Of a stretch of DNA of 29,936 nucleotides, positions 1 to 29,936 are shown one piece after another. The stretch is taken from IMG/VR virus record IMGVR_UViG_3300030101_004835, positions 134-30,069 of that record; one strand, 5' to 3'. The notes beneath the pieces were generated by a model. That model searched no databases, was not told where the DNA came from, and saw only the letters and a program-made list of their open reading frames with translations. The translations under genes and the position numbers were made by a program. This DNA comes from a virus. Within the stretch, counting starts at the first letter, position 1; the number at the start of each line of letters is the position of its first letter.

Positions 1-1
1 A

Positions 2-94
2 CAATCGTATAGACGAAATGATGAAGATATTGTCTACGAGTGCATTTGTAAGCTAGTTCCAAGAGTTAATCCAAAGAAAGTGAAAGTATATTGA
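2..94 (+). CDS. C-terminal end of an upstream gene (partial)
   Basis: Frame 2 is open from the window edge to a TGA at 92-94 and gives 30 residues ending NPKKVKVY. The TGA overlaps the TTG start of the next gene by four bases (TTGA), which is the same tight coupling seen through the rest of the cassette. The visible part is charged and basic and carries no recognisable motif, so the function cannot be assigned. Its 5' part lies outside the window. Confidence 0.55.
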   Translation, partial: QSYRRNDEDIVYECICKLVPRVNPKKVKVY

Positions 95-306
95 TTACCA
101 AAGAAGAATTTTTAAAAGGTAAATATAAGATTTTACCAAGAATTATGATGTTAGTTTCAACAATTATGAGTTGGAATACTGCCTCCTGGTTTATGCATTT
201 AGAAGATCCAACTGCACCTCAATCCGCATTTGTTTCTGTTGTTATGGGTGTAATGACTGGAATATTTGGTATATGGATGGGTCACGAACATAAGGGTGAA
301 AAATGA
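91..306 (+). CDS. Small two-helix membrane protein, holin-like
   Basis: The 71-residue product has a short charged N-terminus, a hydrophobic stretch at about residues 14-35, a loop of about ten residues containing EDPTAP, a second hydrophobic stretch at about 45-63, and a charged tail ending HEHKGEK. This is the usual shape of a small phage holin or holin-like pore protein of the inner membrane. It is the first of five coupled genes leading to the lysozyme, which supports a lysis role. The TTG start at 91 was chosen because it overlaps the preceding stop. The next gene starts in its stop codon (ATGA at 303-306). A membrane accessory protein is an alternative, because a second holin-like gene lies at 461. 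Confidence 0.6.
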   Translation: MITKEEFLKGKYKILPRIMMLVSTIMSWNTASWFMHLEDPTAPQSAFVSVVMGVMTGIFGIWMGHEHKGEK

Positions 307-464
307 AAACTTTAACTAAAAGACAAGCTGATGCAATGAAAAGACACTCTAAGCATCACACAAAAAAACATATGGATGAGATGACCAGGTTGATGACTAG
401 GACAAGAAATCCATTAAATTTTACTCAGGCTCATAAAGCAACTATGAAAAAGGTTGGAAGATGA
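303..464 (+). CDS. Small basic histidine/lysine-rich protein
   Basis: A 53-residue gene links two membrane-protein genes. It begins in the ATGA overlap at 303 and its TGA at 462-464 overlaps the ATG of the next gene. The product starts MKTLTKRQADAMKRHSKHHT and contains repeated KRH, KHH and KKH clusters followed by TRTRNPLNFTQAHKATMKKVGR. It has no membrane segment and is predicted to be mostly helical. Similar short KRQ...KRHS..H proteins occur, as far as I recall, near the lysis or tail genes of marine phages, but no function is known to me. Coupling on both sides is the main evidence that it is translated. Confidence 0.7.
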   Translation: MKTLTKRQADAMKRHSKHHTKKHMDEMTRLMTRTRNPLNFTQAHKATMKKVGR

Positions 465-856
465 TCCAAGTCCTAAGTGTTCTAGGAAATCTTGCCGGGA
501 CATGGCTCAATGGGCGAGTGGAAAAGGCAAAGGCGGAAACCGACGTTAAGGTGGCTCGTGCAAAGGCAGAGGCAAAGGTCTACGAGACTGAGGCAACATC
601 AACAATGCTGCAGGAGCAAAAACTCACAGATCATATGGGTGACTCACTCAAAGATGAATTTTGGACTTTGATCTTTGGCGGCATCTTGATTGCTTGTTTT
701 ATTCCTTATACTCAACCTTATGTGAAAGAAGGTTTTATATTTTTAGACCAACACACTCCGGCTTGGTTTTCAAATATGCTTTATATCGTCATCGGTAGTT
801 CATTTGGTTATCGGTTTGGAAAGCAAGGTTTGCAACTCATAAATAGGAAAAAATGA
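461..856 (+). CDS. Holin-like membrane protein with N-terminal coiled coil
   Basis: The 131-residue product has a long A/K/E-rich amphipathic helix at about residues 17-58, a hydrophobic segment at about 67-85, a loop with FLDQHTPAWF, and a second hydrophobic segment at about 103-119, followed by a basic tail ending NRKK. The arrangement resembles the GTA/phage 3TM-type holin family, in which a helical N-terminal part precedes the membrane helices. It lies two genes ahead of the lysozyme, so release of the endolysin is the likely job. It is coupled at both ends by ATGA overlaps. Whether this or the 71-residue protein is the pore-former, or whether they form a holin/antiholin pair, cannot be told from sequence. 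Confidence 0.65.
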   Translation: MIQVLSVLGNLAGTWLNGRVEKAKAETDVKVARAKAEAKVYETEATSTMLQEQKLTDHMGDSLKDEFWTLIFGGILIACFIPYTQPYVKEGFIFLDQHTPAWFSNMLYIVIGSSFGYRFGKQGLQLINRKK

Positions 857-1077
857 TGGAATATCAAAGATGCAAAGAGTGTGGGACTTATGTTCCAATG
901 AAAAGATATGAAAAGGCTAAATTGTGCATTAGTTGCAGAAGTGTGCAAAGGAGCGGCAATCAAGAAATCAGACAAATTTTTAAGCAATTATCAAAAAGAA
1001 ACGAAAACCTACCTGAGGAAGATTGGAGTCATTTAAACGTTGAATGCGATGATAATCAGATATGGAAATATAAATGA
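853..1077 (+). CDS. Small zinc-ribbon protein
   Basis: The 74-residue product carries C7-x2-C10 and C25-x2-C28, a four-cysteine zinc-ribbon pattern, with basic residues between the knuckles. The rest is charged, with an acidic centre and the tail DDNQIWKYK. It starts in the stop of the holin-like gene (ATGATG at 853) and its own stop overlaps the lysozyme start, so it belongs to the lysis transcript. The metal site may be structural or nucleic-acid binding. The sequence gives no specific function. Confidence 0.6.
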   Translation: MMEYQRCKECGTYVPMKRYEKAKLCISCRSVQRSGNQEIRQIFKQLSKRNENLPEEDWSHLNVECDDNQIWKYK

Positions 1078-1520
1078 ATATAGATAAATTAAGAGAAGAT
1101 CTCACAATAGACGAGGGAATAAAAAACGAAATTTACCTCGATCACTTGCAGATTCCTAGTTTTGGGATCGGCCATATGATAACTGAGTGGGATGAAGAAT
1201 ATGGAAAGCCAGTTGGCACTCCAGTTTCTGAAGAAAGAGTTAAAAGTTGTTTTGCTGATGATGTTGAAACAACCATAAAAGAATGCAAAGTTTTATATGA
1301 TAACTTTGACGAACTTCCTGAAGAAGTAACCTTAATTTTAGCTAATATGATGTTTAATATGGGCAGACCTCGTTTGTCAGGTTTTAAGAAACTAAATGCC
1401 GCCATAAAGGACAGAAACTGGTCTGAGGCAGCAATTCAGATGGAAGATTCCCGGTGGCATAAACAAGTCACAAATAGAGCGAATAGATTAATCGAGAGAA
1501 TGAATAAAGTAACCGATTAG
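1074..1520 (+). CDS. Phage lysozyme (endolysin), GH24 T4-type
   Basis: This enzyme cleaves the glycan backbone of peptidoglycan at the end of infection. The 148-residue length is close to T4 lysozyme (164). The N-terminal catalytic block aligns well: E14 in DEG matches T4 Glu11, D23 in IYLD matches Asp20, and S29 stands where T4 has Thr26, followed by the family signature FGIGH. The C-terminal half keeps NMMFNMG, GFKKLN and SRWHKQVTNRA, which match the T4 VFQMG, GFTN and SRWYNQTPNRA blocks. There is no signal peptide, so export must depend on the upstream holin-like proteins. The Thr-to-Ser change keeps the hydroxyl and should be active. Confidence 0.93.
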   Translation: MNIDKLREDLTIDEGIKNEIYLDHLQIPSFGIGHMITEWDEEYGKPVGTPVSEERVKSCFADDVETTIKECKVLYDNFDELPEEVTLILANMMFNMGRPRLSGFKKLNAAIKDRNWSEAAIQMEDSRWHKQVTNRANRLIERMNKVTD

Positions 1521-1529
1521 TTCGTCAGG
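1519..1529 (+). repeat. Direct repeat AGTTCGTCAGG, left copy
   Basis: This is an exact 11-bp match to 1827-1837, 308 bp away. Its TTCGTCAGG part also occurs at 1651-1659, where it forms the beginning of the tRNA-derived attachment core. The three copies therefore bracket the attP core. Candidate roles are accessory core-type integrase sites or relics of earlier integration events. Confidence 0.6.
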
Positions 1530-1565
1530 CAGCATAATTCCCACCAAAAAACGTTAGGCAATTTT

Positions 1566-1619
1566 GAGTCGCTGTAATTTTGATGCGACTCGGATTCTAT
1601 AGCGACATCCATAGCGAAC
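1566..1619. repeat. Left-arm repeat cluster ATAGCGA[C/A] with inverted GAGTCGC
   Basis: Left of the tRNA core lie ATAGCGAC (1599-1606) and ATAGCGAAC (1611-1619) in direct orientation, and a perfect 7-bp inverted repeat GAGTCGC (1566-1572) / GCGACTC (1585-1591) that contains the same GCGA core. The same octamer recurs right of the core. Short repeats in both arms around a tRNA-derived core are typical of arm-type sites for tyrosine integrases or excisionase. Confidence 0.55.
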
Positions 1620-1651
1620 CACCCCTCCAAAACCGCATAAACCCGGCCTTT

Positions 1652-1704
1652 TCGTCAGGCTCATAACCTGAAGGTCGTAGGTTCAAATCCTACCCCCGCA
1701 ACCA
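1652..1704 (+). other. attP: attP core: 3' part of an initiator tRNA-Met(CAT)
   Basis: The 53 bp spell the 3' two-thirds of a tRNA. There is an anticodon stem TCAGG/CCTGA with loop CTCATAA (anticodon CAT), variable bases AGGTC, a T stem GTAGG/CCTAC with loop TTCAAAT, the acceptor strand CCCCGCA, and the encoded ACCA. The CCCCGCAACCA end and the anticodon loop match bacterial initiator tRNA-fMet rather than elongator tRNA-Met. The acceptor 5' strand and D arm are absent, so this is not a working tRNA gene. The logical reading is the phage attachment core: on integration into the host gene the phage copy restores the tRNA 3' end. The integrase gene 940 bp downstream supports this. Confidence 0.85.
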
Positions 1705-1746
1705 ACTAATTTCCATAAAATATATATAAATCAAATACTTAAACAT

Positions 1747-1776
1747 ACCACTTGCCTTGTGCGGTGGTTTTTTTTT
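1747..1776 (+). terminator. Rho-independent terminator after the tRNA fragment
   Basis: ACCAC (1747-1751) can pair with GTGGT (1764-1768) around a 12-base loop, and nine T residues follow directly (1768-1776). It lies 43 bp past the tRNA CCA end. It could end lysis-cassette transcription, or serve as the terminator of the restored tRNA gene after integration, shielding the host locus. Confidence 0.7.
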
Positions 1777-1826
1777 ATCCTTTTTTTACCTGAAATTACT
1801 GCATCTATAGCGACTCCTATAGCGAC

Positions 1827-1837
1827 AGTTCGTCAGG
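1827..1837 (+). repeat. Direct repeat AGTTCGTCAGG, right copy
   Basis: Exact partner of 1519-1529. It sits immediately after the second CTATAGCGAC arm repeat and shares TTCGTCAGG with the tRNA-derived core at 1651. Confidence 0.6.
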
Positions 1838-1885
1838 ATTATTACGTAATATTACTTGCATATAAGGTAATAATAGGTATTATGT

Positions 1886-1901
1886 AGTTATATATATAAC
1901 T
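1886..1901. promoter_or_regulatory. Operator-like palindrome, site A (integrase operon)
   Basis: AGTTATATATATAACT is a perfect 16-bp palindrome, 40 bp before the TTG start of the first gene of the integrase operon. Near-identical sites lie at 6229, 7248 and 9310, each in front of another transcription unit. GGTAATAA, a second shared motif, lies at 1866-1873. It is probably a repressor or Cro binding site overlapping the promoter. The binding protein is inferred. Confidence 0.6.
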
Positions 1902-1941
1902 TATAGTTATATTTCATAGCGAACAAAAAGGAGAGGCTAAA

Positions 1942-2202
1942 TTGACTTATTTAACTACAAACGAACAAAAGATATGCAACATCATGAGACATATAAATAT
2001 AGAGTCTTATGACGGAGAAAATATGCACCAAACTTTCAATGAAATATGGAATGAGTGTATTGAAAATGACTTTGATATTTATCAAAGCACTCTGAAGGGC
2101 ATCCTTGGCAGCTTGGTTAAAAAAGAAATAATAAGCATGGATAAACAAGATATTTTTACTTTTTATTTCAATGAAAACCATAACCTAAATGGAGAGGCAT
2201 AA
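1942..2202 (+). CDS. Small winged-helix-like protein, candidate excisionase or regulator
   Basis: The 86-residue product is acidic and has a C-terminal half reading STLKGILGSLVKKEIISM followed by an aromatic beta-like stretch (DIFTFYFNE). That resembles a winged-helix recognition helix and wing. Its place as first gene of the operon ending in the integrase, and next to the attP arms, makes a recombination directionality factor or an operon regulator plausible; this is inference from position. The start is TTG at 1942, selected by the strong AAGGAGAGG ribosome-binding site at 1928-1936. An operator-like palindrome lies upstream. The stop overlaps the next start (TAATG). Confidence 0.65.
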   Translation: MTYLTTNEQKICNIMRHINIESYDGENMHQTFNEIWNECIENDFDIYQSTLKGILGSLVKKEIISMDKQDIFTFYFNENHNLNGEA

Positions 2203-2408
2203 TGGCCAATATAAAACTACCATTTGATGAGTGTGTGTATCCTAAAATTGATGATTTTCTAAATATTCTTAATGAAGATATTGAAGAATATAAAACTCAC
2301 TTTTCAGCACACGAGGCCACCTTGACATGGACAAGGTTAAAGCAACTTACAAATAAAATGCATGAAATCAAAAAAGCAGCACAAACTAGAGATTGGGGAG
2401 ATGAATGA
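2202..2408 (+). CDS. Hypothetical protein, 68 aa
   Basis: I do not recognise this protein. It is 68 residues, mainly helical by composition, begins MANIKLPFDE and is rich in aromatic and charged residues, with no membrane segment and no cysteine pairs. It has a good ribosome-binding site (GGAGAGG at 2192-2198, inside the end of the previous gene). It is coupled to its neighbours by TAATG and ATGA overlaps, so it is almost certainly translated as part of the integrase operon. An accessory role in recombination or host interaction is possible but unsupported. Confidence 0.7.
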   Translation: MANIKLPFDECVYPKIDDFLNILNEDIEEYKTHFSAHEATLTWTRLKQLTNKMHEIKKAAQTRDWGDE

Positions 2409-2641
2409 TGACTAATAAAAAATCAGAATGGGAAATAGTAAGAGATAAAGAAAATGCTATTAGAGAAAAGGCTATTAAATCTCTGACTCCGGAACAAACA
2501 AAAGTTATTGATGAGGCATATAATGCACTTGCAGAATTTGTTTCAGAATATAGTGAAATGTTTGATGTTACCTCAGACAATGCAAGAAAGTTGCAACATG
2601 CCTTTTGGAGTATTAGGCATGAGTTTAATAAAGGGGATTAA
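2405..2641 (+). CDS. Hypothetical protein, 78 aa, upstream of integrase
   Basis: The 78-residue product is helical and charged, with KSEWEIVRDKENAIREKAIK near the N-terminus and a second helix containing VIDEAYNALAEFVSEYSEMF. I do not recognise a family. It starts in the stop of the previous gene (ATGATG at 2405) and its TAA is one base before the integrase ATG, so it is translationally linked to the integrase. Small helical proteins in this place can be excisionases or antirepressors, but no DNA-binding motif is clear. Confidence 0.7.
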   Translation: MMTNKKSEWEIVRDKENAIREKAIKSLTPEQTKVIDEAYNALAEFVSEYSEMFDVTSDNARKLQHAFWSIRHEFNKGD

Positions 2642-2642
2642 T

Positions 2643-3803
2643 ATGGATAATAGAGAACCATCAAAACCAAAATTAGTCCCTATAAAAAGAAAAGGCAAAG
2701 AGTCAAAAATATGGGTTATTTATTTTAAGATAAATGGCAAAGAGGAAAGAGCCTACTCTATTTCAAAAGATAAAATTGATGCAAAGGCCAAAGATATAAG
2801 GAGAATGATTGACGAGAATGGTGGTGTTCAAAGCACCACCTACTTTGCCAATTGTGTTAAATTATTTCTTATTTATAGGGCAACGTTTATCAATATTGAG
2901 GATGGCATATCAAGGCGGCATTATGAGAATGATGAAAGGCATATGAGGTTGCATATAAATGAGTTTTTTGATGATAAAACTAATGTATCAACTATCAATG
3001 CCGGGAGAATAAATTTTTTTATTGACCATATGAAAAAGAAAGGTTTATCCGGGAAAACAAGACGTGCGGTTTTATCGACTCTTAATTTAATGTTTAAATA
3101 TGCAATAAGCATGGGTTGGGCGGAAAACAACCCGGTGTCAAAAACTGAGAGGGATATTATAAGAGGCTCTTCAAAAGATAGGGTTGATTATACTCTTGAG
3201 GAAGTGAACAAACTTATAACTGCGGCACAGGAAGATAGTCCTTTATATTATAGTTTATTTTGGTGTTCAGCTTTGACCGGGATGGCCGCAAATGAACTAA
3301 CCGGACTCCAATGGCAGGACATTGATTTTTATAAAAGAAAAATTGATGTAAAACGCACCGCTTGGAGAGGTGAATTAAGGCCAACAAAAACACAATTTAG
3401 AGAGAGGACAATTCCCTTATGCTCAACACTTCACGAGGTCTTGAAGGATTGGCAATTGAAATGCAACTCTAATGTGTTTGTTTTTCCTTCTGCAACAGGC
3501 AGACATGGAGACCAAGATGCATGGCGGAAACAAATTAAACATTATTGTAAGGTAACCGGTGTGGCATATAAGCTGAACCCCAACGACAGAGATGGCAGGG
3601 GTCTTGGTGCTTTCCGCAAAGCATTCTCAACGACGATGGAAGAGAGGATGCAAGTTCCTGCGGTAACCAACAAATATAGGATGGGGCATTCAAAGCGGTC
3701 AAACACCGCAAGGCATCATTACACGTTTGCTGATATGGAAAGAGCTCATGCACCGGATGATTATGAAAACCTCGCAGAGATGATTTTTAATCAATCAAAA
3801 TAA
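2643..3803 (+). CDS. int: Tyrosine-family site-specific integrase
   Basis: It catalyses recombination between attP and a host tRNA gene. The 386-residue protein has a SAM-like core-binding domain at about residues 70-180 (RRHYENDERH, FIDHMKKKGLSGKT) and a catalytic domain at about 190-375. Visible catalytic features are K249 in RPTKTQ, R325 in GAFR, H349 in GHS and the nucleophile Y360 in HHYT. Two usual residues are absent. The first Arg, expected in TGxR, is Ala215 (TGMAANEL), and the first residue of the HxxR motif is Gly322. The ATG at 2643 was chosen for its GGGG-containing ribosome-binding site and one-base spacing from the upstream gene. The open frame extends further upstream but that part is a shadow of the 2405 gene. 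Confidence 0.9.
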   Translation: MDNREPSKPKLVPIKRKGKESKIWVIYFKINGKEERAYSISKDKIDAKAKDIRRMIDENGGVQSTTYFANCVKLFLIYRATFINIEDGISRRHYENDERHMRLHINEFFDDKTNVSTINAGRINFFIDHMKKKGLSGKTRRAVLSTLNLMFKYAISMGWAENNPVSKTERDIIRGSSKDRVDYTLEEVNKLITAAQEDSPLYYSLFWCSALTGMAANELTGLQWQDIDFYKRKIDVKRTAWRGELRPTKTQFRERTIPLCSTLHEVLKDWQLKCNSNVFVFPSATGRHGDQDAWRKQIKHYCKVTGVAYKLNPNDRDGRGLGAFRKAFSTTMEERMQVPAVTNKYRMGHSKRSNTARHHYTFADMERAHAPDDYENLAEMIFNQSK

Positions 3804-3997
3804 TTAAATATCCTTCGTAGGGCATAAGACCTTATGAGAGATATTATTGTGAATATGACACCGATTGTAGCACCATCAAATATTGTCACCTGGTATCCAA
3901 ATGCAGGAAGTACTGTGAGATTTGCAACAACCGCTACAATATAACCAATCATAACGTTTGTTATAGCCTCATAAAGACTTCTTTTCTTGCTTTGCAT
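3791..3997 (-). CDS. Two-helix membrane protein, DUF7220-like
   Basis: The 68-residue protein begins MQSKKRSLYEAITNVMIGYI and has hydrophobic segments at about residues 13-33 and 44-57 separated by PAFGYQVTIFDG, then SLIRSYALRRIFN. The N-terminal KKRSLxEAxTN block, the LPxFG loop and the RxYxxRRxFN end are the pattern I associate with DUF7220, a family common in alphaproteobacterial phages. Its function is unknown. It is the last gene of the minus-strand recombination operon, overlapping the zinc-ribbon gene by 29 bp. Its 3' end overlaps the convergent integrase by 13 bp. An in-frame ATG at 4018 is also possible, but the family begins at the MQSKK position. Confidence 0.7.
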   Translation of the reverse strand: MQSKKRSLYEAITNVMIGYIVAVVANLTVLPAFGYQVTIFDGATIGVIFTIISLIRSYALRRIFNYFD

Positions 3998-4118
3998 CGT
4001 CACTATCCGGAGGGTCATATATTAATAAATCGCAAATTGTGCATTGATATAAATTATATCCATCCCTTTGCTTTACCGGTTTCGCAAGGTAAACTTTACA
4101 TTTTGGACAAAGTTTCAT
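3969..4118 (-). CDS. Small zinc-ribbon protein, 49 aa
   Basis: A short gene on the minus strand. The product begins MKLCPKCKVYLAKP and has C4-x2-C7 and C26-x2-C29 (YQCTICD), a complete zinc ribbon, then an acidic PPDSDDA tail. Its ATG lies in the stop of the DUF6378-like gene (ATGA, 4115-4118), and it overlaps the DUF7220-like gene downstream, so it is embedded in the operon. The ribbon could bind DNA, RNA or a partner protein. Nothing in the sequence is more specific. Confidence 0.72.
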   Translation of the reverse strand: MKLCPKCKVYLAKPVKQRDGYNLYQCTICDLLIYDPPDSDDAKQEKKSL

Positions 4119-4384
4119 TTTTTCTTAGATGCCAAATATGCAGCAATTGCAATATAGGCCAACAAATCAACCCAACTGTCTTTATTGAACGGATCATAAA
4201 ACAACCGGGTTAGTTTTGTTATTGCGAGTATAAGTGGAGATTGGAAAGGCTTGACCTCTTGATTCAAGACCAACTCTAGTCCCTTTGCATTTAATTCAAA
4301 GTTTTTATTATAGTCCCCATATTGCTTTCCTCTCGCATCAATCATACGAGCCGCCTCTTTAAGGAAATCAGAAGGGGATTTCAT
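4115..4384 (-). CDS. DUF6378-like phage protein
   Basis: The 89-residue all-helical product contains RGKQYGDYNKNF (residues 18-29), ITKLTRLFYDP and DSWVDLLAYIAIAAYL. The RxxxYGdxxxNf, K-x-x-R and D-x-x-vDlaaYia blocks match my memory of DUF6378, small phage proteins distantly like all-alpha NTP pyrophosphohydrolases. If that is right it may act on nucleotides during phage replication, but no activity is established for the family that I know of. It overlaps the preceding gene by 17 bp and couples to the following one. Confidence 0.7.
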   Translation of the reverse strand: MKSPSDFLKEAARMIDARGKQYGDYNKNFELNAKGLELVLNQEVKPFQSPLILAITKLTRLFYDPFNKDSWVDLLAYIAIAAYLASKKK

Positions 4385-4646
4385 CGTCTAAATCCTCATG
4401 ACCTTCTTTTTGAGGTTCAATTGCTTTTGGTTTTTCATTTTCATCATTTGGTTGTTTATCAATCATAGGTGAAATTGTGCCGGTCATCCACGTATCACTT
4501 CTTTGTCTAACATTAACCCAATAATTTTTATTATCTAAAACCAAAGTGCCTCGGAAATCGTCATGCCAATCCAATTCTTTGTTTTTATTAATATTAAGAT
4601 TTAGTGTCATATTATCAACACCATGTTCTGTATACTTTTTATCCAT
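4368..4646 (-). CDS. Protein with SSB-like acidic C-terminal tip
   Basis: The 92-residue protein has a beta-rich N-terminal part (MTLNLNINKNKELDWHDDF, then GTLVLDNKNYWVNVR and WMTGTISPM), a proline/lysine linker, and the ending EDLDDEIPF. The DD-x-IPF tip is the signature by which bacterial single-stranded DNA-binding protein recruits repair and recombination partners. The body is too short for a full OB fold and could be a reduced one. It follows the putative annealing protein and exonuclease, so a role linking them to ssDNA is attractive. The ATG at 4646, eight bases after GGAG, is preferred to the TTG just before it. Confidence 0.65.
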   Translation of the reverse strand: MDKKYTEHGVDNMTLNLNINKNKELDWHDDFRGTLVLDNKNYWVNVRQRSDTWMTGTISPMIDKQPNDENEKPKAIEPQKEGHEDLDDEIPF

Positions 4647-5334
4647 CAATTTGCTCCTCTTGGTCTTTGTTTAAATCATTTAAATAACTATTTTTCTCTT
4701 GTATCCATATGCGTCTTTCAGAACATGCTTTCATCATTTGTGTGCAAAGTTCAGAGTCCCTTTGAAAACTATTTTTATTTTTTCTCCAAAAATCATCTAA
4801 ACCTTTGTCAGACGTGACTTCATCTAAGTCATACATATATTCTTCAAATGTTTTCTTAGGATTATCTTTTGGTTTATTATGTGAGGAAGGGGTAAGGTTG
4901 GAGAGGCTACCACCTTCCTCTTTTGCTCTTTTAGCTCTGTTAGCTAATTCTTGTTGAACTTGAGAGTCTATTTCTGCATCGGAATAAACATCTCCATGAA
5001 AACCTAATAATTTAAGAATAACTCTGTCCTTTGCTCTTTTTTCTGCCATAGCAAACGGATAGGCATTCTTATTATTGCTTGGAGTTGCCTCGCCATAAGA
5101 CCATTCAGAAACACCATCTCGATGCCCGGTGACTAATAAAACAACTTCTTTTTTTGTTAAGTCCTGATGAATCAACTCCGGTTTTTCAAATTTTAATTTT
5201 TTATATGCGGCAAGTTTTTCTAATGATTTGTGATACATAACCCAAGTGCCATGACAATTCCACATCGCTTGTTTCTGTGTCATTCCCACCTCGTTTAACA
5301 TATCGAGTACTGGTTTTGGTACGTTTATAGCCAT
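4639..5334 (-). CDS. Putative single-strand annealing / recombination protein
   Basis: The 231-residue protein has a conserved-looking core at about residues 60-125: VVLLVTGHRDGVSEWSYGEA, then NNKNAYPFAMAEKRAKDR and LLGFHGDVYSDAE. The pattern of a short beta sheet followed by a basic helix ending in KRAxxRxxLKLxG is reminiscent of phage annealing proteins of the Rad52/ERF type, although similarity is weak. Proteins of this kind are often annotated as hypothetical. Its place directly after a lambda-exonuclease-like nuclease and before a protein with an SSB-type tail makes a Red-beta-like role the best inference. A strong AAGGAGAGG site precedes the ATG. The C-terminal third is charged and probably helical. 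Confidence 0.55.
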   Translation of the reverse strand: MAINVPKPVLDMLNEVGMTQKQAMWNCHGTWVMYHKSLEKLAAYKKLKFEKPELIHQDLTKKEVVLLVTGHRDGVSEWSYGEATPSNNKNAYPFAMAEKRAKDRVILKLLGFHGDVYSDAEIDSQVQQELANRAKRAKEEGGSLSNLTPSSHNKPKDNPKKTFEEYMYDLDEVTSDKGLDDFWRKNKNSFQRDSELCTQMMKACSERRIWIQEKNSYLNDLNKDQEEQIDG

Positions 5335-5344
5335 ATGCCTCTCC

Positions 5345-6211
5345 TTATAATAGCTCTATTGTTTTTCGATTATTCTTTGCAACTTTAATATTGATGCCAT
5401 GGCCAAAGCAGTGCTTGGCATCTTTTGGAACGAGAGCCTTTAATTTATTCTCGTATTCTTTATTTGAAATCGCAGCACCTTTGGTTTGAATATAATTATC
5501 AGCACAACGTTTCCAATCCTCGTTACCTTCCATATCATATGGTTTTCTGTCCTCAGGTGGCACAGGTGGCTCATCTGTTATTATTTCATCAGGTGCAATA
5601 TTAAGCTGAACACAACTATGGAAATAAGTCGCAATACGGATCAATTCTGCCTGATAGTTTTCATCAATGGCAACTTCCTCAATGATTGGTTCATTCCCGG
5701 CTCTGATGATGCTTAAAACGCCACGATTGACCGGTTTATCTAAATGTTCTGATAATATGTAAGCATTCCAGTTTATTTGAGGTGTATAAAATTTTAATAA
5801 ACGTGGAATAACGTCAGACCATGTTTCATCTGCTTGAGGTCTACCCATTGTATATTTGGCATCAACCACCGCATAATCGTTGTCAAAATTTGTAATAACT
5901 CCATCCGGAGTGCATCTCATAAAAGGGTTTCTTTTGGATTTAAATACTTGTTGGCGGTTGGTTATATTATAACCATATTTCCTAGATATCCATTCGATAT
6001 TTAATTCTTCAGTTATATTGCCAAGCATAACCGGAAAAACATGAGTTAAATCTTCAGATTCAACAGACCCGGTCTTTTCTAAAAATAACTTATTTATTGC
6101 TTCAGCATTGCCTGAGGCTATTATATTAGTCTCAGATCCATTTATACATTTTTTGCGAGTTTCTAACTCTTCATCGCTAAATTTAAAGTTTTCAAAGTAT
6201 GCATCAGACAT
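5345..6211 (-). CDS. YqaJ/lambda-exonuclease-like recombinase nuclease
   Basis: The 288-residue protein shows the PD-(D/E)XK core of the YqaJ exonuclease family. There is an acidic motif TEEL at 68-71, then D103 in CTPDGVI, then D117-x-K119 in YAVVDAKYT, followed by WNAYIL (about 167), the Q/N helix of the fold. Such enzymes degrade the 5' strand of double-stranded ends to make 3' overhangs for an annealing protein, which fits its neighbour. The last catalytic pair is DxK rather than the more common ExK, which is tolerated in related nucleases. The ATG at 6211 is 17 bp from an operator-like palindrome. It heads the minus-strand operon. Confidence 0.78.
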   Translation of the reverse strand: MSDAYFENFKFSDEELETRKKCINGSETNIIASGNAEAINKLFLEKTGSVESEDLTHVFPVMLGNITEELNIEWISRKYGYNITNRQQVFKSKRNPFMRCTPDGVITNFDNDYAVVDAKYTMGRPQADETWSDVIPRLLKFYTPQINWNAYILSEHLDKPVNRGVLSIIRAGNEPIIEEVAIDENYQAELIRIATYFHSCVQLNIAPDEIITDEPPVPPEDRKPYDMEGNEDWKRCADNYIQTKGAAISNKEYENKLKALVPKDAKHCFGHGINIKVAKNNRKTIELL

Positions 6212-6228
6212 ACTTCTTTATAACCTAT

Positions 6229-6244
6229 AGTAATATATATTACA
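6229..6244. promoter_or_regulatory. Operator-like palindrome, site B (recombination operon)
   Basis: AGTAATATATATTACA contains the perfect 14-bp palindrome GTAATATATATTAC and matches sites A, C and D. It lies 17 bp before the ATG of the exonuclease gene, where it would overlap the -10 region or transcription start. TTATAACC (6218-6225) is a one-mismatch reverse copy of the companion motif GGTAATAA. Confidence 0.6.
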
Positions 6245-6269
6245 AGTTATTACTTTATATGGTTATAAT

Positions 6270-6890
6270 TTAATATATTTTTCTCATTCCAACGATAGAA
6301 TGCAGCCGCCCTATATCATTTTTATTATATTTGGTCGTTTCATCAGAGTCGAAAGTACCGCATAAAAAGTGATTATCCTCTTCTGATATAAGACACTTTA
6401 TTTCAGCAAATTCCTGATCTTTATTAAAAGTTGAAATTAAAACTTCATCTTCCATAACAACCTTTTTTGATGGATCTATATATATAAGCTCCCCATGATT
6501 AAAGCGAGGTTGCATATAATTTCCAACTACGAAACAAGCATATGCATTAGGACTATCCTTTAAATAATCAGGTCTTTCAGTCGTTGATGCAAATTTATTT
6601 GAAATATTCACACCTTTTCCATCAATTGTTGGCATCCCAAAGACAGGTAATTGCTGAGGTATTTCAGCATCTATCACGTTTGCAATTTCAGCGTGTTCGT
6701 TTTGATTATATATTTCATTAGGTTTCGCTTTTAATAAATCTGTCAATTGAGGTAAGTATTTTGAGGGATTAACAGAACCTCTCTCCATGCGGCAATACAA
6801 ACCCTGCGATATTTTTAAATGTTTTGAAATTTCACTTTGTGATAAATTATTTTTTATCCTCAGTTTATGAAGATTATTAGAGTGTTTCAT
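6270..6890 (-). CDS. C1-type prophage repressor, XRE HTH plus S24-fold domain
   Basis: The 206-residue protein has an N-terminal XRE helix-turn-helix (LRIKNNLSQSEISKHLKIS, residues 10-28, then YCRMERGSVNPS) and a C-terminal S24/LexA-like dimerisation domain (about 115-206). In the S24 signature GdSMeP the serine is replaced: residues 123-128 read GNYMQP, with Tyr125 at the nucleophile position. The general-base lysine may remain as K165 (AEIKCL). This repressor should therefore bind DNA and dimerise but not self-cleave after RecA activation. It faces the cro-like gene across a 408-bp control region, the standard immunity arrangement, and probably acts on the AGTWATATATATWACT sites. A DNA-binding protein with some other role is unlikely. 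Confidence 0.88.
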   Translation of the reverse strand: MKHSNNLHKLRIKNNLSQSEISKHLKISQGLYCRMERGSVNPSKYLPQLTDLLKAKPNEIYNQNEHAEIANVIDAEIPQQLPVFGMPTIDGKGVNISNKFASTTERPDYLKDSPNAYACFVVGNYMQPRFNHGELIYIDPSKKVVMEDEVLISTFNKDQEFAEIKCLISEEDNHFLCGTFDSDETTKYNKNDIGRLHSIVGMRKIY

Positions 6891-7298
6891 TTTTCAGATA
6901 TTCCTATGCTTGTTAACGAAAATTATGTCAATTTGCAAAAGGTGGTGCAGAGGGTGGGTTATCCCAAATAATCTCAGACAATCTGTTTATGTGTTTTCTA
7001 ATTATAATTTTTAAAAGTTTAAATTTAAATAAATATGTCATTTCAAGTCCTTTTGTTTTTTTATACACTGACAGGTCTTACTTGATCCAATTCCTACAGT
7101 GCCTCCCAAAGATAGAATCAGTTATAACTAATAGGTAATTTTATATCAAGTATATAACAAAATTATCGATTATCTTGTTAACTATATTCATATGGTTATA
7201 ATTTATTATCAAAAAAATCAGCTTTTTGTTTGACCATAAATATTATAAGTTATATATATTACTATTAGGTAATAAATAAGTAATATATAGTAGGCAAA
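6891..7298. promoter_or_regulatory. Immunity control region between repressor and cro
   Basis: The 408 bp hold no convincing gene. They separate the divergent repressor and cro-like genes and are extremely A+T-rich in the cro-proximal 200 bp. They contain operator site C (7248-7263), a degraded copy AGTAATATATAGTAG (7279-7293), the companion motif GGTAATAA (7268-7275) and a weaker GGTAATTT at 7134. Both the repressor promoter and the rightward early promoter must lie here. Exact -35/-10 boxes cannot be chosen reliably in such sequence. Confidence 0.7.
7248..7263. promoter_or_regulatory. Operator-like palindrome, site C (cro/early unit)
   Basis: AGTTATATATATTACT is identical over all 16 bases to site D at 9310 and differs from the perfect palindrome of site A by one base. 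It lies 35 bp upstream of the cro-like ATG, with GGTAATAA four bases further on. Confidence 0.62.
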
Positions 7299-7493
7299 AT
7301 GCAATTAACACAATATCTTGTAGAAAACCAAATATCTCAAAAACAATTTAGTAAATTATTAGAGGTATCGCAGCCAACAGTTCATAAATGGTTAAATAAA
7401 AAGGCTATCCCATCGGGAAGGCGATTATTACAAATTTATAAATTAACTGATGGTTTGGTTTCCGCAGAGGACTTCATTGATGGGAAAGTTTAG
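7299..7493 (+). CDS. Cro-like helix-turn-helix regulator
   Basis: The 64-residue protein is almost entirely an HTH domain: QISQKQFSKLLEVSQPTVHK (residues 11-30), with QPTVHKWLNKKAIP as recognition helix and following loop. The first gene of the rightward early unit, opposite the repressor, is the classic Cro position, so it probably represses the repressor promoter and tunes early transcription. Its 3' end overlaps the next gene by 14 bp. The ribosome-binding site is weak (TAGGCA), consistent with low expression. Confidence 0.82.
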   Translation: MQLTQYLVENQISQKQFSKLLEVSQPTVHKWLNKKAIPSGRRLLQIYKLTDGLVSAEDFIDGKV

Positions 7494-7812
7494 CCGGGAC
7501 AAAGGTTATCGAACTGAAAACAATGTCAGGAAGTCAGCACTTATTAATGATCTCAAAGCATATCGAGTTCCACTGTCAGGTGGCGGCTCTATAAAAGGCG
7601 ATGTGATAATTAATAATGGAATTGATGAATGGGTGCTTGAAGTTAAGTGCCGCAAAGATGGTTTTAAAAAAATATACGATTGGTTGAAAGATAACGATGC
7701 TTTGATATTGAAAGCTGACAATAAACCGGAATTGGCAGTACTGCCGATGGATGATTTTTTTAACATTTTATCAAACCAAAAAACCAAAGGAGAGGGGGAT
7801 AATGGGACTTGA
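7480..7812 (+). CDS. PD-(D/E)XK nuclease, Holliday-junction-resolvase-like
   Basis: The product from the ATG at 7480 is 110 residues, beginning MGKFSRDKGYRTENNVRKSA. It shows the Hjc-type core: E14 in the first helix, YRVPLSGGGSIKGD ending in the metal-binding D40, then E52-x-K54 (WVLEVKCRKDG), then YDWLKDNDALILKAD. The spacing G-x-D ... E-x-K and the small size suit phage resolvase-like nucleases that replace RusA, so Holliday-junction resolution during replication or packaging is likely. The frame is open further upstream to 7450, but the ATG at 7480 gives the conserved N-terminus and a 14-bp overlap with cro. It overlaps the replication gene by 11 bp. Confidence 0.75.
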   Translation: MGKFSRDKGYRTENNVRKSALINDLKAYRVPLSGGGSIKGDVIINNGIDEWVLEVKCRKDGFKKIYDWLKDNDALILKADNKPELAVLPMDDFFNILSNQKTKGEGDNGT

Positions 7813-8449
7813 TGCTATGAAGTGGGCATTTGACCAACCAACTAAAGACCCATATCAGAAACTTGTTTTGCTTTGCATAACGGATCATTACAACGAGGAT
7901 CTTGGATATTCCGAGTGGAGTTCATTGGAAAGGATCGCAAGAATAACATGTTGCGACGAAAGGACTGTGCAGAGGAAGATAAACGACCTGGTTAAAGCAG
8001 GATATATTAACAAAGTTAGACGAGGTTTTGGTAAGACAAACATCTATTATTTACCCTTATATGATATTTATAAAGGCAAAACAAAAAGCATTGAGAGTCC
8101 ACTCATGAACGGACAGAGAGTCCACTCAAGAACGGACACAGGAGTCCACTCTAGAACGGACTCTAGAGTCCACTCTGGACACGACACTAGTGTCCACCAA
8201 ACACAAATACAACACAAGTCTAACACAAATAATATGTTTGGTAGACAGAGAGTCCAGTCAGTAAATAAAACATTAACCTATAAGCAAGAACAATTTATCG
8301 AGGCATTGATCGAAAGAGTGCAAAAGAAGAGTCATGATTCAAGGTTTAGTTATACGAATTATGAAAAATTAAGAGATGAGATGAAAGAGGGGATGCTCAA
8401 GAAAGATGGATCATTTGAAAAAATAATGGATATGTATGAATTGAACTGA
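7802..8449 (+). CDS. O-like phage replication initiator with internal iterons
   Basis: The 215-residue protein has an N-terminal winged-helix domain (about residues 20-75: LVLLCITDHYN, IARITCCDERTVQRKINDLV, then KAGYINKVRRG and NIYYLPLY). This is the organisation of phage replication organisers such as lambda O, where the N-terminal domain binds the origin and the C-terminal part recruits the helicase loader. The middle contains tandem VHSRTD-type repeats encoded by DNA iterons (8096-8195). The C-terminal part is helical and charged. No helicase gene is visible nearby, so host helicase recruitment is presumed. The ATG at 7802 follows GGAGAGGGGG, a strong ribosome-binding site. Confidence 0.72.
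   Translation: MGLDAMKWAFDQPTKDPYQKLVLLCITDHYNEDLGYSEWSSLERIARITCCDERTVQRKINDLVKAGYINKVRRGFGKTNIYYLPLYDIYKGKTKSIESPLMNGQRVHSRTDTGVHSRTDSRVHSGHDTSVHQTQIQHKSNTNNMFGRQRVQSVNKTLTYKQEQFIEALIERVQKKSHDSRFSYTNYEKLRDEMKEGMLKKDGSFEKIMDMYELN
8096..8195 (+). repeat. ori: Iterons inside the replication gene, probable replication origin
   Basis: AGTCCACTC occurs at 8096, 8119, 8143 and 8167, then a diverged TGTCCACC at 8191, so the repeat interval is 23, 24, 24, 24 bp. In the first three copies GTCC is followed ten bases later by its complement GGAC; in the fourth the gap is five. The perfect palindromes GGACTCTAGAGTCC (8158-8171) and GACACTAGTGTC (8183-8194) arise between units. A further AGTCCAGTC lies at 8251-8259, and the stretch between (8197-8236) is A/C-rich and nearly G-free. 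This closely parallels the lambda origin within gene O, so it is the best candidate origin in the window. Confidence 0.7.
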
Positions 8450-8961
8450 TGGCCAAAAAGAAAAAAGAAACACCAAAAGTGGAAAAGGTACTCCCAACAC
8501 CTGAGTTTTTGAGTAAGTATGAAGTTGTTGAAGAGGAGACACAAAGAGCCGGGCAGAAAAGAATGCGAGTGGTCAATCAAAGATGGATTGATATTTATTA
8601 TCGCAAAAACGTTATTTCAAGAAATAATTATCATTATGCAGAAAGATTGCATCATATTTGGGAAGGCACTGGATTGAGAATGTCTGTGACAACTCAGCTT
8701 AAACCTATTATTGGCGGCACTGATAATAAAGATATTTCAGATTTTGCAGCAGCTTGTTTTGCTGATTATAACAAGATTGCTCGTTTGATGGGAAATATTA
8801 CGTTTGATATTATCAGGAGTGTTGTTATTGAAAATAACTCTGCTTCTGATTGGGCGAGAAAAACACGACGTTCAAAGAAAGCAGCTCCGGAATTGTTGAG
8901 GATTGCTCTCGATGAACTTGAAGATGTTTTTAAAAATTTAAATTCTAAGGATAATAAATAG
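8449..8961 (+). CDS. DUF6456-like protein, putative late-gene regulator
   Basis: The 170-residue protein starts with a lysine-rich tail (MAKKKKETPK). It contains RWIDIYYRKNVISRNNYHYAER (about 46-67), a helix pair, and a C-terminal block DIIRSVVIENNSASDWA...KKAAPELLRIALDELEDVF. The order of a helix with YY/AxR, a central variable region, then a V-x-x-vC/vV helix, a K/A-rich loop and LRiALDxL resembles DUF6456 of alphaproteobacteria, a putative DNA-binding domain. It is the last early rightward gene, just ahead of the late operon, where lambdoid phages place Q or another late activator. That functional guess rests on position alone. Its start overlaps the replication gene stop (TGATGG). Confidence 0.6.
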   Translation: MAKKKKETPKVEKVLPTPEFLSKYEVVEEETQRAGQKRMRVVNQRWIDIYYRKNVISRNNYHYAERLHHIWEGTGLRMSVTTQLKPIIGGTDNKDISDFAAACFADYNKIARLMGNITFDIIRSVVIENNSASDWARKTRRSKKAAPELLRIALDELEDVFKNLNSKDNK

Positions 8962-9142
8962 ACATATCCTCATCATTTTTTGTTCTTTTTAAATATTCCA
9001 TGCTTATTAAGGTTTTACCGGTTATTTCTGATAAATTACCAAGTTTATTTTGTTCTTCAATGAACCTTAAAACCTCTTCAATTGCTAAGCACAGAGTTTC
9101 TGTGTTTATACGAACATCAGCAAAGTTGTTTTTACTTATCAT
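8945..9142 (-). CDS. Hypothetical protein, 65 aa, second gene of minus-strand pair
   Basis: The product begins MISKNNFADVRINTETLCLA and is mainly helical and charged, with LAIEEVLRFIEEQNKLGNL and LISMEYLKRTK. It has no membrane segment and no family I recognise. Its ATG (9140-9142) lies in the stop of the 51-residue membrane-protein gene (ATGA), and this coupling decided the start over a longer version of the frame beginning at 9199. The 3' end overlaps the convergent DUF6456-like gene by 17 bp. A soluble partner of the small membrane protein is a fair inference. Confidence 0.6.
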   Translation of the reverse strand: MISKNNFADVRINTETLCLAIEEVLRFIEEQNKLGNLSEITGKTLISMEYLKRTKNDEDMSIYYP

Positions 9143-9294
9143 CCGCTGAATGCCCAAAGTGTCGCAGCAAAACAAAATAATGAAAAAAAGAAAGCACACG
9201 TTAAAACAAAAATCATTATTGTTTCTTTGATTAATCTTATATTTATTTTTTTAACTGTTGCTCCTTCAATGTGCAGCTTTAAATATTTATTCAT
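9139..9294 (-). CDS. Small single-pass membrane protein, 51 aa
   Basis: The product has a basic amphipathic N-terminus (MNKYLKLHIEGATVKKINIR) and one long hydrophobic segment at about residues 27-49 (IMIFVLTCAFFFSLFCFAAT), ending AFSG. A ribosome-binding site (TAGGA) lies about seven bases before the ATG at 9294, and operator site D is 15 bp upstream. Its stop overlaps the next start. It is oriented against the surrounding rightward genes, like a moron or lysogenic-conversion gene. Superinfection exclusion, a toxin, or an inner-membrane regulator are all possible. Confidence 0.65.
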   Translation of the reverse strand: MNKYLKLHIEGATVKKINIRLIKETIMIFVLTCAFFFSLFCFAATLWAFSG

Positions 9295-9442
9295 AATAAA
9301 TCCTATCAAAGTTATATATATTACTGATAATATACCTTATAGGTAATAAGTAAAGTTATAAAGTTATATAGTTGACACACAGGAACTCTGTATGTTAGGG
9401 TTTTTTCAGAATGGAAAAATGCCCATTGAAAGTAGATTTTAG
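9295..9442. promoter_or_regulatory. Divergent control region before the late operon
   Basis: The 148 bp separate the minus-strand pair from the late operon. They hold operator site D, the companion motif GGTAATAA (9342-9349) and TTGACA (9372-9377), which could be a -35 element of the late promoter, although no well-spaced -10 box follows. A C/G-richer stretch and a T-run (9401-9406) follow before the methyltransferase start. Confidence 0.5.
9310..9325. promoter_or_regulatory. Operator-like palindrome, site D (minus-strand pair)
   Basis: AGTTATATATATTACT is identical to site C in the immunity region. It lies 15 bp before the ATG of the 51-residue membrane protein and 117 bp before the methyltransferase, so it could control either direction. 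Confidence 0.62.
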
Positions 9443-10723
9443 ATGGCAAATTTAAATATTGTTTACCAAGAAACAACTAAATTAATTCCATATGCGAGAA
9501 ACTCAAGGACACATTCAGACGAACAAGTAGCTCAAATTTGTGCTTCAATTAAAGAGTTTGGTTGGACAAATCCGATATTGATTGATGAAGATGATGGAAT
9601 AATTGCCGGGCATGGCAGACTCTTGGCCGCACAAAGGCTCAGTGAGAAACAAGTGCCGACGATAAGGTTGGAAGGATTATCTGAGGCTCAGAAAAGAGCT
9701 TACGTTATTGCTGATAATAAATTGGCACTAAATGCCGGTTGGAATGAAGAGATGTTGGCAATAGAGATGGAAGATCTCAATAATATGGATTTTGATCTAT
9801 CTCTGCTTGGTTTTAGCGATGATGAAATAAATAATATTATTTACCAGGAGGATCAAGAAGGTCTGGTTGACGATGACGAGGTGCCTGAAGTTGAGGAAAA
9901 CCCGGTAAGTCAGAAAGGTAATGTTTGGTTATTGGGTGAGCATAAAGTTATATCAGGTTCATCAACAGAGGCAGCAGATGTCCAAAAGCTGATGCAGAGC
10001 GATAAGGTTGATATGATGTTCACAGATCCACCATATAACGTGGATTATGGAAAGATGAATGATAAATCAAATGCGAGACGATTTATTAAAAGAAAAATAG
10101 AAAATGATAATTTATCAGATGAACAATTTGAAGAGTTATTATTTGGATTTATTGACGTATCAAAAGCTCATATTAAGGCAGGTGCTCCATATTATATCGC
10201 TTATGGAGAAAGAAACTCACTGCAGTTTTTAGGTGCTTTTAAAAGAGCAGGACTCAAACATTCTTGTAATATTATTTGGAAAAAACAATCACTGGTTATT
10301 GGCAGATCAGATTATCATTATATTCATGAACCTATTTTTTATGGATGGATTGATGGCCAAACACATATTTATTACGGAGACAGAAAACAAACATCTGTGT
10401 GGGAAGTAGATCGACCAACAAAGAGTGAATTGCATCCAACAATGAAACCGGTGGAGCTCGTGCTCAAAGCAATACACAATTCATCAAAGGCAGGAGATAT
10501 TGTTTATGATCCTTTTGGCGGCTCAGGTTCAACATTGATTGCGGCAGAAAAGTCAGGAAGGGCAGCAAGGCTCGTTGAGCTTGATAATAAATACGTCGAT
10601 GTAATTGTTAAACGTTGGCAACAATACACCGGGAAACAAGCTACACTTGATGGCGATGGAAGGACATTTGAAGAGATAGAAAATGGCGAGACCTTACAAG
10701 ACAAACTCCAAGCAAACTCCTGA
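9443..10723 (+). CDS. ParB-domain / DNA methyltransferase fusion (beta class)
   Basis: The 426-residue protein joins an N-terminal ParB/Srx-like domain (about residues 10-100: NSRTHSDEQVAQICASIKEF, then IIAGHGRLLAAQRL and RAYVIADNKLAL) to an N6-adenine/N4-cytosine methyltransferase. The catalytic motif is DPPY at 195-198 and the AdoMet motif DPFGGSG is at 356-362. Catalytic motif first and AdoMet motif last defines the beta class (CcrM/HinfI-like). No restriction gene is adjacent, so it is an orphan enzyme that probably protects or marks phage DNA. The N-terminal domain may help site recognition. It opens the late operon and its end overlaps the small terminase by 41 bp, which ties methylation to packaging timing. 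Confidence 0.92.
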   Translation: MANLNIVYQETTKLIPYARNSRTHSDEQVAQICASIKEFGWTNPILIDEDDGIIAGHGRLLAAQRLSEKQVPTIRLEGLSEAQKRAYVIADNKLALNAGWNEEMLAIEMEDLNNMDFDLSLLGFSDDEINNIIYQEDQEGLVDDDEVPEVEENPVSQKGNVWLLGEHKVISGSSTEAADVQKLMQSDKVDMMFTDPPYNVDYGKMNDKSNARRFIKRKIENDNLSDEQFEELLFGFIDVSKAHIKAGAPYYIAYGERNSLQFLGAFKRAGLKHSCNIIWKKQSLVIGRSDYHYIHEPIFYGWIDGQTHIYYGDRKQTSVWEVDRPTKSELHPTMKPVELVLKAIHNSSKAGDIVYDPFGGSGSTLIAAEKSGRAARLVELDNKYVDVIVKRWQQYTGKQATLDGDGRTFEEIENGETLQDKLQANS

Positions 10724-11168
10724 ATTAGAGCTTAAAATATTAAACCAAATAGCTGAAGGGAAATCACTGCATTCGATTTGTAGAGATAAGGATCTGCCTG
10801 ACAGAGCAACAATACATGCTTGGATAAATAGAGATCCAGATTTTGCAGCACGATATGATAAGGCTCGTGAGGAAAGAGGGAATTATTATGGAGAGAAAGT
10901 CTCAGAGATAGGCATGGCAGTCTTGGCAGGGAAGTTGGATTATAATAATGCTCGTGTGGCAATAGATGCACTTAAATGGACAGCAGCAAGAATGGCTCCT
11001 CAGAACTTTGGCGATAGGATGCAAGTAGAACATAAGGCAGAAGATAGCTTTGTAGACGCTTTGAAGGGTGTACAAGCGAAGGTTGTGGAGAATGAGATAG
11101 ACAAGCTACCGCAACTGTTACACGCACGTGAGGGCGATTTAGAGGCAGAAATAGAAGATAATATCTGA
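10683..11168 (+). CDS. terS: Terminase small subunit
   Basis: The 161-residue product binds phage DNA to start packaging. The N-terminal part has an HTH (ILNQIAEGKSLHSICRDKDL then ATIHAWINRDPDFAARYDKA, about residues 18-60), typical of Sf6-like small terminases. This is followed by a helical oligomerisation region (YYGEKVSEIGMAVLAG, then ARVAIDALKWTAARMAPQNF) and an acidic tail for contact with the large subunit. Its position directly before the large terminase supports the call. The start lies inside the methyltransferase gene. Confidence 0.88.
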   Translation: MARPYKTNSKQTPELELKILNQIAEGKSLHSICRDKDLPDRATIHAWINRDPDFAARYDKAREERGNYYGEKVSEIGMAVLAGKLDYNNARVAIDALKWTAARMAPQNFGDRMQVEHKAEDSFVDALKGVQAKVVENEIDKLPQLLHAREGDLEAEIEDNI

Positions 11169-11291
11169 CGTTAGGATAAGTGCCTGACAGAGGTTTATAT
11201 ATATCAAAGGGTTAGGGAATAAGTAGCTATAAAGGCATAGCGACACAATGCTAAAATTTTTAATAAAGGATAGTTTGGTGGATATTTAAGA

Positions 11292-11320
11292 CCTCCCCCC
11301 CCTGAAATATGCGAGGGGGG
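11292..11320 (+). other. C-run/G-run hairpin before the large terminase
   Basis: The 185-bp gap between the small terminase and the large terminase start (11169-11353) has no gene. It contains CCTCCCCCCCC (11292-11302) and GGGGGG (11315-11320), which can form a stem of at least six G:C pairs around a 14-base loop. Such runs are striking in this A+T-rich phage. There is no T-tract, so a terminator is unlikely. A packaging signal, a recoding or translation-control element, or a structural spacer are possible. A lone ATAGCGAC, the attP arm repeat, lies at 11237-11244. Confidence 0.45.
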
Positions 11321-11353
11321 CAGGGTCGAGATCAATATACCCCTTTTATAAAC

Positions 11354-12742
11354 ATGGACTTAGAAAAAACATTATACAAACTCCGCAATGATCCGGTTCT
11401 TTTTGTTGAGACAGTCATTGGAGCTACCCCCCAAAAATGGCAGAGAGATGCTTTAAGGGCGATAGCGAAAGATGATAGATTAGCGATCCGATCCGGTCAT
11501 GGTGTTGGAAAGACAGCGTACTTGTCTTGGTTGACGTTGTGGTGGTTATTCACGCATTATCCTTGTAAGATTGCGATAACGGCCAATACTGCTCATCAGT
11601 TAAATGATGTTTTGTGGACTGAGATTGATAAGTGGGCGAGGCGATTGCCTGATGGTTTTTATAATCAATTAGATGTGAAGAGTGACAAGATATCGTTATC
11701 GGGTGTGAATGACAGTTATGCTGTTTTCAGGACTTCAAGGCGTGAGACCCCGGAGTCACTGCAAGGATTTCATTCAGAGAATATGTTGTTTATTTGTGAG
11801 GAAGCATCCGGGATACCTGATGTTGTTTTTCAGGTTGGTGAGGGCAGTATGTCCACCAAAGGTGCAAAGACTGTGATGGCCGGTAATCCGACGAGGGCGG
11901 ATGGTTATTTTTATGATGCTTTTCATAGTAATCGGGACTCTTGGCATTGTATGAAGGTGTCTTGTTCTGACTCGGATTATGTTGATGATTTATTTGTTGA
12001 CGATATGGCGAGGAAATATGGCGTTGATAGTAATATTTATCGTGTCAGGGTTTCCGGTGAGTTTCCGACACAATCGGATGATGTGTTATTGCCATTACAC
12101 CTGGTAGAGGCGGCAACAAAGAGGGATATTGAGGCATCTCCAACGACTGCGGTTGTTTGGGGGATAGATCCTGCGAGGATGGGCGATGATAGATCGTGTC
12201 TTGCCAAGCGAAAGGGTCAGGTTTTATTAGAGCCGGTTAAGGCATGGTCAAAGAAGGATTTGATGGAATTAGCCGGGATAATTATGAATGAGTATGAATT
12301 GACACGTTATCAGGACAGGCCTGAGGCGATATATGTTGATGCGATTGGAATTGGTGCGGGTTTAGCGGATCGTTTGCAGGAGTTGGATCTTCCTGCAGTT
12401 GGTATATCTGTATCGGAGAGTCCTTCGTTAAAAGATAAATTTATGCGTTTAAGGGATGAGTTATATTGGAATTGTAGGTCATTTTTTGAGGGCAGGGATG
12501 TTCAGATCCCAAATGATGATGTTTTGATCTCGGAGTTGACGAATATTCGTTATAAATATTTATCGACGGGAAAGCTGAAGATTGAGGGAAAAGACGAGTT
12601 GAAGAGGCGAGGCTCCCGGAGTCCTGACGTTGCAGATGCTTTTGTTTTAACTTTTGCGGCAGATGGTGCAATTGCCGGAGGCCAAAGCACACGTTGGTCA
12701 TCAAAGGGATCGTTGCAGCAGGATTTGAGTTGGGTTGTTTGA
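11354..12742 (+). CDS. terL: Terminase large subunit (packaging ATPase and nuclease)
   Basis: It powers DNA translocation into the capsid and cuts the concatemer. From the ATG at 11354 it has 462 residues. The ATPase domain has Walker A SGHGVGKT at 47-54, and Walker B with catalytic glutamate in MLFICEEASG at about 144-153. The RNase H-like nuclease domain has GIDPARMGDDR (D272), IYVDAIGIGAG (D329), and near the C-terminus GSRSPDVADAF. An upstream ATG at 11309 in the same frame would add 15 glycine/arginine-rich residues. Neither start has a good ribosome-binding site, but the family begins near MDLEKTL. Its stop overlaps the next start (TGATG). Confidence 0.93.
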   Translation: MDLEKTLYKLRNDPVLFVETVIGATPQKWQRDALRAIAKDDRLAIRSGHGVGKTAYLSWLTLWWLFTHYPCKIAITANTAHQLNDVLWTEIDKWARRLPDGFYNQLDVKSDKISLSGVNDSYAVFRTSRRETPESLQGFHSENMLFICEEASGIPDVVFQVGEGSMSTKGAKTVMAGNPTRADGYFYDAFHSNRDSWHCMKVSCSDSDYVDDLFVDDMARKYGVDSNIYRVRVSGEFPTQSDDVLLPLHLVEAATKRDIEASPTTAVVWGIDPARMGDDRSCLAKRKGQVLLEPVKAWSKKDLMELAGIIMNEYELTRYQDRPEAIYVDAIGIGAGLADRLQELDLPAVGISVSESPSLKDKFMRLRDELYWNCRSFFEGRDVQIPNDDVLISELTNIRYKYLSTGKLKIEGKDELKRRGSRSPDVADAFVLTFAADGAIAGGQSTRWSSKGSLQQDLSWVV

Positions 12743-12993
12743 TGGGAGATGTCATTCGTTTTCCAATCCATAAAATTGCAATCGAGGAATTGACTGCTGA
12801 TGAGATGGCAATGGATGAACTTATTGATTTGTTGGCAGATTTAAACAAGGACATTGATATTTCTTGGGAAGAATTAATGATGGTTTGTTTATTTGGGATG
12901 GCAAAGTGTGCAGTTAATTCAGGGCATAGCAAAGATTCATTTATGAAGTTTTTACGAGGCATACGGATCGAGGAATTGAATGTTAGCGAGTAA
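12742..12993 (+). CDS. Hypothetical protein, 83 aa, after terminase
   Basis: The product begins MGDVIRFPIHKIAIEELTAD and is acidic and helical (ELIDLLADLNKDIDISWEEL), followed by a more hydrophobic MMVCLFGMAKCAVNSG. The VIRFP-x-H/R opening is seen in many small phage and bacterial proteins of unknown role. The ATG overlaps the terminase stop, so it is translationally coupled. I cannot assign a function. Confidence 0.7.
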   Translation: MGDVIRFPIHKIAIEELTADEMAMDELIDLLADLNKDIDISWEELMMVCLFGMAKCAVNSGHSKDSFMKFLRGIRIEELNVSE

Positions 12994-13270
12994 GATCAAG
13001 AAAACCCCCTCCGGGAAAATAAAGTATAGGGGGGAGACGTTTTCAGGTTTTAACAAACCCAAGCGATCTGTTAAAGGCAGCAAGAAGAGTGTTGTTTTAG
13101 CTAAAAAGGGCGATCAGGTAAAATTGGTGCGTTTTGGGGATGCCAATTTATCTATTAAGAAAAATATCCCTGCGAGAAAGAGCAGTTACTGTGCGAGATC
13201 TGCCGGTATTAAGGGAAAAACTGATAAATTTTCCGCCAATTACTGGTCGAGAAAAGCGTGGAATTGTTAA
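12980..13270 (+). CDS. Small basic head-region protein, 96 aa
   Basis: The product is strongly basic. It has TPSGKIKYRGETFSGFNKPK, LAKKGDQVKLVRFGDANLSI, then RKSSYCARSAGIKGK and SANYWSRKAWNC. This order (a PSGKikYRGE..GyNKPKR opening, a short beta stretch with vkxvrFGD, and a Cys/Trp-containing end) is one I associate with small basic proteins in the head region of marine phages. Function is not established. The C-terminal YWSRKAWNC together with YCARSA suggests a small metal or disulfide site. It overlaps the previous gene by 14 bp. Confidence 0.68.
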   Translation: MLASKIKKTPSGKIKYRGETFSGFNKPKRSVKGSKKSVVLAKKGDQVKLVRFGDANLSIKKNIPARKSSYCARSAGIKGKTDKFSANYWSRKAWNC

Positions 13271-13282
13271 AAGGAGTTAATA

Positions 13283-13426
13283 ATGGCTAAGAAAAAAGAA
13301 GAAAAAGTTGAAGTTCAGGCGGATGCGGTTGTTGAAAAAGCAGCTCCTGCAAAGAAGTCAAAGACGATGGATTATGATGCAATGTCACCAAAGCAAAGAA
13401 GAGAGTACGACATTAAAAACAGATGA
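13283..13426 (+). CDS. Small Lys/Glu-rich protein, 47 aa
   Basis: The product begins MAKKKEEKVEVQADAVVEKA, has an alanine/proline/lysine linker, and ends MSPKQRREYDIKNR. A canonical AAGGAG lies eight bases before the ATG at 13283, which makes translation convincing. The SPKQRREYD end resembles the SPKQKKLA motif in the gene after it, so the two may share a binding surface. The function is unknown. Its stop overlaps the ATG at 13423. Confidence 0.68.
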   Translation: MAKKKEEKVEVQADAVVEKAAPAKKSKTMDYDAMSPKQRREYDIKNR

Positions 13427-13773
13427 TTGTTTTACAATATATGCGACTGCCTCGTCAGAGGACTGAATTTAGCGTTTGTAAACCATGTGTGACGCACAAA
13501 ATTTGTAAAACCGGTAAAAATTGCCAAGTCCCATTGGTCAATAAAGAAGATAAATTAACTATAGGGTATAAAAAGGGAGTCCAAGATGAATTACAAGTAT
13601 GGAACAAAGAAAAAGGGCAAGAAAAAAGGGAAGAAGAAGTAGTGCCTTTTTCCAAATATTCTCCAAAGCAAAAGAAACTGGCCAAAGTTGCGAAACCTCG
13701 CACCAAGATAACTGCGGCTGACTTTAAAAAGCTAAATAAAAAGAAGAAAAAAAGTGGTAGCAAAAAAATCTAG
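13423..13773 (+). CDS. Basic protein with SPKQKKLA...DFKKL motif; N-terminal half uncertain
   Basis: The frame gives 116 residues. The last 43 (from GTG at 13642: PFSKYSPKQKKLAKVAKPRT, then KITAADFKKLNKKKKKSG) match a short basic protein that I associate with the head region of marine phages. The first 70 residues include four cysteines (CKPC, then CKTGKNC) and are less convincing. They may be a separate domain fused in frame, or non-coding sequence ahead of two smaller genes. ATGA coupling at 13423 supports the long form. The TAGTG junction at 13640-13644, with an 18-codon gene ending there, supports a short form starting at 13642. Function is unknown; nucleic-acid binding is plausible from charge. 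Confidence 0.55.
   Translation: MIVLQYMRLPRQRTEFSVCKPCVTHKICKTGKNCQVPLVNKEDKLTIGYKKGVQDELQVWNKEKGQEKREEEVVPFSKYSPKQKKLAKVAKPRTKITAADFKKLNKKKKKSGSKKI
13586..13642 (+). CDS. Candidate 18-aa lysine/glycine peptide gene in another frame
   Basis: ATG at 13586 is preceded by GGGAG eight bases upstream and encodes MNYKYGTKKKGKKKGKKK, then a TAG that overlaps a GTG start. Tiny KYG..KKK proteins of this kind occur, as far as I recall, in the same area of other marine phages. It overlaps the longer frame from 13423, and only one of the two readings may be used. Confidence 0.4.
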   Translation: MNYKYGTKKKGKKKGKKK

Positions 13774-13930
13774 CAAAACAAAAAACATCCCCACTAATAA
13801 ATCTTTATATTCAAGAGTTAAAGCTGAAGCAAAAAAAAAGTTTGATGTATATCCATCAGCTTATGCAAATGCATGGCTTGTTAAAACTTATAAAAAAAGA
13901 GGTGGCGGTTATAGAACTGGCAAGGCTTAA
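13754..13930 (+). CDS. DUF5872-like small basic protein, 58 aa
   Basis: From GTG at 13754 the product contains SLYSRVKAEAKKKFDVYPSA, then YANAWLVKTYKKRGGGYRTG. The order lYxrVKxEAKKKF..yPSAYAnaWLVKxYKxRGGgY is a close match to my memory of DUF5872, a short family found in tailed phages and some giant viruses. No ATG is available, and the GTG lies 20 bases inside the preceding gene. It is one of a run of five or six small basic proteins between terminase and portal. Role unknown, possibly DNA or capsid associated. Confidence 0.7.
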   Translation: MVAKKSSKTKNIPTNKSLYSRVKAEAKKKFDVYPSAYANAWLVKTYKKRGGGYRTGKA

Positions 13931-13932
13931 AA

Positions 13933-14190
13933 ATGTCTAGAACTAAAGGTGGTTTAACAAAGTGGTTTAAACAAGATTGGGTAGATATTGGATCACCAAA
14001 AAAAGGTGGTGGTTATGCCAAGTGTGGCAGGACAAAGCAAAAGAAAGACGCCAAACGAAAGTACCCAAAATGTGTGCCTAGAGCAAAAGCAAACGCTATG
14101 ACTAAATCACAGATAAAATCTGCGGTGAAAAGAAAAAGAGCTAATCCAAAATCTAAAGTGTCCACATTCAAAAAAAGAAGGTCTAGTTGA
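13933..14190 (+). CDS. DUF6321-like small basic protein, 85 aa
   Basis: The product begins MSRTKGGLTKWFKQDWVDIG and continues SPKKGGGYAKCGR, KYPKCVPRAKANAMTKSQIK and KRKRANPK, ending FKKRRSS. GGL-x-x-WF-x-x-x-WVDI, a CGR knuckle, YPKCVPxAKA and a basic tail are the pattern I associate with DUF6321, often found beside DUF5872-like genes in phages. The two cysteine motifs (C33 in AKCGR and C48 in YPKCVP) could hold a metal. Its stop overlaps the portal start (TGATG). Confidence 0.72.
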   Translation: MSRTKGGLTKWFKQDWVDIGSPKKGGGYAKCGRTKQKKDAKRKYPKCVPRAKANAMTKSQIKSAVKRKRANPKSKVSTFKKRRSS

Positions 14191-16244
14191 TGGCTAAAAT
14201 GAACGACGAGCAACTATCCAATATTATCTCAAAAGAGATAAGGGACAGTTTAAATCATTATGACAGTGAGTTTTCTGCCGATAGATTACGTGCTTTGGAC
14301 ATGTATCTTGGTGAGCCTCTCGGAAATGAGGTGGAAGGAAGATCGCAAGTTGTGCTGACAGAGGTTGCTGATTGTGTGGAACAGATAATGCCCTCTCTGA
14401 TGAGGATCTTCACTGCAAGTGACAAATATGTGCGTTTCTCCCCTCGTACCGCTGAAGATGTTGAGAGGGCAGACCAAATCACAGACTACGTTAATTACAT
14501 AATTAACAACGATAATGATGGTTATAAAATATTTTATAATTGGTTTAAGGATGCTTTGTTATTCAGGCTCGGTGTTGTTAAATTTTATTATGATGAAACT
14601 GTTGTTGTTAAGGAAGAAGAGTACGAGGGTTTATCTCTTGATGAAGTGACTTTATTGGCAGCAAACCCGGATGTGGAGATTATTTCACAAGAAGAAAATT
14701 TTGCTCAAGAATTTACTTCACAGAATGAAGAAGTCGAGGTCGTACAAAGTTATAATATAAACGTTAAAATTAAAAAAAGATCCGGAAAGATCAGAATAGA
14801 AAACGTGCCGCCTGAGGAATTTTTGGTCAATAAAAGAGCCAAATCCTTAGAGGATGCATATTTTATCTGCCACAGAACAACCATGACTGTTTCAGATTTA
14901 GTTTCATTAGGTTATGACAAAGACCTCGTGGAAAGCTATGCCGGATATGACGAGCTTGATCAAGAAGAGGAAAGAAACAGACGCTTTGGCGATATAGAGT
15001 CCTCAGGCAATTATGACCCTGCAGATGACTCACAAAAAGAAGTGCCGGTTTTTGATTGTATCATTCGTGCAGATTATGACGGAGACGGAATTGCTGAGAT
15101 GCGACGTGTGCTTGCAGTCGGCTCAAGTGGTGATCAAATTCTAGAAAACGAAATCTGTGATTATATTCCATATGCGGTGGTATCTCCAATCATGATGCCA
15201 CACAGATTGGTTGGCAGATCAATATATGATTTAACTGAGGATCTTCAGGTTATTAAATCAACATTGATGAGACAGTACCTGGACAGCACTTATTTATCAG
15301 TTATGCCAAAGATCGTGGCGGTTGAGGGTCAGGTTAATTTAGATGATTTGATGAATAGTAGTGCCGGTTCAATAATAAGGACAAGAAATGCCGGTGCGGT
15401 GCAACCTCTAAACACATCGGGTGTTGGATCAGAAATTCAACCTTTGATGAAATATGTAGACGATATCAAAGAAAATAGAACTGGGATGAGCCGGGCATCT
15501 ATGGGATTGGATGCCAATGCTCTGCAAAGTAGTACCGCTAGTGCTATTTCCGCAACAGTTAAGGGTGCAGGTCAAAAGCTAGAATCATATGCACGTACAA
15601 TTGCAGAGACCGGAGTTAAGGATTTATTTAAAGGCATTTTGCACTTGGTGGCATTGCATCAGCAGCAAACAAGAATTGTAAGATTAAGAAACGAGTTTGT
15701 TGCAATTGATCCACGAGAGGCAGACTCTGAATTTGACGTGATAGTCAATGTTGGACTGGGCACTGCCGACGATGAGCAAAAGATCGCTTTTTTAACAAAT
15801 ATTGCATCGAAACAAGAGCAAATATTACAGACATTAGGAGCTGAAAATGCTATCTGCGATATATCACAATATACTAAAACTTTACGGGAAATTGCGGAAA
15901 TTGGTGGTTTCAAAGACACAGACAGTTTCTTCAACTCCCCGAGTCAGGTTAGAGCCAAAATTGAAGAGCAAAAAGCAAAAGCGGCAGAGCAAGGGCAGCA
16001 AGAAAACCCGGCAGTAATGTTGGAGATGCAGAAAGCTCAAGCAGACATTGAGGCTAAAAAATTAAAATTAGAAGCAGATATTCAATTGGCCAGAGAAAAA
16101 GCTCTAGCTGATATTGAACTGCAAAAAGAAAAAATGATGGCAGAGTTAAGTCTTAGACGTGAGGAATTGGCGGCAGAGGCAGAGCTTAGAGTCACAAAGG
16201 CGATAACGGATGCAGAAATCTCAACAAACCTCCCACGTCAATAG
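14190..16244 (+). CDS. Portal protein, P22-like
   Basis: The portal forms the ring at the unique capsid vertex through which DNA passes. The 684-residue length suits P22-like portals (P22 gp1 is 725). The N-terminal part has helices with DSLNHYDSEFSADRLRALDM, SQVVLTEVADCVEQIMPSLM and the wing region YFICHRTTMTVSDLVSLGYD. A central block PVFDCIIRADYDGDGIAEMR leads into RLVGRSIYDLTEDLQ and MRQYLDSTYLSV, both typical of the family. The C-terminal 90 residues are an A/E/K/Q-rich coiled coil, like the barrel of the podovirus portal. The ATG at 14190 is preferred to the TTG before it. Position after terminase supports the call. Confidence 0.9.
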   Translation: MAKMNDEQLSNIISKEIRDSLNHYDSEFSADRLRALDMYLGEPLGNEVEGRSQVVLTEVADCVEQIMPSLMRIFTASDKYVRFSPRTAEDVERADQITDYVNYIINNDNDGYKIFYNWFKDALLFRLGVVKFYYDETVVVKEEEYEGLSLDEVTLLAANPDVEIISQEENFAQEFTSQNEEVEVVQSYNINVKIKKRSGKIRIENVPPEEFLVNKRAKSLEDAYFICHRTTMTVSDLVSLGYDKDLVESYAGYDELDQEEERNRRFGDIESSGNYDPADDSQKEVPVFDCIIRADYDGDGIAEMRRVLAVGSSGDQILENEICDYIPYAVVSPIMMPHRLVGRSIYDLTEDLQVIKSTLMRQYLDSTYLSVMPKIVAVEGQVNLDDLMNSSAGSIIRTRNAGAVQPLNTSGVGSEIQPLMKYVDDIKENRTGMSRASMGLDANALQSSTASAISATVKGAGQKLESYARTIAETGVKDLFKGILHLVALHQQQTRIVRLRNEFVAIDPREADSEFDVIVNVGLGTADDEQKIAFLTNIASKQEQILQTLGAENAICDISQYTKTLREIAEIGGFKDTDSFFNSPSQVRAKIEEQKAKAAEQGQQENPAVMLEMQKAQADIEAKKLKLEADIQLAREKALADIELQKEKMMAELSLRREELAAEAELRVTKAITDAEISTNLPRQ

Positions 16245-16650
16245 AAACTTTGTTGGTGACGTTTTAAGTTTGGTTGCCTTGAGTGACTTTCATCATCACT
16301 GGAAGATGCACAAAATAAAAAGAGTTTTTGTTCCTCCTTTGCAAATTGGACAGTTTAGAATTTGGTATCATGACTCCCGACCAAGCGGTTTTTGTTCTTG
16401 GGCATGGGTTTCCGATGAAATTTTAAACAAATTACAAAATGAAAATTATTTGATGCAACCGGAAGATTGGCAAAGCGGCAGCAACTTATGGTTTGCAGAG
16501 TTCGTTGCACCTTTTGGAAAAGCAAGAGGAATGGTTAAGGATATGAGAAAATTTATCCTACACCAATATGGAGAAAATATAAAAGGACATTGGTTTAGAC
16601 CATCAAAGAAAAAGCAAGGTTCTGCGATGTCCGGCAAGAAAGCAGCATAG
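16210..16650 (+). CDS. HlyC-like toxin-activating lysine acyltransferase
   Basis: The 146-residue protein matches the HlyC/TAAT family along its length. GDVLSLVALSDFHHHWKM aligns with the HlyC block holding the catalytic histidine (H28 here, in SxxHxxW). RIWYHDSRPSGFCSWAWVSD aligns with the DNRPxxxCSWAxLS block. PEDWQSGSNLWFAEFVAPFG aligns with AEDWTSGDRKWFIDWIAPFG, in which HlyC Asp92 becomes Glu97. HlyC-type enzymes transfer fatty acids from acyl-ACP to internal lysines of RTX protoxins. No RTX protein is visible here; the neighbours are portal, an unknown Asn/Gly-rich protein and scaffold. A virion protein is a plausible substrate, but that is inference. It overlaps the portal by 35 bp. 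Confidence 0.85.
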   Translation: MQKSQQTSHVNRNFVGDVLSLVALSDFHHHWKMHKIKRVFVPPLQIGQFRIWYHDSRPSGFCSWAWVSDEILNKLQNENYLMQPEDWQSGSNLWFAEFVAPFGKARGMVKDMRKFILHQYGENIKGHWFRPSKKKQGSAMSGKKAA

Positions 16651-16658
16651 GAGAAGTC

Positions 16659-17624
16659 ATGGGTGAGAGCACAGATCCATCAGAAGAATCAGATGAGAGT
16701 ATTGAAGTATCTGAAAGATCTGATGATCAACAAACTGGAAACTTTGGTGGTGGTAACACAAATATAAGTGATCCTGCGGAAAGTCAGGGTTTTGCATCTC
16801 AAGAGGCAGCTAATAATTATAATCAGCAGCAAGAGGCACTTGCTCAAGCGGTGGCTCAAGGCATCAGTCCAACAAACGTAGGTGCAGTTGGTTTAGCCAA
16901 CACAGTCGGATTAGATGCATTTGGTGGTATTGGTGGAGCTCAAAGCAATCAGCAAACTGCCGGTATTCAGTCAAATCTTGGCGATATGCTTGGTGGTAGC
17001 ATGTTAGAAATCGACCCGGTCACTGGAGTCAATAACTTTGTTGCTCCTGACACTGTGCCACCTTTGGAATTAATGCAACCACAGAGATTTGACCCATTTA
17101 ACATGACAAATCAAGTCAATCAAATATTAAGAGATAGAGATGCTAGAGGTTTATATTCTCAAGTCACAAGAGATGATTTAGGTAATGTGACTGGTGTTTT
17201 TAATGATGCACCTATGTTTGGATTGTCTTTTTTACCAAATGTTACAACTTATACGGGTCTTGATGATAATCCTTACAATGAAGATCGATCAGGTATGGAT
17301 GGGAATGATGAGATTGTGCCGCCAATCACCAATCCTTTGACTGGTACTTCAAGGTGTCCTGATGGATATAAATTTGACGAGGATCTTCAGGCATGTCGTA
17401 TGGAAAACAAAAAGTCATTTAATAATCAGGCAACACCATCAGGGGAGTTGTTTTTTAGGCAAACTGCTCTAGACAATGCACCAAGCAACCTACCAGGTGG
17501 GTTTGATTTTGATGCAGCAAATAAACGTTTTACTCAGGGTTTTGCTTATAATCCTAGTTTTTATAATAGACCTATGAACACAACAGGTTTTACACCATTT
17601 AGCTCTTTTAAGCCTTTTAGCTGA
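16659..17624 (+). CDS. Asn/Gln/Gly-rich structural-region protein, 321 aa
   Basis: The product begins with an acidic Ser-rich stretch (MGESTDPSEESDESIEVSER), followed by low-complexity N/Q/G/A-rich sequence to about residue 120, then less biased sequence. C233 and C246 bracket CPDGYKFDEDLQAC, which resembles the short CPxGYxxd...C module seen in many marine phage proteins. The C-terminus is aromatic and proline-rich (FTPFSSFKPFS). All five lysines lie at residues 238, 251, 252, 289 and 318. It directly follows the acyltransferase and precedes the scaffold genes. I do not recognise a family. A minor head, internal or decoration protein is possible. Confidence 0.7.
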   Translation: MGESTDPSEESDESIEVSERSDDQQTGNFGGGNTNISDPAESQGFASQEAANNYNQQQEALAQAVAQGISPTNVGAVGLANTVGLDAFGGIGGAQSNQQTAGIQSNLGDMLGGSMLEIDPVTGVNNFVAPDTVPPLELMQPQRFDPFNMTNQVNQILRDRDARGLYSQVTRDDLGNVTGVFNDAPMFGLSFLPNVTTYTGLDDNPYNEDRSGMDGNDEIVPPITNPLTGTSRCPDGYKFDEDLQACRMENKKSFNNQATPSGELFFRQTALDNAPSNLPGGFDFDAANKRFTQGFAYNPSFYNRPMNTTGFTPFSSFKPFS

Positions 17625-17893
17625 TGACTGAAGATAAACTAATAAAGCAAACAGAAAGAGGCAGGAAAGCAGAGATCTTGTTAAAAGATGAACTGCTTGT
17701 TGAGGCATTTGAAGAGCTTAAAAAAGAATTTATAAGTGCATGGCAAGAAACCAAACTCGGTCAAAGTGAAGAACGAGAACGCTTATATAATCTCTGTCAA
17801 TCCTTAGACGCTTTGAAACAATATCTAGACAATATTGTTCAGAACGGGAGGTTTGCAGACAAACAACTTAACGAAATAAGAGGTATAAAATGA
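17624..17893 (+). CDS. Small helical head-region protein, 89 aa
   Basis: The product is helical and charged: RGRKAEILLKDELLVEAFEE, LKKEFISAWQETKLGQ, ERERLYNLCQSLDALKQYLD and NIVQNGRFADKQL. The RgrkAexLLkDxLLxEAFxxLkxefisaW pattern is familiar from small proteins placed before scaffold or capsid genes in many tailed phages, but no function has been shown that I know of. It is coupled at both ends (TGATG before, ATGA after), so it is co-produced with the scaffold. Confidence 0.7.
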   Translation: MTEDKLIKQTERGRKAEILLKDELLVEAFEELKKEFISAWQETKLGQSEERERLYNLCQSLDALKQYLDNIVQNGRFADKQLNEIRGIK

Positions 17894-18885
17894 ATGTAGA
17901 CTCGCAAGAGAGCAATCTAAGTATTTTAGAGGCAACTAATGAAATTCTGAAAGCATCCCAAGCAGAGGTAAAGCCGGAGGAAAATCAGGAAGAGCATCAA
18001 GAAAATACACAAGAAGTGGAGACCGCTGAAACTGATCAGACAGAAGAAACTGAAACTGAAGAAGTTGAAAGTGTAGCCAATGATCCTGAAGAAGAAACTG
18101 AGGAAATTGTAGAAGAGGAAACTGAAGAAGAAGCTGAAGAAGCTGAAGCTGATGAGCCATTATACACAGTTAAAGTAGATGGTGAGACAGAGCAAGTGAC
18201 CTTAGACGAACTCCGTAGTGGATATATGAGGGAGAAAACATTTCATCGTAGGATGAACAAACAGTCGCAAGACAAAAAGCAGCTTGACCAAGAGATGCAG
18301 CAATATAGGCAGACTCGTGATCAATATGCTCAAGGATTGCAACAGTTAGTAGCAGCTAATCAGAGGGAAGAACCAAACTGGCAGCAGCTAAAACAAGAAT
18401 TGAGTCCTGAGGAGTATTCTAGCAGGGTTGCAGATTATCAGGTTTATCAAATGAACATGTCAAAAGTTCAGGAGCAACAGAAGCAGATATCTCAAGAACA
18501 GCAACAAGAGGCAATGATTGGTTGGCAGAATTATGTCAGCAACGAGGCCAAAATGTTGATGGAAAAGATGCCGGAGTGGAATAAACAAAGGCAAGAAGAG
18601 ACTATCAAATATGCAAAAGATGTACTTGGATTTAATCAAGAGGAAATAAACAGTGCCGCAGATCACAGAATGATCATGGCCATTTATAAATCCATGCGAT
18701 TAGACAAGTTAATGGATAAAACACCTGATGTTAAAAAGAAAATCAAAGCAGCACCTAAGTCTACTAAGGCAGGAGTTCCAATTTCTAAAAAAGAAGTAGT
18801 TAACAATCAACGTAATAAATTGCGACAGAATTTTATGAAAAACCCATCGAAGGAAGCCGCAATAGAACTTTTAATGAATAGATAG
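17890..18885 (+). CDS. Scaffolding protein (putative)
   Basis: The 331-residue protein has a very acidic E/T-rich region at about residues 30-95 (many EEETEE runs). A short folded segment (LYTVKVDGETEQVTLDELRS, about 96-115) and MREKTFHRRMNKQSQDKKQL follow. Then comes a long Q/E-rich helical region to about 200, and a basic C-terminus (KKKIKAAPKSTKAG, then RNKLRQNFMKNP). Acidic N-terminus, coiled-coil centre and basic helical C-terminal coat-binding end, placed immediately before the major capsid gene, are the hallmarks of P22-like scaffolds. No protease gene or internal maturation domain is seen. Confidence 0.8.
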   Translation: MNVDSQESNLSILEATNEILKASQAEVKPEENQEEHQENTQEVETAETDQTEETETEEVESVANDPEEETEEIVEEETEEEAEEAEADEPLYTVKVDGETEQVTLDELRSGYMREKTFHRRMNKQSQDKKQLDQEMQQYRQTRDQYAQGLQQLVAANQREEPNWQQLKQELSPEEYSSRVADYQVYQMNMSKVQEQQKQISQEQQQEAMIGWQNYVSNEAKMLMEKMPEWNKQRQEETIKYAKDVLGFNQEEINSAADHRMIMAIYKSMRLDKLMDKTPDVKKKIKAAPKSTKAGVPISKKEVVNNQRNKLRQNFMKNPSKEAAIELLMNR

Positions 18886-18893
18886 AGGAAATC

Positions 18894-19847
18894 ATGGCAA
18901 CATACACAACTTCAAATGCCGTAGGAGAAAGAGAGTCTCTTGCGGATATCATTTATCGTTTGGACACAAGCGAGACACCGATTTTTTCAGCAGTTGAAAA
19001 GATCTCAACAAATGGCGTTTTCTATGAGTGGCAGACCCAAGAATTAGCGAGTGCGGCATCGGATAACCATGTCAATGAAGGTGCTGACGCAGCTTTGACA
19101 AATCCACAGGCTACAGTCAGGCTTGGTAATTATCACCAAATCTCGGTCAAAGACTATGCAATCTCAGGAACCCTTGAGCAAGTAGACAAAGCAGGTCGTG
19201 AACGTGAAACCGCCTACGTCAAAGTGTTAAAATCTTTAGAGCTAAGACGAGACATAGAGAAATCTATCGGTGACACTAATCAGGCAAGATCAGCATCTGA
19301 TCCAAGAAAATCTGCATCATTATTGACGTGGATGACAAACGGGGACAAACCATCTGACATGGGTTTTGCATCCGGAGATGGAACTGATACAGCCGATGTC
19401 ACAGGAACTGCTCGTGCATTAACACTTGCTCAAATTGAAACTGCAAAGCAGCAATCTTGGGAAGATGGCGGAAATGCATCTTTGTTAGTTTGTTCAGCAA
19501 CTAATAAAGCAAATATTTCTGACTTATCTCAGTCAGGCACTAATCTCGTGACAAACCAAGTTAACACAACACAAGGAACTGCTCCGACATTCGTTGGTGC
19601 GGTCTCTGTGATATTGACTGACTTTGGTGAGTTGCAATTAACACCATCAAGATTCATCGGAAACGACAGAGTTTTCTTAATTGATCCTGAGTTTGTATGT
19701 TTAGGGACTATTAATGGCAGAAACTTTGCCGAGAGTGATCTTGCAAAAACTGGTGATGCTGTAAAGACACAGATCGTCACAGAGTGGACTTTAGCAGTTA
19801 AGGCTCCTAAAGCTCATGCAGCAGTTTTTGGATTAAATGGTTCTTAA
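18894..19847 (+). CDS. Major capsid protein, SU10-like (DUF5309)
   Basis: The 317-residue product begins MATYTTSNAVGERESLADII and continues with YRLDTSETPIFSAVEK, FYEWQTQELASA, NYHQISVKDYAISGT and YVKVLKSLELRRDIEKSIGD. Later blocks are LTLAQIETAKQQSWEDGG and FVCLGTINGRNFAESDLAKT. These match the SU10-type (DUF5309) version of the HK97-fold coat protein. It follows the scaffold by eight bases with a GAGG ribosome-binding site, and a strong hairpin lies after it. No maturation cleavage site can be proposed. This should be the most abundant virion protein. Confidence 0.9.
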   Translation: MATYTTSNAVGERESLADIIYRLDTSETPIFSAVEKISTNGVFYEWQTQELASAASDNHVNEGADAALTNPQATVRLGNYHQISVKDYAISGTLEQVDKAGRERETAYVKVLKSLELRRDIEKSIGDTNQARSASDPRKSASLLTWMTNGDKPSDMGFASGDGTDTADVTGTARALTLAQIETAKQQSWEDGGNASLLVCSATNKANISDLSQSGTNLVTNQVNTTQGTAPTFVGAVSVILTDFGELQLTPSRFIGNDRVFLIDPEFVCLGTINGRNFAESDLAKTGDAVKTQIVTEWTLAVKAPKAHAAVFGLNGS

Positions 19848-19862
19848 TCAATAATCAATCAG

Positions 19863-19888
19863 AGGGGGAGTGATCCCCCTTTGTTATT
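19863..19888 (+). terminator. Hairpin terminator/attenuator after the capsid gene
   Basis: AGGGGGA (19863-19869) pairs perfectly with TCCCCCT (19874-19880) around a GTGA tetraloop of the stable GNRA class, followed by TTGTTATT. It lies 16 bp past the capsid stop and 10 bp before the ribosome-binding site of the next gene. Partial termination here would give an excess of capsid transcript over tail genes. Confidence 0.75.
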
Positions 19889-19897
19889 GGAGATATT

Positions 19898-20230
19898 ATG
19901 AAAAGAATATTAAGTGTTGATCCTGAGACTCGACAAAAAACTACGTACCATTTCGAAAATGATGGATCTCAGTACATCACAACAGAACAAGATGTAACTG
20001 AAATTCTTGATGTTAATAAGCGTGTGGCTAATCAATATGAAAAAGGATCATTGATTGGAAACACACAAAGGCATCACCAGGAGGTTGCAAATATACCCTT
20101 GACTGTCTTTTACGATCTTAAAAGAAAGTTTGGAGATCCTGCAAATAATCCTGAGGCAAAGAAAAAATGGAAAGCGTGGTTAAACGATCCCGATAACAGG
20201 TTGTTTAGAACAGGTGGAGGTCATATCTGA
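19898..20230 (+). CDS. Small head-associated protein, 110 aa
   Basis: The product begins MKRILSVDPETRQKTTYHFE and continues EILDVNKRVANQYEKGS, RHHQEVANIPLTVFYDLKRK and KKKWKAWLNDPDNRLFRTGG. The ending kkWkaWLNDpdNrxFRTxxG with the earlier QDVTEILDVNKR is a set I associate with a small protein found between coat and connector genes of many marine phages. The function is unknown; a minor head or connector role is likely from place. Its stop overlaps the next start (TGATG). Confidence 0.72.
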   Translation: MKRILSVDPETRQKTTYHFENDGSQYITTEQDVTEILDVNKRVANQYEKGSLIGNTQRHHQEVANIPLTVFYDLKRKFGDPANNPEAKKKWKAWLNDPDNRLFRTGGGHI

Positions 20231-20871
20231 TGGCGATTACAACATATGCGGAACTGCAAACTGCGGTGGCCAACCATCTTGCAAGAACAGATTTAACCAC
20301 AGTTATTCCTGATTTTATTTCTTTAGCTGAGTCAAGGTTATCAAGAGAACTTGAAACAAGGGATCAAGAAAAAAGAGCTCAAGCAACTATGACAAGCGGT
20401 GATGAGTATATTGCTCTGCCGACTGATTTAAGAGAGGTGCGTGAAGTAAAAATAAACTTATCACCAATAAGAGTTTTGACTTATATGTCCCCCACATCTT
20501 TAGATACAACTTATGCAACAGATAGTGGCGGAACACCTCAGGCCTACTCAATTATAGGAAAAGAATTAAAACTTAGACCAGTGCCGGACAGTTCAGACAC
20601 ACTTGAGATTGTCTACGTTGGAAGTTTGACTGCTTTGTCAGACACAAACACTGTGAATAATATGCTCACAAGACATCCTGATGCATATTTGATGGGAAGT
20701 TTGGTTGAGGCATACCAATATTTGATGGATGATCAAAGAGCCACAGTCTATGACCAAAAATTCACACGTATAATTGAAGAAATTAGAAAAGATGAACAAC
20801 GAGCTCACTATGGAACAGGCTCTTTGCAAATTCAAAGCATCTATCAACGACAAAATGCCACAGCAAGTTAG
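20230..20871 (+). CDS. Portal adaptor / head-completion protein (gp4-like)
   Basis: The 213-residue product begins MAITTYAELQTAVANHLART, followed by VIPDFISLAESRLSRELETR, then beta-rich ALPTDLREVREVKI and TPQAYSIIGKELKLRPVPDS, and helices HPDAYLMGSLVEAYQYLMDD and ARVYDQKF-like sequence. An N-terminal helix with AxxLsReLrtr, a beta core and C-terminal helices fits the phage adaptor family that sits under the portal, which in P22 is gp4. Position between coat and the gp10-like gene agrees. It would join the portal to the tail hub and close the head after packaging. Confidence 0.82.
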   Translation: MAITTYAELQTAVANHLARTDLTTVIPDFISLAESRLSRELETRDQEKRAQATMTSGDEYIALPTDLREVREVKINLSPIRVLTYMSPTSLDTTYATDSGGTPQAYSIIGKELKLRPVPDSSDTLEIVYVGSLTALSDTNTVNNMLTRHPDAYLMGSLVEAYQYLMDDQRATVYDQKFTRIIEEIRKDEQRAHYGTGSLQIQSIYQRQNATAS

Positions 20872-20881
20872 GAGATAAATT

Positions 20882-21268
20882 ATGTCAGCAATGTCAGATT
20901 ATTTAGAGCTAAAATTCTTGGATCATTTTACCGGGACTGCAAGTACGTCTGCTCCGTCAGCGGTTTATCTAGGGTTATCAACTGCAAGTCTGCAAGACGA
21001 TAATAGCGGCACAGAACTAACAGGTAATAATTACTCAAGAAAAGCGATAACTTTTGCATCAGCATCAGGTGGTTCAATTGCAAGTAATGCAGCGGTTGAG
21101 TTTGATGCAGCAACCGGCTCATGGGGTTCGGTGAGCCACTTTGGCATCTTTGATGCGGCATCTTCAGGAAATTTATTATTTCATGGTGCTTTTTCAGCAG
21201 CAAAAACAATAGCATCAGGTGATGTTCTTAAGGTTGCATCAGGATCATTAACAATAACTGCAGCATAA
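20882..21268 (+). CDS. Small tail/fibre-type structural protein, 128 aa
   Basis: The product begins MSAMSDYLELKFLDHFTGTA, followed by APSAVYLGLSTAS, GNNYSRKAITFA, then SWGSVSHFGIFDAASSGNLL and a threonine/alanine-rich end. The sequence LDH-x-x-G-x-x-x-xxP-x-xVYlGLsT...YaRkaitf...HfGifDaasgGnll is a family of small phage tail proteins, commonly labelled tail fibre protein, with beta-rich folds. Its place between the adaptor and gp10-like genes suggests a tail or head-tail decoration role. GGAGAT precedes the ATG at 20882. Start at the second Met (20891) is also possible. Confidence 0.75.
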   Translation: MSAMSDYLELKFLDHFTGTASTSAPSAVYLGLSTASLQDDNSGTELTGNNYSRKAITFASASGGSIASNAAVEFDAATGSWGSVSHFGIFDAASSGNLLFHGAFSAAKTIASGDVLKVASGSLTITAA

Positions 21269-21271
21269 ATT

Positions 21272-22060
21272 ATGCCTTATCAATCGCCAAACCTTGACCA
21301 GATAACACAAACACTGGATTCAATAACTGGTTCTTTTGATACGGATGCTGACTTACAAAAATTAGAATTTAACAATCCAACCCTTGAGCAACTTGATGTT
21401 TGGGGTAATCTTGACAGTTTAAATTCTTTTGGAAATATGGACAGTCTTGCAAGTCTGCAATTAAGACAAGCAAGTGGATCAATATCAACTGCAGCAACAG
21501 TTTCAGGTGAGATACAGTTCTCAATTGAAATATCAGGATCTCCTGCGGCAACAACTGCAACGATAACATCCGGGTCTGATTTAATAAGATTAGTTACTGC
21601 AGCAGTAGCAACATCAGCGAGTGCAACCGCATCCGGGACAAGGATACAGTTTGTAACCGGTGCTCCGGCATCTGTTGGTTCTGTAAGTGCAACTGCTACT
21701 TTTGAAGTCACTGCGGTTGGAAATATATCAACATCGGCAAGTGTGAGTGCTTCCGGCACAAGAGTGCAGTTTGTTTCCTCAGGGATAACAACATCAGCAT
21801 CAGTTTCAGGTGCAGCATTGATTGTTGTTCTTGCAACCGGTTCTGCAGCAACAAGTGCAGAGGTTTCATCGACTGCAAACTTTGATGTTAATGTTTCAGG
21901 AACTTCTGATGCGGCGGCAACAATAAATGTCAGTGCAAAGGTTCTTGGTGAGGATTGGTCGATAGTTTCTGTGGGATCGGAAACGTTTAATGATGTGAGT
22001 GTTGGAACAGAAACATTTACAGTTCAAGAGGTTGGAAGCGAGGTCTTTAGAATACAATGA
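21272..22060 (+). CDS. Repeat-containing Ser/Ala/Thr-rich structural protein
   Basis: The first 68 residues are non-repetitive with Leu/Asp-rich sequence (LEQLDVWGNLDSLNSFGNMD). From about residue 69 to 225 there are seven or so tandem units of about 20 residues of the type TSASVSASGTRVQFVSSGIT, alternating polar and hydrophobic residues. The last 30 residues hold three VGxExF-type units (SVGSETF, SVGTETF, EVGSEVF). Alternating repeats of this kind usually form extended beta structure, so a fibre-like or surface role on the tail is likely. I recognise no named family. It sits four bases after the previous gene and is coupled to the next (ATGA). Confidence 0.72.
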   Translation: MPYQSPNLDQITQTLDSITGSFDTDADLQKLEFNNPTLEQLDVWGNLDSLNSFGNMDSLASLQLRQASGSISTAATVSGEIQFSIEISGSPAATTATITSGSDLIRLVTAAVATSASATASGTRIQFVTGAPASVGSVSATATFEVTAVGNISTSASVSASGTRVQFVSSGITTSASVSGAALIVVLATGSAATSAEVSSTANFDVNVSGTSDAAATINVSAKVLGEDWSIVSVGSETFNDVSVGTETFTVQEVGSEVFRIQ

Positions 22061-23526
22061 TTAATTTTGGAGAATGGTTACCGGATCAACCTGATTTAAA
22101 TTCAAGAGGTGTCACAGTGGCAAAGAATGTGATCCCTGCAGCAGCAGGATACAGATCAATTCCTAGCTTTGTGCAAATTTCAAATGCAGCAGATAGTGCT
22201 TTATTAGGTATATTTGCGGCAAAAGATAACAGTGGCAACGTTTCTTTATTTGCAGGAGATGCGGCTAAATTATACAAATTTGACCCATCAAATAGTAATT
22301 TGGTATCCACAAACTCAGGATTCAGTCTTGCCGGTGCTGAAAAATGGAGGTTCGTTCAGTTTGGAACTTCTGTGATTGCAGCCGGTGGCATTGGAGAAAG
22401 TATACAAGAGTTTACTCTTGGGACAGATTCAGCATTCAGTGCATTATCAGGATCAGCACCAAAGGCAGACTTTATTGCGGTTGTCAGAGACCAGGTGTGG
22501 ACTGCCAATATTGATGAAGGTTCTGGCCGAGTGCCTTTTAGAACAAGATGGTCAGGAATAAACTCTGCAACATCATGGACAACCGGTACAGACCAAAGCG
22601 ATTTTCAAGATATTCCTGACTCCGGTGCGATAACAGGTCTGATTGGAGGAGAATATGCGGTTATATTGATGGAGAGAGGTATTGCTCGTGCTAGTTACGT
22701 TGGTTCTCCGTTGATATATCAAATTGACAGAGTTGAAACACAAAGAGGATGTCCTTTTTCAGGATCAGTCACTTCCATAGGCGGTACAGTTTTTTATCTG
22801 TCAGACGATGGTTTTTATGCATTTGATGGCACAAAGTCTGTGCCAATAGGTGCTGAGAAAGTTAATAAGTTTTTTCTAAAAGATTTTAATGCAAGTCATT
22901 CAGATAATATATCCGCAGCGGTTGATCCAACTCAGCAAATTGTGGTCTGGAGTTATGTTTCAAACAGTAGCACAAATGCTAAAGCTGACAGACTTATTAT
23001 ATATAATTATGCAACCGGGAAATGGAGCTATGCTGAAGTTCAGGCAGAGCTAATTGCTCCACTTTTCACTGCAGGATACACGCTTGAGGCATTGGATAAC
23101 CTTTCCGCAACGTTGGAAGGATTACCGGCACCTCTTGACTCAAATTTATATAAGGGCGGAGCATTTCTATTTGGCGGAGCAAAGGATAATAAATTATTTG
23201 CTTTCACCGGGTCACCACTGGATGCGGTCATTGAAACTGGAGAGTTTTTTCTTCAGCAGGGTAAACATGGAATAATTAACAGATCAATTCCATATTTTAG
23301 AGGTGGTGAGGTGACTATGCAAATAGGTACGAGGGATCGTCAAGATGATGATGTTTCGTTTTCAACTGCCAACAGTTTAACGGATGAAGGTTTTGTGCAG
23401 CACAGATCACAAGGTCGCTTTCACAGAGTAAGAATGAATATAACAAATAAAACATCTGCTCCTGCAAGTACGTGGGAGTTTGCTCAAGGTGTTGATGTGG
23501 AAGGTCAAGTTCTTGGCAGACGCTAA
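22057..23526 (+). CDS. Tail hub / DNA stabilisation protein, gp10-like
   Basis: The 489-residue product begins MINFGEWLPDQPDLNSRGVT and NVIPAAAGYRSIPSF, the usual opening of the podovirus tail hub family in which the chain lists its source values and then forms propeller-like blades. Blades are visible as repeats of the type FAAKDNSGNVSLFAGDAAKL, KWRFVQFGTSVIAAGG, GIARASYVGSPLIYQI and FYLSDDGFYAFDGTKS. P22 gp10 (472 residues) is similar in size and position, and closes the tail after packaging. It is followed by small structural genes and the ejection proteins, as in P22. Confidence in the specific function is moderate to good. Confidence 0.8.
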   Translation: MINFGEWLPDQPDLNSRGVTVAKNVIPAAAGYRSIPSFVQISNAADSALLGIFAAKDNSGNVSLFAGDAAKLYKFDPSNSNLVSTNSGFSLAGAEKWRFVQFGTSVIAAGGIGESIQEFTLGTDSAFSALSGSAPKADFIAVVRDQVWTANIDEGSGRVPFRTRWSGINSATSWTTGTDQSDFQDIPDSGAITGLIGGEYAVILMERGIARASYVGSPLIYQIDRVETQRGCPFSGSVTSIGGTVFYLSDDGFYAFDGTKSVPIGAEKVNKFFLKDFNASHSDNISAAVDPTQQIVVWSYVSNSSTNAKADRLIIYNYATGKWSYAEVQAELIAPLFTAGYTLEALDNLSATLEGLPAPLDSNLYKGGAFLFGGAKDNKLFAFTGSPLDAVIETGEFFLQQGKHGIINRSIPYFRGGEVTMQIGTRDRQDDDVSFSTANSLTDEGFVQHRSQGRFHRVRMNITNKTSAPASTWEFAQGVDVEGQVLGRR

Positions 23527-23836
23527 TTTTAAAATATTACCTTACGAAGCAACAAATCCAAGAGATGTTTCGTTTGTGGTTAACAATATTATGAATGGCA
23601 AAATTAACTCAACCGGCAGTTTTACTTGCACGGCATCTGCGGCAACAACCGCAGTAACCGACCAAAGGGCAGGAAAATCAAGTGTCATATTATTGATGCC
23701 TTTGAGTGCAAATGCCGCAACTGAACAAGGGAATGGGACTATATTTGTTTCAACACGAGCAGATAAAAGTTTCACAGTAACACATGCAAACAACTCTCAG
23801 TCCGACAGAAACTTCGCATACGTCATTATTGGATGA
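23513..23836 (+). CDS. Small structural protein, 107 aa
   Basis: From TTG at 23513 the product begins MADANFKILPYEATNPRDVS, then NNIMNGKINSTGSFTCTASA, then VILLMPLSANAATEQG, then TVTHANNSQSDRNFAYVIIG. The NGKiNstGsFTLta...VTDxRvgxxSVIllMPxxanAA...SFTVTHaNnxqxDRxFxYViiG pattern is a beta-rich protein found in tail regions of many podoviruses. TTG was preferred because AAGG lies about nine bases before it and the family starts there. An in-frame ATG at 23495 and another at 23480 are alternatives. It overlaps the gp10-like gene by 14 bp. Confidence 0.72.
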   Translation: MADANFKILPYEATNPRDVSFVVNNIMNGKINSTGSFTCTASAATTAVTDQRAGKSSVILLMPLSANAATEQGNGTIFVSTRADKSFTVTHANNSQSDRNFAYVIIG

Positions 23837-24188
23837 ATGGGAAAGGTGCTCTAAGTGGCTTGAGGCAGCTTTGGTTTATTCGCATGGCACTCATACTTTA
23901 GAGGATGTTCTTGAGTCTGTGATGCGAGGAGATGCACAGTTTTGGCATTTCAAAGATGCAGCGGTTGTTACAGAATTGATGGATTATCCTCAAAAAAGAA
24001 TATTGAGGTACTGGTTAGCCGGTGGAAACCTTAAGACTCTTTTAAAAGTTGAGCCTGACATCAGGCATTGGTCTGCATTATGGGGATGTGTGGGCATTGA
24101 AATAATTGGTCGCAAAGGATGGCAAAAAGTCCTGAAAGGCTACAAGCAAACAAGTGTAATTTTAGTAAAGGATATGTATCATGGGTAA
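23784..24188 (+). CDS. Conserved tail-region protein, 134 aa
   Basis: The product contains DEWERCSKWLEAALVYSHGT (17-36), LESVMRGDAQFWHFKDAAVV, then LMDYPQKRILRYWLAGGNLK and a C-terminal IEIIGRKGWQKVLKGYKQTS. This W..C..WLe.AL, tHt.edv...i..GdaqfWh, yPqkrilryWLaGG, GRkGWqrvLkGY pattern occurs in podovirus structural regions in the slot where P22 has gp14. It may be an internal virion protein, but no biochemical function is known to me. A TTG at 23829 would remove 15 residues and nearly abolish the overlap with the previous gene, so the start is not certain. Confidence 0.68.
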   Translation: MQTTLSPTETSHTSLLDEWERCSKWLEAALVYSHGTHTLEDVLESVMRGDAQFWHFKDAAVVTELMDYPQKRILRYWLAGGNLKTLLKVEPDIRHWSALWGCVGIEIIGRKGWQKVLKGYKQTSVILVKDMYHG

Positions 24189-24918
24189 AGGTGGTGGCGG
24201 AGGTCAGCAAATTAACACATCTGTCAATGAGCCTCCTGCTTATGCTAAACCATTTCTTGAGTTTGGTGTTTCAGAGGCAAAGGAACTGTATGACAGTGAT
24301 GCACCTCAGTATTTTCCGGGAGCAACAACAGTAGGGTTTTCTCCTGAAAGCGAGATGGCTCTTGATCTACAAAGACAAAGAGCTCTTGATCCTATGAGTT
24401 TAACTGGCCAAACAAGAAGTGTACTGGAGCAAAATTTAACGGGTACTAATCCTTTGTTACAAGCATCTTTTAAACCGGTTATTGACACTGTGCAGTCACA
24501 GTTTGCAAAGGCCGGAAGATATGGATCAGGTGCAAATCAACAAGCTCTAGCCTCTGCTCTTGCTCCTGCAGCATTGAAAGCACAACAAGATGCACTTGCA
24601 AGAATACCATCAATGGGCAACCTGGACTTAAAACAATTAGCTCAAGTTGGTGGTGCAAGAGAGTCACAGGCTCAAGCGGAATTGCAGGACAATATAAACA
24701 GATTTAACTTTGAGCAGACGAGAGATCAACAAAAGCTCAGAGATTATTTAGCGGCAGTTAAGGGCGGAACGCTTGGATCACAAACAAGCAGACCGGTATT
24801 CAGGAACACCGCATCATCAGTTCTTGGTGGTGCAATGGGTGGAGCTCAACTTGGATCTTTGGCAGGAATTAATCCCCTATATGGAGCAATAGGTGGCGGA
24901 CTATTAGGATTATTTTAA
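24181..24918 (+). CDS. DNA ejection protein 1 (P22 gp7-like by position)
   Basis: The 245-residue product begins MGKGGGGGQQINTSVNEPPA, then has helical sequence (PFLEFGVSEAKELYDSDAPQ, FAKAGRYGSGANQQALAS, RIPSMGNLDLKQLAQVGG). Its C-terminal 40 residues are glycine/alanine-rich and hydrophobic (LGGAMGGAQLGSLAG), a membrane-active glycine-zipper-like end. Small helical proteins of this kind are stored in the podovirus head and ejected ahead of the DNA. Size is close to P22 gp7 (229), and it is first of three such genes. Confidence 0.75.
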   Translation: MGKGGGGGQQINTSVNEPPAYAKPFLEFGVSEAKELYDSDAPQYFPGATTVGFSPESEMALDLQRQRALDPMSLTGQTRSVLEQNLTGTNPLLQASFKPVIDTVQSQFAKAGRYGSGANQQALASALAPAALKAQQDALARIPSMGNLDLKQLAQVGGARESQAQAELQDNINRFNFEQTRDQQKLRDYLAAVKGGTLGSQTSRPVFRNTASSVLGGAMGGAQLGSLAGINPLYGAIGGGLLGLF

Positions 24919-26138
24919 TGGCTAGTATATTTGACACTTTATATCCGGATGCAATTTTAAGAAGGCAGCAAGTGCGAAACCAAGCACCAACCGCCTTTCC
25001 AATCCCAAGACCTGACATAATTAATCAAGCACCGGTGTTGCCGATGCCAAGACCTGATAATCTAATGATGCCGCCTATGCCTATGGCTAGACCGGATAAC
25101 CTTATTCCTCAGTCCAGTGTTCCTCCTTTATCAGACAGTACCTCAAATATGACTGGATTGGGGGATGCTTTTTCAGGAGTGTTTGGTACATCTTTTAACG
25201 ATCCAAGAACTCAAGGAATATTAGGTGCGGCAAGTCAATTGCTCAAAGGTGGTGCTCCATCTTTCACACCCACAAGTCTTGGTGGCAATCTTGGAAGTGC
25301 TCTTGATGCAGGATTACGTGGTTTTAGTGCAGCACAAGACAGACAAGACAAACTTGATGCAAGAGAACAAGCAAGACAAGACAGATTAAACAGATCAAAG
25401 CTACAAGTTGTTGGTGGTGCATTAATTGATACATCTGATCCAACAAATCCTAAAATTGTTTATGAAAGCACAAAAGCACCAAAAACCGGTGTATTAGGAA
25501 AAGGCAAGTATATCTACACACAAGATCCTAAAACTGGTGCAATTGATATTAAAAAATCATCTGTTTTTGATGTTATAAATAAAATGGAACAAGAAAAGTC
25601 CGGTGGTATTGGAACTTTAACTGAAGGTCAAAAAGCAGTCGATAAAGCGTTTGCTAAAGAATATGGCAAGTTTGTTATTGAAGGTGGCTTTGCTGATACT
25701 CAAAAAGGACTCTCACAGTTAGATGAGGCGGTTGATATATTATCTAGTGGAGAAAATGTGACAGGAACGTTTATTTCAAGACTTCCTTTTCAAGACTCAG
25801 TTAATCCTTCAGGTGTGAAAGCAAAAGAGTATGTTGAGGAAGTGGTGCAGAGAAATTTAAGATTAATTTTAGGTGCAGCTTTCACAGAGAAAGAAGGAGA
25901 TAAATTAATCAGTAGAGCATTTAATCCTAGACTTTCTGAAGAAGAAAATATTGCAAGAATAAAAAGACTCTCAACATCAATGAAAAAAGCACTTAGGCAA
26001 AAACAAGATGCAGCTCAATATTTTGAGAAAAATGGAACTCTAAAAGGTTTTGAGGGAACTGTGAAGATAACAACAGATCAAATTATTGATGATGCAGGAT
26101 TAAGAACCAAAAACGTCAAATATAAAGTGGAGAAGTAA
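24918..26138 (+). CDS. DNA ejection protein 2 (P22 gp20-like by position)
   Basis: The 406-residue product has a proline/methionine-rich N-terminus in which the motif PxxxMPRPDNL/PIPRPDII is repeated three to four times (residues about 20-55). Then comes a glycine-rich segment (TGLGDAFSGVFGTSFNDPRT), a DRQDKLDAREQARQDRLNRS charged helix, and a helical C-terminal region with LSQLDEAVDIL and RNLRLILGAAF. Disordered, then amphipathic helix is typical of ejected internal proteins. P22 gp20 has 471 residues. It overlaps the previous stop (TAATG). Confidence 0.7.
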   Translation: MASIFDTLYPDAILRRQQVRNQAPTAFPIPRPDIINQAPVLPMPRPDNLMMPPMPMARPDNLIPQSSVPPLSDSTSNMTGLGDAFSGVFGTSFNDPRTQGILGAASQLLKGGAPSFTPTSLGGNLGSALDAGLRGFSAAQDRQDKLDAREQARQDRLNRSKLQVVGGALIDTSDPTNPKIVYESTKAPKTGVLGKGKYIYTQDPKTGAIDIKKSSVFDVINKMEQEKSGGIGTLTEGQKAVDKAFAKEYGKFVIEGGFADTQKGLSQLDEAVDILSSGENVTGTFISRLPFQDSVNPSGVKAKEYVEEVVQRNLRLILGAAFTEKEGDKLISRAFNPRLSEEENIARIKRLSTSMKKALRQKQDAAQYFEKNGTLKGFEGTVKITTDQIIDDAGLRTKNVKYKVEK

Positions 26139-26140
26139 CA

Positions 26141-28165
26141 GTGCCAACATTAGACATAGATGGTGTAGGAAAGGTCAAGGTTGATGATTCTGAATGGAAT
26201 GATCTCGACAGTGCCGGAAAACAAGAACTTGTTAATCGAATAGCAAGGGAAGGCACAACTTCTGAGCCTCAGGCAACTGATGACAGTTTTATTACTAATT
26301 TAGCTCGATCAGCTTTAGGTCAAGGATTGCTTTTAGGTTTTGGAGATGAGGCAGAGGCAGGAGTAAGATCTTTGTTATCTGACGAAACTTATGATGATGC
26401 CTTAAAAGATGTCAGAGGAGAACTAAAAGGTTTTAAAAAAGAAAATCCCGGAACTGCACTTGCAGCAGAACTTGGAGGTGGTCTTGTTACTGGTGGTGGT
26501 TTAGGTCTTTTAGGTGCAGGAACAAGGCTCGGTAAATCAATCCTGCAAAGAACTGGTGTCACTGGCTTAGGAGCAGCAACCGGTGCAACAGAAGGTGCTA
26601 TTGCAGGAGCAGGGACTACAGATGGAGATCTTGGAGACAGAGCATTTGGTTCGCTAGTAGGCGGAACATTAGGCGGCACTCTTGGAGCAACTGTCCCGGC
26701 AGCGGTTTCAATTGGAAAAGACGTAATTGGAAAAGCAACCCTACCTTTCAGAGGCACTCAAGCGATTGAAGATGCGGCAGGGCGGAAAGTAGTCCAAGCC
26801 ATTGAAAAATCAGGAAAATCTGTCGAGGATGTTCAAAAAGGTTTAGATGAAGGTATAGTTGCAAATCAGATGATCGCTGACGTTGGAACTGGCACTCAAA
26901 GATTAGGAAGAGGATCTGCAGCGGTTTCAGGAGAAGGTCAGGACATAGCGGCCAAAGCTCTTGACGAAAGACAATTAGCTCTTGGAGATGAAATTGCTGA
27001 TGATATCAATAAAGTTTTTGGTGTAAATCAATCAAGTGCTGACGTTATTGATGATATTGTTGATCGTCAAAAGATTAATGCAGCAGATGACTATAAAAAA
27101 GCATTTTTTGAAACTCCTGATGAAGTGCCTTTTATGAGAGATCCTGATGGAAGTGGATTAACAACTCGTGATTTACCACCAATGGAAAGGTCTGCAGGAG
27201 TTGATGAATTTAAAGATTTTTTTAAACTTCCAATATTTAAACAAGCATATAATAAGGCTAAAACCCTTGCATCTTTACAAGGAGAAAAACTCCCAACTCT
27301 TAAAAACTTATTAAAAGATGAAAAAACATCTGATGTGATTACTGTCAAACAATTACATTATATCAAGATGGGTCTTGATGAGTTTATTGATGTTGGTAAA
27401 AGACAAGGCTCACTTGGAAAGCAAACACAAAGAGAATTATTGCAAAAAAGACAATCATTTATTGATCAAGTTGATGATGTTTCAAATGGTTTTTATAAAA
27501 AAGCAAATGCAAAGTTTGCAGGGGATATGAGATTAAGAGAGGCAGTGGAGTTGGGGGGTGATTTTACAAAATCAACACCTGACCAAATAGAGAGAATAAT
27601 CAAAAAATTATCTCCAAGTGAAAAGCAAGGTTATTTAGTTGGTGTTGCTGACTCAATTCGAAACCAAGCTGACTCTGCAAAGGATATGGCAAACGTTGCC
27701 GACAGGTTATTTGGAACTCCAAAGAAAAGAAAACAACTTGAGGCATTGTTTCCATCTAAAAAAGCATTTTCTCAATTCGAGAAACGTATGAAAGCAAGGA
27801 TTAACCAGGTGAAAACAAGAACTACAGTCAATGTAGGTTCAAGGACTGCTCCGCTTGGCGAGGATATAGCTGATGTGAAAGGTGGTCTTGGTATGTTCTT
27901 AACCGGCATTCCAAGCGTAAGGGATATTGCAGGAACTGCGGTTGGCCTCGCAAAGGGAACACCTGATGCGGTTTCTTCAAGAATATCAAGGGATTTATTT
28001 GAAACAGATGCAATCAAGCAAAGAGAAACTTTGGCAAGATTAGCAAGGCTAAGAGATGAAATGATCAAGTCTAGAAATAGATCCGGAAACATTACTGGTT
28101 TATTCAGTGGTGGTTCAGGTGCCTTATTAGGCGGAAGTGCAGGAAGGAATATCAACGATGGCTAA
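26141..28165 (+). CDS. DNA ejection protein 3 (P22 gp16-like by position)
   Basis: The 674-residue product begins with MPTLDIDGVGKVKVDDSEWN, a short beta segment, followed by helix KQELVNRIAREG. A Gly/Ala-rich hydrophobic stretch at about residues 100-195 (GTALAAELGGGLVTGGGLGL, TGATEGAIAGAGTTDG and so on) could insert in a membrane. The remainder is helical and charged. P22 gp16 has 609 residues and lies third in the ejection set. The start is GTG at 26141 with GGAG upstream; no earlier start is available. The C-terminus overlaps the fibre start by eight bases. Confidence 0.72.
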   Translation: MPTLDIDGVGKVKVDDSEWNDLDSAGKQELVNRIAREGTTSEPQATDDSFITNLARSALGQGLLLGFGDEAEAGVRSLLSDETYDDALKDVRGELKGFKKENPGTALAAELGGGLVTGGGLGLLGAGTRLGKSILQRTGVTGLGAATGATEGAIAGAGTTDGDLGDRAFGSLVGGTLGGTLGATVPAAVSIGKDVIGKATLPFRGTQAIEDAAGRKVVQAIEKSGKSVEDVQKGLDEGIVANQMIADVGTGTQRLGRGSAAVSGEGQDIAAKALDERQLALGDEIADDINKVFGVNQSSADVIDDIVDRQKINAADDYKKAFFETPDEVPFMRDPDGSGLTTRDLPPMERSAGVDEFKDFFKLPIFKQAYNKAKTLASLQGEKLPTLKNLLKDEKTSDVITVKQLHYIKMGLDEFIDVGKRQGSLGKQTQRELLQKRQSFIDQVDDVSNGFYKKANAKFAGDMRLREAVELGGDFTKSTPDQIERIIKKLSPSEKQGYLVGVADSIRNQADSAKDMANVADRLFGTPKKRKQLEALFPSKKAFSQFEKRMKARINQVKTRTTVNVGSRTAPLGEDIADVKGGLGMFLTGIPSVRDIAGTAVGLAKGTPDAVSSRISRDLFETDAIKQRETLARLARLRDEMIKSRNRSGNITGLFSGGSGALLGGSAGRNINDG

Positions 28166-29204
28166 TAATATCACAGAATACAATGCCACACCCGGCTCAA
28201 ACACAACGATTGACTCTATTTCAATAGACGAGGGCATGGCCGCATCAAACGTGAACAATGCTATTAGGAGCCTTATGAGTCATTTGAAGAACGTAGACAC
28301 TGGCTCTCAGGCACTAACTGCTTTGTCGGTTACTGGTGCTTTATCATGTGGTGCTTTTACAAGTAATGGCATAGACGATAATGCTGATGCTGTGGCTTTG
28401 ACCATTGATAATGATGAAAAAGTCCTGATTGGTAAAACTAGTTCTAATTTAAGTACTGCTGGGTCAGAATTTGCTTCTGATGGCTTAGTAAGATTTACTC
28501 GTTCTAATGTAAATGCTGTAGTTAATTTTAATAAATTAAATAATGATGGCGATATTGTTTCTTTCCGTAAAGATGACACTCAAATAGGAAGTGTTGGCAC
28601 TTTAAGTAACCAACTTACAATAGGTAGAGGTGGGGTAGGTTTGTTATTTGATAATGTTACTTCTGATGCTATAGAACCCCACAGTATGTCAAGTAATGCA
28701 ATAAGAAGTGATGCAATAGATTTAGGTACATCATCATCACGTTTTAAAGACCTCTATCTATCAGGTGGTGTATTCTTAGGTGGTACTGGTTCAGCTAATC
28801 AGATCTCGGATTATGAAGAAGGAAATTGGACTCCTGCCTTTGATAGTGGTACAGGTGGTTATAATGGTAGTGCTTTGGAAAGTATAACTGCTTTTTATAG
28901 AAAAATTGGAAATATGGTTTTTTTATCTGCTTCTTTTAAAGTAACAGGAGGAAGTAATGTATCTTCAGGAGATTCTTTAGAGTTTACTGGACAGCCTTTT
29001 ACTCCTAATTCATCAATATTTCAGTCTAGGATGGGTGTAAGTTCTATTAATCAATCTGTGGGTTCAGGAACAATGGCAGTTGGTGTGGTGGCATCCACTA
29101 GCAGTAATCCGGGTTCAATGAGAGCTATGATAGCAGAGAAAAGTGGAACTGTTTCTGCAGGAACAGCTTTTACTATTATAAATATAAGTTATCCAACGAG
29201 TTAA
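28158..29204 (+). CDS. Tail fibre protein 1
   Basis: The 348-residue product has an N-terminal attachment domain (MANNITEYNATPGSNTTIDS, then NNAIRSLMSHLKN, to about residue 46). A beta-repeat shaft follows with DAVALTIDNDEKVLIG, FTRSNVNAVVNFNKLNND, IRSDAIDLGTSSSRFKDLYL. The C-terminal receptor-type domain begins at the DYEEGNWTPAFDSG signature (about 218-231), widely seen in marine phage fibres. The N-terminal domain is duplicated in the next fibre gene (29475). It probably recognises the host surface. The ATG at 28158 is chosen since it begins the shared N-terminal domain; an in-frame ATG seven residues earlier exists. Confidence 0.83.
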   Translation: MANNITEYNATPGSNTTIDSISIDEGMAASNVNNAIRSLMSHLKNVDTGSQALTALSVTGALSCGAFTSNGIDDNADAVALTIDNDEKVLIGKTSSNLSTAGSEFASDGLVRFTRSNVNAVVNFNKLNNDGDIVSFRKDDTQIGSVGTLSNQLTIGRGGVGLLFDNVTSDAIEPHSMSSNAIRSDAIDLGTSSSRFKDLYLSGGVFLGGTGSANQISDYEEGNWTPAFDSGTGGYNGSALESITAFYRKIGNMVFLSASFKVTGGSNVSSGDSLEFTGQPFTPNSSIFQSRMGVSSINQSVGSGTMAVGVVASTSSNPGSMRAMIAEKSGTVSAGTAFTIINISYPTS

Positions 29205-29222
29205 AGTAAAGGAGTATTAATT

Positions 29223-29474
29223 ATGTCACTTACAGAAGAAACATTACAAGATAAAATAGAAGTAGTTCAGCCATATTCAATAGTGCAAGTTAGGACTGCA
29301 ACAGTTATCAAGAAAGATGGTACAGAGATTAGTCGTAGCTTCCATAGACATACAGTAGCACCAAATGCAGATATAAGTAATGAAAGCACAGAAGTACAAG
29401 CAGTAGCAAATGCAGTATGGACAGATACAGTTAAGGCTAATTACAAGAGTTTTGTGGAAAGTCAGGAGATCTAA
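29223..29474 (+). CDS. Small fibre-associated protein, 83 aa
   Basis: The product begins MSLTEETLQDKIEVVQPYSI, then VQVRTATVIKKDGTEISRSF, HRHTVAPNADISNESTEVQA, and ends helical (VANAVWTDTVKANYKSFVES). The DKIEVVxPYxxVQVRTATVIkkDGxEisRSFHRHxv pattern is typical of a small protein placed between or after fibre genes of many marine phages. It may be a fibre chaperone or a cap; no function is shown that I know of. GGAG lies eight bases before the ATG. Its stop is directly followed by the next gene's ATG. Confidence 0.78.
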   Translation: MSLTEETLQDKIEVVQPYSIVQVRTATVIKKDGTEISRSFHRHTVAPNADISNESTEVQAVANAVWTDTVKANYKSFVESQEI

Positions 29475-29936
29475 ATGGCAAAAGACAAAATCACCGAATA
29501 TGATGCTACTGCAAACAACAACACAGTGGTGGGAGATGTAAATCTAGCAGAAAATTCAGCTTTACCTTCGGATATGAATAATGCCATCAGGGAAGTCATG
29601 TCGCATCTAAAAGAGTTCTCAGCAGGAACATCAGGGTTAGATGTATTGTCATTTCAAGATGATGACAACTCGCATCAACTAAAGTTTCAAGCACCATCCT
29701 CAGTAACAACATCAACCACATTTACTCTACCTGATGGAGATGGATCAAATGGTCAAGCGATTGTTACAAATGGATCAGGCACATTGAGTTTCAGCAATGC
29801 AGGAGGTGGTTCATTCTTAGGTGAAACTGGTGGTGGTCTTGGTGACATTATCAGGGTGCATGAGAATGAGTTAAACACCTCAGTTACAGTAGCCACAAAT
29901 ACAAATGGATTATGTGCAGGAAGTCTAACAGTAGCA
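29475..29936 (+). CDS. Tail fibre protein 2 (N-terminal part, runs off the window)
   Basis: The visible 154 residues begin MAKDKITEYDATANNNTVVG, then NNAIREVMSHLKE, closely paralleling fibre 1 (KITEYxATxxxNT, NNAIRxxMSHLK). A following segment DDDNSHQLKFQAPSSVTTST, then TLPDGDGSNGQAIVTNGSGT is the common phage-fibre module giving a predicted-value style repeat, and then a Gly-rich linker. The gene continues past base 29936, so its receptor domain cannot be seen. It starts right after the stop of the small fibre-associated gene. Confidence 0.85.
   Translation, partial: MAKDKITEYDATANNNTVVGDVNLAENSALPSDMNNAIREVMSHLKEFSAGTSGLDVLSFQDDDNSHQLKFQAPSSVTTSTTFTLPDGDGSNGQAIVTNGSGTLSFSNAGGGSFLGETGGGLGDIIRVHENELNTSVTVATNTNGLCAGSLTVA

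What the first reader, a model, noticed from the sequence alone, without database searches (positions are those of the whole stretch)
16210..16650. HlyC-like toxin-activating acyltransferase embedded in the head-gene cluster
The 146-residue protein keeps the main HlyC blocks (SDFHHHW, SRPSGFCSWA, EDW.SG..WF..FVAPFG), with H28 at the catalytic histidine position and Glu97 replacing HlyC Asp92. Known HlyC enzymes acylate lysines of RTX protoxins and sit beside the toxin gene. Here there is no RTX gene. The enzyme is between portal and scaffold, overlapping the portal by 35 bp, so it is made during virion assembly. A fatty-acylated virion or internal protein, perhaps helping membrane penetration during DNA ejection, would be a new use of the family.
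Basis: partly seen in the sequence, partly recalled or inferred. Interest (0 to 1): 0.78.

Follow-up and report, generated by a model that had tools for sequence, protein, structure and literature searches.

The report
Phage enzyme paired with virion-protein N-terminus
A marine phage carries a relative of the enzyme that fats up bacterial haemolysins, and comparison with hundreds of other phages indicates that it modifies the very beginning (probably the exposed N-terminal glycine) of the virion protein encoded by the next gene, a use of this enzyme family that I found described nowhere.

Summary
ORF 16210-16650 is an HlyC/TAAT-family protein (Pfam PF02794, E 2.8e-28; AlphaFold model closest to ApxC 4whn, TM 0.72), overlaps the portal gene by 35 bp, keeps Ser25 and His28, and has Glu97 at the HlyC Asp92 position. 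No RTX gene is present. It is not unique: close relatives sit in the same slot in 29 viral contigs, and named phages (HTVC103P, 104P, 111P, 112P, 026P, CRP-235) already carry such annotations. What appears new is the coupling to the NEXT gene. In several unrelated virion-gene contexts the protein after HlyC begins Met-Gly, or has a short leader ending in a motif like CFGS. When HlyC is absent, or replaced by a GNAT acetyltransferase, the N-terminus changes: tail protein J has Gly2 with HlyC (40/40) and Cys2 with GNAT (27/28); gp25 has an extra N-terminal region starting MGS only with HlyC; and in one near-minimal pair GDSP becomes CGGG while the rest stays 82% identical. I infer that the enzyme acylates the N-terminus of p321 (16659-17624), most likely on Gly2 after Met removal, rather than a lysine. 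The acyl group, the activity and the role in infection are untested.

The parts
16210..16650 (+). HlyC/TAAT-family acyltransferase (146 aa); S25, H28, E97 at the active-site columns
   Evidence: Pfam PF02794 E 2.8e-28; PDB 4whn by sequence and by fold, TM 0.72; conservation
16659..17624 (+). p321, predicted substrate: begins Met-Gly-Glu-Ser, acidic and Ser-rich, lysine-free until residue 238; conserved C-terminal CPDGY..FDEDLQACR region
   Evidence: Ribosome-binding site taGGAGaagtcATG directly after the HlyC stop; swapped together with HlyC in L112; N-terminus covaries with HlyC presence; lysine positions
16659..16664 (+). Met1-Gly2 codons; Gly2 is the predicted acylation site after Met removal
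   Evidence: Gly2 conserved across HlyC-paired proteins of this class; inference
14187..16244 (+). portal protein, its 3' end overlaps HlyC by 35 bp
   Evidence: phrog_1216 E 1.2e-150
17624..17893 (+). p89, small conserved protein, unknown
   Evidence: phrog_8161; 100% identical in L112 while HlyC and the p321 N-terminal part are swapped
17890..18885 (+). head scaffolding protein
   Evidence: phrog_3927 E 1.6e-44
23784..24188 (+). p134, second acyltransferase-like protein (predicted GNAT fold), overlapping the next gene by 8 bp
   Evidence: AF2 pLDDT 75; top Foldseek hits are GNATs although E-values are weak; phrog_22172/7642 unknown
24181..24918 (+). p245, begins MGKGGGGG; DNA-ejection-protein match; second enzyme-virion-protein pair in the same phage
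   Evidence: phrog_4287 DNA ejection protein E 3.3e-14; relatives begin MGKGGGG, MSKGGG or MSGGKGG

Best explanation
The gene encodes a HlyC-family acyltransferase with an intact-looking active site, made from the same operon as, and immediately before, its substrate p321. SHOWN by comparison: the enzyme and the N-terminal part of the next virion protein behave as one module. They are exchanged together, and the first residues of that protein depend on whether the slot holds HlyC (Met-Gly or a leader), a GNAT (often Met-Cys) or nothing. INFERRED: host methionine aminopeptidase removes Met1; the enzyme uses Glu97 to activate the alpha-amine of Gly2, while His28 protonates the leaving group (the direct-attack scheme published for TAATs); and it transfers an acyl chain, probably from acyl-ACP, giving an N-acyl-glycine virion protein before or during head assembly. 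GUESSED: the acyl group helps the virion protein engage a membrane or another virion component.
For: (1) Family, fold and active site; acid column always D or E in 117 distinct phage sequences. (2) Same slot and order in all close relatives. In portal relatives HlyC is patchy (36 with, 60 without; 6 changes on the portal tree), while p321-like proteins persist. (3) L112: portal 99%, p89 100% and scaffold 99% identical to the window, but divergence starts sharply at the HlyC start and ends inside p321. (4) p321 N-termini: all 25 distinct HlyC-paired proteins start MG or carry a leader with a CFG-type motif, versus 8 of 46 without HlyC. (5) Second portal family: HlyC-paired proteins start MGDSP or MGGDS (16 loci) and GNAT-paired ones start MCGGG (4 loci). 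L072 and L281 differ at residues 2-5 (GDSP/CGGG) yet are 82.5% identical over the rest. With no enzyme (L334, L341) the N-terminal region is missing. (6) Baseplate gp25: the 8 loci with HlyC have an N-terminal extension starting MGS(G/N)IG; the 76 without lack it wherever the start could be read. (7) Tail protein J: HlyC with Gly2 in 40/40, GNAT with Cys2 in 27/28. (8) CRP-235 and L088: next protein starts MGGGG; relatives with a different enzyme have a leader ending FGGGG or FKGGGG. (9) Residue-2 Gly background: 3 of 93 annotated phage genes; among the window genes listed only the two directly after acyltransferase-like genes start MG. (10) No shared lysine in p321.
Against: No biochemistry exists. 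Many phage HlyC relatives (acid = D) precede a protein with a leader (MRFQIKK..CFGS, MVRSYLIENRIC..) that has no N-terminal glycine unless it is cut; L112, a near-twin of the window outside this cassette, is of that kind. The E97-MG / D97-leader association is tight in raw counts (55 against 55, 7 exceptions) but rests on few independent switches and is not significant on the tree. Some homologues start MG without any adjacent enzyme (C72C1 MGFGGG; HTVC202P and L375 tail J), and leader forms occur without HlyC (L139, L152, L160). HTVC104P-type members sit in an early region before a coiled-coil gene starting MSDKD and lack the catalytic His. The catalytic His is Tyr, Phe or Trp in many clades. 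The HlyC and GNAT forms of tail J are largely separate lineages, so 40/40 and 27/28 are few evolutionary events. The Fisher test ignores relatedness.
Confidence: 0.52

Rival explanations
1. Canonical TAAT chemistry: the enzyme acylates one or more internal lysines of p321 (or of another virion protein), and the N-terminal region only serves as the recognition tag.
For: All characterised family members (HlyC, CyaC, ApxC, CdiC) act on lysine (PMC8510554). p321 has 5 lysines, all in its C-terminal 90 residues, and most close relatives also have lysines near the CPDGY region. CdiC target lysines are likewise in poorly conserved contexts (PMC8510554).
Against: No lysine is conserved across HlyC-paired p321 proteins; L023 has none in the C-terminal part, L147 and L171 none in the leader. 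Residue 2 itself switches with the enzyme type while the rest of the protein stays the same.
Confidence: 0.22
2. The enzyme acts on something else (host protein or another phage protein); its coupling to p321 is hitch-hiking in a recombination hot spot between portal and scaffold.
For: The portal-scaffold interval is clearly a swap site; HTVC104P-type members lie in an early region.
Against: Coupling to the next gene's N-terminus recurs in baseplate gp25, tail J, a roseophage structural gene and two portal families, where local hot spots would have to coincide.
Confidence: 0.12
3. N-terminal acetylation rather than fatty acylation: the enzyme has drifted to a short acyl donor, like the GNATs that replace it.
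For: GNAT enzymes occupy the same slot in homologous phages and HlyC itself is GNAT-like in fold.
Against: GNAT slots prefer Met-Cys rather than Met-Gly, so the two enzymes do not look interchangeable. Known HlyC enzymes use long acyl-ACP (PMC8510554).
Confidence: 0.09
4. The protein is no longer an enzyme but a dedicated chaperone or assembly factor that binds the N-terminus of the next protein.
For: The catalytic His is replaced by Tyr, Phe or Trp in several phage clades.
Against: The acid is never lost in 117 sequences; His-to-Ala mutants of ApxC and CdiC keep some activity, so loss of His does not mean loss of function (PMC8510554); the window member keeps both residues.
Confidence: 0.05

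Closest known systems
HlyC / ApxC / CyaC toxin-activating acyltransferases (Pfam PF02794, PDB 4whn)
   Same: Sequence profile, fold, position immediately upstream of the presumed substrate gene, Ser/His/acid columns
   Different: No RTX protoxin; shorter; Glu instead of Asp; target predicted to be an N-terminal glycine of a virion protein instead of internal lysines
CdiC acyltransferase of class IV contact-dependent inhibition (PMC8510554)
   Same: HlyC homologue outside RTX systems whose adjacent partner protein carries the modified residue; comparative evidence of the same kind (partner residue lost when the enzyme is missing)
   Different: CdiC puts 3-hydroxydecanoate on Lys1467 of a receptor-binding domain of a bacterial effector; here a phage virion protein and, by inference, its N-terminus
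HlyC-annotated genes of Pelagibacter phages HTVC103P, 104P, 111P, 112P, 026P and Roseobacter phage CRP-235
   Same: Same family by annotation or profile; in 111P, 112P, 026P and CRP-235 directly upstream of a virion gene starting MGG
   Different: Different virion partner (tail J or gp29-type); annotated only, no function proposed in the papers found
T7 gp13 next to internal virion protein gp14
   Same: Small GNAT-type protein directly upstream of a virion protein, gp14, which starts MC; a GNAT next to internal virion proteins was likened to T7 gp13 in cobaviruses (PMC6775973)
   Different: Not HlyC family; chemistry unknown
Eukaryotic N-myristoyltransferase
   Same: Works-like analogy only: GNAT-type fold, acyl transfer to N-terminal glycine after Met removal (established knowledge)
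   Different: Not homologous at profile level to the window protein; acyl-CoA donor; not a member

Membership tests
HlyC / TAAT family (PF02794) | Significant match to the family profile | tested here: met
   98.8 bits against cut-off 25, E 2.8e-28
HlyC / TAAT family (PF02794) | ApxC-like GNAT-related fold | tested here: met
   AF2 pLDDT 88.5; Foldseek top hits 4whn chains, E about 1e-10, TM 0.72
HlyC / TAAT family (PF02794) | Catalytic His (HlyC His23 / ApxC His24) | tested here: met
   H28 in the aligned column, invariant in alignment A2 of the closest relatives plus CRP-235 but Tyr/Phe/Trp in other phage clades
HlyC / TAAT family (PF02794) | Catalytic Asp (HlyC Asp92 / ApxC Asp93) | tested here: inconclusive
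   Glu97 in that column; an acid is kept in all 117 phage sequences; activity of Glu not measured
HlyC / TAAT family (PF02794) | Encoded next to an RTX protoxin with acylated lysines | tested here: not met
   No RTX repeats in the window; next gene is p321. CdiC shows that this feature is not needed for family membership (PMC8510554)
HlyC / TAAT family (PF02794) | Acyl-ACP-dependent acyl transfer | not testable with these tools
   Needs biochemistry
N-terminal-glycine acyltransferase (works like NMT) | Substrate with Gly exposed after Met removal | tested here: met
   p321 starts MGES with a good ribosome-binding site; Gly2 shared by HlyC-paired proteins of several families; not met in the D97/leader clades
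N-terminal-glycine acyltransferase (works like NMT) | Transfer to the alpha-amine | not testable with these tools
   Needs MS
NMT (Pfam NMT models) | Profile match | tested here: not met
   Only HlyC reported for the window protein at E up to 10

The most novel reading that the evidence does not exclude
Tailed phages carry a recurrent two-gene module: an acyltransferase (HlyC type or GNAT type) directly upstream of, and dedicated to, one virion protein, whose first residues it modifies (HlyC on Gly2, GNAT on Cys2). The module is swapped as a unit between heads, tail tips and baseplates and includes T7 gp13-gp14, so N-terminal acylation of virion proteins would be a widespread but overlooked step in making infectious phage particles.
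Probability: 0.33. Interest if true: 0.88.

Novelty: new variant of a known kind. Interest (0 to 1): 0.74.

Why it matters
It gives a concrete, testable substrate and site for a class of phage genes so far labelled toxin-activating acyltransferase or acetyltransferase without a role. If true, the HlyC family modifies an alpha-amine as well as lysines, prokaryotes gain a myristoylation-like modification of virus particles, and the long unclear role of small GNATs such as T7 gp13 next to ejection proteins becomes directly testable.

Tried and rejected
Conserved lysine in p321 as the site: none found. Conserved Cys of the CFGS leader as the site: replaced by Arg, Ala or other residues in several clades (L304 RIRFDSD, L094 IAFGGD, L134 HLFGSD), so not general. 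Glu97 as a proven specificity switch: raw association strong, but only 4 supported independent pairs and a sign test that cannot reach significance. NCBIfam gave no match. p321 has no informative family: nothing in PHROGs, only sub-threshold CBM_14 and OMP matches in Pfam. p321 has no homologue detected in 50,697 phage records. Host identification through genomes: a single hit, an 8 kb contig of an unnamed MAG with the same phage operon, uninformative. No paper found that discusses HlyC in phages or acylated phage virion proteins.

Full report
OBSERVATION. The ORF at 16210-16650 encodes a 146-residue protein that matches Pfam HlyC at E 2.8e-28 and the ApxC structure 4whn by sequence at E 1.3e-12. 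An AlphaFold model built from 39 phage sequences has mean pLDDT 88.5. Its best PDB matches are the three ApxC chains (E about 1e-10, TM 0.72), followed by GNAT-type folds. Ser25 and His28 are invariant among the closest relatives plus CRP-235 in alignment A2. The acid column is Glu in the window, and Asp or Glu in every one of 117 distinct phage sequences whose next gene could be read. No RTX repeat occurs in the window.

SURROUNDINGS. The window is 29.9 kb of a 30,069-base virus record of a phage with an integrase. Twenty-nine viral contigs carry close relatives, always in the same order where the contig extends far enough. Searching by portal instead shows that HlyC is optional: on a portal tree of 96 rows, 36 have HlyC, 58 have none and 2 have a GNAT in the slot, needing 6 changes of HlyC presence. 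Phage C72C1 (portal 62% identical) has the operon without the enzyme.

THE PARTNER. Contig L112 has portal 99%, p89 100% and scaffold 99% identical to the window, but identity falls at the start of HlyC and recovers inside p321. HlyC and the N-terminal part of p321 are therefore exchanged together. p321 starts Met-Gly-Glu-Ser behind a good ribosome-binding site that overlaps the HlyC stop, and has no lysine until residue 238. Among 25 distinct HlyC-paired p321 proteins every one either starts Met-Gly or has a short leader ending in a CFG-type motif; without HlyC this holds for 8 of 46, and 17 of those 46 carry a different N-terminal block (..H.LAYI..) never seen with HlyC.

NATURAL EXPERIMENTS IN OTHER PHAGES. 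(a) A second portal family: proteins after HlyC start MGDSP or MGGDS (16 loci) and proteins after a GNAT start MCGGG (4 loci). L072 and L281 differ at residues 2-5 yet are 82.5% identical afterwards. Where no enzyme is present (L334, L341) the following protein lacks that N-terminal region. Another HlyC subclade in this family pairs with a leader form MVRSYLIENRIC. (b) T4-type baseplate gp25: the 8 loci with HlyC have a low-complexity N-terminal extension starting MGSGIG or MGSNIG; the 76 loci without HlyC lack it wherever the start codon could be read. (c) Tail protein J: Gly2 with HlyC in 40 of 40, Cys2 with GNAT in 27 of 28. Isolated phages HTVC111P and HTVC026P have HlyC and J starting MGG; HTVC202P lacks the enzyme and starts MGIG. 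(d) CRP-235 and L088: HlyC then MGGGG; sister phages CRP-3, CRP-212 and CRP-738 have another enzyme-like gene there and a leader before FGGGG or FKGGGG. Gly at residue 2 occurs in 3 of 93 other annotated genes.

MECHANISM. For TAATs, a direct-attack mechanism with Asp as base and His as acid has been argued, and His mutants keep residual activity (PMC8510554). This fits the phage family, where the acid is never lost but His is sometimes replaced. I infer that Glu97 activates the alpha-amine of Gly2 of p321. Raw counts link Glu at this site to Met-Gly partners (55 with Glu, 7 with Asp) and Asp to leader or other partners (55 of 55), but few independent switches underlie this and it is not significant on the tree. 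Fatty-acyl chain, donor and role in infection are inference.

SECOND PAIR. The window holds a second such pair: p134 (23784-24188), predicted GNAT-like, overlapping p245 (24181-24918), which starts MGKGGGGG and matches a DNA ejection protein family. T7 gp13-gp14 has the same layout, and gp14 starts MC.

KNOWN AND NEW. HlyC annotations in marine phages exist in sequence records, and CdiC is a known non-RTX member. I found no paper on the function of phage HlyC genes (open-access text only). The new element is the enzyme-N-terminus coupling, which I call a new variant of a known kind.

Noticed in passing
window 23784-24188 and 24181-24918: Second acyltransferase-like/virion pair: GNAT-like p134 overlapping p245 (MGKGGGGG, DNA ejection protein match).
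   Followed up: partly
L130:4622-5077 and L138:7992-8447: A GNAT acetyltransferase (phrog_1249) replaces HlyC between portal and the p321-like protein, which then has a leader ending TCFCGGGSDDDD.
   Followed up: partly
L391-L424 (tail J loci): GNAT in the slot before tail protein J, with J starting Met-Cys; one of these GNATs gives a weak NMT Pfam hit (E 0.13, below cut-off).
   Followed up: partly
L427 (T7 26500-29000): T7 gp13 directly precedes gp14, which starts MCWAAAIP: same layout as the GNAT/Met-Cys pairs.
   Followed up: partly
L032 (HTVC104P), L104, L106: HlyC-family members in an early, non-structural region with Trp at the catalytic His column, followed by a coiled-coil gene starting MSDKD or MSEKD; the exception to the rule.
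   Followed up: no
L110:6383 onward: HlyC followed by a protein of at least 1984 aa with a leader (..IAYGGDESGGG) and a LysM domain.
   Followed up: no
L139, L152, L160: p321-like proteins with a CNFGGG leader but no enzyme detected upstream.
   Followed up: no
window 18894-19847 against L112: The 5' part of the major head gene also diverges between otherwise near-identical phages, a second swap boundary.
   Followed up: no
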